From Desulfurella acetivorans A63 (lineage in GTDB: Bacteria; Campylobacterota_A; Desulfurellia; Desulfurellales; Desulfurellaceae): 64,000 bases of DNA. The translations under genes and the position numbers were made by a program. The notes under the pieces are model-generated. The model worked only from the letters and a program-made list of their open reading frames with translations. It did not search any database and was not told the DNA's origin. Numbering within the stretch: position 1 is the first letter of the stretch; every line of letters starts with the position of its first letter. The stretch is from assembly GCA_000517565.1 (NCBI GenBank), contig CP007051.1, positions 1,403,949 through 1,467,948 on the forward strand, given 5' to 3'. Shown here in pieces: positions 1 to 64,000 of the stretch.

Positions 1-1
1 T

Positions 2-271
2 CAGAATGTATTATCATATAAAAAAGGAGAAATTGCCTACGAGCAGGCTCAGGCTGCTAAAGCATATGCTCAAGGCTCAGTAGAATCAAAAATTGAAGGT
101 AAAAGCATAAAAGACCTCGAAGAAGAAATATCCAAAGAACTTGACAGCGAAAGTGCATTAAACGAAGAAGCCTTAAAAGATAAACTTATAGAAAAGAAAT
201 TAAAAGAAGAAGTAGAAAGAAACCCTGAAGAAGCTTCTGCGGTTTTTAAAGCATATATTTCTTCAAAATGA
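2..271 (+). CDS. fliF: FliF, flagellar MS-ring protein, C-terminal fragment
   Basis: This is the last 89 codons of a gene that begins before the window; it ends at a TGA at 269-271. The fragment is hydrophilic, alanine/glutamine-rich and then strongly charged, and closes with a short helix (VERNPEEASAVFKAYI) of the type FliF uses to bind the N-terminal domain of FliG. FliF forms the inner-membrane MS ring of the flagellar motor. The identification rests mainly on position, directly upstream of fliG with 9 bases between, and on this terminal motif. The membrane segments and periplasmic domains lie outside the window. Confidence 0.85.
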   Translation, partial: QNVLSYKKGEIAYEQAQAAKAYAQGSVESKIEGKSIKDLEEEISKELDSESALNEEALKDKLIEKKLKEEVERNPEEASAVFKAYISSK

Positions 272-280
272 GGTTAGTCT

Positions 281-1309
281 ATGAGTGCTCAAGCACATGC
301 GATAAATTCAATTGATGATTTAACTCCATACCAAAAAGCGGCTGTTTTATCAATTGCACTTGGAGACGAAATCTCTGCAAAATTATTTAAAAATTTAAGC
401 AAAAATGAAATAGAAGCGATAAGTAAAGAAATTGCATTTATGAAAAAAATTGACCCAAATATATATAAAGCTGTTGTAAAAGAATTTTATCAGATGCTAA
501 AAGCAAAAGAATACGCAACATCAGGTGGCATTGAGTATGCAAAAGAAATACTTGTTAAAACCCTAGGACCAGAAGAAGCTAGAAGAATAATCGATAAACT
601 TATAAAGTTACTTGAATCAAATGTAGGTTTTGGCTACCTAGAAAATATTGACCCCAAACAACTTGTAAAATTTATACAAAATGAGCATCCGCAAACTATA
701 GCTGTGATATTATCACATCTTGATCAATCGAAAGCTGCAGAAGTACTAAGTCTTTTACCTAAAGAAATACAAATTGATATTGTTGTTAGAATGGCTTCTT
801 TAGAAAATATTTCACCAAATGTAATAAAGCGTGTTTCAGAAATGTTAGAAACAAAAATGGAAGATTTAAGTGGTAGTAATGTTGAAATTGGTGGTATAAG
901 AGCCGTATCAGAAATTATAAATCGTATGGGAAGAACAGAATCAAAATCCCTAATTGACCAAATTTCAGAAAAAAATCCAGATCTTGCAAGTAAAATACGA
1001 GACATGATGTTTGTATTTGAAGATATCATAAAACTATCAAACTCCGATATACAAGAAATCTTAAAGCATATTGATAAAAAAGATTTGACTATAGCATTAA
1101 AAGGTGCACCAGAAGAGTTAAGCAAAAAGTTTTTTTCAAATATGTCAAGTAGAGCAGCAGAAACATTAAAAGAAGAAATGGAATTTTTAGGCCCTGTAAA
1201 AGTAAAAGATGTAGAGAGAGCCCAAAAAGCTATTGTTGATATTGTAAGGCGACTTGACGAAGAAGGTGTAATATCAATAAGTGGGGGCGGGGAGGAAATG
1301 CTTGAATGA
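281..1309 (+). CDS. fliG: FliG, flagellar motor switch protein
   Basis: FliG joins the MS ring to the C-ring and interacts with MotA to generate torque. The 342-residue product has the usual family length. Visible are the N-terminal FliF-binding domain (about 1-100), the middle domain with the EHPQT motif at 135-139 that contacts FliM, and the C-terminal torque domain with the SSRAAETLKEEMEFLGPVKVKDVE segment near 288-312, which carries the conserved charged residues. The ATG follows a GAGG purine run. The stop overlaps the fliH start in an ATGA, implying translational coupling. It is part of the fliF-fliG-fliH-fliI-fliJ-motE run. Assignment is very secure. Confidence 0.97.
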   Translation: MSAQAHAINSIDDLTPYQKAAVLSIALGDEISAKLFKNLSKNEIEAISKEIAFMKKIDPNIYKAVVKEFYQMLKAKEYATSGGIEYAKEILVKTLGPEEARRIIDKLIKLLESNVGFGYLENIDPKQLVKFIQNEHPQTIAVILSHLDQSKAAEVLSLLPKEIQIDIVVRMASLENISPNVIKRVSEMLETKMEDLSGSNVEIGGIRAVSEIINRMGRTESKSLIDQISEKNPDLASKIRDMMFVFEDIIKLSNSDIQEILKHIDKKDLTIALKGAPEELSKKFFSNMSSRAAETLKEEMEFLGPVKVKDVERAQKAIVDIVRRLDEEGVISISGGGEEMLE

Positions 1310-1932
1310 AAAACCTTCCCATTGAAGAATTTATACTTGAAGAATTTGATATTAATGAAACACCAAAAGAAATACAAAATGAACAAGAAGTACCAAAATC
1401 GCCAACAGAACCATTACCAAATACAGATGAAATTTACCAAAAAGCTTTTAAGGAAGGATACGAAAAAGGCAAAACAGAATACGAGCAAAATTGTCAACAA
1501 CAACTATTAAATGTAAAAAATGAGTATGAATCAAAATTGCAGGATTCAAAAATTCAATTAGAGCAATCAGTAAATTCAATTGATTTAAAAATTGGAGAAA
1601 TAAAAGACAAAATTAAGAATATTGAAAACGATATTGTTAACATAGCACTTGAAATTGCACAAAAAATAATAGAAAAAGAGATCCAAAATAAAGATACAAT
1701 TGTAAATTTGATTAAAAAATCACTATCATTTGCAAAATCTGATAAAGTAAAATTGAGAGTAAATGCAAATATAGCAAAACAAATAGATCAAGACTTTAAA
1801 AATATAGAAATTGTTGGGGATTACAATTTACCCATTGGTACAATAATTATCGAAGAAGATTCAAATATTATAGATGCAAGCATAAATACAAAACTGGAAG
1901 AATTAAAACGCAGTTTAATCAATGAATCATAA
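1306..1932 (+). CDS. fliH: FliH, flagellar export ATPase regulator
   Basis: FliH is the peripheral stalk protein that holds the FliI ATPase of the flagellar type III export gate, homologous to the b/delta subunits of F-type ATPases. The 208-residue protein has an acidic, low-complexity N-terminus, an EGYEKGKTEYEQ helix near 47-58 typical of FliH/HrpE, a long coiled coil (about 60-120) and a C-terminal domain with beta-rich sequence (KLRVNANIAKQIDQDF). It starts inside the fliG stop (ATGA) and overlaps fliI by 11 bases. FliH diverges quickly between species, so position supports the call as much as sequence does. Confidence 0.9.
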   Translation: MKNLPIEEFILEEFDINETPKEIQNEQEVPKSPTEPLPNTDEIYQKAFKEGYEKGKTEYEQNCQQQLLNVKNEYESKLQDSKIQLEQSVNSIDLKIGEIKDKIKNIENDIVNIALEIAQKIIEKEIQNKDTIVNLIKKSLSFAKSDKVKLRVNANIAKQIDQDFKNIEIVGDYNLPIGTIIIEEDSNIIDASINTKLEELKRSLINES

Positions 1933-3223
1933 CAAAATAAAGCAACTTCTAGATAAAAACAATTTTATAGTAAATTGTGGTAAAATTAAAGAAGTTGTAG
2001 GTTTAACAATAATCTCAAGTGGTCCAAGCAATATTAAAATAGGCGATGTGTGTCTTATTGAAAGCGAAAGCGGCTATATAGAAGCTGAGGTAGTTGGGTT
2101 TAAAGATAAAAATGTCCTTCTTATGCCTCTTGGAAATATGGATGGTATAAAACTTGAAAGTATTGTAAGATCTACATCAAAAGGGCTAAAAGTAGGTGTA
2201 GGCAACAATATGCTTGGAAGGATACTTAATGCTTTGGGTAAACCCATTGACTCAAAAGGACCTATACTAATTGAAAAGCACATGCCACTATACCCAAAAC
2301 CTACAGATCCAATGCAAAGACAAATTATAAACGAGCCAATTATTACAAAAATAAAAGCAATCGATGCTTTGTTAACACTTGGAAAAGGCCAAAGAATTGG
2401 AATATTTGCAGGAAGTGGCGTAGGCAAATCTACACTTCTTGGTATGATAGCAAGAAAAGCAAAAGCAGATGTTAACGTAATAGCGTTAATTGGAGAACGA
2501 GGTCGTGAAGTAAGAGAATTCATAGAAAATGATTTGACCCAGGAAGGTTTAAAAAAAAGCGTTGTGGTTGTAGCTACAAGTGATGAAGCACCGCTTTTAA
2601 GACGTGAAGGCGCGTTTTTAGCAAGTGCTATTGCTAAATTTTTCAGCGATCAGGGTCTTGATGTAATGATGATGATGGACTCTGTTACACGATTTGCAAT
2701 GGCTCAGCGGGAAATTGGTCTTGCAATAGGTGAGCCTCCTACAATGAAAGGCTACACTCCAAGCGTTTTTTCGCTTTTGCCAAGACTCATGGAAATACCG
2801 GGAAAATTTCAAAAAGGCAGCATTACTGCCATATATACAGTTTTGGTTGATGGGGATGATTTCAACGAACCAATTGCAGATACTGCACGCTCAATTTTAG
2901 ATGGACACATTGTATTATCAAGGAAAATCGCAGAAAAAAATCACTACCCAGCAATTGATATACTAAAAAGCGTCTCAAGACTTATGAACTCAATTGTTAA
3001 TAGTGAACATAAATTTTTGGCAAATAACCTTAGAAAACACATGTCAATCTATGAGCAAGCAGAAGATTTAATAAACATTGGAGCCTATAGTGTAGGTTCA
3101 AATCCGGATATTGATGCAAGTTTAAGAGTAATAAACAAAATTAATGAGTTTTTAGTTCAGGGTATCGATGAATCGTATGAATTTTCTGAAACTATAGATT
3201 TATTAAGTAAAGCGTTAGAATAA
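1922..3223 (+). CDS. fliI: FliI, flagellum-specific export ATPase
   Basis: FliI is the cytoplasmic ATPase of the flagellar export apparatus and an F1-beta homologue. The 433-residue product has the family length. The Walker A loop GSGVGKST is at 164-171, followed by the GERGREV segment, a Walker B strand (VMMMMDSVTRFAMAQREIGLA) and the FliI/type III ATPase signature around PTMKGYTPSVF. The downstream sequence with DGDDFNEPIADTARS is also characteristic. The gene overlaps fliH by 11 bases and its TAA directly abuts the fliJ ATG, consistent with co-translation. The assignment is very secure. Confidence 0.97.
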   Translation: MNHNKIKQLLDKNNFIVNCGKIKEVVGLTIISSGPSNIKIGDVCLIESESGYIEAEVVGFKDKNVLLMPLGNMDGIKLESIVRSTSKGLKVGVGNNMLGRILNALGKPIDSKGPILIEKHMPLYPKPTDPMQRQIINEPIITKIKAIDALLTLGKGQRIGIFAGSGVGKSTLLGMIARKAKADVNVIALIGERGREVREFIENDLTQEGLKKSVVVVATSDEAPLLRREGAFLASAIAKFFSDQGLDVMMMMDSVTRFAMAQREIGLAIGEPPTMKGYTPSVFSLLPRLMEIPGKFQKGSITAIYTVLVDGDDFNEPIADTARSILDGHIVLSRKIAEKNHYPAIDILKSVSRLMNSIVNSEHKFLANNLRKHMSIYEQAEDLINIGAYSVGSNPDIDASLRVINKINEFLVQGIDESYEFSETIDLLSKALE

Positions 3224-3661
3224 ATGTTTATATTTAAACTTGAAAAGGTTAAAAACCTAAAAGAAAACTTAATGAATATTGAGATTATGAAATTACACGA
3301 AATAAATAACCAAATAAAATCAAAAAACCAATATTTAAGCGAACTTGAAAGTCAAAAAAAATGCCTGATCGAAAAGTTTGACTTACATATTAAAACAAAT
3401 GTAGATTTCAATATTTTAAAGTATATAGCAGATAGTATTTTATCACTAGACTTAGAGATAAGATCCACCAAAAAAATTATTGAAGAACTCCAAAATAAAA
3501 AAATTGCCCAAATCGAAACAATTAAAAACTTCCATAAAGAAATTAAAAAATTTGAAAAATTAAAAGAATACTATAAAGAGAGGTATATATATGAAGAAAA
3601 ACTCAAAGAACAAAATTTTATTAATGATATTAGCTCTATTTTTTATGTTAGGAATAAATAG
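3224..3661 (+). CDS. fliJ: FliJ-like flagellar export chaperone/stalk protein
   Basis: FliJ is a small coiled-coil protein that inserts into the FliI hexamer like the gamma subunit of F1 and escorts export chaperones. The 145-residue product is almost entirely charged, heptad-rich helix with no membrane segment, as expected for an antiparallel coiled coil. It begins immediately after the fliI stop. Its last 71 bases overlap the start of motE in another frame, an unusually long overlap. FliJ sequences are poorly conserved, so the call depends on size, predicted structure and location after fliI. Confidence 0.8.
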   Translation: MFIFKLEKVKNLKENLMNIEIMKLHEINNQIKSKNQYLSELESQKKCLIEKFDLHIKTNVDFNILKYIADSILSLDLEIRSTKKIIEELQNKKIAQIETIKNFHKEIKKFEKLKEYYKERYIYEEKLKEQNFINDISSIFYVRNK

Positions 3662-4100
3662 GTCCTATGGACAAAACTTAAGTGATATAAACCAAAAAAT
3701 CAATGAACTAAAAGCACTAGAAAAAATTATTGATGAAAAAAGCGCACAACTTAAATCACAACAGCAAGATATAGTAAACCAAAAAAAACAGTTAGAACAA
3801 AATCAAAACGCTCTAAAAAATCAGCTGCAAAACCTTAATAACCAGATAGCACAAGCAAAAAAAGAGTTAGAAAATTTGCAAAAAAATATAGTCACTCAAA
3901 AAATTCAAAAGTTAGCAACAATATATGCTCAAGCAAAACCTTCAGCAGCAGCTCAGGAATTATCAAACATGGACCCACAAATAGCAGCAGAAATTTTAAC
4001 ATACATGCAATCACGACAAGCAGGCGCAATAATTTCAAAAATGGATCCTAAAACAGCAGCAAATATATTTAGCTTATACCTGAAATCAAAACATCAATAA
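3591..4100 (+). CDS. motE: MotE-like flagellar motor chaperone (MgtE N-domain fold)
   Basis: The 169-residue protein has a hydrophobic N-terminal segment (about 8-26) that acts as signal anchor or signal peptide. A glutamine/lysine-rich coiled coil follows (30-105). The C-terminal MgtE_N-type module (about 113-165) shows two repeats, SNMDPQIAAEILTYM and SKMDPKTAANIFSLY. This architecture matches MotE, a periplasmic chaperone described in Campylobacterota that is needed for MotC and stator assembly, and it is commonly encoded next to fliJ. The ATG at 3591 has a GAGAGG Shine-Dalgarno just upstream, inside fliJ. The 3' end overlaps the convergent MFS gene by 7 bases. Confidence 0.8.
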   Translation: MKKNSKNKILLMILALFFMLGINRSYGQNLSDINQKINELKALEKIIDEKSAQLKSQQQDIVNQKKQLEQNQNALKNQLQNLNNQIAQAKKELENLQKNIVTQKIQKLATIYAQAKPSAAAQELSNMDPQIAAEILTYMQSRQAGAIISKMDPKTAANIFSLYLKSKHQ

Positions 4101-5254
4101 GAGTTTTTTCTAAATTGGAAAATACTTGCCAACCCTATTAAAAGTATAAAAATAAGCAATGCACTAAAGGAATGCCACCCAAATTGTTTGTATACAAAAC
4201 CTGGAGCATAGGAACCAATAACACCTCCACTATAATATGAAGCTATATATATACCATTTACTATACCTTTTTTATCCTTTGCTAATTTATTTAAAAAGCC
4301 ACTTGCCACAGAGTGTATCAAAAACATACCGCCGCAAAAAATAAACATACCGCCAAAAATAATGTAGATATTTGGTATATTTAAAATCAAGATAGCGCTG
4401 ATATACACAAAAAAACCAAATATCATGGCTTTAATCTGGTTGCCAAAAATTTTAACAAACTTTGTAGCCAAAAAAGACACAAATATACCCATTAAGTAAC
4501 CGCTATAGGCAAGTCCTATTGTAATCTCGGAGCTACTTTTATCTATACTTTCAATTCTAAATGGCAAAAAGTTTGTCAAAGCAGCAAAAACAAAAAACAT
4601 ACAAAAAACCGCCATATAAACAAAAAAGTAAAGTTTATTTTTTACTACAGATAAATAACCCTTAAAAAGACTTTCATGCTTTACCACATCAGAAACTACT
4701 AAATTTTTTATATCTTCAACAAGATATAAAGCTAATAATGCGCCAATAATAAAACTAAGTGTAACAAAATAAAAACTAAACCTCCATGACAAATAATAAG
4801 CAATAATACCGGATATTAACCTACCTGAAAAACCACCCATAATGGTTACCGCAATGTAGTATGACATGTATAGCGCTACCTTGTCAGTTTCCACACTTAA
4901 AGATATATAAGTCATATTTGATGTAAGCACGGCAGATATTAAAAAACCTTCAATCAATCTCAAAAAAATTATCAAATATATGCTCTGTGAAATTGATATA
5001 AAAAGGTTTACAAAAACAAGAATAATCAAAGATATTAAAATTAATCTTTTTGGTGTAAAAAAAGATAAAATATAACCATATACAATCGGAACGATCGCCA
5101 AAGGAAGTAGAGCCACACTAATAATTAAAGATACAGTATTCATGTTGCAATCAAAATATCTGCTGATTTCTGGCAAAAGTGGCTGTGGCACATATATTGC
5201 GCCAATTGTAATAATGGTTATGTACATCAAAACAAAAAAAGCTTTGGAACTCAT
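4094..5254 (-). CDS. MFS transporter, 12-TM exporter
   Basis: A 386-residue, strongly hydrophobic protein with about twelve membrane segments in two halves, a typical major facilitator of the drug/arabinose-efflux type. The N-terminal TM1 with GAIYVPQPLLPEISRYF and the motif-A-like loop (GYILSFFTPKRLILIS) fit this family. A YajR/AraJ-like proton antiporter is likely, but the substrate cannot be told. A promoter-like pair (AATCAA/ATCATA on the plus strand, i.e. TTGATT-N16-TATGAT) ends only about 7 bases before the ATG and there is no Shine-Dalgarno, so the mRNA may be leaderless. The 3' end overlaps motE. Confidence 0.85.
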   Translation of the reverse strand: MSSKAFFVLMYITIITIGAIYVPQPLLPEISRYFDCNMNTVSLIISVALLPLAIVPIVYGYILSFFTPKRLILISLIILVFVNLFISISQSIYLIIFLRLIEGFLISAVLTSNMTYISLSVETDKVALYMSYYIAVTIMGGFSGRLISGIIAYYLSWRFSFYFVTLSFIIGALLALYLVEDIKNLVVSDVVKHESLFKGYLSVVKNKLYFFVYMAVFCMFFVFAALTNFLPFRIESIDKSSSEITIGLAYSGYLMGIFVSFLATKFVKIFGNQIKAMIFGFFVYISAILILNIPNIYIIFGGMFIFCGGMFLIHSVASGFLNKLAKDKKGIVNGIYIASYYSGGVIGSYAPGFVYKQFGWHSFSALLIFILLIGLASIFQFRKNSY

Positions 5255-5260
5255 ATTTTT

Positions 5261-5288
5261 ATCATAAGCAAATACCGTATTTAATCAA
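5261..5288 (-). promoter_or_regulatory. Sigma70-type promoter of the MFS gene
   Basis: Read on the minus strand: TTGATT at 5288-5283, a 16-base spacer and TATGAT at 5266-5261. The expected start point coincides with the MFS ATG at 5254. Confidence 0.5.
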
Positions 5289-5333
5289 GTTTTAAATTAC
5301 AATTTCATATTTATTTAATTTTATAATGTACTG

Positions 5334-5362
5334 TTGAATTTAACAATTAAATTATATATAAT
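5334..5362 (+). promoter_or_regulatory. Sigma70-type promoter of the formate dehydrogenase operon
   Basis: TTGAAT at 5334-5339, a 17-base spacer and a perfect TATAAT at 5357-5362. Transcription would start near 5369, giving a leader of about 25 bases that carries the AGGAGG at 5383-5388. Confidence 0.65.
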
Positions 5363-5393
5363 ATAATTGCTATGTTTAATTAGGAGGATTAAT

Positions 5394-5837
5394 ATGAATA
5401 ATACTGAAGAATTCAAATTAAAAGAAACAGGAAAACTACTTAATACTTTGCGTTCTATTCAAGATAATCTTGGTTACATACCTCAAAAGTCAATTAATGA
5501 ATTATGTAAATCTTTTAACTTATCTTATGCAGAGTTGTATGGTTTTATAACATTTTATAAAGATTTTCGCTTGGAACCAAAAACATACAAACATCATATA
5601 CGGGTTTGCCAGGCAGAGAGTTGTCAGGCAAAAAATGTTAAAGATATTGTTGATTACATAAAAACTACATTAAATTTAAATATAGGCGATCACAATGAAG
5701 ATTTCTTTTTAGATAGTGTTTATTGTCTTGGAAATTGTCCACGTTCACCTTCTGTTATGATTGATGGTATAGTATATGGTGATATGAATAAGGAAAAGTT
5801 TGATAATATATTGACACAATTAAAGAGGAATATATGA
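5394..5837 (+). CDS. fdsG: NAD+-dependent formate dehydrogenase gamma subunit (NuoE-like)
   Basis: A NuoE/FdsG-type [2Fe-2S] thioredoxin-fold subunit of 147 residues. It passes electrons between the FMN site of FdsB and the FeS chain of FdsA. The four cluster cysteines are visible as CxxxxC (CQAESC, about 83-88) and CxxxC (CLGNC, about 119-123). The N-terminal helical part with LGYIPQKSINELCKSF and LYGFITFYKDF is standard for the family. ATG 5394 is chosen because AGGAGG sits 5-6 bases before it; an in-frame TTG at 5367 lies upstream of that site, in the predicted promoter leader. It is the first gene of fdsG-fdsB-fdsA, with a 4-base overlap to fdsB. Confidence 0.88.
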   Translation: MNNTEEFKLKETGKLLNTLRSIQDNLGYIPQKSINELCKSFNLSYAELYGFITFYKDFRLEPKTYKHHIRVCQAESCQAKNVKDIVDYIKTTLNLNIGDHNEDFFLDSVYCLGNCPRSPSVMIDGIVYGDMNKEKFDNILTQLKRNI

Positions 5838-7300
5838 ATATTTATATATCTTTAGATACTTGCGCTCAGTCCGTTGGTTCGTTTGAAATTTTTGAAAAAT
5901 TAAAAGGTATAAATAACCCGACATTCACTCTCAACAAACGTTCAACACGTGCATTAATGTGGCTTGAACCACTTTTGGAAATTGAGCAGGATAATAAACA
6001 AATTGCAATTACAAATGTAGAAAATTTCGATATTGAAAATATTTTAAAAAATCCATTTAATTCAAAAAATCTTATAGATAATATAGACAATCAACCTTAT
6101 CTAAAAAATCAACACAGAATAATATTTAAAAATCTAGGCAAAAACAACCCAACAAGTATCGAAGATTATAAAAAACTTGGAGGGTTTAGGGCTTTAGAAA
6201 CAGTTTTAAAAATGGAGCCAAAAGATGTTATCGAAAAAATAAAGATTGCGGATATTAGAGGCAGAGGGGGTGCATTTTTTCCTGCCTATATAAAATGGCA
6301 AACTGTGTTAAACGTACAATCCGATATAAAATATGTTATATGCAATGCTGATGAAGGTGATTCTGGTTCTTTTGCAGATAGACTAATTATGGAAAACGAT
6401 CCATTTAGTTTAATTGAAGCTATGATAATAGCTGGAATAACAGTTAATGCAAAAGAAGGTATTGTATATTTAAGGTCAGAATATCCTAATGCAAAAAAAG
6501 TTCTTCAAAAAGCTATTGATATTGCTTATCAAAATAATTACCTGGGTAAAAACGACAGTTACGAATTTGATTTATATATTGTAACTGGCGGTGGCGCCTA
6601 TGTTTGTGGAGAAGAAACAGCTCTGATTGAGAGTCTTGAAAATAAAAGAGGCCTCGTACGCCCTCGTCCACCACTACCAGCTATAAGCGGTCTTTTTAAT
6701 AAACCCACACTGATTAACAATGTATTAAGCTTTATTGATATTGTAAGGTTATTTGAAGGTTCAAGAGATACTCATACCACGCCACTTCAATTAAGCGGCG
6801 CAGTAAAAAGGGGAGGGTTGTTCGAAGTTGCAAATGATATAACCATAGAAGAATTAATAAGCAAATTCGCAGATACACCCATAGATGATATTAAAGCTGT
6901 TCAAATTGGTGGTCCACTTGGGGCATTTGTACCCAAAGAAAAATTTTATTTAAAATTAAACAATGATGAGTTAAGCAAAGAAGGCTTTATATTAGGTCAT
7001 GCAAGCGTAGTAGCGTTTAATAAAAACACAAACATGAAAGATATATTGCTCAATTTAATCGATTTTTATATCCATGAGTCATGTGGAAAATGTACACCTT
7101 GCAGAATTGGTCAGGTAAGATTAAAAGAAATTCTAACCGACTTACACCTAAACACGCAATCAAACTTAATTCTTCTGTATGATTTACTGGATACGCTAAA
7201 AGAGGCATCTTTATGCGGACTTGGGGGATTAACACATTTAAGTGTGCTAAGCAGTCTAAAATATTTTGGCAATGATTTTGGTATAGGAGATATACAATGA
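5834..7300 (+). CDS. fdsB: NAD+-dependent formate dehydrogenase beta subunit (NuoF-like)
   Basis: The flavin subunit where NAD+ is reduced. The 488-residue chain has a short N-terminal thioredoxin-like region (about 1-85) with poor cysteine conservation. A NuoF domain follows, with the NADH/FMN glycine-rich sequences (DIRGRGGAFFPAYIKWQ, CNADEGDSGSFADR, TGGGAYVCGEETALIES). The C-terminal N3-type [4Fe-4S] site is ESCGKCTPCRIG plus SLCGLGG. The alternative would be the beta subunit of a bidirectional NAD hydrogenase. The next gene is a formate-type molybdopterin subunit, not a hydrogenase, so formate dehydrogenase is preferred. It overlaps fdsA by 4 bases. Confidence 0.9.
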   Translation: MNIYISLDTCAQSVGSFEIFEKLKGINNPTFTLNKRSTRALMWLEPLLEIEQDNKQIAITNVENFDIENILKNPFNSKNLIDNIDNQPYLKNQHRIIFKNLGKNNPTSIEDYKKLGGFRALETVLKMEPKDVIEKIKIADIRGRGGAFFPAYIKWQTVLNVQSDIKYVICNADEGDSGSFADRLIMENDPFSLIEAMIIAGITVNAKEGIVYLRSEYPNAKKVLQKAIDIAYQNNYLGKNDSYEFDLYIVTGGGAYVCGEETALIESLENKRGLVRPRPPLPAISGLFNKPTLINNVLSFIDIVRLFEGSRDTHTTPLQLSGAVKRGGLFEVANDITIEELISKFADTPIDDIKAVQIGGPLGAFVPKEKFYLKLNNDELSKEGFILGHASVVAFNKNTNMKDILLNLIDFYIHESCGKCTPCRIGQVRLKEILTDLHLNTQSNLILLYDLLDTLKEASLCGLGGLTHLSVLSSLKYFGNDFGIGDIQ

Positions 7301-10206
7301 ATGAAATAAACTTAGTTATAGATAGCAAAAAAGTTAAAGCTTTTGAAGGTCAAACAATACTGGAAGCAGCCAGAAATGCCGGTATAAAAATTCCGACACT
7401 TTGTGCTTTTGAGCATTTAAAACCTTACGGCTCATGCAGATTATGTATTGTTGAGATAGAAGGCAAAAAAGGATTTTCTGCAAGCTGTACAACATTGGCC
7501 CAAGATGGCATGGTTGTTTGTACTCAATCAGAAAAAATTAACAAAATAAGAAGAAATATTTTAGAACTTTATTTAAGCGAACACAACTTTGATTGCACAA
7601 CCTGCTCAAATAATTTAAGATGCGAGCTTCAAGAAGCTGCAAGTCTAGTTGGCATAAGAGATGTAAGATTTAATACAAAAACACATATAAAAAGCTACAA
7701 AGATAGTTCAAATCCTTATTTTGGGTTTGACTCATCAAAATGCATAATGTGTGCAAGGTGCGTGAGGGCTTGCGATGAAATTCAAGGAAATTTCGCTCTA
7801 ACAATACTATCAAGAGGATATGATTCGCATATTAAACCAGGTATTAACGATTTTATTAATTCAGAGTGCGTATCGTGTGGCGCATGCGTAAAGGCTTGTC
7901 CAACGGGTGCTTTAATTGAAAAAAATGTTGTCCAAAATGGCTCTGGTTATAATTTTACAAAAACTACATGCGGTTTTTGTGGTGTTGGCTGTCATGTAAT
8001 TGTTGAATCAAAAGCAAATACAATAGTGAATATCGTTGGAGACGATAAAGGTCCAAATGAAGGCCATTTGTGCGTAAAGGGGCGATTTGCTTGGGAATTT
8101 GTAAATTCAAGTGAACGCATAAAAAAACCACTTATAAGAGAAAAAATTACTGATGATTTCAAAGAAACTACACTAGAAGAAGCGCTTGATTTTGTTGCAT
8201 GGAAGTTTAAGAATATTAAAGAAAAATACTCAAAATATGCACTTGCTGCCCTTGCCTCTTCAAGATGCACAAACGAAGAAGTTTTTTTGGTTCAAAAATT
8301 AGCCAGATGCGCATTTGAAAACAACAATATTGATAATTGTGCCAGAGTATGCCATATGCCAACCGGTTTTGCGCTTGGCTTAGCATTTGGAACCGGTGCT
8401 GGCACAGCAGATATTGAATCTCTAAAAAAAGCCGAATGCATAATGGTGGTAGGCTCAAATACAACACATGCACACCCTGTGGTTGGCTCATTGATCAGAC
8501 AACTTGCAATATCAGGTAAAAAACTCATAGTTATTGATCCAAGAGGAATAGATTTAGCAAAACAACCTCATATAAAAGCTCTCCACCTGCAACCATACCC
8601 AGGTACAAATGTTGCTTTATTAAATTCAATAGCTCATGTAATTGTGAAAGAAAATCTGGATGATAAAGATTTCATAGAAAACAAATGCGATATAGATTAT
8701 TTCAAATTATGGCTGGATTTCATATCAAGTGACGAATACAATCCAACTAATGTATCAAAAATAGCAGGTGTAGATAGCCATTTAATTGAAAAAGCAGCCA
8801 GAGAATTTGCCACTTCAAAAAAAGCTACAATTGTTTACGGTCTTGGAGTAACTGAACATACATTTGGCTCAAGCGGTGTTTTTTGTTTAACTAACCTTGC
8901 AATGTTGTGTGGCTTTATAGGAAAAGAAGGCTGTGGTGTTTCGCCTTTAAGAGGCCAAAATAATGTTCAAGGCGCTTCTGATATGGGTGCTTTTCCAAAT
9001 GTATTTACCTTTTATAGGCATATAAGCGACGAACAAACACGCAAAACATTTGAATCTGTATGGAAAAAGATACTTGATACAAACGTTGGTTTTACTATAC
9101 CTCAAATGTTTAAAGCAGCAATTGATGGTAGACTTAAAGGTATGTATATTGTAGGAGAAGATGTCTTCCAAACTGACCCAAACACTTACCATATCAAAGA
9201 GGCATTGAGTTCTTTAGAATTTCTTGTAGTGCAAGAATTATTTTTAAGCCCAACTACACAATTTGCCCATGTGGTGTTGCCAGGTTCATCGTATTTAGAA
9301 AAAAATGGCACATTCACAAACTGGGAAAGACGGGTCTCAAAAGTTAACAAAGTTATAGAACCACTAAGCGGCATTGATGAGTATAAAATCATCACTGAGC
9401 TTTCAAAAAAGCTTGGCTATCCTATGGATTACAATAGCGAAGAAGAAATATTCAACGAAATTGCTCTACTTAGTCCACAATTTAGTACTTTAACTTATGA
9501 GAAACTACAAAATTACGGCTCGCTATTGTGGCCAGTTGATAGTAAAAATCAAACAGGCACACGTATACTTCACACAGACGAGTTTTTAAACAAAAAAGGC
9601 AAATTTTTCATAACCAATTATGTAGCAAACCAATTGCCAAACGATACCTACCCTTTTATATTGACAACTGGCAGAAACCTATATCATTACAATTCAAGCA
9701 ACCAAACACGCAAAACTAAAAATGTTGCTTTTTATGATGCTGATTACCTTGAAATTAACGAAAAAGACGCTGTTAAGCTAAATATATCAAATAATGATCT
9801 GGTTGAAGTCAAAAGCGAAAGCGCAAAAATCACATTAAAAGCAAAAGTTACAGATAAAATAAAGCCTGGTGTTTTGTTTACAACATTCCATTTTACAGAC
9901 CCAAAGACAAATGCCTTATTGTCACAAAATACTGATTGGGCTACAGATACACCAGAATATAAATTTATGCTTGTAAATATTAAAAAAGCAGATAAAGAAA
10001 CATACGAGATAAATCAAACTAAAAATCCAGGCATTTTGGAACAATACATAAAGATTTTTAAATTTTTTGAAAAATACCCACAAGAAACAAGAACCCAACT
10101 AATAGTAAATCATATAAAGAAAAATTGGGACACGGATAAAATTAATACATTGAAAACAATTGAACCAATTGATTATCAACTAAAACAGGTAATAGAAAGA
10201 GTTTAA
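7297..10206 (+). CDS. fdsA: NAD+-dependent formate dehydrogenase catalytic subunit (NuoG/FdhF-like)
   Basis: The 969-residue molybdopterin subunit oxidises formate to CO2 (or runs in reverse). Domains in order: [2Fe-2S] ferredoxin (about 1-80, CAFEHLKPYGSCRLC), His/Cys [4Fe-4S] site (HNFDCTTCSNNLRC), a two-cluster ferredoxin (CIMCARCVRAC and CVSCGACVKAC), then the FdhF core with its own cluster (CGFCGVGC). The active site reads ARVCHMPTGF, so the metal ligand is cysteine and not selenocysteine. The C-terminal dinucleotide-binding domain contains TGRNLYHYN. This is the FdsA architecture of soluble NAD-linked enzymes. No fdhD or fdsD lies next to it. Confidence 0.93.
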   Translation: MNEINLVIDSKKVKAFEGQTILEAARNAGIKIPTLCAFEHLKPYGSCRLCIVEIEGKKGFSASCTTLAQDGMVVCTQSEKINKIRRNILELYLSEHNFDCTTCSNNLRCELQEAASLVGIRDVRFNTKTHIKSYKDSSNPYFGFDSSKCIMCARCVRACDEIQGNFALTILSRGYDSHIKPGINDFINSECVSCGACVKACPTGALIEKNVVQNGSGYNFTKTTCGFCGVGCHVIVESKANTIVNIVGDDKGPNEGHLCVKGRFAWEFVNSSERIKKPLIREKITDDFKETTLEEALDFVAWKFKNIKEKYSKYALAALASSRCTNEEVFLVQKLARCAFENNNIDNCARVCHMPTGFALGLAFGTGAGTADIESLKKAECIMVVGSNTTHAHPVVGSLIRQLAISGKKLIVIDPRGIDLAKQPHIKALHLQPYPGTNVALLNSIAHVIVKENLDDKDFIENKCDIDYFKLWLDFISSDEYNPTNVSKIAGVDSHLIEKAAREFATSKKATIVYGLGVTEHTFGSSGVFCLTNLAMLCGFIGKEGCGVSPLRGQNNVQGASDMGAFPNVFTFYRHISDEQTRKTFESVWKKILDTNVGFTIPQMFKAAIDGRLKGMYIVGEDVFQTDPNTYHIKEALSSLEFLVVQELFLSPTTQFAHVVLPGSSYLEKNGTFTNWERRVSKVNKVIEPLSGIDEYKIITELSKKLGYPMDYNSEEEIFNEIALLSPQFSTLTYEKLQNYGSLLWPVDSKNQTGTRILHTDEFLNKKGKFFITNYVANQLPNDTYPFILTTGRNLYHYNSSNQTRKTKNVAFYDADYLEINEKDAVKLNISNNDLVEVKSESAKITLKAKVTDKIKPGVLFTTFHFTDPKTNALLSQNTDWATDTPEYKFMLVNIKKADKETYEINQTKNPGILEQYIKIFKFFEKYPQETRTQLIVNHIKKNWDTDKINTLKTIEPIDYQLKQVIERV

Positions 10207-10229
10207 AAATCATTAATAGGAGGAATTTA

Positions 10230-11003
10230 ATGAGTGAGATTCTAACATCCAAAGAAGGTAAAATCGGTTTTATCACACTAAATAGGCCTGAAAACTGGAA
10301 TACTTTTAATGTGGCTTTTGCAAGACAATTAAATGATGCACTTGTAAACTTTGATAATGATGAAAATGTGGCTGTTGTAATTATCAAAGCAAATGGAAAA
10401 AATTTTTCCGTAGGTATTGAGCTTGAAGAATTTAGAAAGGGAAGATCACATAAAGAATATAGGGAATTCATAAAACTAATGGATGAGCATAATCATACAA
10501 TTGCAAATATGAAAAAACCAGTAATTGCCCAGGTTCACGGTTATGCACTTGCAAATGGCGCAGGACTTGTTTTTGCTTGTGATTTAGCAGTTGCTGCAAA
10601 AAGTGCAAAATTTGGCACAACAGCCATAAACGTGGGTTTGATTTGCCTTGGTCCTGCTGTACCATTAACAAGACTTGTTGGTAGAAAAAGAGCCCTTGAA
10701 ATGGTTTTAACCGGTGAAATTATATCAGCCCAGCAGGCACTTGAGTTTGGGCTTATAAATCGTGTTGTAGATGATGAAAAATTAGAAGAAGCAACACTTG
10801 AGCTTGCAAATACACTTGCCAGCAAAAGCCCACTCGCGTTAGAAATTGGCAAAACCGGTATATACAAAATGAGTGATCTTGAGTACCACAAAGCAGCAGA
10901 CTATATGAGCGAGCTATTTGCAAGTTTGGCTGCTACAGAAGATGCCGTTGAAGGTGTTAATGCATTTATTGAAAAAAGACAGCCTAATTTTAAGAAAAGA
11001 TAA
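10230..11003 (+). CDS. Crotonase-superfamily protein, ECHDC3-like
   Basis: A 257-residue crotonase-fold protein with good Shine-Dalgarno (AGGAGG) before its ATG. The CoA-binding/oxyanion parts are recognisable (KNFSVGIELEEF, AQVHGYALANGAG). Both catalytic glutamates of enoyl-CoA hydratase are absent: the GGCE position is occupied by NGAG, and the QPEI position by TTAI. The segment INVGLICLGPAVPLTRLV, followed by RKRALEMVLTGE, resembles ECHDC3-type proteins, whose reaction is unclear. It follows fdsA by 23 bases and may be cotranscribed. Hydratase activity should not be assumed from the fold. Confidence 0.8.
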   Translation: MSEILTSKEGKIGFITLNRPENWNTFNVAFARQLNDALVNFDNDENVAVVIIKANGKNFSVGIELEEFRKGRSHKEYREFIKLMDEHNHTIANMKKPVIAQVHGYALANGAGLVFACDLAVAAKSAKFGTTAINVGLICLGPAVPLTRLVGRKRALEMVLTGEIISAQQALEFGLINRVVDDEKLEEATLELANTLASKSPLALEIGKTGIYKMSDLEYHKAADYMSELFASLAATEDAVEGVNAFIEKRQPNFKKR

Positions 11004-11028
11004 CCTTTATAGTTTTAGATTTTTTGAG

Positions 11029-11056
11029 TTGACAACTAAAGAATTTTTTTTATACT
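11029..11056 (+). promoter_or_regulatory. Promoter of tRNA-Phe
   Basis: TTGACA at 11029-11034, a 16-base spacer and TATACT at 11051-11056, 11 bases before the mature tRNA 5' end. Confidence 0.7.
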
Positions 11057-11067
11057 AGTAATTGCGT

Positions 11068-11143
11068 GCCGAGATAGCTCAGTCGGTAGAGCAAGGGACT
11101 GAAAATCCCTGTGTCCGTGGTTCGATTCCACGTCTCGGCACCA
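11068..11143 (+). tRNA. tRNA-Phe (anticodon GAA)
   Basis: A 76-base cloverleaf with acceptor GCCGAGA/TCTCGGC, D-arm GCTCAGTCGGTAGAGC, anticodon loop CTGAAAA with GAA at 11101-11103, T-arm GTTCGATTC, discriminator A and encoded CCA. Confidence 0.97.
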
Positions 11144-11514
11144 TTATTTTCCTTTAAAAACCCTATTTAAAAAGTAAATATTTAACAAAATATATAAAAG
11201 TAAAATACTAATTTTCTTTAATTACTTTTAATCATTTTTAATCTTTTTTAGCATTCTGTTGCACCATATTGAGTTTTATGCTTAATTCCGCCATATCAAC
11301 ATTCTTTAAAAATGTATTACACCAAAGCTTAAAAACTGTTAAAATGGTACAATTAATCAATTGGAGGTATGCTAATGATATAATTTGTTTGATCGTTAAA
11401 TTTTTAGTTTTTCTTTTTAAAAATTATATAATTATATCAATAATGCTTCTGTATTACGTTGACAGATTACAGTTTTAAATATACAGCTAACAAAGATATG
11501 CACACAAAAAAATT
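11144..11514. other. Intergenic region between tRNA-Phe and tRNA-Asn, no convincing gene
   Basis: This stretch is AT-rich with no supported gene. On the minus strand a tiny frame at 11294-11238 reads MAELSIKLNMVQQNAKKD, faintly like the start of YjfB-type motility proteins, but it stops after 18 codons. On the plus strand GGAGG at about 11363 is followed by only four codons. A decayed small gene is possible but cannot be shown. Confidence 0.5.
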
Positions 11515-11590
11515 TGGCTCCTCCGGAGGGACTCGAACCCCCGACCCGCTGGTTAACAGCCAGCTGCTCTACCGACTGAGCTACAGAGGA
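11515..11590 (-). tRNA. tRNA-Asn (anticodon GTT)
   Basis: A 76-base cloverleaf on the minus strand: acceptor TCCTCTG/CGGAGGA, D-arm GCTCAGTCGGTAGAGC, anticodon stem GCTGG/CCAGC with loop CTGTTAA (GTT), T-arm GGGGGTTCGAGTCCCTC, discriminator G, encoded CCA. Confidence 0.97.
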
Positions 11591-11603
11591 GCAACACTTT
11601 TGT

Positions 11604-11632
11604 ATAATATTACAATAAATTTTTTTTGTCAA
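11604..11632 (-). promoter_or_regulatory. Promoter of tRNA-Asn
   Basis: Minus strand TTGACA (11632-11627), a 17-base A/T spacer and TATTAT (11609-11604), 14 bases before the tRNA 5' end. Confidence 0.7.
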
Positions 11633-11643
11633 GTATTAAAAAA

Positions 11644-11672
11644 CTTGACATTGAATTCCTAATAATTTATTT
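11644..11672 (+). promoter_or_regulatory. Promoter of ppdK
   Basis: TTGACA at 11644-11649, a 17-base spacer and TATTTT at 11667-11672, diverging from the tRNA-Asn promoter and followed by a leader of about 30 bases with AGGAGG. Confidence 0.5.
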
Positions 11673-11710
11673 TCAAAATAACACGGTGCTTTTCAAATAG
11701 GAGGCTATAT

Positions 11711-14353
11711 ATGAAATTTGTGTATTTTTTTGGTAATGGGTTTGCAGAAGGAAATGGTTCAATGAAAGACATTTTAGGAGGAAAAGGCGCAGGATTGGCT
11801 GAAATGGCTCTTGCTAAAATCCCCGTGCCACCAGGTTTTACAATCAGTGCAGAAGTGTGTGATTATTACTACAAAAACAACAAAACATACCCTCCTAACT
11901 TAAAAGAAGAAGTAGAACAAAATCTAAAACGCTTAGAAGAAGCAACGGGTAAAAAATTTGGCGACAAAAACAATCCTCTTCTTGTATCTGTGCGATCTGG
12001 TGCAAAAATTTCCATGCCTGGTATGATGGACACAATACTCAATTTGGGTTTAAATGACGAAACTGTTATTGGATTAGCCAAATCTACAAACAATGAGCGT
12101 TTTGCGCTTGATTCATACAGAAGATTCATACAAATGTTTGGCGATGTAGCTGTTGGCATAGATAAAGAATTATTTGAAGATAAAATTAAAGAAATAAAGA
12201 AAAAAGAAAATATAAAATTTGACCACGAAATAAGCATTGAAGGCTTAAAATGGCTAATTAAAGAGTACAAAAAAATTTATGATTTAGCCGGCAAATCGTT
12301 CCCGCAAGACCCATTCAAACAGCTTTGGATAGCAATAGATGCAGTATTTAACTCATGGATGAACAAAAGAGCCATTGACTACAGGCGCATAAACAAAATT
12401 AAAGACAGTGATTTGCTTGGTACCGCAGTAAGTGTTGTAAGCATGGTTTTTGGCAATATGGGAGACGATAGCGGAACTGGCGTTGCGTTTACAAGAGACC
12501 CATCAACTGGAGAAAAAAAACGATACGGCGAATTTTTGGTAAATGCGCAGGGCGAAGATGTGGTTGCAGGTATTAGAAACCCCTACCCACTTGAACAATT
12601 AAAGCAAATCTCGCAAGAAGCCTATGATGAGCTGTTAAAAATATTTGATATACTTGAAGCGCATTACAAAGATATGCAGGATGTAGAATTTACTGTTGAG
12701 CGAAAAAAATTATACATGTTGCAAACACGTTCTGCCAAAAGAACAGCAAAAGCAGCTGTTAAGGTTGCAAAAGATATGGTAGAAGAAGGCTTAATTACAA
12801 AAGAAGAAGCCATCTCAAGAATCAGCACAGACCAAATAGATCAGCTTTTGCATCCTTCATTTGATGAAAAAGCAAAAAAATCAGCCAAACTTATAGCAAA
12901 AGGCCTTGGTGCATCACCTGGCGCGGCTTCTGGCAAAGTGGTATTTAGCGCACAAAAAGCTGAAGAAATTGGACAAAGCGAACCGGTAATCCTGGTTAGA
13001 CACGAAACAAGCGCAGAAGATGTTGCAGGTATGGCTGCTTCGGCTGGTATTTTGACTGCACAGGGAGGCAGGACATCGCATGCAGCGGTTGTCGCACGTG
13101 GTATGGGCAAAAGCGCAGTGGTTGGCTGCGAAGAAATTTCCATTGATTACAAAAATTTGCAATTTAGCGCAAATGGCACTGTTGTTAAAGAATTAGACAC
13201 AATAAGTATTGACGGCTCAACAGGCGAAGTCTTTTTGGGTGAGGTTAAGACCATAAAGCCATCTGGTTTAGATAAAGACCTATCACAAATTTTGCAATGG
13301 GCAGATGAGGTAAGCAGGATGTATGTTAGAGCAAATGCAGATACACCTCAAGATGCTAAGGTCGCACTCGAATTTGGAGCAAAAGGCATCGGACTTTGCA
13401 GAACGGAGCACATGTTTTTTGCACCCGATAGGATAAACACTGTAAGAGAAATGATAGTTTCAAAAGATACGCAAACTAGACAAAAAGCTTTAGATAAATT
13501 AATGCCGATGCAAAAAGAAGATTTTAAAGCTCTTTTTCGAACCATGAAAGGACTTGAAGTTACAATAAGACTTATTGACCCGCCCTTGCATGAATTTTTA
13601 CCACAAACCGATAGCGCCATAGAGGAAGTGGCAAGAAATCTCAATATATCTGTAGATGAATTAAAAGATACTATTAAAAACTTGCATGAATTTAACCCAA
13701 TGCTTGGTCACCGTGGCTGCAGATTAACCATAACTTATCCAGAAATTGCTATAATGCAAACAAAAGCAATTATCCTAGCGGCGCTTGAGCTAAAGCAAGA
13801 AGGCATTGAGTGCATACCAGAAATTATGATACCATTGGTAGGTATAGATGAAGAAATAAAGTACCTTAAAAATATTATAAAGCAAACAGCAGATGAGCTT
13901 ATACATCAGAAAAATACATCGCTTACTTACCTGGTAGGTACAATGATAGAAATACCAAGAGCCTGTACTGTTGCAGATGAAATTGCAAAAGAAGCTGATT
14001 TTTTTTCATTTGGCACAAACGATTTAACGCAAATGACATTTGGCTTTAGTCGCGACGATGCAGGCAGGTTTTTGTTTGATTATTTAGCAAAAGGCATACT
14101 AAAAGAAGACCCATTTAAAACAATAGATACAAAAGGCGTTGGAACATTAATGAAAATGGCTGTAGAAAAGGGTAAGATTGCAAATAAAAACTTAAGACTT
14201 GGCATTTGCGGAGAACACGGAGGCGACCCAGAATCTATTGAGTTTGTTCATTCAATTGGACTTGATTATGTAAGCTGTTCACCATACAGAGTACCGGTTG
14301 CAAGATTAGCCTGTGCACAGGCTACAATAAATAAAAAAGCCGATAAAGACTAA
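11711..14353 (+). CDS. ppdK: Pyruvate, phosphate dikinase
   Basis: PPDK interconverts pyruvate, ATP and phosphate with phosphoenolpyruvate, AMP and pyrophosphate. In an anaerobe this is the usual way to make PEP for gluconeogenesis. The 880 residues match the family length. The N-terminal ATP-grasp domain opens with GKGAGLAEM and has SVRSGAKISMPGMMDTILNLG. The central phosphohistidine domain carries the catalytic His in GGRTSHAAVVARGMG (about residue 455). The C-terminal PEP/pyruvate barrel has GLCRTEHMF, SFGTNDLTQMTFG and the catalytic cysteine in ICGEHGG near 835. AGGAGG precedes the ATG. The stop overlaps the convergent MFS gene by 4 bases. Confidence 0.97.
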   Translation: MKFVYFFGNGFAEGNGSMKDILGGKGAGLAEMALAKIPVPPGFTISAEVCDYYYKNNKTYPPNLKEEVEQNLKRLEEATGKKFGDKNNPLLVSVRSGAKISMPGMMDTILNLGLNDETVIGLAKSTNNERFALDSYRRFIQMFGDVAVGIDKELFEDKIKEIKKKENIKFDHEISIEGLKWLIKEYKKIYDLAGKSFPQDPFKQLWIAIDAVFNSWMNKRAIDYRRINKIKDSDLLGTAVSVVSMVFGNMGDDSGTGVAFTRDPSTGEKKRYGEFLVNAQGEDVVAGIRNPYPLEQLKQISQEAYDELLKIFDILEAHYKDMQDVEFTVERKKLYMLQTRSAKRTAKAAVKVAKDMVEEGLITKEEAISRISTDQIDQLLHPSFDEKAKKSAKLIAKGLGASPGAASGKVVFSAQKAEEIGQSEPVILVRHETSAEDVAGMAASAGILTAQGGRTSHAAVVARGMGKSAVVGCEEISIDYKNLQFSANGTVVKELDTISIDGSTGEVFLGEVKTIKPSGLDKDLSQILQWADEVSRMYVRANADTPQDAKVALEFGAKGIGLCRTEHMFFAPDRINTVREMIVSKDTQTRQKALDKLMPMQKEDFKALFRTMKGLEVTIRLIDPPLHEFLPQTDSAIEEVARNLNISVDELKDTIKNLHEFNPMLGHRGCRLTITYPEIAIMQTKAIILAALELKQEGIECIPEIMIPLVGIDEEIKYLKNIIKQTADELIHQKNTSLTYLVGTMIEIPRACTVADEIAKEADFFSFGTNDLTQMTFGFSRDDAGRFLFDYLAKGILKEDPFKTIDTKGVGTLMKMAVEKGKIANKNLRLGICGEHGGDPESIEFVHSIGLDYVSCSPYRVPVARLACAQATINKKADKD

Positions 14354-15501
14354 ATAAATTTTGAAGATTTTAATTTTAATACAAGGAGGCTTAAAAATAC
14401 AAGAGCAAAAGGCAACAAAAGGTAAAAAAGCATTTTGATATTTATAAAGTTTAATATATAGCCAAATATAAGCGGTGTAAGCGTACCAATGATATTAACA
14501 GTAGAAAAAAAGTAACTGTTTGCTATGTTTCTTTGAGAAACATCAAAACCTCTTGATAAACTAATAAGGGATAAAACAAATGTAAAACCGTGTGGAAAAC
14601 CAAGTATAAACAACGAAACCGCAAAAATAAAAGGAGAATTTGAAATAATCATCAAAAAGATACCACCAATTGTTAAAATACCCGAAAATATCATATCGTG
14701 AAAAATCTTTTCTGGAGGTTTTATAACTAAATATAGCCTGCCTAAAAATGAAGATGTAAAAAATAAACTAAAGTAAAGATTTATAGTTGAGATATCCAAA
14801 CCAAACACATCTTTTGCATAAATTCCTCCAAAAGCAATTAATGTTGCAAAAGGTATATTGTAAATCAATATACTAATTATTGCAGCTAAAAAGTACGGAT
14901 TTTTTGTAACCATTACTTTTTTTGTTTCCGCTTTTGACTTATCAGGAAATTGAATAAAAAAAGACATCAAAAAAGCAATAAAAGGAAAAATTGCAAATAT
15001 CAAAAATGATTCCCTTAAATTTACAAATTTCAGCAAAAAAGACTCTATAATAGGACCTATAATCAAAGAAGTACTAAGTGTTATTGTGTATATAGCTATA
15101 ATTCGCTCTCTTTTTAACCTATCTTCACAAAGGCCTGCTGCTGTAATAATATTAGGCATTAATGCACCTAGTGAAAAGCCTGCAATGCTAACTAAAAACC
15201 ATATATTTACACTATTTGAATAGTAAAACATTATAAAGCTTGCAAAATATAAAAAAGCAGAAAATACAAAAAATTTTTTTCTCGATGAGCTTTTTAGTTT
15301 AGCGTTTAAAAAAGCACTAACTAAAAATGGAAATACACCAAAAAGCGAACTCAAAATACCAATTTGCCAGGTAGTGAAATTTAGATAGTATTTTCCAAGT
15401 AAAGGTACCATTGTAAAAAGCATATTATTGCTTGCCCTTAGGGCAAATGTCATTGAGATTATTATAAGAACAATAAAAATAAGATTAATCTTTTTTTTCA
15501 T
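14350..15501 (-). CDS. MFS transporter
   Basis: A 383-residue hydrophobic protein with about twelve membrane helices and a central charged loop (FPDKSKAETKKVMVTKNP), typical of major facilitators. The N-terminus (SNNMLFTMVPLLGKYYLNFTTWQIGILSSLFGVFP) suits a drug- or sugar-efflux type, but the substrate is unknown. It is convergent with ppdK and isolated from other genes. The minus-strand sequence before the ATG holds TTGAAA-N16-TAAAAT ending 6 bases from the start and no Shine-Dalgarno, so a leaderless message is possible. Confidence 0.83.
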   Translation of the reverse strand: MKKKINLIFIVLIIISMTFALRASNNMLFTMVPLLGKYYLNFTTWQIGILSSLFGVFPFLVSAFLNAKLKSSSRKKFFVFSAFLYFASFIMFYYSNSVNIWFLVSIAGFSLGALMPNIITAAGLCEDRLKRERIIAIYTITLSTSLIIGPIIESFLLKFVNLRESFLIFAIFPFIAFLMSFFIQFPDKSKAETKKVMVTKNPYFLAAIISILIYNIPFATLIAFGGIYAKDVFGLDISTINLYFSLFFTSSFLGRLYLVIKPPEKIFHDMIFSGILTIGGIFLMIISNSPFIFAVSLFILGFPHGFTFVLSLISLSRGFDVSQRNIANSYFFSTVNIIGTLTPLIFGYILNFINIKMLFYLLLPFALVFLSLLVLKLKSSKFI

Positions 15502-15609
15502 AAAAATATTTTATATCAAAATTAACTTTTTTCAAACATTTAGTATAAATTTTTTGCAAAACAATACGTTATCGAAAAGTAGAATTAAAAAACAATAAAA
15601 AACCTCTAT

Positions 15610-15685
15610 TGGTGGACAGTAGGGGATTCGAACCCCCGACCTCATGCGTGCGAAGCATGCGCTCTCCCAACTGAGCTAACCGCCC
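15610..15685 (-). tRNA. tRNA-Ala (anticodon CGC)
   Basis: A 76-base minus-strand cloverleaf. The acceptor GGGCGGT/ACTGTCC contains the G3:U70 alanine identity pair. The anticodon stem CATGC/GCATG encloses loop TTCGCAC, giving CGC, which reads only GCG. Discriminator A and CCA are encoded. No promoter is evident in the 21 bases after the upstream MFS gene, so it is probably cotranscribed with it. Confidence 0.93.
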
Positions 15686-15706
15686 CTGCCATTATCATTA
15701 TTGTGT

Positions 15707-16840
15707 TTAATTTGATGAAATTGTCAAGTTTTGTTGTTTTGGCTTTACAAAAAATAAGAGCAAGGCACCGCTTATTGCAATTATTGAATTTATGCCAAAT
15801 GCTATATTAAAACCAAAATTATCTATTAAAAAACCAATTAAAATTGGCGCAATAGAGGCCCCTACCATAACCATGGTATAGCTTACTGCAATGTTTGCAT
15901 TCATTGATTTACCACCTACTTCTGCAGCTAATGCATGCCTTACAGGTATAGATACACTCGTTGCAAAACCAAGAAGAAAAAGTAAAATCAGATTTGGAAA
16001 AAATAAAAATAAAATCAAAAATACAGCCATAAGCGTATAACTTGCAAAAATTACTTCTTTTCTACCAAATTTATCGGATAATTTGCCACCAATAGGTTGA
16101 GCAATAATGCCTGCAAGAAGCATGACACTAGCCATGAGGTTTGCATCTAGAATATTCTGGCCTTTATTGTAAAAGTAAGCAGGCAAAAATGCAGAAATGC
16201 CTCTTGAAAAAAATGGCGAAACCATAGCCACAAAACCCACAATTAACAATTCTTTTGAAAAAACATGCTTTAAAACTATATCGAGAGGTTTTTCTTCTTG
16301 TTTACAAAGCATTAAGATAATTACCATCAAAAAACCTGGTATGGCAACCAAAAGAAATGCTTTCAAGCCAAATTTTGAAAGCAAATAACCCATGCTTACT
16401 GGTGCCAGAAAAAATCCAATAGCTCCACCAATACCATTTACACCAAGCGCCATACCTTTCTGATTTTTAAATACATTTGCAAGCAAACCCATACCTTGCG
16501 GATGATATATACTAAGTCCCACCCCAATAAGTAATGCTGCCAAAACCATAAGTAAAAAAGAGTTAGAAAAATAAAAAAGGATAAATGATAAACTTAATAT
16601 CAAAAAACCCAATTTTAAAGCTAAAACACGTTTAGCTTTTTTTTCTGCTAAATATGCAATATATGTTTGCAAAATTGCACTGACTATATAAGGGGTGCTA
16701 ACAAGCACACCGCTTTGAATATAGCTTAGATGATAAGCAAATTTTAATATAGGTATAGCTGGAGGAATTAAAAGTGAATACCAATCGTTTACTAAATGCG
16801 ACAGTGTAATTAAAGTTAGTGTCTTAATAGGTTTTGCCAT
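15707..16840 (-). CDS. MFS transporter, fosmidomycin-resistance-like
   Basis: A 377-residue, twelve-helix major facilitator. The start (THLVNDWYSLLIPPAIPILKFAYHLSYIQSGVL, partly conserved HLVND) and the loop GVGLSIYHPQGMGLLANVF resemble the Fsr subfamily, whose members export fosmidomycin and similar compounds. The charged repeat GGKLSDKFGRKEVIFAS is a classic MFS motif between TM8 and TM9. Its ATG follows the efp stop with no gap, so it is the last protein gene of the leftward unit GGDEF-pepQ/P-efp-MFS. Link to EF-P is positional only; substrate unknown. Confidence 0.83.
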   Translation of the reverse strand: MAKPIKTLTLITLSHLVNDWYSLLIPPAIPILKFAYHLSYIQSGVLVSTPYIVSAILQTYIAYLAEKKAKRVLALKLGFLILSLSFILFYFSNSFLLMVLAALLIGVGLSIYHPQGMGLLANVFKNQKGMALGVNGIGGAIGFFLAPVSMGYLLSKFGLKAFLLVAIPGFLMVIILMLCKQEEKPLDIVLKHVFSKELLIVGFVAMVSPFFSRGISAFLPAYFYNKGQNILDANLMASVMLLAGIIAQPIGGKLSDKFGRKEVIFASYTLMAVFLILFLFFPNLILLFLLGFATSVSIPVRHALAAEVGGKSMNANIAVSYTMVMVGASIAPILIGFLIDNFGFNIAFGINSIIAISGALLLFFVKPKQQNLTISSN

Positions 16841-17404
16841 TTATTTGTTGACTCTTTCTACATATTCTCCAGTACGTGTATCTATTCTTATTATATCACC
16901 TTCCTTAATAAAAAAAGGGACCTGTATGGTTGCATTTGTCTCTAAAACAGCAGGCTTTGTGCCAGTTGCTGCAGTATCGCCTTTAAAACCTGGTTCAGTT
17001 TCTATAACCTTCAATTCAACAAAATTTGGCAAAGATATACCAATTGGTAAGTTTTTGTAAAGTAATACAAAAACATCTTTGTTTTCCTGCAAAAACTTGG
17101 CTTCTTCTTCAATTACATCTTTTGGTATAACATATTCTTCATAGTTTGAATTATCCATAAAATGATAACCGTGTTCATCCTGGTACAAATACTGCATGGG
17201 TTTTTCTTCAACATCTGCTTTTGGTATTTTAACACCGGATTTAAAAGTTTTTTCAACAACGTTTAAAGTTTTCAAGTTCTTCAGTTTTACCCTTACAAAT
17301 GCCTGACCTTTACCTGGCTTAATATGCTCGTAACTTATAATCTCGTATGGCTCATTATCTATCTCAACTTTAGAGCCTTTTTTAAATTCACTAGTGCTTA
17401 ACAT
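16841..17404 (-). CDS. efp: Translation elongation factor P
   Basis: EF-P binds stalled ribosomes and speeds peptide bond formation at polyproline stretches. The 187-residue product has the family length and three beta-barrel domains. The tip loop HIKPGKGQAF has the modifiable lysine at about residue 32, and the OB-like C-terminus ends GDIIRIDTRTGEYVERV, close to the family signature. ATG 17404 is preferred over the in-frame TTG at 17407 because AGGAGG lies 5 bases upstream of it. It follows the M24 peptidase by 13 bases. No lysine-modifying enzyme (epmA/B, ymfI or earP) is seen in the window. Confidence 0.96.
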   Translation of the reverse strand: MLSTSEFKKGSKVEIDNEPYEIISYEHIKPGKGQAFVRVKLKNLKTLNVVEKTFKSGVKIPKADVEEKPMQYLYQDEHGYHFMDNSNYEEYVIPKDVIEEEAKFLQENKDVFVLLYKNLPIGISLPNFVELKVIETEPGFKGDTAATGTKPAVLETNATIQVPFFIKEGDIIRIDTRTGEYVERVNK

Positions 17405-17417
17405 CAATTCCTCCTAA

Positions 17418-18467
17418 TTAAATAATTTCCATAAATGGTGCATAACCTAATATTTCAACATCATTTTCTTTTACCAAAATAGTTTGTTCAATTCTAACTC
17501 CGTATTTTCCAGGTATATATATGCCTGGTTCAATGGTAAAAACCATATTTGGCACAATTAGCGTTTCGCTTGTAGAATCAATATAAGGTAACTCGTGTAT
17601 ATCAAGACCTACGCCATGTCCTGTAGAATGTATAAAATATTTATCAAGACCATATTTAGCAAGTTCATCTCTGGCTCTTTTATCAATGTCTTTGGCACGT
17701 GTCCTGTTTGGTGCAATAAATTCTCTTGCAAAAGTTTGTGCATAAAACACAGCGTTGTAAAAATTCCTTTCTTCGTCTGTACGCTTTCCAACCAAAAAAG
17801 TGTATGTGCAATCACTATTGTAGCCGTCTACGCAAGCACCAAAGTCTATCATTAAAAAATCTCCATCTTCAATTTTTTTATCCGTTGGTCTGTGGTGGGG
17901 AAAGGAAGTATTTACGCCACTTGCAACAATTGTCTCAAAAGCAGTTTTTTGAGCTCCAAATCTAGCCATCTGATAATCAAGCTCATCTTTAAGTTCTTTT
18001 TCACTAACACCTATTTTAATCATTGGGTAAACTTTTGTAAAGGCATTTCGAGCGACTATTGCAGCCCGTTTTATTGCATTTATCTCATTTTGTTCTTTTA
18101 TCATTCTAACTTGCTTAGAAACATCGGTTGCATCTCTTATTTCAAAGTTTTTGAGTAACGTTTGGTAACTAAAAGCACTTGTGCTTTTTAAATCAAGTGC
18201 GATGGAGTGAATCTTATTTTCAATTAAAAACTCTTCAAGTCTTTTAATACCTTGAGTAATTTGGATAACGTCGGCTTTTGGTTTTTTGTTAACAATGTAA
18301 TCGTAAGAAAGTTTATTTGCAAATATAAATGCTTTTTTGTCAATAATTAATAAAATACCATCCCCATCAACACCTGTAAAATAAAGTACATCTGATTTAT
18401 CAAACGAAATGAAACAATCCGCACCAAGCTCGTTTAATTTGTTATTTATTTTCTCAATTCTTGTCAT
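17418..18467 (-). CDS. Xaa-Pro aminopeptidase/dipeptidase (M24 family)
   Basis: A metallopeptidase of the pita-bread fold that removes residues ahead of proline. In the 349 residues, a creatinase-like N-domain (1-115) precedes the catalytic domain. The five metal ligands are visible: Asp in MIDFGACVDGYNSD (two), His in HSTGHGVGLDIHELPY, Glu in FTIEPGIYIPG and Glu in GVRIEQTILV. The size suits the short PepQ/YpdF-like group, which is often encoded directly before efp, as here. The start overlaps the stop of the upstream GGDEF gene by 4 bases. Confidence 0.9.
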   Translation of the reverse strand: MTRIEKINNKLNELGADCFISFDKSDVLYFTGVDGDGILLIIDKKAFIFANKLSYDYIVNKKPKADVIQITQGIKRLEEFLIENKIHSIALDLKSTSAFSYQTLLKNFEIRDATDVSKQVRMIKEQNEINAIKRAAIVARNAFTKVYPMIKIGVSEKELKDELDYQMARFGAQKTAFETIVASGVNTSFPHHRPTDKKIEDGDFLMIDFGACVDGYNSDCTYTFLVGKRTDEERNFYNAVFYAQTFAREFIAPNRTRAKDIDKRARDELAKYGLDKYFIHSTGHGVGLDIHELPYIDSTSETLIVPNMVFTIEPGIYIPGKYGVRIEQTILVKENDVEILGYAPFMEII

Positions 18468-19885
18468 AACATCTCCTTTACTGTTGAATTTCTTGTTTTT
18501 TTTGCTTCATAGAGCATCTTGTCTGCACGTTCAATTAATGTTTCAATTGTATCTTCCTGTCTAAATTGGGCAACCCCCAAACTTACTGTTATATAAAACT
18601 CTTTATCCTTATACTTAAATTTTAATTTTTCTGTTGCTGTTCTGATTTTTTCAGCAAAAATATAAGCTTGATCCAGATTAGCTTCTGGCACAATTATTAA
18701 GAATTCTTCTCCGCCATATCTTGTTACAATATCAGATCCACGAGATAAAGATTTAATTGTGTTTGCAAAAACTTCTAATACCTTATCCCCTACCTGATGG
18801 CCGTATGTGTTGTTAATTTCACTAAATTTATCCAGATCACACATTATAATTGATAAATTTTTCCTGTACCGCCTGGCTTTTTCTATTTCATGCTCAAGAA
18901 AATTCCACAAACCTCTTCTGTTATAAACTTTCGTCAACGGATCAATAATTAAATTTTCCTGAGCTTCTTTTAATTTTTCTTGCAATTGTTGAATTGTATT
19001 TTTTGATTTTTCAATTATCTCGCTGAGTTGTTTAATTTTATTATTCATGGATATTGTGCTTTCTTTGATTTTTAAGGCTATGCCGATAAGTTTTTTACTC
19101 ATTTCATCAACATCAATATTTTCAAGCCCAACAAGACTATCTATCTGATCAATATGTGTTTGAAATTCATCGCCATAGTTACTGATATCCTTTGTAAGTG
19201 TATTCATAACATACGTTAGTGCTTTTACTGCTTGTTTTAGTTTTTCTTGAAGTTGATTGAAATACTCTTCTTCAAGTTTTTCTTTTTTTTCAATTAATTT
19301 TTTTAAATTTTCTCTAACCGAAATTGTACTCAAAAGTGCACTATTAAAATACAATTCTTTCTTTAGTGCCAAAAGTTCCTGTTTATATTCAACAGCTTTA
19401 TCAGATTCAACTGCAATATCCAGCGTAGAAAATATTATCTCCGCTAATTCTTTGTATACCGAATTTTTTGTATCTTTGGCAGAAAATATAAGATTTTTCA
19501 GTATTGTGTTAATATTTTCAAGAACACTCAACGTGATTTCTGTTTTTAATAATTCTTTTATATTCAAAAAACTTTCCTGCCAGTGTTTTGAAGAGTCATA
19601 ATCTTTAGCAATTTGGGATAGAGCATTTATAATTGATTTAATTAAATAATCATTTTGCTTTTTTTTATTATCAACGTAATCGCCATATTTTATAGAAAAA
19701 TTCACTATATTTTCTCTCATTTTATTCATGCTATTTTCATCTTTTATGCTTTTTATCATATCAATGTATCTTTCGATTTCTTCGTTTATACTTGCATCAC
19801 CTGTTTTTAATAACCTTAAAGCATGAGTTGCTATATTTTTTAAACTATCTATATAAGATAAATTATTTTCTTTTTTAAAAAACAC
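18464..19885 (-). CDS. Cytosolic diguanylate cyclase with long coiled-coil N-terminus
   Basis: The 473-residue protein makes c-di-GMP through its C-terminal GGDEF domain (about 310-470). The active site is GGEEF, and an RxxD inhibitory site (RGSD) sits five residues before it. The first 300 residues are charged helices with several heptad stretches and no membrane segment or known sensor domain; this region may dimerise or bind a partner. The chain starts at GTG 19885 with AAGG upstream. It diverges from the histidine kinase gene, and the promoter of that gene lies just beyond its start. It leads the leftward unit with pepQ/P, efp and MFS. Confidence 0.9.
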   Translation of the reverse strand: MFFKKENNLSYIDSLKNIATHALRLLKTGDASINEEIERYIDMIKSIKDENSMNKMRENIVNFSIKYGDYVDNKKKQNDYLIKSIINALSQIAKDYDSSKHWQESFLNIKELLKTEITLSVLENINTILKNLIFSAKDTKNSVYKELAEIIFSTLDIAVESDKAVEYKQELLALKKELYFNSALLSTISVRENLKKLIEKKEKLEEEYFNQLQEKLKQAVKALTYVMNTLTKDISNYGDEFQTHIDQIDSLVGLENIDVDEMSKKLIGIALKIKESTISMNNKIKQLSEIIEKSKNTIQQLQEKLKEAQENLIIDPLTKVYNRRGLWNFLEHEIEKARRYRKNLSIIMCDLDKFSEINNTYGHQVGDKVLEVFANTIKSLSRGSDIVTRYGGEEFLIIVPEANLDQAYIFAEKIRTATEKLKFKYKDKEFYITVSLGVAQFRQEDTIETLIERADKMLYEAKKTRNSTVKEML

Positions 19886-19899
19886 CTTTTAAACCTTCA

Positions 19900-19928
19900 T
19901 TGACACTTCAAATAAATAATGCTATCAT
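19900..19928 (+). promoter_or_regulatory. Promoter of the histidine kinase operon
   Basis: TTGACA at 19900-19905, a 17-base spacer and TATCAT at 19923-19928. The TTG of the -35 box is in frame with the downstream gene, which makes the reading frame look longer than it is. Confidence 0.65.
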
Positions 19929-19962
19929 TATATTACTTTTTTTAGGCGTTTTTGCAAGAAAA

Positions 19963-21234
19963 ATGAGGATAGAATATATTGACAGAATGATACCGCCGAT
20001 ATATCTAAATTTTATAATATTGTTTATAAGAATAATATCTACAGTTGCTGCCGTACTTTGGTGTATATATAATTCTAGAACAAACGATACAATCTATTAT
20101 GTTTTTTTAGGTCTTATTTATATTTATATACTTTTTTATATTATAAGAATAACTATTGATAGCAAGTATTGTCATTTATTTTGTTTTTTAACATTTTTTG
20201 TAGACCAATTTGTAATAACATATTTTATGTATAATACAGGTGGTATTCATAGTGTATTTTACAGTGGATATTTTGTTATTATATCTATTGCTTCAATACT
20301 TCTTGGTCTTTCGTATGGGCTTTTTCTTGCTCTTGTTGCGGGTATATTTATACTGTATCTAGGTATAACTATGTCATTCAATGCATTGGATTTAATATAC
20401 AAAATTATACCGCTTTTTATTATATCCTTGCCTTCTGGAATTATTAGCGAATACGTAGCTTATTATTCTATTATTAGAGAAAATTTAAAAAATGAGCTTG
20501 AAGAAAAAAATATACAGCTCACAAAATATATAAAGGAAATAGATGTGCTACAAAAACAACTGATAGAACAGGAAAAAAGAAAAATTCTGGAAAGTTTTAC
20601 TGAAGATATGTCACATGTTTTAAAAAACCCACTTATGTCCATTGGTGGTATAGCAGATATCCTGGATAGAAAAATCAAAGAAGGAAAACTTGAAGATATA
20701 GATAAATACATAGAAAAGATTAAAAATGAAAGCAAAAAACTTAATGTTGTATTAAATAATGTTTTACAAATATCTGATGGTAAAATGGTATTTGAAGATG
20801 TTGATATAATAGCACTATTTAATAATATAATGTTTGACTTTAAAAAAAGAATAAAAAACCTGGACTTTGTTACAAATATGGACGAGCGTATAAAATTTGT
20901 AAAATTAGACAAAAAAAAATTTACTGTTGCAATAAATAACATTATAGATAGCTTAATTGAAATAGAAAAAGATCCAATAAAAATTTATATACAAACATAC
21001 CAAAAAACAATTTCGAATAAAAAAATATTGATTATTGAAATCTCAAATAGAGAGCATATAATACCAAAAGCTATATTAAACAATATTTTTGAACCATTTG
21101 TATCGGGTGGATCAACAAAAAAAGGTTTGGCTCTACCTGTTGTTAAAAATATAATCAATTTGCATGGTGGCTCAGTTGAGGTTGAAAGCGATGAAAATGG
21201 TACTATATTTAGAATAAGCTTACCGCTTATATAA
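19963..21234 (+). CDS. Membrane sensor histidine kinase with degenerate ATP-binding boxes
   Basis: About six membrane helices (roughly 15-165) form an MASE-like sensor with no extracytoplasmic domain. A coiled linker follows, then the phosphoacceptor box MSHVLKNPLMSIGG with His near residue 218, and a HATPase region. The ATP site is weak: the N box reads AINNIIDSL, the G1 DxGxG motif is not recognisable (IEISNREHIIPK), and G2 reads GLALPVVKNII. ATG 19963 is proposed because a promoter occupies 19900-19928; the Shine-Dalgarno is poor and ATG 19987 is possible. No response regulator gene is nearby. It heads a seven-gene rightward run. Confidence 0.8.
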   Translation: MRIEYIDRMIPPIYLNFIILFIRIISTVAAVLWCIYNSRTNDTIYYVFLGLIYIYILFYIIRITIDSKYCHLFCFLTFFVDQFVITYFMYNTGGIHSVFYSGYFVIISIASILLGLSYGLFLALVAGIFILYLGITMSFNALDLIYKIIPLFIISLPSGIISEYVAYYSIIRENLKNELEEKNIQLTKYIKEIDVLQKQLIEQEKRKILESFTEDMSHVLKNPLMSIGGIADILDRKIKEGKLEDIDKYIEKIKNESKKLNVVLNNVLQISDGKMVFEDVDIIALFNNIMFDFKKRIKNLDFVTNMDERIKFVKLDKKKFTVAINNIIDSLIEIEKDPIKIYIQTYQKTISNKKILIIEISNREHIIPKAILNNIFEPFVSGGSTKKGLALPVVKNIINLHGGSVEVESDENGTIFRISLPLI

Positions 21235-21244
21235 GGAGTTGGAT

Positions 21245-22252
21245 ATGAAAGAAGCCTATCTATATAAACATTTAAATAAAAAAAAAGTCAGATGTGATTT
21301 GTGTGCTCACAGATGCATAATAGAAGAAGATAAAAGTGGTATTTGCAAAGTTAGAAAAAATATAAACGGAAAACTTTATAGTCTAGTTTATGAGAAAGTT
21401 ATTGCTCAAGCAGTAGATCCTATTGAAAAAAAACCACTTTATCACTTTTTACCCGGATCAAAAAGTTACTCTATTGCTACGGTTGGGTGTAATTTTACAT
21501 GTTTAAACTGTCAAAATTATGAAATTAGTCAATATATGTATTATCATGATGAGCCAGCTGGAAAGTATTATTCTGTGGATAATGTAGTTTCAGATGCTAT
21601 ATTTTTTGAATGTAATGCAATCGCTTATACATATACAGAACCCACTATATTTTTTGAATATGCAATAGACATTGCCAAAATTGCTAAATCCAAAGGGTTA
21701 AAAAATGTTTTTGTTACAAACGGTTTTTTTACAAAACAGGCAATAGATAAGATGTCTGGTTTGATAGATGCGGCTAATATCGATTTAAAATCAATGAATG
21801 AAAATTTTTACAAGAATATAGCAGGAGGTAGACTAAAACCTGTTTTATCAAGCATTGAATATACAAAACAAAAAGGGATCTGGATTGAACTTACAACCCT
21901 TATTATTCCTACATTAAATGACTCTGAAAAAGAAATTGAAGACATAGCTAAATTTATTAAATCGGTTGACGAAAATATACCATGGCATATAAGTGCTTTT
22001 TATCCTACATATAAACTTACCAGTATTCCTCCAACAAGCATAAAAACTATTCAAAAAGCTTACGATATTGGAAAATCGGTAGGTCTAAGGTATGTTTATG
22101 GCGGAAACATACCAAAAAATAACCTTGAAAATACATATTGCTATAATTGTGGTGAATTATTGATTGAACGAAGTGGTTTTGCTATAATTAAAAATGCACT
22201 TTCCGGCAACAAATGCCCAAAGTGCAATGCACAAATTGCTGGAGTATTATGA
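21245..22252 (+). CDS. amrS: AmrS-like radical SAM enzyme
   Basis: A 335-residue radical SAM protein related to pyruvate formate-lyase activating enzymes, of the type in the AmmeMemoRadiSam set. The [4Fe-4S]/SAM motif is CNFTCLNC (CxxxCxxC, about 77-84). A cysteine-rich N-terminal segment (CDLCAHRC, then GICKVR) and a C-terminal zinc-ribbon pair (CYNCGEL, CPKC) flank the barrel. ATG 21245 is chosen because AAGGAG at 21233-21238 is optimally spaced. AmrA and AmrB/Memo, which normally accompany it, are absent from the window, so its glycyl-radical or other target is unknown. The stop overlaps the next gene as ATGA. Confidence 0.88.
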   Translation: MKEAYLYKHLNKKKVRCDLCAHRCIIEEDKSGICKVRKNINGKLYSLVYEKVIAQAVDPIEKKPLYHFLPGSKSYSIATVGCNFTCLNCQNYEISQYMYYHDEPAGKYYSVDNVVSDAIFFECNAIAYTYTEPTIFFEYAIDIAKIAKSKGLKNVFVTNGFFTKQAIDKMSGLIDAANIDLKSMNENFYKNIAGGRLKPVLSSIEYTKQKGIWIELTTLIIPTLNDSEKEIEDIAKFIKSVDENIPWHISAFYPTYKLTSIPPTSIKTIQKAYDIGKSVGLRYVYGGNIPKNNLENTYCYNCGELLIERSGFAIIKNALSGNKCPKCNAQIAGVL

Positions 22253-22758
22253 ACTTGAAAAAAATTATTGATAAAAATGATATAAAAAGTCGCATAATAG
22301 AGGTGTCAAATCAAATAAATAGTGTATTTAAAAATCAAGACATAGTAGTATTTTATATTGAAAAAGGTGGAAAACCGTTTTTTGATGAACTATCAAAATA
22401 TTTTAAATTTAACTATGAATACGAATCCATTGGCGTCAAAAGCTATGAATATGATAAAAGCACTGATTTAAAATGGACTAAAAAGCCAACATTGGATGTA
22501 AAAGATAAAGTATGTTTGCTAATCGATGATATATTGGATACTGGCCAAACAATATCTAAAGTTAGAAACTACATTTTAAGTTTGGGTGCAAAAAATGTAT
22601 ATATTTGCGTTGCGATTGATAAAAAAGAAAGTAGAATTGCAAATATTGAACCGTCTTTTAAGTTATTTGACATCCAAAAAGGTTTTTTAGTTGGGTTTGG
22701 TATGGATTATAACGAACAATACAGAGATTTAGAAGACATTTATGAAATTTCGATTTAA
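22249..22758 (+). CDS. Hypoxanthine-type phosphoribosyltransferase
   Basis: A 169-residue type I phosphoribosyltransferase. The PRPP-binding loop reads VCLLIDDILDTGQTISKV (about 83-100), and the N-terminal strand VVFYIEKGGKPFFDEL corresponds to the HPRT pyrophosphate-binding turn. It is likely to salvage hypoxanthine or guanine. A relative acting on another base, or a regulatory homologue, cannot be excluded. ATG 22249 overlaps the amrS stop (ATGA); the in-frame ATG at 22213 lies inside amrS codons for its zinc ribbon and is not favoured. It overlaps the following phosphoribosyltransferase by 17 bases. Confidence 0.8.
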   Translation: MNLKKIIDKNDIKSRIIEVSNQINSVFKNQDIVVFYIEKGGKPFFDELSKYFKFNYEYESIGVKSYEYDKSTDLKWTKKPTLDVKDKVCLLIDDILDTGQTISKVRNYILSLGAKNVYICVAIDKKESRIANIEPSFKLFDIQKGFLVGFGMDYNEQYRDLEDIYEISI

Positions 22759-23359
22759 AAATAGACAAGAAGCAGGCATAGAACTAGCTAAGAAATTGAA
22801 AGATTACATAGATGAAAAAACTATCATATTAGCTCTGCCAAGGGGTGGTGTGCCTATCGCTTCAATTTTAGCAAAAATGCTCAATGTTGAATTTAATATT
22901 TACATATCAAAAAAAATACCTCATCCCGACAACGAAGAATTTGCAATTGGTGCTATGGGTGAATTTGGCGAAATGGTTATTGATCCTTTTTTTTCAAATC
23001 TAATCACAAGTAAAACAATAAAAGAAACTAAAAACAAAATCGAATCCTACATAAAACAATATAGAAAAAAACCTATTGAAAATCTTGATTCAAAAACTGT
23101 TATACTGGTCGATGATGGCATAGCCACAGGTCTTTCTATGGAAGCCGCCATAAAAGACATACAAAAATTACATCCAAAAAAAATTATTGTAGCTGCACCT
23201 GTTATAGCAGAGGATACTTTTGAAAAATTAAATAAAACAGTACCTGTGATTGCTCTTATAGTTTCAAGTGATCCTTTTTTCAGTGTCGGTATGTATTACG
23301 AAGATTTCCATCAACTAAGTAATCAAGAGGTCGAAGAAATTATATCTGATGAACAATAA
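22742..23359 (+). CDS. Second phosphoribosyltransferase-fold protein
   Basis: A 205-residue protein of the predicted phosphoribosyltransferase group that is often found near dienelactone hydrolase or erythromycin-esterase genes. The start FKNRQEAGIELAKKL, the strand ALPRGGVPIAS and the PRPP loop VILVDDGIATGLSMEAAI (about 118-135) are clear. The natural substrate of this group is not established. It overlaps both neighbours (17 and 11 bases), so translation is probably coupled. Two PRTase-fold genes in tandem followed by a PP-loop ATPase suggests base or nucleotide chemistry, but this is only context. Confidence 0.78.
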   Translation: MKFRFKNRQEAGIELAKKLKDYIDEKTIILALPRGGVPIASILAKMLNVEFNIYISKKIPHPDNEEFAIGAMGEFGEMVIDPFFSNLITSKTIKETKNKIESYIKQYRKKPIENLDSKTVILVDDGIATGLSMEAAIKDIQKLHPKKIIVAAPVIAEDTFEKLNKTVPVIALIVSSDPFFSVGMYYEDFHQLSNQEVEEIISDEQ

Positions 23360-24317
23360 AGCTGTTGTTTTATATTCGGGCGGTTTAGATAGTCTCCTTG
23401 CTGTACATATAGCAGTAAATCTTGGTCTTGAAATCTCGGCACTTTTTATAAAAACACCATTTTATAAAAAAGATATAAAAACTTTAAAGCAAAATTTAGA
23501 TAAACTTGGTATTGAACTTAATATAGCTGAAATTGATAGCGAGTATTTAAATATAATCAAAAAGCCTAAGTATGGCTATGGTAAAAATCTAAATCCATGT
23601 TTGGATTGCAGGATTTTGATGTTTGAAAAAGCTAAAGAACTAATGGAAAAAATTGATGCTTCTTTTATAATAACAGGAGAAGTTTTAAGTCAGAGACCCT
23701 TTAGCCAGAGAAACAAAGCAAATATTATTTTAATAGAAAGAAAATCTCAACTTGAAAACCTTGTTTTAAGACCACTTTCTGCTAAATTACTTCCAATTAC
23801 ATTGCCTGAAAAAACTGGTATTGTTGATAGAAACAAACTATATGCTATATCTGGAAGGTCTAGAAAACCTCAACTTGCCCTTGCCAAACTTTTTAATATT
23901 GAAAATTTTGAAACTCCAGCTGGAGGATGCTTGCTTACCGAACCTTACTTTGCTAATAGACTCAAAAACTTATTAAAACTTGACCTTTTAGAGTATTATA
24001 AATTTGCCCATATTGGTAGACACTTTGTAATCGATGATAATTTACTTGTTGTTGCGCGTCAAAAAGATGAATATGATATAATAGCAAGTTATAAAGATAA
24101 ATTCGATTTTTTTGAAACACCTGATCAACCTGGAACATGTGCAGTATTTTTAAAGAAATCTACCAAAGAACAAAAAAAACTTGCATCACAAATTGTTTTA
24201 AGATATTCTAAAAAAGCTAAAAGTGTTTTATGTGTTTCAGAAGAAGGCCATCAAATATTTGAAAATCTTAAAAATATAGATGAAGAAAAATTAAATAGCT
24301 TAAAGGTAGGAGAGTAG
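23349..24317 (+). CDS. PP-loop ATPase, tRNA-thiolation-like
   Basis: A 322-residue protein opening with a PP-loop (AVVLYSGGLDSLLAVHIA, SGGLDS at about 9-14), the AMP-forming nucleotide site of MnmA, ThiI and QueC. Candidate catalytic or metal cysteines are in NPCLDCR (about 80-86) and TPAGGCLLTEP (about 195). The last 110 residues form a separate domain with HIGRHFVIDDNLLVVARQKDEYD. This resembles the PP-loop proteins annotated as predicted tRNA thiouridylase relatives, and is neither typical MnmA nor ThiI. It overlaps the previous gene by 11 bases and abuts prfA. Its substrate is not known. Confidence 0.7.
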   Translation: MNNKAVVLYSGGLDSLLAVHIAVNLGLEISALFIKTPFYKKDIKTLKQNLDKLGIELNIAEIDSEYLNIIKKPKYGYGKNLNPCLDCRILMFEKAKELMEKIDASFIITGEVLSQRPFSQRNKANIILIERKSQLENLVLRPLSAKLLPITLPEKTGIVDRNKLYAISGRSRKPQLALAKLFNIENFETPAGGCLLTEPYFANRLKNLLKLDLLEYYKFAHIGRHFVIDDNLLVVARQKDEYDIIASYKDKFDFFETPDQPGTCAVFLKKSTKEQKKLASQIVLRYSKKAKSVLCVSEEGHQIFENLKNIDEEKLNSLKVGE

Positions 24318-25379
24318 ATGATTGATAAATTAGAATCATTAGAAAAAAAATATAACGATATTCAAAAACAAATGAGTTCCAATGAAGTTTTAAACGACTA
24401 TGAAAAATTAAAAACTCTCAATGAAGAATTAAAAAAAATTACACCAATTGTAGAAAAATACAAACTATACAAAAATATACAAGAACAAATAAAACAAAAC
24501 GAAGAATTATTAAAAGACAACGAATTAAAAGAATTAGCAAAAGAAGAAATCAAAGATTTGCAAACAAAAAGTTCACAATTAATAGACGAGCTAAAGATTA
24601 TGTTGCTCCCTAAAGATCCACTTGATGAAAAAGATATAATTTTAGAAATTAGAGCTGGAACTGGCGGTGAAGAAGCTGCCCTTTTTGCGCAGGATTTATT
24701 CAGAATGTATGTTAAATATGCAGAAAATCATAATTTTAAAGTAGAAATTTTAGAAAAAAGTCTGTCTGATGCTGGGGGTATAAAAGAAATTATAGCCAAT
24801 GTTAAAGGCAAAGGTGCATATTCTAAATTTAAATTTGAAAGCGGGACGCACAGAGTCCAAAGGATACCAATAACAGAATCCCAAGGTAGAATTCATACAT
24901 CTGCTGCAACAGTTGCAGTACTACCAGAAGCAGATGAAATTGAAGTAAATATAAACCCTGATGATTTAAGAATTGATGTTTATAGGTCTTCTGGATCTGG
25001 TGGACAGCATGTAAATACAACTGACTCTGCTGTAAGAATAACTCATATACCAACAGGCATTGTAGTTACCTGTCAGGATGAAAAATCTCAATACAAAAAT
25101 AAAGAAAAAGCAATGAAAATTCTATACGCTAGATTATCCGATTTTTATAGAAGCCAGCAAGAATCAGAAATTGCAAACCAAAGAAAAGCACAAGTTGGCA
25201 GTGGTGATAGGTCAGAACGCATTAGAACATACAATTTCCCACAGGGGCGCGTAACGGATCATAGAATTAATCTAACATTATATAAGCTTGATAAAATACT
25301 TGAAGGTGAGCTTGATGAACTTATAGAATCGCTATTAATTGCGGATCAAACCAAAAAATTAACTCAGATGGAAGGTTAA
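24318..25379 (+). CDS. prfA: Peptide chain release factor 1
   Basis: RF1 reads UAA and UAG and triggers peptide release. The 353 residues match the family. The GGQ catalytic motif is in [17 protein letters not shown] (about 225-240). The codon-recognition region is in the central domain after [15 protein letters not shown], and the C-terminal [21 protein letters not shown] is standard. The ATG follows AGGAG with close spacing, directly after the PP-loop gene. No prmC is adjacent, although RF1 GGQ methylation is normally performed by PrmC, which often follows prfA. Confidence 0.97.
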
Positions 25380-26231
25380 TTGAACAAAGAAAATTTTTCT
25401 AACAGTTTTGTTAGTTTTTTCTTAGTTGCTTTTGGCGTATTAATAGAAAGTTTCGGTATAAAAAGTTTTTTGCTGCCAAACGAGTTTATAGATGGTGGCG
25501 TTACAGGCATATCGATGCTTGTTCACTTTATTTTACATATAGATTTGGGATTAGCTATAGTTGCTCTTAATATCCCATTTTTGATATTTGGTTACTTTAA
25601 TATTTCAAAATTATTTATGATAAAAAGTATTTTTGCAATCTTTCTTTTGGGTTTTTTTGTTTTTTTTATCAATTTTCCAAGCATAACACATGATAAATTA
25701 CTCAGTGCTGTCTTTGGTGGATTTTTTCTGGGCGCAGGTGTTGGTCTGGTTGTAAAAAATGGAGGTATATCAGACGGCACAGAATTAATGGCAGTTGTTA
25801 TTGGTAAACAGTTGTCTATAACAGTTGGAAACGTAATACTTTTTTTAAATATACTTATATTTGTTAGTGCATCGTTTTTTTTAGGTATTGACAAAGCTTT
25901 GTATTCTATATTAGCCTACTTTAGCGCTTATAAAACAATGGACTTTATTATATATGGTATAGAAGAATATAATAATGTAATTATTATTTCAAACAAAAGC
26001 CAAGAAATTAAAAACATGATTATTCATGAATTCAAAAAAGGTGTTACAGTTTACAAAACTTACGGTGGATACACAGGAGTAGAACAAGAATCCCTATCTT
26101 GCGTAGTTACGCGCCTTGAAATGATTAAATTAAAAAAGCTAATTTTTGACATAGATGAAGGGGCTTTCATTATAGCCCACCCCATCTCTGCCGCAACCGG
26201 CGGAATTATAAAAAAACACATCCGCTCTTAA
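25380..26231 (+). CDS. YitT family membrane protein
   Basis: The 283-residue protein has about five to six membrane helices (residues 10-200, the DUF161/YitT region with GGVTGISMLVHF and KNGGISDGTELMAV) and a soluble C-terminal DUF2179 domain (about 205-280, KGVTVYKTYGGYTG). The family is often suggested to be transporters, but the function is unestablished. It starts with TTG at 25380 immediately after the prfA stop, with GAAGG a few bases upstream. It ends four bases before the convergent aminotransferase gene, so the two transcripts may overlap. Confidence 0.85.
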   Translation: MNKENFSNSFVSFFLVAFGVLIESFGIKSFLLPNEFIDGGVTGISMLVHFILHIDLGLAIVALNIPFLIFGYFNISKLFMIKSIFAIFLLGFFVFFINFPSITHDKLLSAVFGGFFLGAGVGLVVKNGGISDGTELMAVVIGKQLSITVGNVILFLNILIFVSASFFLGIDKALYSILAYFSAYKTMDFIIYGIEEYNNVIIISNKSQEIKNMIIHEFKKGVTVYKTYGGYTGVEQESLSCVVTRLEMIKLKKLIFDIDEGAFIIAHPISAATGGIIKKHIRS

Positions 26232-26235
26232 ATTT

Positions 26236-27588
26236 TTACAAATTTGAAACTTTAGAACTCATTAGTCTTTTTTGTTCATATTGTCTGATAAGCTCTACAA
26301 ATAAATACGGTACATACTCCATTTCTTCTTCACTTACCACACAGGCAATTCTTGCCTGTGTATTGGCAAAAACATTTTGATTTTTATAAAAACCCCTAAT
26401 TGGCGCAACTAAAAGCGTCATTTTCTGGCCTGATACTTCAACAAATCCTTCATTTGCGCAATACATTACAAAATCATCCATATCAAAACCTGGCTTTACA
26501 ATATTTCTTACATCAACAATAGAGTAAATAGATGCTTGAGGTTGAGTTACAATAATATTTGAATCAAGTTTTTTAAAGTTATTGTATAAATTTTTCAGTA
26601 TTTTTTTATAGTATTCCCTTAAATTTTTAACCCAGTTTTGAAGATCATTTAATGATTCATGAGCCAAAGCGCCCGCAATATACTGATCTATAGCAGACGG
26701 ACAAAGATAAGTAGTGTTTGCAGCACGTGCTTGCTCAAAAAACAACTTATTATCTGTAACCAAAGCACCCATTCTCAAACCACAGGCATTAAAAACTTTA
26801 GAAAGTGTTTCTATGCTTATTCTAATGCCTGCACTTTCTATACCTTTTACATCGTGTTCTGAAATATTCCAAATTGATGGTGCATAATCAATGCCATCTA
26901 TATAATAAAGCCCCCGATAAGCTTCATCGCTAATCAAAAACATATTGTGTTTCATACAAATTTTTGCATACTCATTTATTTGTTTTTGGGTGGTAAGAAT
27001 TCCTGAGGGGTTGTCGTATGGAATAATAAGTAAACCGCCTGGCTTATGAGTTTTTATAAGATTTTCTAAATAATCCAAATTAATTTCACTAAAAACACCA
27101 TCTGGCGTTAAATCCCTTGCTATTGAAATAACGCTTCTACCTATCTCTTCGCCTATTGATACATAATTTGTGTAAACTGGATCTACCACTAAAAGTGGTT
27201 TTTCACCACTTAATGGTTTACCACAAACACCTAACATAACAAGTCTCATAATATGAGAGCCACCTGTATCAACCAGGCTATAAAGATTTGGTTTACATTC
27301 TGGTTTTAAAAATGATCTTATGATGTTTTTGAAAGCATCGTTTACCTCGTCAATACCTTCTGTTTGTGTATAGCGCCAGATACCTTTTGTTAATTGGTCA
27401 TCTTTTGGATTTAAAAACCTTCTAAGCATAGCAGGGTGTGTTGGTAAAGATACATTACCTATCGCTACATTTATTGCTTTTACTTGCTCATTTGCATTTT
27501 TAGATTGTCTTTGACTAAACATTATGCCAGCTTTTCTAATACATGAAGGCTCAATACAATCAAAAAATTCAGATATTTTTGGATCCAT
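26236..27588 (-). CDS. PLP-dependent aminotransferase, class I/II
   Basis: A 450-residue fold-type I aminotransferase. The pyridoxal-binding elements are visible: IPYDNPSGILTT with the Asn that contacts the cofactor, LISDEAYRGLYY with the Asp, and the Schiff-base lysine in SIETLSKVFNACGLRMG. The length is a little above the usual 390-410 because of an N-terminal extension and a charged tail. It looks like the aspartate/alanine/valine-type aminotransferases, but the amino acid cannot be predicted. It has its own promoter at 27619-27646 and a G-rich site before the ATG. Confidence 0.88.
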   Translation of the reverse strand: MDPKISEFFDCIEPSCIRKAGIMFSQRQSKNANEQVKAINVAIGNVSLPTHPAMLRRFLNPKDDQLTKGIWRYTQTEGIDEVNDAFKNIIRSFLKPECKPNLYSLVDTGGSHIMRLVMLGVCGKPLSGEKPLLVVDPVYTNYVSIGEEIGRSVISIARDLTPDGVFSEINLDYLENLIKTHKPGGLLIIPYDNPSGILTTQKQINEYAKICMKHNMFLISDEAYRGLYYIDGIDYAPSIWNISEHDVKGIESAGIRISIETLSKVFNACGLRMGALVTDNKLFFEQARAANTTYLCPSAIDQYIAGALAHESLNDLQNWVKNLREYYKKILKNLYNNFKKLDSNIIVTQPQASIYSIVDVRNIVKPGFDMDDFVMYCANEGFVEVSGQKMTLLVAPIRGFYKNQNVFANTQARIACVVSEEEMEYVPYLFVELIRQYEQKRLMSSKVSNL

Positions 27589-27618
27589 TTTCCCCCCTTT
27601 TTTTAGTTATTTGGGTAG

Positions 27619-27646
27619 TCTATATCACTTTTTATTATTTTGTCAA
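27619..27646 (-). promoter_or_regulatory. Promoter of the aminotransferase gene
   Basis: Minus strand TTGACA (27646-27641), a 16-base spacer and TATAGA (27624-27619), followed by a leader of about 25-30 bases. Confidence 0.6.
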
Positions 27647-27654
27647 GTATAAAA

Positions 27655-28998
27655 TTAATTATCATTTAATGGGAAAAAATTGTCTGTTGGTGTTTGTACA
27701 TCTTTTAGTGCAAGCTGAATTTTTCTAGTTCTAACGCCCACTAAATCTTCTAACTCTTTGTCTGCGGCTTTAATTTTGCTTTGGGCTTTTTCTAAAACAT
27801 CTCCAAATTTTTCAAACTCTTTTTTAACCTGCAAAAGTGTTTCCATTATTTTATGAGCATTTTTTTCTATTGTTAGCGTTCTAAAACCCATCTGGAGACT
27901 GTTTAAAAAAGCAGCAAGCGTGGTTGGACCAGTTATAACTACTTTATATTCTCTCATAATTGACTCAAATAAACCATTAATGCGCAACACTTCAGAGTAT
28001 AAACCTTCATACGGCAAAAACATTATGCCAAAATCAGTTGTATATGGGACTTCAATGTATTTTGTTTTTATATCTTTTGCAGATTGTCTGATATTTTGCT
28101 CAAGGGCCTTTTGAGCATTGCTTATTTGATCAAGCTGTCCTGTTTCATAATAGTCCAGCAAACGTTGATAATTTTCTATCGGAAATTTTGAATCCAATGG
28201 TAAATATACAGTTTCATTTTTGTGGTTTCCTGGTAATTTTATTGCAAATTCAACCACTTCATTGCTATTTGGTTTAACTTTAACATTTTTTTCGTAAAAA
28301 GCTGGGCTTAATATGTCATCAAGTATTTTCTCAAGCTGTAATTCTCCAAGGATTCCCCTATTTTTTACATTAGTCAAAACCCTTTTTAAGTCCCCAACGC
28401 CATTTGCTAAAGTTTGCATCTCACCTAAGCCTTTATATACCATCTCAAGTCTATCGCTTACCTGTTTAAACGATTCTCCCAATTTTTTTTCAAGCGACTC
28501 ATGGAGTTTTTCATCAACAGTCTGACGCATTTGCTCAAGCTTTGCTTCATTATCAACTCTGATTTTTTCAAGTTTTTCTTCAGTAGTTAGCCTTATTGAA
28601 TCTAAATGCTTTTCTAATGTTTGAGTTTGAGATTCCAATTTTAATGCAAATTTGTCGAGCTTATCTTCGTTTGATTGTATAAGTTTCTCCTGTTTTATTG
28701 ACACATCTGATAAAGATTTAGACAACATCGCTTCAATAGCTTCCATTTTTTCTTTTAAATTTCTATCTAGTGCACCAAGGAGCCTATCATTACCATCTAG
28801 CATTAATCTAAAGTTAGAATTTATATCATTTTTGGTGTTTGAAAGTTCTCCTTTTAAATTGTTTTCAATTTGATTTTGAATGTTGATTAATTGATCAATT
28901 TTTTCTATATAACCATGCAATCTTGAAATCTTAAACAAAATAAAAAAAGCTACTATAATCAGTATAATAAGTATAGTCAATATTGCGTAGTTAATCAT
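27655..28998 (-). CDS. rmuC: RmuC-family DNA recombination protein
   Basis: RmuC proteins limit recombination between inverted repeats and contain a PD-(D/E)XK-like nuclease domain. The 447-residue chain has one N-terminal membrane anchor (about 2-23), a coiled coil of about 150 residues, then the conserved core: NRGILGELQLEKIL, LPLDSKFPIENYQRLLDYYE and ILFLPYEGLYSEVL-type sequence (here FGIMFLPYEGLYSEVLR). ATG 28998 is chosen: the frame is open further upstream only because it reads through the tRNA-Leu gene. It is probably transcribed from the tRNA-Leu promoter. Confidence 0.92.
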   Translation of the reverse strand: MINYAILTILIILIIVAFFILFKISRLHGYIEKIDQLINIQNQIENNLKGELSNTKNDINSNFRLMLDGNDRLLGALDRNLKEKMEAIEAMLSKSLSDVSIKQEKLIQSNEDKLDKFALKLESQTQTLEKHLDSIRLTTEEKLEKIRVDNEAKLEQMRQTVDEKLHESLEKKLGESFKQVSDRLEMVYKGLGEMQTLANGVGDLKRVLTNVKNRGILGELQLEKILDDILSPAFYEKNVKVKPNSNEVVEFAIKLPGNHKNETVYLPLDSKFPIENYQRLLDYYETGQLDQISNAQKALEQNIRQSAKDIKTKYIEVPYTTDFGIMFLPYEGLYSEVLRINGLFESIMREYKVVITGPTTLAAFLNSLQMGFRTLTIEKNAHKIMETLLQVKKEFEKFGDVLEKAQSKIKAADKELEDLVGVRTRKIQLALKDVQTPTDNFFPLNDN

Positions 28999-29008
28999 TT
29001 TACCACTT

Positions 29009-29093
29009 TGGTGCGAGCGGGGAGACTCGAACTCCCACACCTTGCGGCACTAGATCCTAAGTCTAGCGCGTCTACCAGTTCCGCCACGCTCGC
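29009..29093 (-). tRNA. tRNA-Leu (anticodon TAG)
   Basis: An 85-base class II cloverleaf on the minus strand: acceptor GCGAGCG/CGCTCGC, D-arm GGCGGAACTGGTAGACGC, anticodon stem CTAGA/TCTAG with loop CTTAGGA (TAG), long variable arm GCCGCAAGGT, T-arm GGGAGTTCGAGTCTCCC, discriminator A and encoded CCA. Confidence 0.97.
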
Positions 29094-29108
29094 AAATTGA
29101 GCTTTTTT

Positions 29109-29137
29109 AATATAACAAAACACCTTAATTTTGTCAA
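29109..29137 (-). promoter_or_regulatory. Promoter of tRNA-Leu (and probably rmuC)
   Basis: Minus strand TTGACA (29137-29132), a 17-base spacer and TATATT (29114-29109), 16 bases before the tRNA. Confidence 0.7.
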
Positions 29138-29149
29138 ACAAATGAGAAC

Positions 29150-29614
29150 TCAATCATCTTCTTGACACTTGCAGTCTGATGGTCTTTTGCCTGTATCAAC
29201 AAAATAATAAAAGTGATCAAGCCATTTTGGGAAACCATCTTTGCATTTTATAAAATCCATAAATGCTAAAATATGATCTATTGTTTTTTTGCTTAAATAG
29301 TGTTCGATTTTACAGGCATCATCTTCTGCAAGTGTTTCATCTAAGTATAATACTTTATGCAAAAAATCTTTTAAAAGAAGATGTTTTTTATAAATTTCTT
29401 GTGCAAGTATTTTGCCTTTAGGTGTAAGTGTAATAAAACCATACGATTCTTGCTCAACAAGTTCTTCTTTTCTTAATTTTGATATAGCATTAACAACAGA
29501 AGGCGCTTTTACTTTAAAGTAATCTGCCAAATCTTTTACCCTGACAACTTTCTTTTCTTTTTGCATAATCAATATTCTTTCTAAATAATCTTCTAAAACA
29601 GGCGTGATATTCAT
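29150..29614 (-). CDS. MntR/DtxR-family metal-dependent repressor
   Basis: A 154-residue regulator with an N-terminal winged helix (about 1-65, with RVKDLADYFKVKAPSVVNAISKLRKEELV as the HTH) and a metal-binding/dimerisation domain (KHLLLKDFLHKVLYLDETLAEDDACKIEHYLSKKTIDHI). The His/Glu/Asp pattern fits Mn2+ or Fe2+ sensing. There is no SH3-like C-terminal domain, so it is MntR-like; the tail holds several cysteines (IKCKDGF, DCKCQEDD). No manganese or iron transporter is adjacent, so its regulon is not shown here. Starts with ATG 29614. Confidence 0.88.
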   Translation of the reverse strand: MNITPVLEDYLERILIMQKEKKVVRVKDLADYFKVKAPSVVNAISKLRKEELVEQESYGFITLTPKGKILAQEIYKKHLLLKDFLHKVLYLDETLAEDDACKIEHYLSKKTIDHILAFMDFIKCKDGFPKWLDHFYYFVDTGKRPSDCKCQEDD

Positions 29615-29641
29615 TTTTACCTACTGGTTTAGTTTTGGTTA

Positions 29642-29670
29642 ATTATATTAGATAAAGATAAAAAAGTCAA
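29642..29670 (-). promoter_or_regulatory. Promoter of the MntR/DtxR-type gene
   Basis: Minus strand TTGACT (29670-29665), a 17-base spacer and a perfect TATAAT (29647-29642). The leader after it has the repeated motif AACCAAAACTAAACC, a possible operator. Confidence 0.65.
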
Positions 29671-29740
29671 GCCAAAAGAAAAATTTTAAACAAAAATATA
29701 ATTAGTAGAATAACCATAAATTGTAATATTATATAAAAAA

Positions 29741-29769
29741 TTGAATTTTATTTTAATATATTATATAAT
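29741..29769 (+). promoter_or_regulatory. Promoter of the small carbonic anhydrase-like gene
   Basis: TTGAAT at 29741-29746, a 17-base spacer and TATAAT at 29764-29769, followed by a leader of about 25 bases with GGAGG. Confidence 0.6.
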
Positions 29770-29801
29770 TTATAATAAAAATTAAGCTACGGAGGTTACA
29801 T

Positions 29802-30176
29802 ATGGAATTTGTAAGTGTTGTTAATTGCATGGATGGAAGGGTTCAAGAACCAGTAATAAACTGGATGAAGAAAAAATATAATGCAGAATATGTTGATATG
29901 ATAACAGAACCTGGACCAATAAAAATATTGAGCGATAATTCTGACAAATGTCTGGTAGAATCAATAAAATCAAGGCTTGTAGTGTCGGTTGAAAAACATG
30001 GCTCAAAAGTAATCGCTGTAGTTGGGCACCATGATTGTGCTGGAAACCCATCGGATAAGCAAACTCAGATTAACCAGATAAAAAATAGCATAAATTTAAT
30101 AAAAACCTGGTTTAACGATGTAGAAATTATTGGTCTTTGGGTAAACGAAAAATGGCAGGTTGAAAAGGTATTTTAA
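29802..30176 (+). CDS. Miniature beta-carbonic anhydrase-like protein
   Basis: A 124-residue protein, about 60% of the length of usual beta-carbonic anhydrases. It keeps the zinc ligands and Asp-Arg dyad: CMDGRV (residues 9-14, Cys ligand plus Asp and Arg) and the second pair in GHHDCAG (about 74-80, HxxC). The N-terminal arm and the C-terminal half of the classic fold are missing. Short relatives occur in anaerobes; whether they hydrate CO2 is not known to me. It has its own promoter and a clear GGAGG site, so it looks like an intact gene and not a fragment. Confidence 0.75.
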   Translation: MEFVSVVNCMDGRVQEPVINWMKKKYNAEYVDMITEPGPIKILSDNSDKCLVESIKSRLVVSVEKHGSKVIAVVGHHDCAGNPSDKQTQINQIKNSINLIKTWFNDVEIIGLWVNEKWQVEKVF

Positions 30177-30230
30177 AAGATTTTGCATAAATTAATAAAA
30201 AACTTTTTTAAGTAAACAAAATTAAATTAC

Positions 30231-31157
30231 ATATTGGATTCAAAATACTTAAGTTCTAACCGGTGCGGCTCTTCACTTGGAGCTTGGTAGACTTTCTTTA
30301 AATCCTAAGCCACTTCTTTTCTATCTTTGTAGGATACAAACCTAAAGGAATTTATAAGTTGGTGAACGATACACTTTTGTATGTCTGTTTTTGGGAACAC
30401 TGCAGCTATTGCCTAACTAAAAGCCATTTAAGCCGTCTGTTGAGCATATTAGGATATCTTTAACGCCCCTATTTTTCAACTCATTTAAAACGCCAAGCCA
30501 GTATTTAGGATTTTCAGTTTCGCTTATGGATATGCTCAAACAGTCTTTCTTGCCATATAGGTTTATACCTATTATATTGTAGAGGCAGACATCCTTTGAT
30601 TGATTATCCCTTTTTTCTTTAAAAAACATAGCATCCAAAAAGACTATTGTGTAGATTTCCTGCAATGGCCTTGATTGAAAGGCTCTTACCTTCTCAAGGA
30701 CTGAATCTGTAACAATCGCTTATGAATTTTGCAGGATACATAAAAGCTGTAGAGCTCTTTTATTTGGTCTTGTATATTTCTTGTACTAAGCCCCATCGTA
30801 TACATGGAAATAATTTTTTCTTCTAAACCAGAAATGTTCTTTTGACCTTTTTTACCACTTGGGGTTCAAACTCTGATTTTCTATCCCTTGGCATAGTTAT
30901 CTCAAATGTGCCAAGCTTAAGAACATAGTTGTTAGAAATAAGCACCATTTTTTGAGTTATCCGTTTGTTTTGCTTTGTAGTCGTATTTGTCATAGCCCAG
31001 AGTGTCTTTAAGCTCTTCTTCAAGCAGAATATCTATGGTGTCTTTGAGCAAGTTTTTTGCAAGAGCATTTAAGTCATCAAAGTTTTTCACTTTCTTTTCC
31101 CTTACAAGCTTTTTTAAAGCTTCTTTGTCAACTACACTTTGTTCAATTATTTCTTAA
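30231..31157 (-). pseudogene. Decayed IS256-family transposase
   Basis: Read on the minus strand, the three frames together spell a transposase of the IS256/Mutator family. The N-terminal part ends near GYDKYDYKAKQTDN, then come GTFEITMPRDRKSEFEPQ, STRNIQDQIKELY, IVFLDAMFF (first Asp), GVKDILICSTDGLNGF (second Asp) and AVFPKTDIQKCIVHQ. At least three frameshifts and one in-frame stop separate these pieces, and the last quarter, with the catalytic Glu, is missing. The gene cannot be functional. The element is cut off at about 30231, and no left terminal repeat is seen. Confidence 0.88.
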
Positions 31158-31200
31158 AAACCTCCAATAAATAATTTTTTTATTTTACACACCTTGGAGG

Positions 31201-31225
31201 TTTACACAAAGAATATTATAGTCCC
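31201..31225 (-). repeat. Terminal inverted repeat of the IS256-family remnant
   Basis: On the minus strand this reads GGGACTATAATATTCTTTGTGTAAA, broken here as GGGACTATAATATTC and TTTGTGTAAA. It matches the usual IS256-type end (GGG...TGTGTAAA) and lies 44 bases outside the transposase start. It ends 14 bases from the lutBA stop codon. Confidence 0.65.
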
Positions 31226-31239
31226 CCAAAAAATAAAAA

Positions 31240-33411
31240 TTACTTGTTTTCTTTTAACGCTTCATTAACAAGCTGAGCAATATGCATAACTTTTACATTA
31301 CCACCTTTTTTGTCAATTAAACCTTTAATCTGGAGCATACACGCAGGGCAGCCTACATAAACAAGATTAGCAGTAGACTTTATTATGCTTTTGTGTTTTT
31401 GATCTCCAAGTTCTTTCGATATTTCTGGAAATTTTAATGAATACGATCCTGCCATACCGCAACATTGATCTGCGTGCTCCATTTCTACAAAGTTTGTGTT
31501 AAATGCTTTAGCTATTATGTCTCTTGGCTGGGTGTGTATCCCAAGTACACGCTTTAGATGGCATGAATCATGATAAGTTGCTATGCCATTGTTTTTTAAA
31601 GAGTTAAGCTTTATGTTTTGTTTGTTTAATTGTTCATCTACAAAACTTGAGTACTCTCTAATGCGGTTTTTATACTTTTGAGCAAGTTGTAAATATTTTG
31701 GATCATCTCTGAAAAACTGTGGGTATTTTTCCCACATTTCCACACCTGTTGGGCAAGCAATGACAATGTAGTCTGGATCAATGCTTTCTAAGGCTTCAAG
31801 GTTCTGCATCGCAACTTTCTTTGCACTTTCTTTGTCTCCTGTTAGATACATTGGAGTACCACAGCAGGTTTGATCCTTTGGAAACTCAACACTAAATCCT
31901 AAAGCATTCAGGCTTTTAACTACAGCTTCTCCTGTTTCTGGGTAGACAAAATCTATCAAGCACCCGCTAAAGAAGGCAATTTTCTCCTGGTTTTTGGCAG
32001 GTTTTTGCAATATAGTATCAAATATATCTCTAAAAGGTACATCTGCTATAGCTGGCAGAGACCTATCTTTTGTATACTTTGAAAAGTAAAGGGGGAGATT
32101 TCTTATAAATTGTCCGTTTTTGAAAGACTTTTGACCAAGCCTTGCAAGCTTTAGCATATTGTGAAACAAAGACCTGTTTGATATTATGTTTTGAAATACA
32201 ACTTTTGGTATAGTAGGCAAACCTTCCTTTTCTATATTCTTTTTGCGCATTTCTATAATCAAGTTTGGTATATCTATACTGCCAGAACATACCTGTGTAC
32301 AGCTTCCGCATGTTATGCATAAGTTTTGTATCTGGTTTGCAGTCTGACTTGAACCAATAAACGCATTTAGCAATGCTCCAATGCCGCCTGTATATATATT
32401 ACCAAACACATGCCCGCCTACCAGTGCATATACAGGACAAACATTTGTACATGCTGAACATCTTATACACTGGTAGAGTTCTTTAAATATAGGATCCCTG
32501 GCCATTTCAATTCGACCATGATCAACCAGTATCACATGCAATTCTTTTTTTTCTATGCTAAAAGTACCATCAGTATGTTCTACAATAGCCTGGCTTGGGC
32601 CCAAAATTATATTTACATAGGATGTAAGTGTTTGAGCTGTAGCATTTCTAGGTAAAATCCTCAGAATGGGTATTGCATCTTCAAAGCTTTCAACAAGCTT
32701 TTCATATCCTACAAGTACAATGTGCGTTTTTGGCAAAGACGATGTTAGCCTTCCGTTTCCTTCGTTTGTTAATATAAACATTGCTCCGTTTTCAGCTACA
32801 GCAATATTGCACCCAGATATTCCAAGGTCAGCTTTTAAACATTTTTCTCTGAGCTCTGCGCGCGCTGTATGTACTAAAAACTCAATATCTGGCTTCATAT
32901 TTTTGCCAAGTTGTTTTTCAAAGTAGTCTGCAACCTGTTGTCTGTTTAAGTGAATAGCAGGCATTACCATATGAGAAGGCTTGTGTTTTGCTATCTGTAT
33001 AATCCACTCGCCAAGATCTGTTTCTTGAGATTCTATACCAGCTTCTTTAAAATGCTGGGCTAGCTCTACTTCTTCTGAAAGCATAGACTTGCTTTTTACC
33101 ACAAGCTTAACGTCTTTTTCCTTGCAAAGCTTTAATATATAATCAACTACATCCTTATCACTGACTGCCCTGTAAAATACTGCACCGTTTTTCTCTACTG
33201 CTTTTTGGAATTTATCTGCGAGTTCTTCCAATTTATCTACCGTGTTTTGTTTTATGTTTTTCACACTATTTCTTAGTTGCTCAAAGTCATAGCCTTCAAA
33301 TGCCTTCTGTCGGGCCTTTGGGTAGTCTTCATAAAATTTGGTAAGGTTTTTCTTTTGAATCTCATCGTTTAACTTTTCATTTATCTTTTCTTTAAATTCC
33401 TTTGTGTTCAT
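31240..33411 (-). CDS. LutB-LutA fusion, lactate oxidation iron-sulfur protein
   Basis: One 723-residue chain joins the two iron-sulfur components of the LutABC/LldEFG lactate dehydrogenase. The LUD domain is at about 60-300 (with GISGCNIAVAENGAMFI, LPKTHIVLVGYEK). Two [4Fe-4S] motifs follow (CIRCSACTNVCP near 318 and CITCGSCTQVC near 367). Two CCG domains complete the chain (FFSGCLIDFVYPETG...QTCCGTPMYL, then DSCHLKRVLG...QCCGMAGSYSLKF...GCPACMLQ). The enzyme oxidises lactate to pyruvate with an unknown acceptor. It overlaps lutC by 4 bases. Either the L- or D-lactate specificity is possible; no lactate permease is in the window. Confidence 0.9.
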   Translation of the reverse strand: MNTKEFKEKINEKLNDEIQKKNLTKFYEDYPKARQKAFEGYDFEQLRNSVKNIKQNTVDKLEELADKFQKAVEKNGAVFYRAVSDKDVVDYILKLCKEKDVKLVVKSKSMLSEEVELAQHFKEAGIESQETDLGEWIIQIAKHKPSHMVMPAIHLNRQQVADYFEKQLGKNMKPDIEFLVHTARAELREKCLKADLGISGCNIAVAENGAMFILTNEGNGRLTSSLPKTHIVLVGYEKLVESFEDAIPILRILPRNATAQTLTSYVNIILGPSQAIVEHTDGTFSIEKKELHVILVDHGRIEMARDPIFKELYQCIRCSACTNVCPVYALVGGHVFGNIYTGGIGALLNAFIGSSQTANQIQNLCITCGSCTQVCSGSIDIPNLIIEMRKKNIEKEGLPTIPKVVFQNIISNRSLFHNMLKLARLGQKSFKNGQFIRNLPLYFSKYTKDRSLPAIADVPFRDIFDTILQKPAKNQEKIAFFSGCLIDFVYPETGEAVVKSLNALGFSVEFPKDQTCCGTPMYLTGDKESAKKVAMQNLEALESIDPDYIVIACPTGVEMWEKYPQFFRDDPKYLQLAQKYKNRIREYSSFVDEQLNKQNIKLNSLKNNGIATYHDSCHLKRVLGIHTQPRDIIAKAFNTNFVEMEHADQCCGMAGSYSLKFPEISKELGDQKHKSIIKSTANLVYVGCPACMLQIKGLIDKKGGNVKVMHIAQLVNEALKENK

Positions 33412-33992
33412 TGTTTGTTCTCCTTTATAAAAAACACCACAAGCTTTGAAGGCCCATGAACACCTATAGTCAATACCCTTTCTATATCTGCTGTGATGCT
33501 TGGGCCTGTTATAAAGCTAATCTGCGCAACATCTAAAATGTGCTTTTTTAATATCTCAAAAGCTGTTTCAAAATCTTTAGCAATTCTGTCTGCACAAACC
33601 AAAGCAATATGCAAAGATGGCATAGCAGACACCAATCTCTTCCATATTGAATCTGATAGCTCAACCAAACTGCCACTTTCAGCTATGGCAAACTCCATTT
33701 CGCTTACACCTATATCTGCAGCATTTGCAGTATATTTGTCTCCATCAAAATAAATATTTAAAGATTCATCAAGCAAAGATTCTTCCAAGAAACTCCTTGT
33801 TAAACCTGAACTGTCTGCAATGATATTTTTTGCTTGCTGTTTTGATATTATATCCTTAAAAATAGACCTTGCCGTTGAAATATCGGTAAAGTACACCTCT
33901 ACAGAATCGCCCTTGCCTGCCTTTACTTTTTTTTCAAAAGTATGCAAAGCTTCTAAATCGTTGTTTGAGAATTTATTGTTCCAAAGCTGCAT
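33408..33992 (-). CDS. lutC: LutC-like LUD-domain protein
   Basis: The small LUD-domain partner of LutBA, 194 residues, needed with LutA and LutB for growth on lactate in characterised systems. The C-terminal half carries the family pattern (GVSEMEFAIAESGSLVELS, PSLHIALVCADRIAKD, ISFITGPSITADIERVLTIGVHGP). ATG 33992 is preferred over a start four codons earlier because GGGAGGG ends 4 bases before it. It is first in the lutC-lutBA unit, downstream of a sigma54-type promoter and the gene for a sigma54 activator, which suggests inducible expression. Confidence 0.87.
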   Translation of the reverse strand: MQLWNNKFSNNDLEALHTFEKKVKAGKGDSVEVYFTDISTARSIFKDIISKQQAKNIIADSSGLTRSFLEESLLDESLNIYFDGDKYTANAADIGVSEMEFAIAESGSLVELSDSIWKRLVSAMPSLHIALVCADRIAKDFETAFEILKKHILDVAQISFITGPSITADIERVLTIGVHGPSKLVVFFIKENKQ

Positions 33993-34015
33993 TATCCCTC
34001 CCAAAAAGATAAATC

Positions 34016-34044
34016 TTAACTTAATTCTTAAAAAATTAAGTTAA
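34016..34044. repeat. 11-bp perfect inverted repeat in the lutC leader
   Basis: TTAACTTAATT at 34016-34026 and its exact complement AATTAAGTTAA at 34034-34044, with a 7-base spacer. It covers the predicted transcription start (about 34043) and lies 24 bases upstream of the lutC ATG. It could be an operator or an RNA hairpin near the 5' end. Confidence 0.65.
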
Positions 34045-34052
34045 TTATTTTA

Positions 34053-34069
34053 AAGCAAAAACTGTTCCT
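34053..34069 (-). promoter_or_regulatory. Sigma54 promoter of lutC-lutBA
   Basis: Minus strand AGGAACAGTTTTTGCTT: GG and GC separated by exactly 10 bases, and TTGC at the -12 element, close to the consensus TGGCAC-N5-TTGCW. The neighbouring gene encodes a sigma54-dependent activator, which supports the call. Confidence 0.7.
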
Positions 34070-34113
34070 TATTGTTTGTTATTTAATTTATGTTGTTAAA
34101 ATAATATTTAAAT

Positions 34114-34131
34114 TGTAACTAATAATTTACA
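34114..34131. promoter_or_regulatory. TyrR-box-like palindrome, probable activator site
   Basis: TGTAAC-TAATAA-TTTACA differs by one base from the TGTAAA-N6-TTTACA box known for TyrR. It is centred about 80 bases upstream of the predicted sigma54 start site, a usual enhancer distance. The adjacent activator has a TyrR-like C-terminal helix-turn-helix. Confidence 0.55.
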
Positions 34132-34223
34132 AAAATAAAAAGTGATAGCATTTATGAGCATACTTAAATTTATATTCTTTTTAAAATAATATATTTTATG
34201 TATTATTTTTTATACCGTTTGTT

Positions 34224-35546
34224 TTATTTATGAACCGATATATTGTATTGCTTTAATTTTCTGATGACAGTTGCTTTAGAAACCCCTAATTTATTAGCCA
34301 TATCACGCATACTTTTAGAGCTTGACAAAAGCTTTAACAATACTTCCTTTTCGCAATCTGATATTAACTGTTTTGGATTAATTTCGGGTTTTTTTGTTCG
34401 CTCTAATTTTAAAAAGTCCTCTTTTGTAATTTCTTTTCGTGGTACCACAACTAGCAACTTTTCAATTACATTTTCCAGTTCTCTTATATTTCCTTTCCAT
34501 GGTAATAGTTTAAAAAATTCTATTAACTCCCTGGATAATGTTTTTTCAAATCCGTATTTATTATTCATCCTTTGAACAATATATGTTGATATAGGTTCTA
34601 TATCATCAAGTCTTTCTCTTAAAGGTGGAAGATCTATTGGTATTACATTTAGTCTGTAGTATAAATCTTGCCTAAAGAGGTTTTTTTCCATCATTTCTTC
34701 TAGTTTTCTGTTTGTTGCAGAAATAATTCTAACATCAACTTCCACTAATTTTGGCGAGCCAACTTTTGTAAATTTTTTATCCTGAAGCACTTGTAATAAT
34801 TTAGCCTGTGTATTTAGCGGTAATTCGCCTATTTCATCTAAAAACAAAGTAGAATTATTTGCAATTTCAAAAAAACCTTTTTTACCTCTTGGACTGGCAC
34901 CAGTAAAAGCACCTGGTTCATAACCAAATAGCTCTGTTTCTATAAGGTTTTCTGGTATTGCAGCACAGTTTACCTTTATAAATGGTTTATTTTTTCTTTT
35001 ACTTAGAGAATGAATTAATTTTGCCAGCACTTCTTTTCCTGTACCTGTTTCACCGGTTATTAATACCGTTGAATCAACAAGAGCTATATGTGAAACAAAA
35101 TCTAAAATCTCCAGCATTTTTTTATCGTAAGCAATGAATTGTTGAAAACCATCTATATTTATTTTACTGTCAAAGTCTAGCTCACCTTTATAATCAAACT
35201 CTGTCACATCGTATACGCTATTTACTATTAAAGTAAGCTCTTTATTGTTGCCAAATACAGGTTTAGCTCGTGACAATAATTTCTTGCCAGCTTTTGTTAT
35301 GTAAGTTACAACAGAGGGTTGTTTTGTGTTAAGCGTAAGTACAGTAGCAGATGCAGTAAAATATTTCTTTTTAACTAATTCATTAATGTCGTGCCCAAGT
35401 AAATCTTCCTTTTTAAGCAACGATATATCTTCAAATGTTTTATTAATATAAATTGCTTTTCCAAAGCCATCTGTAACATAGATACCAATGTATAAATTAT
35501 CAGTTATTGCCTGCAGAGTTTTAAAAGAGAAATTTTCTTGTTTCAT
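34224..35546 (-). CDS. Sigma54-dependent activator (PAS-AAA+-Fis/TyrR-like HTH)
   Basis: A 440-residue enhancer-binding protein. An N-terminal PAS domain (about 10-120) probably senses a ligand. The AAA+ domain (about 135-370) has Walker A GETGTGKE, the GAFTGA loop that contacts sigma54, Walker B STLFLDEIGEL and the arginine-finger region RQDLYYRLNVIPIDLPPLRERLDDI. The C-terminal HTH reads SMRDMANKLGVSKATVIRKLKQY, like TyrR. There is no phosphoreceiver domain. Its gene stands just upstream of the sigma54 promoter of lutC-lutBA in the same orientation, so it is most likely the lactate-utilisation regulator. Its own upstream region contains an IS256 remnant. Confidence 0.9.
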   Translation of the reverse strand: MKQENFSFKTLQAITDNLYIGIYVTDGFGKAIYINKTFEDISLLKKEDLLGHDINELVKKKYFTASATVLTLNTKQPSVVTYITKAGKKLLSRAKPVFGNNKELTLIVNSVYDVTEFDYKGELDFDSKINIDGFQQFIAYDKKMLEILDFVSHIALVDSTVLITGETGTGKEVLAKLIHSLSKRKNKPFIKVNCAAIPENLIETELFGYEPGAFTGASPRGKKGFFEIANNSTLFLDEIGELPLNTQAKLLQVLQDKKFTKVGSPKLVEVDVRIISATNRKLEEMMEKNLFRQDLYYRLNVIPIDLPPLRERLDDIEPISTYIVQRMNNKYGFEKTLSRELIEFFKLLPWKGNIRELENVIEKLLVVVPRKEITKEDFLKLERTKKPEINPKQLISDCEKEVLLKLLSSSKSMRDMANKLGVSKATVIRKLKQYNISVHK

Positions 35547-35552
35547 TCAAGT

Positions 35553-35690
35553 TTTAACTCCACAATTCATCAAGATTGATTACTTCTTTTTCTTTAGAGA
35601 CTTTTCAAAGCTTTTTTGTAACTTAAACTTTGCTCAAACATTTTTTAAATAAACCTCTAATAAATAATTTTACACACCTTAACCTGTTTT
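35553..35690 (-). mobile_element. Second IS256-family remnant (5' end only)
   Basis: The segment from about 35609 to 35680 aligns with 31108-31190 of the first remnant, including AATAAATAAT and TTTACACACCTT. On the minus strand a start at 35641 gives MFEQSLSYKKALK and, after a frameshift, VSKEKEVINLDELW. These correspond to EQSVVDKEALKKL and VREKKVKNFDDLN of the larger copy. The rest of the element and its terminal repeat are gone. Confidence 0.65.
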
Positions 35691-35779
35691 TTCCAATTTT
35701 TTTAAAGTTTAACGCTTTGTATTTTAAATTCATATGGCAATTTATAAAAAGTTTTTTTATATTTATAAATCAGTGAAAA

Positions 35780-37147
35780 TTATAAACTATAATTCTGCAA
35801 TATCTCTTCTATAAGTCTATCAATAGCCTTTTGTACCATTTGAGAGTATCTTTTTAAGTCTTCAGAAAGCGATTCTGCCTTTTCGAAATTATTTGCAAAC
35901 ACAGCATCTTTAATTTGTTTTCCTATGTCGTGGACTTTTGGGTGAATCTCTCCAAGCTCTCTAAATGCTGGATTTGAACCGTAGTGTTTGGTACCTATAG
36001 TATCATACCACTTGCCAAGCCTGCATGAGTGATGATCAACATGATCTTTTGAGCATTTATTTTTATCTGCAAGACAATCAAATACATCAAGAACAAATTT
36101 TATATGATCTGATTTGGTTCTTTCGAGAAAAACGGTTTCATAGGGAAAAAACTCAAAGCTTTCTATACACTCAAAAACTGTATTAGCAACATTTTCTACC
36201 ATCTGATTAAGTTTTTTGTTATCCTTATTGATCATTTCAAAAGAATGCGTAAAACTTTCAAGTGTAAGGGCTATATCGGCAGATGCCTGGGATTGTTCTT
36301 GTGATGCAGCTGCAAGGTTGTTTATGTATTCATTGGTTTGCGCCATATCTTCCTGGGACGAAAGCAGTATTTCTTTCAAAGCGCTTATCGACTTGTTTAT
36401 GTCTTCTATGGAGCTTAAGCTTTGATTTACTTCCTTGCTTACCGTAGTTGATTGCTGATTTATACTGCTTGCCTGTTGAGTAATTTGCTTTGCAGTGCCT
36501 TGCGTTTTTTCTGCAAGCTTTCTGATTTCATCTGCTACCACTGCAAAGCCTCTGCCATGCTCGCCAGCACGGGCAGCTTCAATAGCAGCATTTAAGGCAA
36601 GCAGGTTTGTTTGATCAGATATATCTTCTACTTCATTTGTTAAAGCTGTAATTGATTTTGCGTTTTCTATAAAATTTGTTATGGCTTCTTTCATTGCATT
36701 TACCGTTTTTACAACGTAGTCCATTTTGGCACTTACTTCTTTTAGTGTATCTAATCCGACTTTGGATTTTTCAAAGTTTTTGTTTGAAATAGCAGCAGTT
36801 TCTTGAGCATTTTTTGAAATATCTTCTACGGTTTGGCTCATTTCTTCCATAGACGAAGCGATCTCTTGAAGAGATTTTGAACTTTTTTCGATTTCTTGCT
36901 CAAAATCTGAAGATAAAACCATAAAATCAGATAAAGAATCAGCAGCCAACACTCCCTTTTTTGCTATAGAGCGGATATGTCTTCTAAACTCTACAGCTTT
37001 TTGAAGATCCTCATTGCTTATGCTTTTTTCAAATGCATTTTTGTTTTTTTTGTAGGCTTCTTTTACTTTCAGGAAATCTTCCCAGTTTCCAGAGTAAATT
37101 TTGTTTACCATTTCTGCTGAGCTTAAAGAGTCTGATCTTTTAAACAT
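35780..37147 (-). CDS. Cytosolic methyl-accepting chemotaxis protein with CZB domain
   Basis: A 455-residue receptor with no membrane segment and no N-terminal sensor. The signalling hairpin tip [40 protein letters not shown] (near 170-210; shown across the tip) is nearly invariant and identifies an MCP. The C-terminal CZB zinc-binding domain (about 345-430) shows [15 protein letters not shown] with its His and Cys ligands and later [14 protein letters not shown] receptors bind zinc and have been linked to sensing oxidants and to c-di-GMP control. It is the last gene of a unit with two c-di-GMP enzymes, 10 bases after the GGDEF gene. Confidence 0.92.
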
Positions 37148-37157
37148 TTTTCCTCCT

Positions 37158-38615
37158 TTAAATCCTAACTATAGTATAAGTATTCTTTCCTTTTTGTTTT
37201 GAAGCATAAAGTGCATCATCTGCTGCTTTGAATATTGCTTCTTTTGTTTGAGGGTGCGTTTTATATATGCCTATGCTGACACCTATGTTTAAATCCATAT
37301 TGTTTGTAAAGATCAGACTGTTTATAGATTTTATTATTCTTTTTGCAATCATTTCTAAGTCTTTTTGGTCTTCAAATGAATCCGTAAGTATAGCAAACTC
37401 ATCTCCGCCTACACGTGCAAGTGTATCATGGGCTCTTATGTTTGATTTAAAGACTTTGGCTACTGTCTTTAGGGCAGCATCGCCACTGTCATGGCCAAGC
37501 GTATCGTTTATCTTTTTAAAGCCGTCTAAGTCAAGAAGCATGAGACAAACCTTTCTTTGGTTTCTGTTTAAGCCTGCTATCATTTGATTAAACCTGTGTT
37601 CAAAGAAGGCTCTGTTTGGTATGTGGGTTAAAATATCGTTGTAGGCTAGATATTCTATGCCTTTTTCATATTTTCTTTTTGTTTCTTCTAAATCAATGGT
37701 TTTGTCAAGTATCCAAAGTATTGTAACAAGACTGGCAAATGCACCCAAAAAAGCTATAGCTATAATGGGATAAATAGATGCTAAAAATCTGTCTAAAAAT
37801 TCGCTTTTTTTGATTGATACAAAAAATGTCAGATTTGATCCATCAATTCTGCTGAAAGCACCTATCTTATCTGTTTTGTAAGCGCTTGAGTAGCCAATAT
37901 ATGAGCCATATTGCTCTTTGGTATTTTTTAGTATTTTTGAGAGTATTCCTGTTTGAATTTTACCTATGCTTTTTGGCGGGATATTTGCTTGCATTAGACT
38001 ATCATTTCTTATAATTCCAAGATCAAGGCTTTTGTATGGCAGAAATATCTGGTCTTTAATAGATTGCAAAACAGGAGCAGATGCTTTTATAAGAAAAGTT
38101 TTATTGCCAAGAGGAAAAGTGACAAAATGTGTCAGGTAGCCTTTGTAGAAATAAGACGGTACAATACAGTATGAGTTTGTATGGAGGCATTCTTTGGCTG
38201 CATCAACTATATGGTTTGGATATATTTTAGAATCTAAAGGCAACTTAAATCCTTCCGGGTATGAAACAATGACTGTGCCGTTTTGTTTGGCTATGGCAAA
38301 ATACTCTACATCTTTATTGTAGAACTCTTTAAATACAGATGTAGCTTTACTTAAAGGCTTGTTTTCCAATTCTTTTTTTATTGCAAAAAGGATATATTTA
38401 CTTGATTGTATGGATTTTGAAACAAGGCTTGAGCTCTGGCGGGCAGCTGTTAGAAGCTCAAGTTTTGTACGATTTAGTTCATAGCTGTATAGGGTAATTA
38501 TAGAACCTATAAAGCTAACAAGCATGATAATGTTAAATATGAGCCAGAATATAAAGATGTATCGTGTGGTTTTATAGGCAAAAATTAGTTTAAACTCTAT
38601 TTTTAAAATCTTCAT
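37158..38615 (-). CDS. Membrane diguanylate cyclase with Cache-like sensor
   Basis: The 485-residue protein has a first membrane helix (about 18-41), an extracytoplasmic domain of about 235 residues with a Cache-like pattern ([27 protein letters not shown]), a second helix (about 283-308) and a GGDEF domain (about 330-485). The active site is GGDEF and an RxxD inhibitory site (RAHD) sits five residues before it, so it should synthesise c-di-GMP with product inhibition. The ligand is unknown; small organic acids are common for such sensors. It overlaps the upstream GGDEF-EAL gene by 4 bases. Confidence 0.9.
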
Positions 38616-41600
38616 AAATCAATTTGCTCTATTGCCTGTTTAAGCTCTTGTTTGTCCATTGGCTTATAAAACAGATAGCCCTGAAAGTAGTCGCAGTTCA
38701 TTGATTTTAAGGCCTCAAATTGATATTGTGTTTCTACGCCTTCTGCTATGGTTTTTATACCTAGAGAATGGGCTAAATAAATTATAGAGTCTACTATGCT
38801 TTTTGTCTTTGGGTTGTCAAGATCTCTTACAAAAGATATGTCTATTTTTAGTATTTCTACATCTAGGCTTGCTAAGTAGAATAAAGAAGAGTATCCTGTG
38901 CCAAAGTCATCTAAAGAAAATAAGATATTGTTTTCTTTTAGTTCTTTTATGAGTCTTGCAACATACTCAAAGTTGTTTAAGAGGGTTCGCTCTATAATTT
39001 CAAGCTTTATTAAGTTGTTTGGGATATTGTGGTATTTTATGTTTGAGATTAGATTATCGCTTAGGTGTCTTTGCTTTAGGCTTTGAGTTGAGAGGTTTAT
39101 TGATATGGGAACGGGCTTTTTTAGTAACTTTAGGTCTTCTAATACCTGGTCTATGATTAACTCTTGTGCATCTATTATAAGGGAAGTTTGCTCAAGGTAT
39201 TCTATAAACTCAGCAGGTGGAATTATTCTATTATCTTTTTTCCAGCGCATTAGAGCTTCTGCACCTACTATTTTTTGGTTTCTATCCACATAGGGCTGAT
39301 AGTAGGCTATAAACTCTTTCTTTAGCAATGCAAGCTCTAAGTCAGCTTTAAGCTGCAATAATCTTGTAGCATCTTTTTCCAATTCTTTTCTAAAAAAGCC
39401 TATCTGGTTTTCTCCTTTTTCTTTAGCATCAGATAGGGCAATATGGGCTTTGTCTAAAAGACCATCTGGAGTGGTTGCATCTTTTGGAAAAAGACTTAGG
39501 CCAATATTGAACGAGATGGATATACTTTTGTCTTTTGCTTTATAGGGCTTTGTTAACTCTAATAGTAATTTAGATATTACAATTAGTATATCTTCTTCTG
39601 CTTTTAAGTCTTTTAAGAGTAGTCCAAACCTATCTGATTCAAGCTTGGAAACTTTATCATAGGGTCTTAGGTTGTCTGTAAGTCTTTTTGCAATTTGCTG
39701 TAAAATGCTGTTTCCTGTTTCAAAACCAAAGGCTTCATTTATCTTTTTAAAGCCAATAGGGTTTATTATAGCTACTGCACCTATGGTTTTTTCATAAGTT
39801 GCACTTTCTATAAATTGTTCTAATGCTTTCTTAAAAGAATAAATATTAATTAAACCTGTAGCAGCATCATAGTTTAAAAGCTTTTCTAACTCCTGTAAGA
39901 GCTCATCATCTTTTACAATCTCTTTGCCTACCGATATGTAGTGAGTTATTACTTTTTCTTCAAAAAAAGGAGTGAAGTTTGCATAAAAGTCTTTTATAGA
40001 ACCGTTTTTTGTTTTATACTGCATTATGCCATAGTAAACCTCGCCGGATTTTAGTGTATTATAAAAATTCTTTGCAAATTCCTTTGAGTGAGTTTTAGAA
40101 GAAAACACAGAATGGTGTTTACCTAAAAGCTCCTGCCTTGAATATCCTGAGATTTCTGTTGCTTTATCGTTTACATAAACAATATTAAAATTACTGTCTG
40201 TAATTATTACAAACTCAAAGCCAGAGTTTAAAGCACTTAGTGTGATTTGAGAAAACCTATCGTCTTGGAGTTTATCTAATATAAACTCAATCTGGTTTTG
40301 TATTACTCTAAATAGAGAGTAGATTTCTCTGTTAAAGAGGTTAGGCTTGCTAGATTTTATAACTAGAGTACCAATAATCTCATTTTTAGAGACTATGCTA
40401 ATAGCACAGCAAGATTTTATCCCGCAAGAGCTTACTATTTTTTTAAATGGATAAAAGCCATGTGAGTCAATTTCATTTACTAAATAAATGCCTTTTTTCT
40501 TAAAACTTTTTAAAAGAGGTGTATGATAATTTAAAGGCGGATTTTTTTCAATAGACTTAATGAGTATTTTTGCCTTATCTAAATAATTGCTGTATTGGCA
40601 ATCTCTGGCTAAGTGGTGAGCAATCTCGATATTTCCATCATTTTTTAAAGCCACATATGAAATTTCCATATCCAGATTATCTACAATAATCTTTGGCAGG
40701 TTTTGCAAAAACTCTTCTTTGCTTCTTGTCCTAAAAGATAGAAAATTTATCTGGTACAGTGTATTGTATATCTTTGACTTTAACTCAAGCTGATCTTCAT
40801 ACCTTACAAGCTTTGTTACATCCCTTGATAGATCCACAAAACGATAGATTTTCCCATTTTGAATAATGGGTATTATTATTGAATCCAGATAGAATATTGA
40901 GCCGTCTTTTGCTTTATTTACGAATCTGCAAGAACAGATCTCTCCAGATAGTATTTTTTTCCAAAGGTTTTCATAAAAAGCTCTATCGTGATAGCCTGAC
41001 TTAAATACTCTTGGGTTTTTGCCAATTAGTTCATCTTTGGAATAGCCTGAGATTTTACATACCGCATCGTTTGCATCTATTATTGTGCCTTCTTTGTCTG
41101 TTATTACTACCCACTCGTGAGATAGGTTTATTGCTTTATCTAAAACAAGCATGTTTTTTTGAGAATCTATCTTTTCTAAAGCAAACGATAAATCACGCGC
41201 AAGTTCTTCTAATAAATATATGCGGTCTTGGTCAAATGAATTTGAAAGCGTATCGTGAATTAGCATGATGTATACTATTTTGCCTTTTTTTAGAATTGGT
41301 ATGGAACAAGCTGAGTGGATATTGTATTTTTCAAAAAAATCATGCCAATAAGAAGTATATGGCAACTTTGATATCTCTGGGATTAGACTTACCTTTTTTG
41401 TGTGGTAGGCTTTGGATACTGAGCCTTTGCCATAGGGGGTATTTTTATTTACACCTATTGTGATTTTTTTTAATTCTTCTTCTAACTCTTTTGTTTTTGC
41501 CCTTGTGTAGATTTGATTAAAAAGATTATTTTGATCAATATAGCCTACTGCACAGTTTAGATAGCCTACTTCATCAACAATTATATCGCAAGCTTTTTTT

Positions 41601-42046
41601 AAGAGCTCTTTTTCATCATCTGTTCTTACTATTAATTGATTTATCTGGCTTAGAGTAAAAAATAACTTTTCGTATGATTTTTCTTTGGTTTTGTCTAGAA
41701 TCAATACCAACCCAGAAGATTTGTTATTGTATTCTACAGTGTAGGCAAATACAGATACGGGAATTATTGCGTTTGATTTGGATTTAAAATAGTGCTCAGT
41801 AAACTCAACTGAAAACTGCTTTCCCTGGGTGCGCATATGTATTATATTTTCAATTTTTTCCATATCAACCATGTCCGGTGGTAAAAATTCCGTTATTTTT
41901 TTGCCTAAAATCTCTTTTTCTTCTTCAAAATCCAGTAATTTGCAAAACCGTTTATTTGCAAAGACTATTTTGCCTTCTTCCTGATATATAAATACACCAA
42001 ATACAGAAGAGTTTATAATGGCTTGAAAAGTTTGTAATGTGTGCAA
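38612..42046 (-). CDS. PAS/GAF multi-sensor protein with degenerate GGDEF and intact EAL
   Basis: The 1144-residue cytosolic protein carries PAS domains near 10-125, 310-425 and 610-720, separated by two GAF-like regions (about 140-300 and 440-600). A GGDEF domain (about 735-890) follows. Its active site reads ESDRF, so cyclase activity is unlikely, though RPYD of the inhibitory site remains. The EAL domain (about 900-1140) looks complete: GAEALMRWK, INLSTQSL, LEIIERTLL, DDFGTGYSSLFYLASL, KIDISFV, AEGVET. It is therefore probably a c-di-GMP phosphodiesterase. TTG 42046 is the start, with GAGG seven bases upstream. Confidence 0.88.
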   Translation of the reverse strand: MHTLQTFQAIINSSVFGVFIYQEEGKIVFANKRFCKLLDFEEEKEILGKKITEFLPPDMVDMEKIENIIHMRTQGKQFSVEFTEHYFKSKSNAIIPVSVFAYTVEYNNKSSGLVLILDKTKEKSYEKLFFTLSQINQLIVRTDDEKELLKKACDIIVDEVGYLNCAVGYIDQNNLFNQIYTRAKTKELEEELKKITIGVNKNTPYGKGSVSKAYHTKKVSLIPEISKLPYTSYWHDFFEKYNIHSACSIPILKKGKIVYIMLIHDTLSNSFDQDRIYLLEELARDLSFALEKIDSQKNMLVLDKAINLSHEWVVITDKEGTIIDANDAVCKISGYSKDELIGKNPRVFKSGYHDRAFYENLWKKILSGEICSCRFVNKAKDGSIFYLDSIIIPIIQNGKIYRFVDLSRDVTKLVRYEDQLELKSKIYNTLYQINFLSFRTRSKEEFLQNLPKIIVDNLDMEISYVALKNDGNIEIAHHLARDCQYSNYLDKAKILIKSIEKNPPLNYHTPLLKSFKKKGIYLVNEIDSHGFYPFKKIVSSCGIKSCCAISIVSKNEIIGTLVIKSSKPNLFNREIYSLFRVIQNQIEFILDKLQDDRFSQITLSALNSGFEFVIITDSNFNIVYVNDKATEISGYSRQELLGKHHSVFSSKTHSKEFAKNFYNTLKSGEVYYGIMQYKTKNGSIKDFYANFTPFFEEKVITHYISVGKEIVKDDELLQELEKLLNYDAATGLINIYSFKKALEQFIESATYEKTIGAVAIINPIGFKKINEAFGFETGNSILQQIAKRLTDNLRPYDKVSKLESDRFGLLLKDLKAEEDILIVISKLLLELTKPYKAKDKSISISFNIGLSLFPKDATTPDGLLDKAHIALSDAKEKGENQIGFFRKELEKDATRLLQLKADLELALLKKEFIAYYQPYVDRNQKIVGAEALMRWKKDNRIIPPAEFIEYLEQTSLIIDAQELIIDQVLEDLKLLKKPVPISINLSTQSLKQRHLSDNLISNIKYHNIPNNLIKLEIIERTLLNNFEYVARLIKELKENNILFSLDDFGTGYSSLFYLASLDVEILKIDISFVRDLDNPKTKSIVDSIIYLAHSLGIKTIAEGVETQYQFEALKSMNCDYFQGYLFYKPMDKQELKQAIEQIDL

Positions 42047-42197
42047 AAAAACCTCGCTTAATTTTGAGTTATATAAGTATTACAATAAGTTTACTTGTCA
42101 CACTGCATAATCTAAAATTACAAAATAACTAAAAAATATTATATATGTTTTTAATTGAAAATCAATATTTACTTGATAATGAGTTATGCTAGATTAA

Positions 42198-44156
42198 TTA
42201 ACTACATCGCATAAGCTTGAGTCTTTCGAGTGCAATTGCTCCAAGATGTGCTATTGCATCTATTGCAACTGTCTGGTCAATTGTTACGGGTTTGTTTAGT
42301 TGTTTTAAGTTTATAGCGATTACACCAAATACACCGTTTGTTGTAATCATCGGTATATAAAGTGCGGTAGCATTTGAAATTGTATCTGTTCCAAAGCCTG
42401 CATTTTTTTTATTGATAAAAGACCAATTAGCTATACCTAAAGTTTCTGAGTTAATTTCAAAATCTTTAGTTTTTGCTCCAACCTTTAATTTATTGTTTTC
42501 ATCAGCAATAAATATAGCGGCTTCAACATTAAATAACTTTTTTATGTGATTTATTAAAATGGATAAAACCTGTTCTTTTGTGCTTGCCATAACAAGATTA
42601 TTGCTTAACTCATAAAGACTTAATTCTCTAAGCTGGCTTTCTTTTAACAGATTTACCTTAGTTTTAAGCTTTGTTGCAAGTACAGAAATAAAAACAATAA
42701 CGACAACATAAACCAAAAAAGAAATTAAATAGTTAAAATTTGAAATATAAAATGTGTATTGGGGTGGTATAAAGAAAAAATCAAATACTAAAACACTAAT
42801 AACTATTGAAACAATCACTGCAGGTATTTCAAAAATTAAAGCATTTAATACTAAAGCAGCTAAAAATATAGACATCAAACTTGAGTGATTTAAGTGATTT
42901 TTTAAAATCAAACTTAGCAGTGTAACAGCACCAATGTTTATAGTAGAATATAAATAATCTTTTATATTTTTAATGCCATACTTTTTCTTTTTTAAAAATT
43001 CTTGAGGTTTTTTATCTTTTGGGGCAATCAAATACACATCAATAAATTCAGTTTGCATAATCAATTTTTCTGGTATAGTTGGTGAAAACATACTAAATTT
43101 GCGTGGTTTTCCTATAACAATTTTTGTAACGTTTTGAGATTTAGCATAATTGACTATTTCTGTAGTTATATCATCACCTTTAATCCAAACAATTTGGCCA
43201 CCTAAACTTCTTACTAAATCAAAAGCCTTATTTAACCATGCCTTTTCTTGATCTGTAAAGTATTGATTTTTTTGCGTTTCAACGTGAACTGCTATCCATT
43301 GAGCATCTATTTCTGTTGCAAATCTATATGTAGCTCTAACAAGCTGCTCTGCATAAGGACTAGCAAATATCCCAACAAGTACTTTTTCTTTGACTGCCCA
43401 AGGTCCTGCTATAGCGTGTTGTTTCATATATGAGCGCATTTTTCCATCAACGCTATCTGCTACAATCCTTAAAGCAATCTGTCTTAATGCAAGCAAGTTA
43501 CCTGATCTAAAGTACTTTCCAATGGCCGCTTGAGCCATATCCCTTACATAAACTTTGCCTTCGTGAAGTCTTTTTAATAGTTCTTCTGGTGTTAAATCCA
43601 CAAGCTTTATCTCGCTTGCTTGCTCTATAAATTTATCTGGCACTGTTTCTTTGATGGCTATATTTGTTATTTGATAGACCAAATCATTTAGACTCTCTAT
43701 ATGCTGAACATTTAGAGCAGTATATACATCTATACCGGCATTTAAAATTTCTTCTACATCTTGATAGCGCTTTACATTTTTAAAATTAGGTGGATTTGTA
43801 TGGGCAAGCTCATCAATTATTACTAATTGGGGCTTGCGCTGTATAATTTTTTCAAAATTAACTTCTTTTAGTTTAAGGCCTTTGTAATCAACAATTAAAG
43901 GCTCTATAACTTCAAGTCCTTCAAGAAGCTTTTCAGTTTCAACCCTTCCATGCGTTTCTGCATATCCTACTACAACATCTATACCTTCTTTTTTTCTTAA
44001 ATGAGCATCTGAAAGCATTGTGTATGTTTTACCAACGCCTGGCGCATACCCTAAATATATGGTAAGTTTTCCTTTTTTTTGCTCAGATGCTTCCTGTTGC
44101 TTTGCAACTTCTAATAATTCTTCTGGAGACGGTCTTTTTATATCATTTTCCTGCAT
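42198..44156 (-). CDS. kdpD: KdpD-like K+ sensor lacking histidine kinase domains
   Basis: A 652-residue KdpD homologue. The N-terminal KdpD domain is strongly conserved (YAPGVGKTYTMLSDAH Walker-like site, DELAHTNPP, DVYTALNVQHIESLND). A USP-like domain (about 250-375), four DUF4118 membrane helices (about 405-500) and a GAF domain (about 520-645) follow. The chain ends at ALERLKLMRCS, where the dimerisation and kinase domains normally begin, against about 890 residues in full-length KdpD. The 150 bases downstream hold no trace of a kinase. No kdpE is present. It overlaps kdpC by 14 bases. Confidence 0.9.
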   Translation of the reverse strand: MQENDIKRPSPEELLEVAKQQEASEQKKGKLTIYLGYAPGVGKTYTMLSDAHLRKKEGIDVVVGYAETHGRVETEKLLEGLEVIEPLIVDYKGLKLKEVNFEKIIQRKPQLVIIDELAHTNPPNFKNVKRYQDVEEILNAGIDVYTALNVQHIESLNDLVYQITNIAIKETVPDKFIEQASEIKLVDLTPEELLKRLHEGKVYVRDMAQAAIGKYFRSGNLLALRQIALRIVADSVDGKMRSYMKQHAIAGPWAVKEKVLVGIFASPYAEQLVRATYRFATEIDAQWIAVHVETQKNQYFTDQEKAWLNKAFDLVRSLGGQIVWIKGDDITTEIVNYAKSQNVTKIVIGKPRKFSMFSPTIPEKLIMQTEFIDVYLIAPKDKKPQEFLKKKKYGIKNIKDYLYSTINIGAVTLLSLILKNHLNHSSLMSIFLAALVLNALIFEIPAVIVSIVISVLVFDFFFIPPQYTFYISNFNYLISFLVYVVVIVFISVLATKLKTKVNLLKESQLRELSLYELSNNLVMASTKEQVLSILINHIKKLFNVEAAIFIADENNKLKVGAKTKDFEINSETLGIANWSFINKKNAGFGTDTISNATALYIPMITTNGVFGVIAINLKQLNKPVTIDQTVAIDAIAHLGAIALERLKLMRCS

Positions 44157-44724
44157 AGTCTTTTTCCATTTTTATTAATGCTAAATTCAGTTCTAAAACA
44201 TTAACCCTATCATGACCCAAAAAACCCAATTGCCTTTTTTTGATATGTTTTGAAACTAATGATTTTAAAACATTCTGCGGTATGTGAGTATACATAGATA
44301 TTCTAGGAATTTGAGAATAAGCAGCCTGAGGTGTAATATCAGGGTCCAACCCACTCCCAGAACCCAGCACCAGAGATGATGGTATTTGCCCTTTGAAGTC
44401 ATTTTTTCTTAAATAAACTATTCTTTCTTCAACACGTTTAACAAGTATCTGGTTTGTTGGACCAAGATTTGATCCACCACTACTCAAAGCATTGTATGGA
44501 AAATCATCAGTTGAAGATGGTCTTGACCAGAAAAGACCTGGGTTTTGAAATGGTTGACCTATAAGTTTTGAGCCTACAGGTTTATTTTCAATATATATAA
44601 GGCTTCCATTGACCTGGCTTTTAAATACAAGCTGACCAATGCCTGTAACGATTAAAGGATATACAACACCGGTTATTATAAATAAAAATGCAAAGACTAT
44701 AAGGCCACTTTTTAAATTTTTCAT
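44143..44724 (-). CDS. kdpC: KdpC, K+-transporting ATPase subunit C
   Basis: KdpC is the single-span periplasmic subunit of the KdpFABC potassium pump. The 193 residues hold one N-terminal helix (about 6-28) and the family motifs SRPSSTDDFPYNALSSGGSNLG and SGSGLDPDITPQAAYSQIPR. The C-terminus contains FLGHDRVNVLELNLAL. ATG 44724 is preferred because GAGGTG ends 6 bases upstream; an in-frame GTG at 44733 is part of that site. It lies between kdpB and the truncated kdpD in a leftward operon. Confidence 0.96.
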   Translation of the reverse strand: MKNLKSGLIVFAFLFIITGVVYPLIVTGIGQLVFKSQVNGSLIYIENKPVGSKLIGQPFQNPGLFWSRPSSTDDFPYNALSSGGSNLGPTNQILVKRVEERIVYLRKNDFKGQIPSSLVLGSGSGLDPDITPQAAYSQIPRISMYTHIPQNVLKSLVSKHIKKRQLGFLGHDRVNVLELNLALIKMEKDYAGK

Positions 44725-44734
44725 ATCATACACC

Positions 44735-46795
44735 TCAATGTATTATGCTTAGAATTACATAAATCAATTTTATAGCTAAAAACGGTAATACTAAGCCACC
44801 ACCACCATATATAAGCAAATTATATATCAGTAATTTTTCTGCTGGCATAGGTTTATACCATACACCTTTTAATGCAAGTGGTGTAAGTAAAGGAATTATA
44901 ATGGCATTAAATATAACAGCAGACAAAATTGCAAGATATGGATTAGCCAAATGCAAAATATTCAATACATTAAGCTGTGGGTATATTGCAACTACAGCAG
45001 CTGGTATAATTACAAAATACTTAGCTATATCATTTGAAATACTGAATGTAGTTAAAGCTCCTCTTGTCATCAAGATGTGTTTTCCTATATCAACTATGTC
45101 TAATAGTTTTGTAGGGTTCGAATCTAAATCAATAACATTTGCAGCTTCACGTGCAGCTTGCGTACCTGTATTCATTGCAACAGCAACATCAGCCTGGGCC
45201 AAGGCAGGAGCATCGTTTGTACCATCGCCAGTCATCGCAACCATCAAACCCTGAGATTGATACTCTCTAACAAGTCTTAATTTATCTTCTGGCTTTGCTT
45301 CAGCTAAAAAATCATCAACACCCGCTTCTGCTGCAATTGTAGCTGCTGTAAGTGGATTATCACCAGTTATCATAACAGTTTTTATACCCATTTTTCTAAG
45401 CTGGGCAAATCGCTCTTTAATACCTTTTTTTAGAATATCTTTTAAATTTACAACGCCTACTATATCATTATCTAAAGTAACAACTAGAGGTGTCGCACCC
45501 TGCTTTGATACTTTTTCAACAATAGATTCAAGATTGTCAGGAATTGTACCGCCATTTTCCAGTATGTAAGCTTTTATTGATTCATAAGCACCTTTTCTAT
45601 ACTTGTGATTTTCAATATCTACACCACTCATTTTTGTACTTGCACTGAATGGTATGATTTTTGTTTGTTGTGAAAGCGACTGGGCTCTTAAGTTATATTT
45701 TCTTTTTGCCAACACAACTATGCTTCTGCCTTCCGGTGTTTCATCACCGATAGAAGCATAAAGCGATATTTTGGCGCATTCTTCTTCTGTGTGGTTGCCA
45801 ACAGGTATAAATTCTGCTGCTTGTCTGTTGCCAAGTGTAATTGTCCCAGTTTTGTCTAACAAAAGCACATTTACATCTCCAGCAGCTTCAACAGCTTTGC
45901 CGGATAATGCCACTACATTTTTTCTAAATAACCTATCCATACCAGCAATACCGATTGCAGGCAAAAGAGCTGCAATTGTTGTTGGGGCAAGGCAAACAAA
46001 TAATGCAATCAAAACCACGAATGACACAGGCTCTCCATGCCCTGAAGAGTTAACAGCATAGACTGACAAAGCTCTGAGGTTAATAACAACAAGTAAAAAT
46101 ACAACGGTCAATGATACAAGTAATACTTCAAGCGCAATTTCATTTGGCGTTTTTCTGCGTTTTGCCCCTTCTACCATTGTAATCATTCTATCCAAAAATG
46201 TCTCGCCGGGGTTGGTGGTTATCTTTACTATAATGGAATTTGCCACTACTTTTGTACCGCCTGTTACTGCACTTCTATCTCCACCTGCTTCCCTTATAAC
46301 CGGTGCAGATTCACCGGTTACAGCAGACTCATTAACAAGTGCTGCACCAGCTACTATTTCACCATCGCTTGGTATTAACTCATTTTCTTTTACCAATACT
46401 AAATCATCTTTTTTTAGCTGGGTAGAAGGTATATCTGTGTATTCACTATCAAATTTTGCCTCTTTAAGTTTATGAGCTGTAATCTGAGTTTTAGTTTTTT
46501 TCAAAGACTCTGCACGCGCTTTACCTCTGCTTTCTGATAAGCTTTCTGCAAAATTTGAAAAAATAACCGTAAACCACAACCACAAAGAGACCCAACCTGT
46601 AAACCAGTAGGGTCCACTTTTTAAACCTGAAATTTCTAGTATAAATTCTATTGTTGTTAAAATACTGCCAATTTCTACAGCCAGCATTACAAGGTTGGAT
46701 TTTAACTCCATAGGGTTTAATTTTTTTAAAGCATTTATTAGTGCAGTTTTTATTAATTCTGGGTTGTATATTGATGTAGTTTTCTTTTGTTCCAT
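44735..46795 (-). CDS. kdpB: KdpB, K+-transporting P-type ATPase subunit B
   Basis: The ATP-hydrolysing P-type subunit of the Kdp high-affinity K+ pump, 686 residues. The phosphorylation site [13 protein letters not shown], the actuator motif VTGESAPV, and the hinge [20 protein letters not shown] are all intact, with membrane helices near 40-80, 215-275 and 580-680. ATG 46795 is chosen with AGAGGTG upstream; a GTG at 46804 overlaps that site. It starts just after the kdpA stop and is 10 bases from kdpC. Confidence 0.98.
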
Positions 46796-46796
46796 A

Positions 46797-48518
46797 TTAT
46801 GCACCTCTTAACATTAAAATATTTTCCAAAAATGGACCTAATGCTAAAGCTGAAAAAAATGTTAAAGCACCCACAATCAATATTACAAGAATAAGCCATA
46901 CCATAAAAGGCACTTTATCTGTAGGAAGCGTACCAACGCTTGGCGGAGTATATTTCTTTTGGGCTAAAGCACCACTCATATATATAATTGCCACTGCCGG
47001 GATGTATCTGCCAATAAGCATAGCAATCGCTGTTGTGATATTATAAAAAACTGTATCTGCATTTAATCCTGCAAAAGCACTTCCATTGTTGTTTGCAGTA
47101 GATGCAAAAGCGTATAGTATCTCACTTAAACCATGTGGACCAGGGTTTAGGATTGAGCTTACACCGGCTTTTGTAATAAAAGCAATAGTTGTAAAAATAA
47201 GTACTAATATACCAGATGTTAGAGCAACAATTATTGCCATCCACATTTCTTTTACTTCTATCTTTTTACCTAGAAACTCCGGAGTACGCCCAATCATCAA
47301 ACCAGCCACAAAAACTGCTATAATGATAAAAGCTATCATAGTGTAAAGACCGGAGCCAACACCGCCAAAAACAACTTCGCTTAACAGCATAAGTACAGTC
47401 GGTACCATTCCAGATATAGGTAAAAGTGAATCGTGCATTGCATCAACAGCACCACACGCTACAGCTGTTGTAGTAGTTGCAAACAAAGATGTGCCACCTA
47501 TGCCAAACCTTACTTCTTGACCTTCAATATAGTGGCCTGTAACACCAAGACGTGATATTAGGGGATCATTTCCTAAAGAAGAAGTGTATTCTATACCCAA
47601 AAAAACAACAAACATTGTTAACATAACAAGGTAAATTGCCCAACCTTGCTTTTTATTTTTTATCATAGACCCAAAAGTGTATGTTAAAGCTGCAGGTATT
47701 AAAATAATTAAAAAAGCTTCAAAAAAATTTGTGAAACCGTTTGGGTTTTCAAAAGGATGCGCAGAATTTGCACCAAAAAAACCGCCTCCATTTGTTCCAA
47801 GTAGCTTAATAGCTTCTTGAGATGCAACTGGACCCATTGGTAAAATTTGATGGCTTACTACCTTGCCTGCATTGATGTAGGGTTCTAAAAGCTGCACCGT
47901 TTTATAGCTACTAAAGTTTTGTATAACACCCTGACTCATTAAGATAACAGCAGCTAATACTGATAAAGGCAGTAAAATATAAAGAGTTGTCCTTACTGAG
48001 TCTACCCAGAAATTGCCAAGATTTGTCGTTTGTTTTCTTGTAAAACCTCTTATCAAAGCCAGCAAAACAACTATGCCTGTAACAGCTGAAAGAAAATTTT
48101 GCACTGCAAGACCAAGCATTTGAGTGAAGTAGCTTGCTGTATTTTCTCCAGAATAGGCCTGCCAGTTTGTATTTGTTATAAAACTCACAGCTGTATTAAA
48201 GGCTAAATCTAGATTAAATCCTTTAAAATGTTGGGGATTTAAAGGTAAAAATTGTTGTAAAACTAAAATTAAAAATAAAACCACAAAACCTATGGCGTTA
48301 AAAATCAACATAGAAATTGCAAATTCTTTCCAATTCATCTCGTAGGTTTCGTCAATATTGGCAATTTTATAAATGAAAATCTCAATTGGCCTAAAAACTA
48401 ATGATAATACAGTTTTTTCTCCATTGAATACATTTGCCATGTAAGAGCCTAATGGCTTTACCAGAAGGCTTACAAGCACAATAAAAACTAAAAATTGTAT
48501 AATGTCGCTAATAGGCAT
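46797..48518 (-). CDS. kdpA: KdpA, K+-transporting ATPase subunit A
   Basis: KdpA is the channel-like K+-binding subunit, 573 residues with about ten membrane helices. The four selectivity-filter loops are visible as [45 protein letters not shown] and [13 protein letters not shown] 48518 has AAGGAGGA 5-6 bases upstream. The frame stays open for 114 bases further upstream, but that part belongs to the riboswitch leader and is not protein. No KdpF-like hydrophobic peptide is seen before it. Confidence 0.97.
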
Positions 48519-48635
48519 AAACTCCTCCTTTTTGCTAAATCTTAAAGATATAATAATATCACACAATGGCAAATTTAAAAGACGTGTTCGCGTAACCTTC
48601 TTTTCGAAGGTTTTTAAATATAAACATAACACACC

Positions 48636-48762
48636 CCATAAAAGTCTACGAGGTTAGCTGACGGGCTCGAGCTTATGAGTGCTCTATCCTTACAAATAAG
48701 GAATTCGCCCCATTACAATTGGGTCCCCCGCGCTTTGCAAATAGCAAAGCTTCGACTATTAA
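48636..48762 (-). ncRNA. ydaO-yuaA type c-di-AMP riboswitch
   Basis: On the minus strand, upstream of kdpA, the conserved core of the ydaO class appears in order: GCGGGGGACCCA (48734-48720 region), GGGGCGAATTCC, AGGATAGAGCA, and the diagnostic GAGCCCGTCAGCTAACCTCG TAGAC (near 48673-48650). A side stem GCTTTGC/GCAAAGC closes one arm and AGTC/GACT can form P1. This class binds cyclic di-AMP and usually switches off potassium uptake and cell-wall genes. The RNA would begin at the predicted promoter start. The expression platform, between it and the kdpA ribosome site, is not resolved. Confidence 0.88.
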
Positions 48763-48767
48763 TATTC

Positions 48768-48796
48768 CTTCTAACATTTATTTTTCAAAAAGTCAA
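48768..48796 (-). promoter_or_regulatory. Promoter of the riboswitch-kdp transcript
   Basis: Minus strand TTGACT (48796-48791), a 17-base spacer and TAGAAG (48773-48768). The predicted start near 48761 coincides with the first bases of the riboswitch. Confidence 0.5.
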
Positions 48797-48838
48797 GCAT
48801 AAAATTTTCTATATATAAGAAGCTTTGTAAAACTATAA

Positions 48839-48866
48839 TTGACTTTTAAATAAAAAATATTAATAT
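48839..48866 (+). promoter_or_regulatory. Promoter-like sequence before the MFS pseudogene
   Basis: TTGACT at 48839-48844, a 16-base spacer and TAATAT at 48861-48866. Confidence 0.4.
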
Positions 48867-48931
48867 AAACATAATGAAAAAATTATTTATTTAAGGTTCA
48901 ATACAATGAATTTTCACAAAGAGGCAAATTA

Positions 48932-49665
48932 TTGTCTAAAGATAAGTCTCATAGTCTTTTTCCTCTTGTAATTTCAAGCGGTGCATTTTTCCTAAGCTAT
49001 TATACAAGATTAATGTGGAGTATACTATCTGTATATATGCCATTAAAACCTACAATAACCCAGGATGGCCATATTTTCGCACTGTATTTTTTTGGATATG
49101 TAGCTGTCCAAATACCTGCTGGTTTTGTATCAGACAGATTTGATTGTGGCAAAATTATTTCTTTATCTTTAATTTTATTGTCAATAATAACTTTTTTTTC
49201 TGGTATAGTAACAAATATTTATCAAGAGTATGTACTTAGCCTGCTGATGGGCTTTTGTGCAGGTTGGATTTATCCAGCATCACTATGCGCTATAGTTGGT
49301 ATTTTATCTTTCGGTCTTAAAAGCTATAAAACTTCAAGTAAAATGAATTTGAAAATAATAAAAAACAAAAATGTTTTACTAATTTCTTTTGGCGGGTTGT
49401 TATTTTTTGCTTCATACTGGAGCATTACTCTCTTTATGCTTATAAATATTTTTTAGGTATAGGCATTGATAAAGTAATGTCTGGCATTATGTTTTCAAGT
49501 ATGGCTGCATCAGGTTTTTCAAATATGTTCTGGCAAACAAGTGGTATATTGAGTCCTTTGTTTTCATCTTTTATCATAAGCAAATTTGGTTTTTCTATCC
49601 TATGGGTTACATTGTGTGCAATTATTCTTATTGCAAGTACCTTTTATTTAAAAATAAAAACATAA
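48932..49665 (+). pseudogene. Decayed MFS transporter gene
   Basis: The first frame (TTG 48932, 174 codons) encodes the first four or five helices of a major facilitator (YVAVQIPAGFVSDRFD motif A, GFCAGWIYPASLCAIVG), then runs into a basic linker and a single later helix before a stop at 49456. A second frame (from about 49454 to 49665) supplies the end (GIMFSSMAASGFSNMFWQTSGILSPLF...). Together they give about 240 residues where roughly 400 are expected. The gene has therefore lost an internal part and has a frameshift near 49455. It is not expected to make a working transporter. Confidence 0.78.
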
Positions 49666-49703
49666 AACCGACATTACTTTAAAAGTAATGCCGGTTTATT
49701 TTT
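49665..49703. terminator. Bidirectional terminator
   Basis: The hairpin AAACCG-CATTACTTT / AAAGTAATG-CCGGTTT is followed by TATTTTT on the plus strand and is preceded by an A-rich run that gives U residues on the minus strand. It lies between the convergent MFS pseudogene and rhodanese gene. Confidence 0.8.
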
Positions 49704-50631
49704 ACAGGGGATTGCTACCTTTAACAATTGGAATTTCTGGGTTCCTTGAAGCACTTACCATAGAGCCATTATAAACCCAAACAAGTTTATCATTAAAAAG
49801 GGCATTTGCTACAAACCACAAACCACTACCCAATCTAGCTGTATTACAATAAGATATAATGGGTTTGTTTAAATTTATACCATCTTTTTTGAACACCTCT
49901 TCAATTTGTTTTTTTGGTTTTAAAATATAATAATTATCGACTTTTTCCATAAAGTTACTTGCTGGCAAATCAATAGCGCCTTTGATATGACCATGTTTTG
50001 CAAGCCTTTTATCGCTAATTAGTGCTCCAGTATATTGATCAAGTGGTCTTGCATCTACAATCTGAATTTTATTCAAGTTATTTACACCCCATATTACAAA
50101 ATTGCTAAAGCAATATGCATTTGTATTATTGTGCTTAATTACAAAATGTGTCGGAGGTAGCTTAGTTACTGTTTTTTGAATTGGTCTTTTTTCATCAACC
50201 CACTTTTGATAACCACCATTCATATAATACACATTTTTTATGCCTGCCCAATAAAGCGCAAGCATAACTCTTGTTGCATTAGTTAAGAAAAATGCTGCCT
50301 TTTTGCCACCTGCATAAACTATGACTGTATCATCTGGCTTAATTCCCAATCTTGATAACGCTATCTCGATTTGAGTATTTGAAGCTATACTTCTTGCTTT
50401 AACACCTGGAAACCTCATTGCAAATAAATCACCTGTAGAAGGTAAGCTTATTGCACCTTTTACATGTGATTCGAGATAGGATTTATAATCTCTTGCATCT
50501 ACGATAACAACATTTTTCTTACCAATCATGGATGCTACCTCAGATGTAGAAAGAATACCAACTTTTGCCAGTGCCAAATTAAATCCTGTCAGCGTTAAAA
50601 TGCTGACAATAAGTAAGATACGTTTTAACAT
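49702..50631 (-). CDS. Periplasmic two-domain rhodanese (thiosulfate sulfurtransferase)
   Basis: A 309-residue protein with a signal peptide (about 1-22, ending ALA). Two rhodanese domains follow: an inactive-looking N-terminal one (VVIVDARDYKSYLESHVKGAISLP) and a C-terminal one with the catalytic cysteine in SYCNTARLGSGLWFV (about residue 263). The CxxxR loop is CNTAR. It probably transfers or carries sulfane sulfur in the periplasm, for example in sulfur or thiosulfate metabolism. It is a single-gene unit with AAGGAGG before its ATG, and the shared terminator at 49665-49703 lies at its 3' end. Confidence 0.9.
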   Translation of the reverse strand: MLKRILLIVSILTLTGFNLALAKVGILSTSEVASMIGKKNVVIVDARDYKSYLESHVKGAISLPSTGDLFAMRFPGVKARSIASNTQIEIALSRLGIKPDDTVIVYAGGKKAAFFLTNATRVMLALYWAGIKNVYYMNGGYQKWVDEKRPIQKTVTKLPPTHFVIKHNNTNAYCFSNFVIWGVNNLNKIQIVDARPLDQYTGALISDKRLAKHGHIKGAIDLPASNFMEKVDNYYILKPKKQIEEVFKKDGINLNKPIISYCNTARLGSGLWFVANALFNDKLVWVYNGSMVSASRNPEIPIVKGSNPL

Positions 50632-50955
50632 ACAAAACCTCCTTGCATTTATTAGTAATATAATTAAGTCATTATATTATTGAATTACTATTATTTTTTT
50701 ATTACAAATAAAATTTAATAATATTTCTGGATTTTTTGATAATAATATTTTATAGAAGAACAGTTAATTAGAATAAATTAATTGTAAATGCAATTTTCCT
50801 TCTCTTTTACATAAGCATAATTATAAATAGTCTACAACAAAAAAACAAAAAATTATTTTTACATACAACCAAATATTTAAAGTAGTATAAATACTTACAA
50901 ATCAATACAAAATAAATAGCTTGACATTGTGCTTTAAATTCAATAAAACATCACT
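50632..50955. other. AT-rich intergenic region with one promoter
   Basis: The divergent space between the rhodanese gene and the small lipoprotein gene. It holds the promoter at 50921-50949. No ORF, RNA structure or strong repeat was recognised in the rest, and no clear promoter for the rhodanese gene. Confidence 0.5.
50921..50949 (+). promoter_or_regulatory. Promoter of the lipoprotein-nadB operon
   Basis: TTGACA at 50921-50926, a 17-base spacer and TAAAAC at 50944-50949. The expected start point (about 50956) is the A of the next ATG. Confidence 0.5.
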
Positions 50956-51069
50956 ATGAAAAAAGTAATTATCGCGCTTGTACTATTGAGTTTGGTTGTT
51001 GCAAGCTGTGGTAGAAAAACGGACATAGTGCCGCCAAGCTCTATTGCAAAAATAGGAGTTATAAAGTGA
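50956..51069 (+). CDS. Small LptM-like lipoprotein
   Basis: A 37-residue lipoprotein. MKKVIIALVLLSLVVASC is a signal sequence with a lipobox (VASC) at residue 18. The mature part begins CGRKTDIVPPSS, resembling the CGxKGPLxLP start of LptM (YifL), a small outer-membrane lipoprotein that helps assemble the LPS translocon. The gene has no Shine-Dalgarno and may be leaderless. Its TGA overlaps the nadB GTG (GTGA), so it may also serve to couple nadB translation. The function is inferred from the lipobox and the first mature residues only. Confidence 0.65.
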   Translation: MKKVIIALVLLSLVVASCGRKTDIVPPSSIAKIGVIK

Positions 51070-52607
51070 GAGATTGCATTGTTATAGGTAGTGGTGTAGC
51101 AGGACTTAGAGCTGCAATTGAGCTGAAAAGACTTGGCATTGATGTGGCAATATTTACAAAAGATAAAGCCAGTGAATCAAACACAAACTATGCTCAAGGT
51201 GGCATAGCAGTTTGCTTATCGAAAAACGATAATTTTGATTTACACATTAAAGATACACTTATTGCTGGAGCTGGTTTATGCAATAAAAAAAGCGTTGAAA
51301 TTCTGGTTAAAGAAGGACCAGATAAAGTAAAAGAGCTAATAGATTGGGGTTGTCAATTTGATAAAAACGAAAACGGCGAGTTAAATTTTACAAAAGAAGC
51401 TGCCCATAGTGTAAACAGGATACTGCACGCAAATGGTGATGCAACAGGTTCAGAAATAGAAAGAACGCTTCTTAATAAAGCCCAAAAAGAAAGCATTGAA
51501 ATTAATGAGCATTATCGTTTGATAGATTTACTTGTTGAAAACAAAAGAGTTATTGGTGCAAAGTTTCACAACCTAAAAGAAAACACACTTAACTACATAT
51601 ATGCAAAATCCGTAGTTTTAGCAACAGGTGGTTACGCTGCAATTTACAATCATACCACAAATCCTTCATTAACGACAGGTGATGGTATAGCAAGCGCATT
51701 TTTAGCCGGGTGCACTGTGGAAGATATGGAGTTTGTACAGTTTCATCCAACAGCGCTAAACTACAAAAAAGCTCCGTCTTTTTTATTATCCGAATCGATG
51801 CGTGGCGAAGGTGCAATATTAATAAATGATAAAGGTGAGCGTTTCATGGAAAAATACAGCAAACAGCTAGAGTTAGCCCCAAGAGATATTGTAGCAAGAA
51901 GCATCTTTTCTGAGATGCAAAATAACCTAAAAGATCATGTATATCTAGATATATCACACCTTGAGAGCGAGTTTGTAAAAAAACGATTTCCCACAATTTA
52001 TCACGAATGTCTAAAATATGGTCTTGATATAACAAAAGAACCCATTCCTGTATCACCTGCTGCTCATTATACAATGGGGGGAGTGAAAACAGATGTCGAT
52101 TGTAAAACAAATATAAGTGGCCTTTTTGCATGTGGTGAGTGTGCCTGCAATGGTGTACATGGAGCAAATCGCCTGGCAAGCAACTCCATGCTTGAAGGTT
52201 TGGTTTATGGCGCAAGGGCAGCCATATCAGTTAAGGCTTATTTAGAAAATAAAAACTTTTCTTCAAAAACAGATGAATCCACAAAATTAACAGGTACAAC
52301 AAAAAATTTTCAAACTAAAATAAAAAATTTAAAGGATAGAATTTTTAAAGATCTTGGAATAGTAAGAAAACTATCAAGTGTAACAGATTTATTTGAATGC
52401 AGCCTATCAAGTTTTCAAACAATCAAAGATAACAATAGTATAGATATAGACTATAGAAATCTGCTTATTATAGCAATATTAATATCACGCTCTGCGCTTG
52501 AGAGAAAAAACTCAGTTGGAGCTCACTACTGCATTGATACACCATGGCCTCCAACAGATAAATCTCATGTAAGTTTAAATATAAAAGATTTAGAAAAATG
52601 GACTTAG
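51066..52607 (+). CDS. nadB: L-aspartate oxidase
   Basis: NadB makes iminoaspartate in the first step of NAD synthesis. In anaerobes it can use fumarate as electron acceptor. The 513 residues match the family. The FAD-binding start IVIGSGVAGLRAAIEL, NYAQGGIAV, the substrate loop HANGDATGSEIERTL, EFVQFHPTAL, AHYTMGGVKTDVDCKTNISGLFACGE and GANRLASNSMLEGLVYG are all present. It starts at GTG 51066 inside the stop of the small lipoprotein gene. nadA and nadC are not adjacent. It overlaps rnc by 10 bases. Confidence 0.96.
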   Translation: MRDCIVIGSGVAGLRAAIELKRLGIDVAIFTKDKASESNTNYAQGGIAVCLSKNDNFDLHIKDTLIAGAGLCNKKSVEILVKEGPDKVKELIDWGCQFDKNENGELNFTKEAAHSVNRILHANGDATGSEIERTLLNKAQKESIEINEHYRLIDLLVENKRVIGAKFHNLKENTLNYIYAKSVVLATGGYAAIYNHTTNPSLTTGDGIASAFLAGCTVEDMEFVQFHPTALNYKKAPSFLLSESMRGEGAILINDKGERFMEKYSKQLELAPRDIVARSIFSEMQNNLKDHVYLDISHLESEFVKKRFPTIYHECLKYGLDITKEPIPVSPAAHYTMGGVKTDVDCKTNISGLFACGECACNGVHGANRLASNSMLEGLVYGARAAISVKAYLENKNFSSKTDESTKLTGTTKNFQTKIKNLKDRIFKDLGIVRKLSSVTDLFECSLSSFQTIKDNNSIDIDYRNLLIIAILISRSALERKNSVGAHYCIDTPWPPTDKSHVSLNIKDLEKWT

Positions 52608-53263
52608 AGGAAATTATTGGGTATAAATTTAAAAACAAAGCATTGCTAGATAAAGCCTTAACGCATAGGTCTTACACAAAAAACCCTTTTTACTCAAATG
52701 AACTATTGGAATTCTTGGGTGATGCTGTGCTTGAACTAATTGTAAGCGAATATTTAATTAATAACTTTCAAAATTTAAGAGAAGGAGAGTTATCAAAACT
52801 GAGAGCTGCTACAGTAAACTCGGATGTTTTATCCGAGATTGCAAAAAATTTAAAGTTGTACGAATTCTGCAAGTTAGGCAAAAGCGAAAGACAAAAACAA
52901 GTAGCACTTAATAAAAAAATATTGGAAGATTTATTTGAAGCCTTAATTGGGGCTATTTATTTAGACTCTGGTCTGGAAAGTGCTAAAAATTTTGTTTTAC
53001 CCCTTCTTAAGCCCAAAATTGAAAAATTTAGTGAATATAAGCTATTTGACCCAAAAACTGTTTTACAAGAATTAACACAAAAAAGATTTGCATTATTGCC
53101 AGAATATGTCCTAATTAAAGAAGAAGGTGAGCAACATAATAAAACTTTTTACAGCCAGGTTATAATTGGCAATAAAAGCTTCGGTGTAGGCATAGGAAAA
53201 AGTAAAAAAGAAGCAGAAAAAAACGCTGCACTAGAAACAATGGAGATGTTAGAAAATGTTTAA
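52598..53263 (+). CDS. rnc: Ribonuclease III
   Basis: RNase III cuts double-stranded RNA, including rRNA precursors. The 221-residue protein has the signature ELLEFLGDAVLELIVSEYL (about 34-52) and the second acidic cluster EDLFEALIGAIYLDSG (about 108-123). A C-terminal dsRNA-binding domain (about 153-220) ends in GKSKKEAEKNAALETM. The start overlaps nadB by 10 bases and the end overlaps era by 8 bases. An rnc-era pair is a common arrangement. Confidence 0.97.
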   Translation: MDLEEIIGYKFKNKALLDKALTHRSYTKNPFYSNELLEFLGDAVLELIVSEYLINNFQNLREGELSKLRAATVNSDVLSEIAKNLKLYEFCKLGKSERQKQVALNKKILEDLFEALIGAIYLDSGLESAKNFVLPLLKPKIEKFSEYKLFDPKTVLQELTQKRFALLPEYVLIKEEGEQHNKTFYSQVIIGNKSFGVGIGKSKKEAEKNAALETMEMLENV

Positions 53264-54122
53264 ATCTGGATATGTTGCTTTAATAGGAAAGCCAAATGTT
53301 GGCAAATCAACTTTTTTAAATTTAATGATTGGTGAAAAATTATCAATTGTAACGAACAAACCTCAAACAACAAGAACACCTATAAAAGGCATTTTAACTA
53401 CGGATAGCTATCAGATAATTTTTATTGACACACCAGGCATACACGAAAGCCAAAAAAAACTTAATCAAGTAATGCTATCAAGCATAAAATCAACCATTGA
53501 AGATGCCGATGTTTGCCTTATTATTGCGGATAGTCCTGGAAATGATTATATAAAAAATTACGAAGACTTACTTTTGAAAAAAAATGTCATATTGCTTATA
53601 AACAAAGCCGACAAACTTACAAAAGAGCAGATAGATTCAATAAAAGCCGAATTTCTTATCATTAATCCAAAAAAAATAATTGTAACAAGTTTACTAAGAG
53701 ATAACCCAAAAGAAGAAATCTTAAATGCTATATTAGAAGAGCTAAAAGAAGGCCCACAATACTATGCTGAAGATGAAATTTCTACACACAATGTTAGATT
53801 TATTGTATCTGAGCTGATTAGGGAAACCCTAATAGAAAACTTATCAGAAGAATTACCCTATTATGTAGCAGTAGTAATAGACGAATTTAAAGAACGCAGC
53901 GAAAACCTTACATATATAAAAGCAATAATATATACAGAAAAAGACTCACAAAAAGCTATAGTTATAGGTCAAAATGGTTCAATGCTGAAAAAAATTGGCT
54001 CAAGCGCAAGAAAAAAGATAGAAGATTTTCTTGGTACAAAAGTATATTTGGATTTATGGGTAAAGGTCAAAAAAGGTTGGACTAAAAATGAAAAACTCAT
54101 AAAAGAATTTTTAAGCGAATAA
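53256..54122 (+). CDS. era: Era GTPase
   Basis: Era is the GTPase that helps 30S ribosomal subunit maturation and binds 16S rRNA. The 288 residues hold G1 GKPNVGKST, G2 region TTRTPIKG, G3 DTPG, and G4 NKAD, followed by a C-terminal KH domain with VIGQNGSMLKKIGSSARKKIEDFLG. It overlaps rnc by 8 bases and is 9 bases upstream of glmM. Confidence 0.97.
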   Translation: MFKSGYVALIGKPNVGKSTFLNLMIGEKLSIVTNKPQTTRTPIKGILTTDSYQIIFIDTPGIHESQKKLNQVMLSSIKSTIEDADVCLIIADSPGNDYIKNYEDLLLKKNVILLINKADKLTKEQIDSIKAEFLIINPKKIIVTSLLRDNPKEEILNAILEELKEGPQYYAEDEISTHNVRFIVSELIRETLIENLSEELPYYVAVVIDEFKERSENLTYIKAIIYTEKDSQKAIVIGQNGSMLKKIGSSARKKIEDFLGTKVYLDLWVKVKKGWTKNEKLIKEFLSE

Positions 54123-54131
54123 GGAGTAATC

Positions 54132-55481
54132 GTGAAAATTTTTGGAACAGATGGCATAAGAGGTAAAGCAAATATTTTCCCGCTTGTTGGAGATTTAGCC
54201 TACAGACTAGGAAAAGCTTTGGTATACGCTCTTGATTCTCAAAAAAATAAAAAAAAGAAAATTATAATAGGAAAAGATACAAGAATTTCTGGCTACATGC
54301 TTGAATCTGCTATTACTTCAGGTATAGTATCTATGGGGGCAGATGCGTATTTAGTGGGACCTATGCCTACGCCTGCCATTGCTTTTTTAGTTAAAAGCAT
54401 GAGAGCAGATGCAGGAGTAGTTATTTCTGCTTCTCATAATCCCTTCGATGATAACGGTATCAAAATTTTTTCGCATGAAGGTATAAAAATATCTGTTGAA
54501 TTGGAAGAACTAATTGAATCATATACATTATCTAATGCTTTAGACAATATTAAGTTTTTGGGTGCAAATATTGGAAAAGTATTCAGGATAAGAGACACTC
54601 TTGGCAGATACATTGTTTTTGCAAAAAATGTATTTCCATATAATCTTGAGCTGGATGGGTTAAGACTTGTTATTGATTGTGCAAATGGGGCAACATACAA
54701 AGTAGCACCCATGATATTTGAAGAACTTGGCGCAGAAGTCATTGTAACAAATAACGAACCAAATGGCATCAATATTAATGAGAAATGTGGTTCAACCTAC
54801 CCTAACAATATAATAGAAAAAACCACACTCTTTAGGGCAGATGTTGGAATTGCTTTTGATGGTGACGGAGATAGAGTTGTAATGGTTGATGAAACTGGCA
54901 AACTTATTGATGGAGACGCAATCCTGTCAATTTTGGCAATTGATTTAAAAAACAAAGGGAAATTAAAAAATAATACCGTGGTTGGCACAATTATGAGTAA
55001 CTTTGGGCTTGAACATACGTTAAAACAAAATGGTATCAATTTAGAAAGAGTCGATGTTGGCGATAAGCATATAATACAAAGAATGCTTGAAAAAAATTAC
55101 AATTTAGGAGGAGAACCTTCAGGTCATATTGTATTATCTGACTTTAATACAACAGGTGATGGTATAATTACCGCATTGGCCGTTTTATCAATTATAGTAG
55201 AAAAGAACGTTAAGCTTTCTTCCCTGTTAACAAATTTTACAAAAGTCCCAGAAAAAACAAAAAATGTCCATGTGAGTAAAAAGGTAAATTTAGAAGAAAT
55301 TGACGATATTCAAAAAGCAATAGAACATGTAAAAAATAGTTTAAACGGTGAAGGCAGACTTATTGTGCGCTACTCCGGGACAGAACCGGTAGTTAGAGTC
55401 ACAATTGAATCAAAAGACATAAACATAATAAACGAAGGTATTGAATTAATTTCAAAAACAATTGAGAAGCATCTATCATGA
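54132..55481 (+). CDS. glmM: Phosphoglucosamine mutase
   Basis: GlmM turns glucosamine-6-phosphate into glucosamine-1-phosphate for UDP-GlcNAc and the cell wall. The 449 residues match the family. The phosphoserine loop is VISASHNPFDDNGIK (about 97-111), the metal site DGDGDRVVM (about 236-244), the sugar loop GGEPSGHIV and the phosphate loop RYSGTEPVVRV. It starts with GTG 54132 after AAGGAG. In many bacteria glmM follows the c-di-AMP synthase gene cdaA; here it does not. Confidence 0.96.
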   Translation: MKIFGTDGIRGKANIFPLVGDLAYRLGKALVYALDSQKNKKKKIIIGKDTRISGYMLESAITSGIVSMGADAYLVGPMPTPAIAFLVKSMRADAGVVISASHNPFDDNGIKIFSHEGIKISVELEELIESYTLSNALDNIKFLGANIGKVFRIRDTLGRYIVFAKNVFPYNLELDGLRLVIDCANGATYKVAPMIFEELGAEVIVTNNEPNGININEKCGSTYPNNIIEKTTLFRADVGIAFDGDGDRVVMVDETGKLIDGDAILSILAIDLKNKGKLKNNTVVGTIMSNFGLEHTLKQNGINLERVDVGDKHIIQRMLEKNYNLGGEPSGHIVLSDFNTTGDGIITALAVLSIIVEKNVKLSSLLTNFTKVPEKTKNVHVSKKVNLEEIDDIQKAIEHVKNSLNGEGRLIVRYSGTEPVVRVTIESKDINIINEGIELISKTIEKHLS

Positions 55482-55666
55482 AAACAATAATTTTGCATGA
55501 TTTTGACCAAGAAGAACTTATAAAGTTTGTAAGACTATATAAACAGCTTGAAAAGGACTCACTTTTACCAGAAGCTATAATTGCTTCAACAACTGAAAGC
55601 TCGCTAAACCAGGTGTTAAAAAAATTACTTTTAGATCTTGAAAAAGAACATCTAGAATTTACTTAA
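55478..55666 (+). CDS. DUF3783-type small protein
   Basis: A 62-residue soluble protein with a short beta strand (KTIILHDFDQEEL), a central PEAIIASTTESSLNQVLKKLL segment and an acidic tail. The pattern resembles DUF3783, a short family with no known function. It overlaps the glmM stop by 4 bases (ATGA), so it is translated with it. The family resemblance is weak because the protein is so short. Confidence 0.65.
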   Translation: MKTIILHDFDQEELIKFVRLYKQLEKDSLLPEAIIASTTESSLNQVLKKLLLDLEKEHLEFT

Positions 55667-55669
55667 AAT

Positions 55670-56287
55670 ATGAGTATTATAGGCTCTTTTGTAAGTGGTT
55701 TTATACTAGGCGCTGGTGCAAGTGTTCCAATTGGACCAATAAATATACTTATTATTAATGAAGCACTTGTATCTTATAGAAACGCATTTTTGTTAGGACT
55801 TGGTGCAATGTGTGCAGATATCACATACTTAACGCTTATTTTCTTTGGCATTTTTGTGAACTTAAACGAACAATCTATTGTTTTTCGTATTATTAGTTTA
55901 TTAGGCGGTGTATTTTTAATATATTTAGCCTATAGAATTTTTAAATCGCGCATAATAGATAGTGCTAAACTCAAAACACAAATTTATTTTGCAAGTCCTT
56001 TTAAATCGTACTCAAAAGGCTATATTTTAACAATTCTAAATCCCTATACAATATTATTTTGGACAAGTATGTTAGCTTATATTGGTCAAAATCATCTGCA
56101 ATTTAGCTTTACACTCATAGGTTTAATTTGTGCTATAATGATATGGATAAGCTTGATGCCGTTTTTTGTGTACAAAACCAAGTCTTTTTTTAGCCAAAAA
56201 GTTAGCGTTTATGTAAATATTCTATCTGCACTTATAATATTTGGCTTTGGTATATCTATATTGCTAAAATTAATTTTACATTACTGA
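55670..56287 (+). CDS. LysE-family exporter
   Basis: A 205-residue membrane protein with about six helices and the LysE/RhtB signature GASVPIGPINILIINEAL near the start. The family exports amino acids or related molecules; the substrate is unknown. It follows the DUF3783 gene by 3 bases. It overlaps the convergent, homologous LysE gene by 12 bases at the 3' ends. Confidence 0.85.
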   Translation: MSIIGSFVSGFILGAGASVPIGPINILIINEALVSYRNAFLLGLGAMCADITYLTLIFFGIFVNLNEQSIVFRIISLLGGVFLIYLAYRIFKSRIIDSAKLKTQIYFASPFKSYSKGYILTILNPYTILFWTSMLAYIGQNHLQFSFTLIGLICAIMIWISLMPFFVYKTKSFFSQKVSVYVNILSALIIFGFGISILLKLILHY

Positions 56288-56938
56288 TTTAAAAAGTTGA
56301 AATGAGCGAATTAAAAAATATATAGAAAAGCCAGCTAATACGAAACCTAAAATAATATTTATCTTGTCAACCAGGCTTGCGTTAAAAGATTTTCTTACAT
56401 GATTTAAAATTTTGGCAATTAAAAGAAGATAACTCAACAAACCTACACCACTAAATAATACAAAAGCAAAAAGATATATAGTGTTATAATAAGGTATTAT
56501 ACCTATATCGTAGGCAAACTGCACATAAACAATCCAAAAAATTATCATTAGTGGGTTTGTAAATGACATTGTAAACCCTGTTATAATAGACATATGATGG
56601 GTTTTATGTTCTAGTTTGGGTAATGAAATATTTTTTTTTATTCCATCCCTAAAAGCCATAATGGACAAGACAGCAAGCAAAATTCCACTGCCAAATAACA
56701 AAGCAGCTTTAACTTTTTCATCATCTAAAAAACTTGTAATACTAAAACTTGCCAAAAGCCCATATATTACATCAGAACACACAGAACCCAAAGCCACCAT
56801 ATATGCAGATTTTAAATTGCCATTTATTGCTCTTTTGGCTACTTCAATTTGTACAGCACCAATTGGCATTGCAATTAAAAAACCTACCAAAAAAGCAAAA
56901 ACAATTATAATTATAAGGTGTTCATAAAACAAAATCAT
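56276..56938 (-). CDS. LysE-family exporter, second copy
   Basis: A 220-residue LysE/RhtB-type protein with about six helices and the start GFLIAMPIGAVQIEVAKRAI. It keeps the family pattern MPIGAVQIE in place of the PIGPINIL of its convergent neighbour and diverges otherwise, so it is not a recent duplicate. The start overlaps ispD by 17 bases and the two are probably cotranscribed leftwards. Confidence 0.85.
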   Translation of the reverse strand: MILFYEHLIIIIVFAFLVGFLIAMPIGAVQIEVAKRAINGNLKSAYMVALGSVCSDVIYGLLASFSITSFLDDEKVKAALLFGSGILLAVLSIMAFRDGIKKNISLPKLEHKTHHMSIITGFTMSFTNPLMIIFWIVYVQFAYDIGIIPYYNTIYLFAFVLFSGVGLLSYLLLIAKILNHVRKSFNASLVDKINIILGFVLAGFSIYFLIRSFQLFKSVM

Positions 56939-57569
56939 TCAATATACAACTTGCTAATTTTAAATCTTGTCTTGTCGTTATTTTTATATTATACCGATAA
57001 CCTTCTACAATCGCTACACTTGATATGTAATGTTCCCATAAGCTTGCTTCATCACTAAATACCAATTTGTCTTTTAAAGCCATTTTATAAGCTTTTTTAA
57101 GCATTTTAACGTCAAAACCCTGTGGTGTTTGAGCACAATATATAAAATCGCGCTTTACAGTAAATTTTATAAAATCATTTTCCACAAACTTTAAAGTATC
57201 TGTACACTTTATAGCAAGAATAGCTGCTTTTTTAGCATAAACAATATCGAGCAATTTGTAAACTTTTTCTTTATCAAGTATAGGCCGTGCAGCATCATGG
57301 ATCAATACTATACCTTCATTAATTAATTGTAAACCATTATAAACAGAATAGAAACGCTCACTTGAGCCTTGCACAATGTTTGCAAATTTATAGCGTTTTT
57401 TTACAAACTCAATATCTTCTTGTGGAACTGTAACGATAATATTAAAACCAAGTTCTTTAAAAAATTCCACACTATAGTCTAAGACAATTTTATTGTTTAG
57501 TTTTTCAAATTGCTTTTTTGATCCAAAACGACTACCGCTACCTGCGGCCGTTATTATTGCAGTTTTCAT
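56922..57569 (-). CDS. ispD: 2-C-methyl-D-erythritol 4-phosphate cytidylyltransferase
   Basis: IspD adds CMP to methylerythritol phosphate in the non-mevalonate isoprenoid pathway. The 215-residue protein has the CTP-binding start ITAAGSGSRFGSKKQFEKL, IVLIHDAARPIL, QTPQGFDVKMLKKAY and the ending ITTRQDLKLA. It overlaps the BtuF-like gene upstream by 32 bases and the LysE gene downstream by 17. ispF is not fused or adjacent. The C-terminal pattern VEGYRYNIKITTRQDL supports the assignment. Confidence 0.94.
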   Translation of the reverse strand: MKTAIITAAGSGSRFGSKKQFEKLNNKIVLDYSVEFFKELGFNIIVTVPQEDIEFVKKRYKFANIVQGSSERFYSVYNGLQLINEGIVLIHDAARPILDKEKVYKLLDIVYAKKAAILAIKCTDTLKFVENDFIKFTVKRDFIYCAQTPQGFDVKMLKKAYKMALKDKLVFSDEASLWEHYISSVAIVEGYRYNIKITTRQDLKLASCILNDFVL

Positions 57570-58386
57570 AAAAATAATCGTTTAAAATTTTTATCCCTTT
57601 GATAATACTCAAGCTTGGCCTTTCTATCAAAGAATTGTCTATAAACAAAACTCTATTTTTCTTATAAAAATATTCAAAAAGTTTATTTTCTTTAAAAATA
57701 TCGTTTTTAAAGCGAGAATTAACTATTAAAAACTGAGGATTTTTTTCTATTAAATACTCACTTGTAACAACTGGCCAACCATCTTTTGGTATTATATTTC
57801 TACCTCCAGCTACATTTATAGCATTAGAAATAAATGTATCTTTTCCTGCCACAATAATAGGTGAAAACCATATTACAAAAGCTACAGTAGGTTTTTTATC
57901 AATTTTATACAATGTTGAAACTTGTTTTACAAATGTATTTATTTTATTTTTTGCTTGATTTATTTTTCCTGTAATCAAACCAAATTTTTCGACATCACTT
58001 ACAATATCTTTAATATTTTTTGGATCGAAAACAAACGCCTTTATGCCTAAAACCTCGAGCGGCCCTGCAGTATAGCGTTCGTAAATAAATCTTGGCATAA
58101 TAACTAAATCTGGCTTTAATGATATAATTTTTTCTACATTAAATGTACCAAATGCTCCTACATTTACTGCTTTTGGATTAGGCTTTTTAGCATAGTCCGT
58201 ATATCCAACAATTAAATTTGATGCATCGATTTCTTCTAATATATCACAAGCAGCTGGGCTTAACACTACAATAGATTTTGCTTTTGATATATTTATTGTC
58301 CTTGAAATGTCATCTTTTACAGTAACCGCTAAAGCATTAATGGCAAATACTAAACAAATTACCAAAGCAATTATTGACCTTTTCAT
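57538..58386 (-). CDS. BtuF-like periplasmic binding protein
   Basis: A 282-residue class III periplasmic binding protein of the cobalamin/siderophore group. The signal peptide is MKRSIIALVICLVFAINALA. Domain features are IVVLSPAACDILEEIDASNLIVGYTDYA, the central helix, and VAGGRNIIPKDGWPVVTSEYLIEKNPQFLIV. The ligand could be cobalamin, heme or a chelated metal. No permease or ATPase gene is adjacent, so it works with components encoded elsewhere. It overlaps ispD by 32 bases. Confidence 0.82.
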   Translation of the reverse strand: MKRSIIALVICLVFAINALAVTVKDDISRTINISKAKSIVVLSPAACDILEEIDASNLIVGYTDYAKKPNPKAVNVGAFGTFNVEKIISLKPDLVIMPRFIYERYTAGPLEVLGIKAFVFDPKNIKDIVSDVEKFGLITGKINQAKNKINTFVKQVSTLYKIDKKPTVAFVIWFSPIIVAGKDTFISNAINVAGGRNIIPKDGWPVVTSEYLIEKNPQFLIVNSRFKNDIFKENKLFEYFYKKNRVLFIDNSLIERPSLSIIKGIKILNDYFYENCNNNGRR

Positions 58387-58431
58387 AATTTTATTATAAT
58401 CTTTAATACTAAAACACGCAAGGAGGTTTTT

Positions 58432-59004
58432 ATGTTAGATGAACTAATTATGAAAAACAGAAGTTATAGAAAATTTGCTCAAGTAAAAATTGACTGCAAT
58501 ACTATAAATAATATTTTAAGAATATTGCGCTTTATACCTTCAGCCAAAAATGCTCAGCCATTAAAGTATATAGCTTCTTGCAATGAAGAAAAAAATGAAC
58601 AAATCTTTAGTACTCTAAAATGGGCTGGTTATTTAACAGATTGGGATGGGCCAGACAAAAGCCAAAGGCCATCTGCGTATATTGTAATTTTGCAAGACAA
58701 AAATATTTCCAACGATAACTTTGTTTTAACTGACGCTGGAATTGCACTTCAAACAATTCTATTAAAAAGCGTTGAGATGGGTCTTGGCGGATGTACAATA
58801 GCTGCTATAGATAAACCCAGGCTTTCTTCCATATTAAAGTTAAAAGATAACCTAGAAATATTATATGTTGTAGCAATTGGAAAACCTGCAGAAACAATAA
58901 AGATTGTTGATGCTAAAAACGATATAAAATATTACAGGATCAATAATATACATTATGTGCCAAAAAGAAGCCTTTCTGAGTTAATTTATGCAATTATAGA
59001 ATAG
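58432..59004 (+). CDS. Nitroreductase-family flavoprotein
   Basis: A 190-residue protein of the nitroreductase superfamily. Elements include NRSYRKFAQVKID with the FMN-phosphate arginines, IPSAKNAQPLKYIA, and GLGGCTIAAIDKPRLSSIL. It is shorter than many family members and probably uses FMN with NAD(P)H. The substrate is not predictable. It diverges from the BtuF-like gene, with AAGGAGG before the ATG. Confidence 0.83.
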   Translation: MLDELIMKNRSYRKFAQVKIDCNTINNILRILRFIPSAKNAQPLKYIASCNEEKNEQIFSTLKWAGYLTDWDGPDKSQRPSAYIVILQDKNISNDNFVLTDAGIALQTILLKSVEMGLGGCTIAAIDKPRLSSILKLKDNLEILYVVAIGKPAETIKIVDAKNDIKYYRINNIHYVPKRSLSELIYAIIE

Positions 59005-59034
59005 ATTTTGCTATTTAAGTTAAAGGGGTTAAAT

Positions 59035-60030
59035 ATGCTTAATGAAAAAACAATACTAATAACAGGCGGAACAGGATCTTTTGGAAAAGCCTTTACAAAA
59101 GAAATTTTAAAATTATACAAGCCAAAAAAGTTAATCATATACTCAAGAGATGAGTATAAGCAATTTCTTATGCAAAAAGAATTTAGCAAATATGATTCTA
59201 TTTTGCGTTTTTTTATTGGTGATGTGAGAGACAAAGAAAGATTGTATAGGGCATTAGATGGTGTGGATGTTGTAATACACGCAGCAGCACTAAAACAAGT
59301 GCCTACAGCAGAATATAACCCATTAGAAGCCATAAAAACAAACATATATGGTGCAGAAAATGTAATTGATGCAAGTATTGACTTAGGCGTTGAAAAGGTA
59401 GTTGCCTTATCTTCAGATAAAGCCGTAAATCCTGTTAACCTATATGGTGCAACTAAACTAGTTTCAGACAAGCTATTTGTAGCAGGCAATGCTTATGTAG
59501 GCAAAAAGAAAACAAAATTTTGTGTAGTCAGATACGGTAATGTTGCAGCAAGCAGGGGTAGCGTAATACCTTTCTTTAAAAGCCTTATAGATCGAGGCAA
59601 AAAAGAATTACCTATAACTGATTTTGAGATGACCAGGTTTTGGATTAGTTTAGAAGAAGGAGTTGAGTTGGTGTTTAAGGCCATTAAAGAAGCTAATGGA
59701 GGTGAAATTTATGTATCAAAAATTCCTTCTTTTAAAATAGTAGATTTAGCAAAAGCCATGTGTGAAGATTGCATATTAAAAGAAGTTGGCATAAGAGAAG
59801 GCGAAAAATTACACGAAGTTATGATAACACCAGAAGACGCAAGAAACACTTATGAATACGACGATCATTTTATAATATACCCCCAATTTAACTGGTGGGG
59901 AAAAAGTAGTGTTAAGCCTGGTGGTAAATTGGTAAAAAAAGGCTTTAGATACTCTTCTGATGCAAATGATAAGTGGCTTAGCGTAGATGATATTAAATCA
60001 AAACTAAGATCCCTTACAATTGAATACTAA
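59035..60030 (+). CDS. pseB: UDP-N-acetylglucosamine 4,6-dehydratase (inverting), PseB
   Basis: PseB catalyses the first step of pseudaminic acid synthesis, which glycosylates flagellin in many Campylobacterota. The 331 residues hold the Rossmann motif GGTGSFGKAF, the catalytic YGATK (Tyr and Lys), DVRDKERLYRALDGVDVVIHAAALKQVP and AEYNPLEAIKTN. ATG 59035 is chosen because AAAGGGG precedes it; the in-frame start nine codons earlier lies in the gap after the nitroreductase gene. It fits the flagellar genes at the other end of the window, but pseC, pseF and others are not adjacent. Confidence 0.92.
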   Translation: MLNEKTILITGGTGSFGKAFTKEILKLYKPKKLIIYSRDEYKQFLMQKEFSKYDSILRFFIGDVRDKERLYRALDGVDVVIHAAALKQVPTAEYNPLEAIKTNIYGAENVIDASIDLGVEKVVALSSDKAVNPVNLYGATKLVSDKLFVAGNAYVGKKKTKFCVVRYGNVAASRGSVIPFFKSLIDRGKKELPITDFEMTRFWISLEEGVELVFKAIKEANGGEIYVSKIPSFKIVDLAKAMCEDCILKEVGIREGEKLHEVMITPEDARNTYEYDDHFIIYPQFNWWGKSSVKPGGKLVKKGFRYSSDANDKWLSVDDIKSKLRSLTIEY

Positions 60031-60042
60031 AAAGGTTAAATT

Positions 60043-60231
60043 ATGCTATGGTTTATTATTATTGTGCTAATTATAATCATTGCAATAATAGTTGTTTTAA
60101 TAAATAAAAAAATAACAAAAAAACCAAAATTATCTGATAAAGATGCTTATGGAGCAAGTTTTGGCGATTGTAGCTTAGATTTGGAAGAATTACGCAAAAA
60201 ATCAGAAGAAAAAAAGAATAAGACTCAATAA
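60043..60231 (+). CDS. Small single-span membrane protein, unknown
   Basis: A 62-residue protein with a hydrophobic N-terminal helix (about 2-21, mostly Ile, Val, Leu) followed by a basic stretch and a charged Lys/Glu-rich tail. No family was recognised. It follows pseB by 12 bases and may be cotranscribed. Confidence 0.55.
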   Translation: MLWFIIIVLIIIIAIIVVLINKKITKKPKLSDKDAYGASFGDCSLDLEELRKKSEEKKNKTQ

Positions 60232-60242
60232 AAACCTTTTGT

Positions 60243-60270
60243 TTGACATTTAATTAAAACTCTGTATAAA
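60243..60270 (+). promoter_or_regulatory. Promoter of tRNA-Ser
   Basis: TTGACA at 60243-60248, a 16-base spacer and TATAAA at 60265-60270, 11 bases before the tRNA. Confidence 0.7.
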
Positions 60271-60280
60271 TAAAACTTAA

Positions 60281-60368
<88 letters not shown>

Positions 60369-60430
60369 GTCTCGTCCAACTGTTTGATTTTTTACCAGAT
60401 AGGTATATTTTTCTCAAAAGGAGGTACACA

Positions 60431-60709
60431 ATGTTTAGTATTACTGTAAATGCAATTGGAAACATTTTAGCAAAACAAGGTATTATTGCTTTTAATGTAG
60501 CCAATCTTAACACAAAAGGCTACAAAGAAATTGATTTAAATAACAAAAAACATAAAATTGCAATGACTTCAGATAATAACCAAAACAATGTTAATTTAAC
60601 AAAACAAATAGTGTACTCAAACATGAATTTAATAGATTTAAAAGCTAATGTGGCTGTATTAAAATCGCAAAACAAAATGCTTGGAAGCCTTATTAATTTG
60701 AAAATATAA
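60431..60709 (+). CDS. Miniature flagellar rod/hook-like protein
   Basis: A 92-residue protein whose start, NAIGNILAKQGIIAFNVANLNTKGYK, closely follows the N-terminal rod/hook signature (NxANxxTxGYK) of FlgB, FlgC, FlgF, FlgG and FlgE. Its end, NLIDLKANVAVLKSQNKMLGSLINLKI, resembles the C-terminal rod helix (QRAFEANAKVIKTxDEMLGTLLDL). It thus joins the two terminal helices with almost no central domain. AAGGAGG precedes the ATG. It may be a rod-like adaptor or regulator, or a reduced relic. It is not one of the standard named rod proteins. Confidence 0.65.
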   Translation: MFSITVNAIGNILAKQGIIAFNVANLNTKGYKEIDLNNKKHKIAMTSDNNQNNVNLTKQIVYSNMNLIDLKANVAVLKSQNKMLGSLINLKI

Positions 60710-60713
60710 AATA

Positions 60714-61589
60714 ATGGTATATTTATATTTTGCTTTTTTAGTAATTATCTGGTCTTATTCTTGGGTTGTAGCAAAGTTAGCACTTGAATTTACAAATCCA
60801 ATAGAGTTTTCTCTTTTAAGAACAGTTATTGGTACAATAGTTATTTTCTTATTCATTGTATCTGTAAAAAAACTCCAAAAATTAAAAGAACCTTTTTTAG
60901 TTGCATTGCTTGGTTTAACTCAAACTACAGGTTTTTTTATTTTTGCAAATTTATCTTTAGTCTGGGGCGGTGCCGGTAAGGTTTCTATGTTAATTTACAC
61001 AATGCCATTTTGGTCGATAATATTAGCAGGAATTATCTTAAAAGAAACAATAAGTCAAGCACAAAAAATTGCAATTGCTGGTTCATTTATTGGTTTGACA
61101 TTTATTATTGAACCATGGAAGTTGCAAAGTAACTTTTTAAGTGATTTTTTTGCCATATTGAGTGCAATTTCATGGGCTGCAAGCATTACAATCGCAAAAA
61201 TAATACTTAACAAACAAAAAATGAATATACTCAGTCTTAACGCTTACCAAATGCTTTTTGGCTTTATTGGTATTTTATTATGCTGGTTTTTAATACCACA
61301 ACAAAAAGAAACAGTCTTTTCTTCATATTTAATATTTGCAGTACTATATGCCGGGATTGTTGCTACAGCACTTGGGTGGTTTTTGTGGCTATATATTTTG
61401 CAAAAAATGAGAGTAAACACTGCTAGTCTGAGTTCACTTGCTGTTCCAATATTAACTATTCTGGAATCATGGATTCAGCTTGGTGAAAAACCAGATATAT
61501 TCGAACTAATTGGTGTATTATTGATTTCCTTGTCTTTGTTTATAATTTATTTGGACACTACTTCAAAAATTAAGAAAGTGACTGCTTAA
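60714..61589 (+). CDS. EamA-type (DMT) transporter
   Basis: A 291-residue protein with ten predicted membrane helices in two EamA repeats; the second repeat begins about 145 (SAISWAASITIAKI) and ends in ILTILESWIQLGEKPDIFELIGVLLI. Drug/metabolite exporters of this type carry amino acids, nucleobases or drugs; the substrate is unknown. It starts 4 bases after the small flagellar-like gene, whose stop is TAA. A terminator at 61578-61601 overlaps the 3' end. Confidence 0.85.
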   Translation: MVYLYFAFLVIIWSYSWVVAKLALEFTNPIEFSLLRTVIGTIVIFLFIVSVKKLQKLKEPFLVALLGLTQTTGFFIFANLSLVWGGAGKVSMLIYTMPFWSIILAGIILKETISQAQKIAIAGSFIGLTFIIEPWKLQSNFLSDFFAILSAISWAASITIAKIILNKQKMNILSLNAYQMLFGFIGILLCWFLIPQQKETVFSSYLIFAVLYAGIVATALGWFLWLYILQKMRVNTASLSSLAVPILTILESWIQLGEKPDIFELIGVLLISLSLFIIYLDTTSKIKKVTA

Positions 61590-61601
61590 AAAAGCAGTCA
61601 C
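61578..61601. terminator. Terminator between the DMT gene and nrfD
   Basis: A 10-bp stem GTGACTGCTT/AAGCAGTCAC with a 4-base loop that includes the DMT stop codon. On the minus strand it is followed by a U-rich run, so it terminates nrfD; the plus-strand side lacks a T-run. Confidence 0.7.
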
Positions 61602-61612
61602 AAAAATACACC

Positions 61613-62794
61613 TTAATGGGAAGATTCTTCAGTTTCCACTTCTTGAGCAAATTTCTTATTTAGTATCCTGTCGCCTATTAAATATAACAAACCAGCTACA
61701 CCAAGTGCACTTATAAATAGACTTATTTCTGATAGTGATGGTGTGTAATTTACATAAAATACTTTATCATAATACACGCTATTTACAGGTATAAGTTGAC
61801 CAGCGATAACTGTATTATACCTTTCAAAAAACACGCCTATAATAACCAAAATAGCAGCAATTAAAGCATTTGTGCTTGATGGTTTTTTGATTAGCATAAA
61901 AAATGGTACTATCAAACCTAAAAATATCTGAAAGAACCAGAAATAAAATGATAACTTACCCCATAATAAAGCTATGGCAGCCCCAGAAACTTCTGGCTGA
62001 TATGCATAAAGTGCAGTTCCAAATCTCCAACCTGTAAAAAACATCATTGCTAGAACAACAAAAAATAATGTCCTTTCCAACACATGGGATACAGTGGTTA
62101 GTTTTTCTTCTAGTGAAGGTATCAATTTTTTTGTAAAATAGCACAAAATAAGGCCAAAGCCAGCACCCAAACCTAAAGCAGAAAGTATAAAAAAGATAGG
62201 AATATATGCACCAAACCAGAAAGGTCTGGATATATTAGCAGCAAAAACAAAACCCATATTACTGTATGCACTCACTCCTACCAAAAAACTAATTATTGCA
62301 ATTGGAAGCAACCATTTATGATTTTTTGTAAAAATAAGGTAAATCTCTATGATTATTATTGGAAGTTCTAAAGCGTAAAGTGTAGACATCCACCAGATAG
62401 CACTTTCTATATGTGGTGGAAAATAGTTAAAAACAAACCTTAATATTTGTAATTTAAACGGACCACCCAAATCCCAAAAAATTACATAAAAGCCACCCAA
62501 AAGAGCTGTAAGGGCAAGTAAAATTAACTTTCGCTCCATTAACTGTACATGTTTTAAACCAAATAAATGACACATAATAACAAGCAACGATAAACCAGTT
62601 GTAATACCAACCAAAAACGAATAGCCAATAATTAACAAACCCCACGAAACATACCTTGTTACACCATAACTAGGCTCCTGGCCATAAAAAAACACATGAG
62701 CCATACCGTATAAACCTATAGCAGCCATTATAAAAAATAAAATAGTCCAACCATCTACTAATGGCTTGCTAGCTACATTTGAGCTAACCTTCAT
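61613..62794 (-). CDS. nrfD: NrfD/PsrC-family membrane subunit
   Basis: A 393-residue protein with about nine or ten membrane helices, of the NrfD family that includes PsrC of polysulfide reductase, which binds quinones and exchanges protons. The pattern YDKVFYVNYTPSLSEI and the long N-terminal helix with GLYGMAHVFFYGQEPSYG fit the family. No FeS-protein or molybdopterin subunit gene is next to it. It is a single-gene unit with its own promoter (62854-62881) and an AAGGAGG site. Partners must be encoded elsewhere, or it may be used by an unusual complex. Confidence 0.85.
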   Translation of the reverse strand: MKVSSNVASKPLVDGWTILFFIMAAIGLYGMAHVFFYGQEPSYGVTRYVSWGLLIIGYSFLVGITTGLSLLVIMCHLFGLKHVQLMERKLILLALTALLGGFYVIFWDLGGPFKLQILRFVFNYFPPHIESAIWWMSTLYALELPIIIIEIYLIFTKNHKWLLPIAIISFLVGVSAYSNMGFVFAANISRPFWFGAYIPIFFILSALGLGAGFGLILCYFTKKLIPSLEEKLTTVSHVLERTLFFVVLAMMFFTGWRFGTALYAYQPEVSGAAIALLWGKLSFYFWFFQIFLGLIVPFFMLIKKPSSTNALIAAILVIIGVFFERYNTVIAGQLIPVNSVYYDKVFYVNYTPSLSEISLFISALGVAGLLYLIGDRILNKKFAQEVETEESSH

Positions 62795-62848
62795 AAAACC
62801 TCCTTTTCAACCCTAAGTACCACTGGTTTTATTCAAACTAAAAATCAC

Positions 62849-62866
62849 TAACTATTGTAATAGTTA
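62849..62866. promoter_or_regulatory. Palindromic operator candidate over the nrfD -10 box
   Basis: TAACTATT-GT-AATAGTTA: perfect 8-bp arms with a 2-base centre. It covers the -10 element of the nrfD promoter (62854-62859), the usual position for a repressor site. Confidence 0.55.
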
Positions 62867-62881
62867 AAATATTTTTGTCAA
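62854..62881 (-). promoter_or_regulatory. Promoter of nrfD
   Basis: Minus strand TTGACA (62881-62876), a 16-base spacer and TACAAT (62859-62854), giving a leader of about 50 bases. Confidence 0.65.
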
Positions 62882-62931
62882 TCAAATTTTAAAAAAACTT
62901 TTTTATACTTGCCGACTTCCTCTTTAAAAAT

Positions 62932-63186
62932 TTATTTCGTTAGTGCCCCTGCTGCAGCACCAAGACCTGCACCCACTGCAGCCCCAACTGCAGCACCTGC
63001 TGCAGGACTACCTGCCGTCAATCCACCTACGACTGCACCACCTACTGCGCCAATACCTGCACCACTTAATACACGCTGTTGTGTTGGTGTCATGGTAGAA
63101 CAACTACTTAATGTTGCAACACAAAAGAAACCTAAAATAATTTTAATTGCAGGTTTTTTTAAATTATTTTCTAATACTTTTACCAT
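62932..63186 (-). CDS. Glycine-zipper outer-membrane lipoprotein
   Basis: An 84-residue lipoprotein. The signal peptide ends in the lipobox LSSC (Cys about 29). The mature part is a glycine-zipper repeat rich in GAG, GGAVVGGL and AAGAAVGAAVGAGLGAAAG, as in small YmgG-type and SlyB-like proteins thought to insert in or bridge the outer membrane. The function is not known. A purine-rich site (GAGGGGG) precedes the ATG. The gene is separated from nrfD by about 140 bases containing the nrfD promoter. Confidence 0.75.
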   Translation of the reverse strand: MVKVLENNLKKPAIKIILGFFCVATLSSCSTMTPTQQRVLSGAGIGAVGGAVVGGLTAGSPAAGAAVGAAVGAGLGAAAGALTK

Positions 63187-63251
63187 CTCTAACCCCCTCT
63201 ATTATTTTCTGTTTTCAATTTTACACTTTTAGAAATTATTATCAAGTTTGA

Positions 63252-63698
63252 TTATTGCAAATCTTTAAAAGCCCTTTCTCTTTCAAGATTTAGTTCCTTT
63301 TCTTTTAATGATTGCCTTTTATCGTATAGTTTTTTACCTTTTGCTAATGCTAATTCTACTTTAATAAGACCTTTTTTTGTGTAAACTCTAAGGGGCACAA
63401 GCGTAAAACCTTTCTCTTTAATTTTTCCAATAAGTTTTGCAATTTCTTTTTTGTGCAATAGCAATTTCTTTGGCCTAAGAGGCTGATGATTGAATTTTTC
63501 ACTTGCGAATTTATAAGGACTAATATGAAAATTATACAACCATACTTCGCCATTTTCTATATCAGCATAAGAATCTTTGAGATTTGCGTTTCCTGTTTTT
63601 ATAGATTTTACTTCGCTACCTAAAAGTACAATGCCCGCCTCAAAACTTTCAATAATTTCATAATCATGACGGGCTTTACGATTTATTATTTGAGTCAT
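63252..63698 (-). CDS. smpB: SsrA-binding protein SmpB
   Basis: SmpB brings tmRNA to stalled ribosomes. The 148 residues have the family pattern: [31 protein letters not shown] at the start, then [23 protein letters not shown], and the basic tail [15 protein letters not shown]. Its ATG overlaps the stop of the secretin gene (ATGA). The tmRNA gene itself was not found in the window. Confidence 0.97.
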
Positions 63699-64000
63699 AA
63701 AATTTTTGGTGTTATAAATATGTAAAGTTCGCTTTCTGGTTTTGTTATAGTCTGTGATTTAAATAGCCAGCCCAATAATGGTATGCTTTTCAAAAATGGT
63801 ATACCATTTTCACTTTTAGACGTAGTAGTTTCATAAACACCACCAATTGCTATAGTTTGACCATTTTTGACAATTACTGTAGAAGTTATATTATTTTTGT
63901 TAATGGTCAATTCGCCATTTGGCGCAGGAGCGCCAGGAGAATCTTTCTTTATATCAAGCTTCATTATAATATCTCCATTATTTGTAATATGTGGCGTTAC
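63695..64000 (-). CDS. pilQ: PilQ-like secretin, C-terminal fragment
   Basis: The last 102 codons of a secretin that continues beyond the right edge of the window. [58 protein letters not shown] and [11 protein letters not shown] are the C-terminal secretin domain of PilQ/GspD proteins. PilQ (type IV pili) is preferred because the spacing [15 protein letters not shown] is typical of it; a type II secretion GspD is possible. Its stop overlaps smpB. Confidence 0.8.

Follow-up and report, generated by a model that had tools for sequence, protein, structure and literature searches.

In Desulfurella acetivorans A63, a thermophilic sulfur reducer placed by the NCBI taxonomy in the class Desulfurellia of the Campylobacterota, the genes of Kdp, an emergency potassium pump, lie on the minus strand of the analyzed stretch of DNA (the window; 64,000 nt of contig CP007051.1, with a GC content of 32%). 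They are followed by a kdpD gene and preceded by a leader carrying a c-di-AMP riboswitch aptamer. The features of the locus, in the direction of transcription, are:

48768..48796, minus strand: predicted sigma-70-type promoter, read from the consensus by eye
48628..48767, minus strand: c-di-AMP (ydaO/yuaA) riboswitch aptamer (RF00379), found in three of three Desulfurella genomes examined
48633..48654, minus strand: anti-aptamer hairpin ACCUCGUAG-ACUU-UUAUGGGGU, part of the MFE structure (-8.2 kcal/mol, 37 C)
48581..48635, minus strand: candidate terminator GGUGUGUU...AACACGUC (-12.4 kcal/mol), enclosing the hairpin AACCUUC/GAAGGUU
48522..48530, minus strand: kdpA Shine-Dalgarno sequence AAGGAGGAG, read directly
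46797..48518, minus strand: kdpA (PF03814, E-value 7.5e-230; TIGR00680 over cut-off)
44735..46804, minus strand: kdpB (TIGR01497, 965.9 bits; TGES at residues 163-166)
44143..44733, minus strand: kdpC (PF02669, E-value 4.8e-64)
42198..44156, minus strand: kdpD without histidine kinase domains, 652 aa (PF02702, PF13493, PF13492)

The aptamer and its position, the operon, the loss of KdpD domains, the motifs, and the cyclase and phosphodiesterase genes described below are read from the sequence itself. Directly downstream of kdpD (window 38612-42046, minus strand) is a gene for a 1144-aa PAS/GAF/GGDEF/EAL protein, so that c-di-GMP and c-di-AMP genes adjoin in D. acetivorans; kdpD of D. amilsii does not have this neighbor. 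Divergent from kdp (window 48932-49700, plus strand) is a major-facilitator gene broken by a deletion and a frame change, the copy of which in the sister genome G002 is intact (386 aa).

A cmscan search of the whole window matched RF00379 over the full length of the model (positions 1-134) at 48767-48628 of the minus strand, with a score of 92.7 bits (E-value 1.7e-20; gathering cut-off 38 bits) and no broken or non-standard consensus pairs in the alignment. The initial annotation had recognized a ydaO core ahead of kdpABC and proposed this covariance search of the minus strand, and the score, far over the threshold, bears it out. The conserved core GGGGGA, CCCGUCAGCUAACCUCG, and the P1, P2, and core helices are present and kept in the three Desulfurella species. 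The D. acetivorans genome has no RF00379 match other than the kdp leader copy, which lies in the 5' UTR of a K+ gene, with 110 nt between its 3' end and the kdpA start. The aptamer cores of D. acetivorans and D. amilsii share 91% identity, compared with 48% for the upstream flank and 24% for the downstream leader, and one arm shows a compensatory change from CCUUA/UAAGG to CCUCA/UGAGG, a pattern of selection on the riboswitch RNA. A chance match to RF00379 is ruled out by the score and this conservation. It is very probable that the element is a functional c-di-AMP riboswitch controlling kdpABC-kdpD in Desulfurella, with c-di-AMP as its presumed ligand.

Ahead of the aptamer, a -35 hexamer TTGACT (48796-48791) is separated by a 17-nt spacer from an extended -10 element, TG-T-TAGAAG (hexamer 48773-48768); a like arrangement is found in G002 with TAAAAG as the -10. 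This is a plausible consensus reading of a promoter, placing the predicted transcription start at about 48761. The earlier prediction that transcription starts at the first bases of the aptamer holds as to position, which is beside the P1 strand, but the TTGACT/TAGAAG pair was omitted by a strict promoter scanner, which listed six sites, no excess over the 3.7 expected from shuffles. Translation of kdpA is assigned to the ATG at 48518. A longer kdpA open reading frame from a GTG at 48632 is an unlikely start because it runs into the leader, whereas the ATG has a strong Shine-Dalgarno sequence and a KdpA-model match from residue 11.

A riboswitch at this locus had been taken to imply c-di-AMP signaling in the host, and the genome search for a DAC-domain cyclase proposed alongside found a single gene in D. 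acetivorans (G000:C1:274271-274651; 78.6 bits, cut-off 27). The 289-aa protein matches PF02457 (76.1 bits) and the DacZ_P domain PF21755 (28.8 bits), both over the Pfam cut-offs, and has the motifs DGA (DGAFLI) and RHM. Its best NCBIfam match is the haloarchaeal DacZ family NF041371; as the score of 133.9 bits is far under the equivalog cut-off of 430, we call the cyclase DacZ-like only. DacZ relatives occur in some bacteria (PMC6741144). The gene sits elsewhere on the chromosome, flanked by folD and leuA as named from their translations, which accounts for the earlier observation that glmM has no cdaA neighbor. For breakdown, a 730-aa open reading frame encodes a PgpH-type phosphodiesterase with 7TMR-HDED, 7TM, and HD domains, all over cut-off. 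No GdpP-type phosphodiesterase was seen among the DHH matches of the genome; a 319-aa DHH protein looks like NrnA. Two further DHH proteins with internal inserts (547 and 432 aa; G000:C1:679091-680224 and 1126416-1127564, respectively) resemble CBS-containing manganese-type pyrophosphatases, and the gene for the latter is immediately followed by a membrane pyrophosphatase-like gene. Since the genome has both a DAC-domain cyclase and a PgpH-type phosphodiesterase, a host lacking the pathway genes is ruled out and c-di-AMP signaling in Desulfurella is credible, with the DacZ-like cyclase the probable source of the dinucleotide.

KdpD of D. acetivorans comprises KdpD, Usp, DUF4118 membrane, and GAF domains and ends after the last of these, covering 2-649 of the 895 positions in the KdpD model, with the DHp/CA part (650-895) absent. 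Neither histidine kinase domains nor an H-box was found in KdpD of any of the three Desulfurella species (652, 652, and 657 aa), all of which share the same C-terminal end, excluding a local frameshift or assembly error as the cause of the shortening. The loss of the kinase domains corrects the D. amilsii genome paper, in which KdpD was named a putative regulating histidine kinase (PMC5317093). No gene of the D. acetivorans genome other than the kinase-less kdpD passes the KdpD cut-off, and KdpE appears to be absent from this genome, as the best response-regulator match is 35% identical to true KdpE whereas the two true KdpEs used as a yardstick are 68% identical to each other. With the histidine kinase gone from KdpD and no KdpE found, the riboswitch apparently takes the place of the usual KdpDE two-component control.

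The remaining part of KdpD most likely restrains the pump after translation, as a serine kinase with KdpB as its target. In Escherichia coli, KdpD is a serine kinase that inhibits KdpB via the TGES serine, an activity that needs the Walker motifs and is left intact by deletion of DHp/CA (PMC11018627). Walker A (GYAPGVGKT) and the DE of Walker B (IIDELAH) are kept in the Desulfurella protein, as is the TGES serine of KdpB; the adenine-contacting Trp of E. coli KdpD is Tyr in Desulfurella, as in most aligned loci. Direct control of KdpD by c-di-AMP through the Usp domain is unsupported by motif. The Staphylococcus aureus c-di-AMP motif (A/G/C)-X-S-X-S-X2-N-(Y/F) is absent from the Desulfurella Usp domain, which has G-I-F-A-S-P-Y-A-E instead; alignment to 7ji4, a structure of the S. 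aureus KdpD Usp domain, puts Phe in place of Ser244 and Ala in place of Asn249. Ser244 is essential in S. aureus KdpD, and S244A abolishes c-di-AMP binding (PMC8214093). The Desulfurella domain fits the E. coli-type motif RXXXR-X8-WXAV(Y/H) (PMC4686210). From the missing motif, c-di-AMP most likely acts on kdp in Desulfurella via the RNA only, and the input to KdpD would come from its membrane/GAF sensor and not from c-di-AMP.

Folding of the leader suggests a switch. The anti-aptamer hairpin takes up the 3' core of the aptamer together with the opening bases of GGUGUGUU, competing with both the aptamer and the candidate terminator, and in D. acetivorans its probability falls from 0.99 to 0 once the aptamer is enforced; a U-G pair of this hairpin is U-A in D. 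amilsii. The candidate terminator is followed by a U-rich tract, UUUUAAAUUU, at 48580-48571, and its fold is matched by 20 of 300 shuffles. With the aptamer enforced, the terminator probability at 37 C rises from 0.11 to 0.54 in D. acetivorans (0.09 to 0.43 at 55 C) and from 0.001 to 0.59 in G002. The D. amilsii leader (L020 6540-6772) has a nearly identical aptamer, although its expression platform is unrelated to the D. acetivorans one. Its helices were mapped by hand before the aptamer was enforced, and the terminator probability is 0.6-0.8 for the free leader and 0.04-0.18 with the aptamer enforced, a result that held for several choices of 5' end and at both temperatures tried; the predicted termination site is after GGAGGGUUUU. 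Folding thus tentatively favors an OFF switch in D. acetivorans and G002 and the opposite in D. amilsii, the calculations being equilibrium folds of short hairpins.

For D. acetivorans we propose that in the ligand-free leader the anti-aptamer hairpin (48654-48633) ties up the 5' arm of the terminator. Bound c-di-AMP, presumably made by the DacZ-like cyclase and degraded by the PgpH-type phosphodiesterase, would stabilize the aptamer and free this arm, allowing the terminator (48635-48581) to form with its U tract, so that kdp would be off at high K+ and c-di-AMP. The RNA would thereby sense c-di-AMP and set kdp transcription, while the kinase-less KdpD would tune the activity of the pump. We consider this OFF-by-termination mechanism reasonably likely in D. 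acetivorans. Counting against it, the terminator is GU-rich, its U tract is imperfect, and it is only moderately better than shuffles.

The same riboswitch and ligand might instead form an ON switch, c-di-AMP raising kdp expression at least in D. amilsii. The ligand-free leader would then form the anti-aptamer hairpin and a downstream terminator, and the bound aptamer would free GAGGG to pair with the CCCUC arm of that terminator. The D. amilsii probabilities follow this pattern, and the D. acetivorans anti-aptamer hairpin is itself listed as terminator-like by the scanner. However, the main terminator candidate predicts the reverse sign for the D. acetivorans and G002 leaders, the scanner does not call the D. 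amilsii hairpin, whose loop is 10 nt long, and the kdp riboswitch of B. thuringiensis is an OFF switch, as is ydaO of B. subtilis (PMC6488665, PMC5575661); an ON switch is improbable. It is more doubtful still that one aptamer gives opposite outputs through unrelated platforms, OFF in D. acetivorans and ON in the acid-tolerant D. amilsii. If true, such a sign reversal would tie D. amilsii Kdp to acid tolerance and not to K+ starvation.

Control of translation, or termination via Rho, in place of intrinsic termination is unlikely. It would accommodate the fast evolution of the leader downstream of the aptamer and the lack of a U tract at the inner AACCUUC/GAAGGUU hairpin of D. acetivorans. Against this, a hairpin with a U-rich stretch can be drawn in all three species, and the AAGGAGGAG site is clean and some 100 nt away from the aptamer, the folds showing no conserved pairing that involves it.

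Both the riboswitch and kdpA are present in all three Desulfurella genomes and neither is found in 22 other genomes of the phylum grouping (the D. acetivorans genome and 24 others of one class), 19 of which have a DAC-domain gene. A wider survey covered the best 80 kdpA matches in named genomes and is not a global census. The expectation of a riboswitch before most of these loci did not hold; RF00379 precedes kdp at three, all in Phycisphaerales (Planctomycetota) MAGs and each with a 659-aa KdpD lacking kinase domains and a DAC gene:

L038:9564-9733, before kdp: RF00379 riboswitch
L041:5566-5736, before kdp: RF00379 riboswitch
L039:3450-3604, before kdp: RF00379 riboswitch

Their scores are 70.7-73.4 bits, their hosts fall beyond the Bacillales to which such riboswitches were reported to be confined, and in L038 a small KdpF-like frame lies ahead of kdpA. 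By manual count, no riboswitch was detectable at any of the 57 full-length-KdpD loci among the 80. A kinase-less KdpD without a clear riboswitch was seen in Athalassotoga (L029), L046, and L031, the last with a degenerate match. This L031 leader (9747-9860; Actinomycetes MAG FK3.bin172) precedes kdpA, scores 16.9 bits, under the cut-off, and keeps the core helix GCGGGG/CCUCGC and CGACAGCCAGCCUCGCAGG with shortened middle arms; a strong terminator-like hairpin with UUUUU follows. It is possibly a variant c-di-AMP riboswitch or a decayed one.

A KdpB tree joins Desulfurella to Athalassotoga (support 99) on a branch with L031 and Desulfuromonadaceae/Desulfobulbaceae and places the Phycisphaerales elsewhere. 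Given these separate branches, the pairing of riboswitch and kinase-less KdpD seems to have arisen, or come together, on more than one occasion, suggesting repeated replacement of KdpDE by a riboswitch. Inheritance of the riboswitch from the nearest kdp relative is unsupported, as the Athalassotoga genome has no RF00379 match. That absence, in a relative with 68% KdpA identity and the same KdpD form, would suit a relic, an aptamer that arrived with a transferred kdp operon and is now unresponsive, leaving kdp constitutive. The confinement of kdp to Desulfurella within its group and the constitutive kdp suggested for Campylobacterota with truncated KdpD (PMC11018627) are in keeping with this. 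Yet the aptamer has been kept far better than the neighboring leader, with a compensatory arm change, and the cyclase and phosphodiesterase genes are present; we regard a relic as very improbable and favor a working riboswitch.

In literature joining Desulfurella and c-di-AMP we found only general bacterial-signaling coverage naming each once or twice. Already known are the aptamer family, the kdp riboswitch with truncated KdpD and no KdpE (PMC6488665), and the DHpCA-truncated KdpD of Campylobacterota (PMC11018627). New are the riboswitch in Desulfurella, its occurrence with a long KdpD that lacks the kinase, the like combination in Phycisphaerales (although the Nelson 2013 supplement may already list kdp in other phyla), and a DacZ-like protein as the cyclase that probably supplies the c-di-AMP. 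Desulfurella represents a third option beside the Bacillales riboswitch and constitutive kdp, namely RNA-based c-di-AMP control with a KdpD keeping only its non-histidine-kinase parts. As its Usp domain has no known c-di-AMP motif, two inputs mixed elsewhere would be set apart here, c-di-AMP acting on transcription and K+ probably on the pump.

The closest known system is kdpFABC of B. thuringiensis, in which a c-di-AMP riboswitch promotes termination alongside a truncated KdpD and no KdpE, an arrangement reported to be restricted to Bacillales (Wang et al. 2019, PMC6488665). In Desulfurella too, an RF00379 aptamer occupies the kdp 5' UTR, the operon encodes a KdpD that lacks the histidine kinase, and no KdpE was found; the OFF logic predicted for D. 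acetivorans and G002 resembles that of B. thuringiensis. The two differ in KdpD, which in B. thuringiensis is 365 aa compared with 652 aa including membrane and GAF domains in Desulfurella, and in the cyclase, which is of CdaA/DisA type in the former and DacZ-like in the latter. DHpCA-truncated KdpDs described in Campylobacterota and archaea, for which constitutive kdp was suggested (PMC11018627), share with the Desulfurella protein the KdpD/Usp/TM/GAF architecture, the serine-kinase Walker motifs, and the loss of the histidine kinase; in contrast to the constitutive proposal, Desulfurella kdp has a riboswitch in front. The Phycisphaerales loci L038, L039, and L041 also combine RF00379 before kdp with a KdpD lacking kinase domains, but differ from Desulfurella in their KdpB branch, in having kdpF ahead of kdpA in L038, and in their DAC proteins, which score higher and, at 282-290 aa, have a CdaA-like length. 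The ydaO (kimA) and ktrAB riboswitches of B. subtilis share the aptamer family, the c-di-AMP ligand, and the association with K+ uptake genes, and differ from the Desulfurella riboswitch in transporter and host group.
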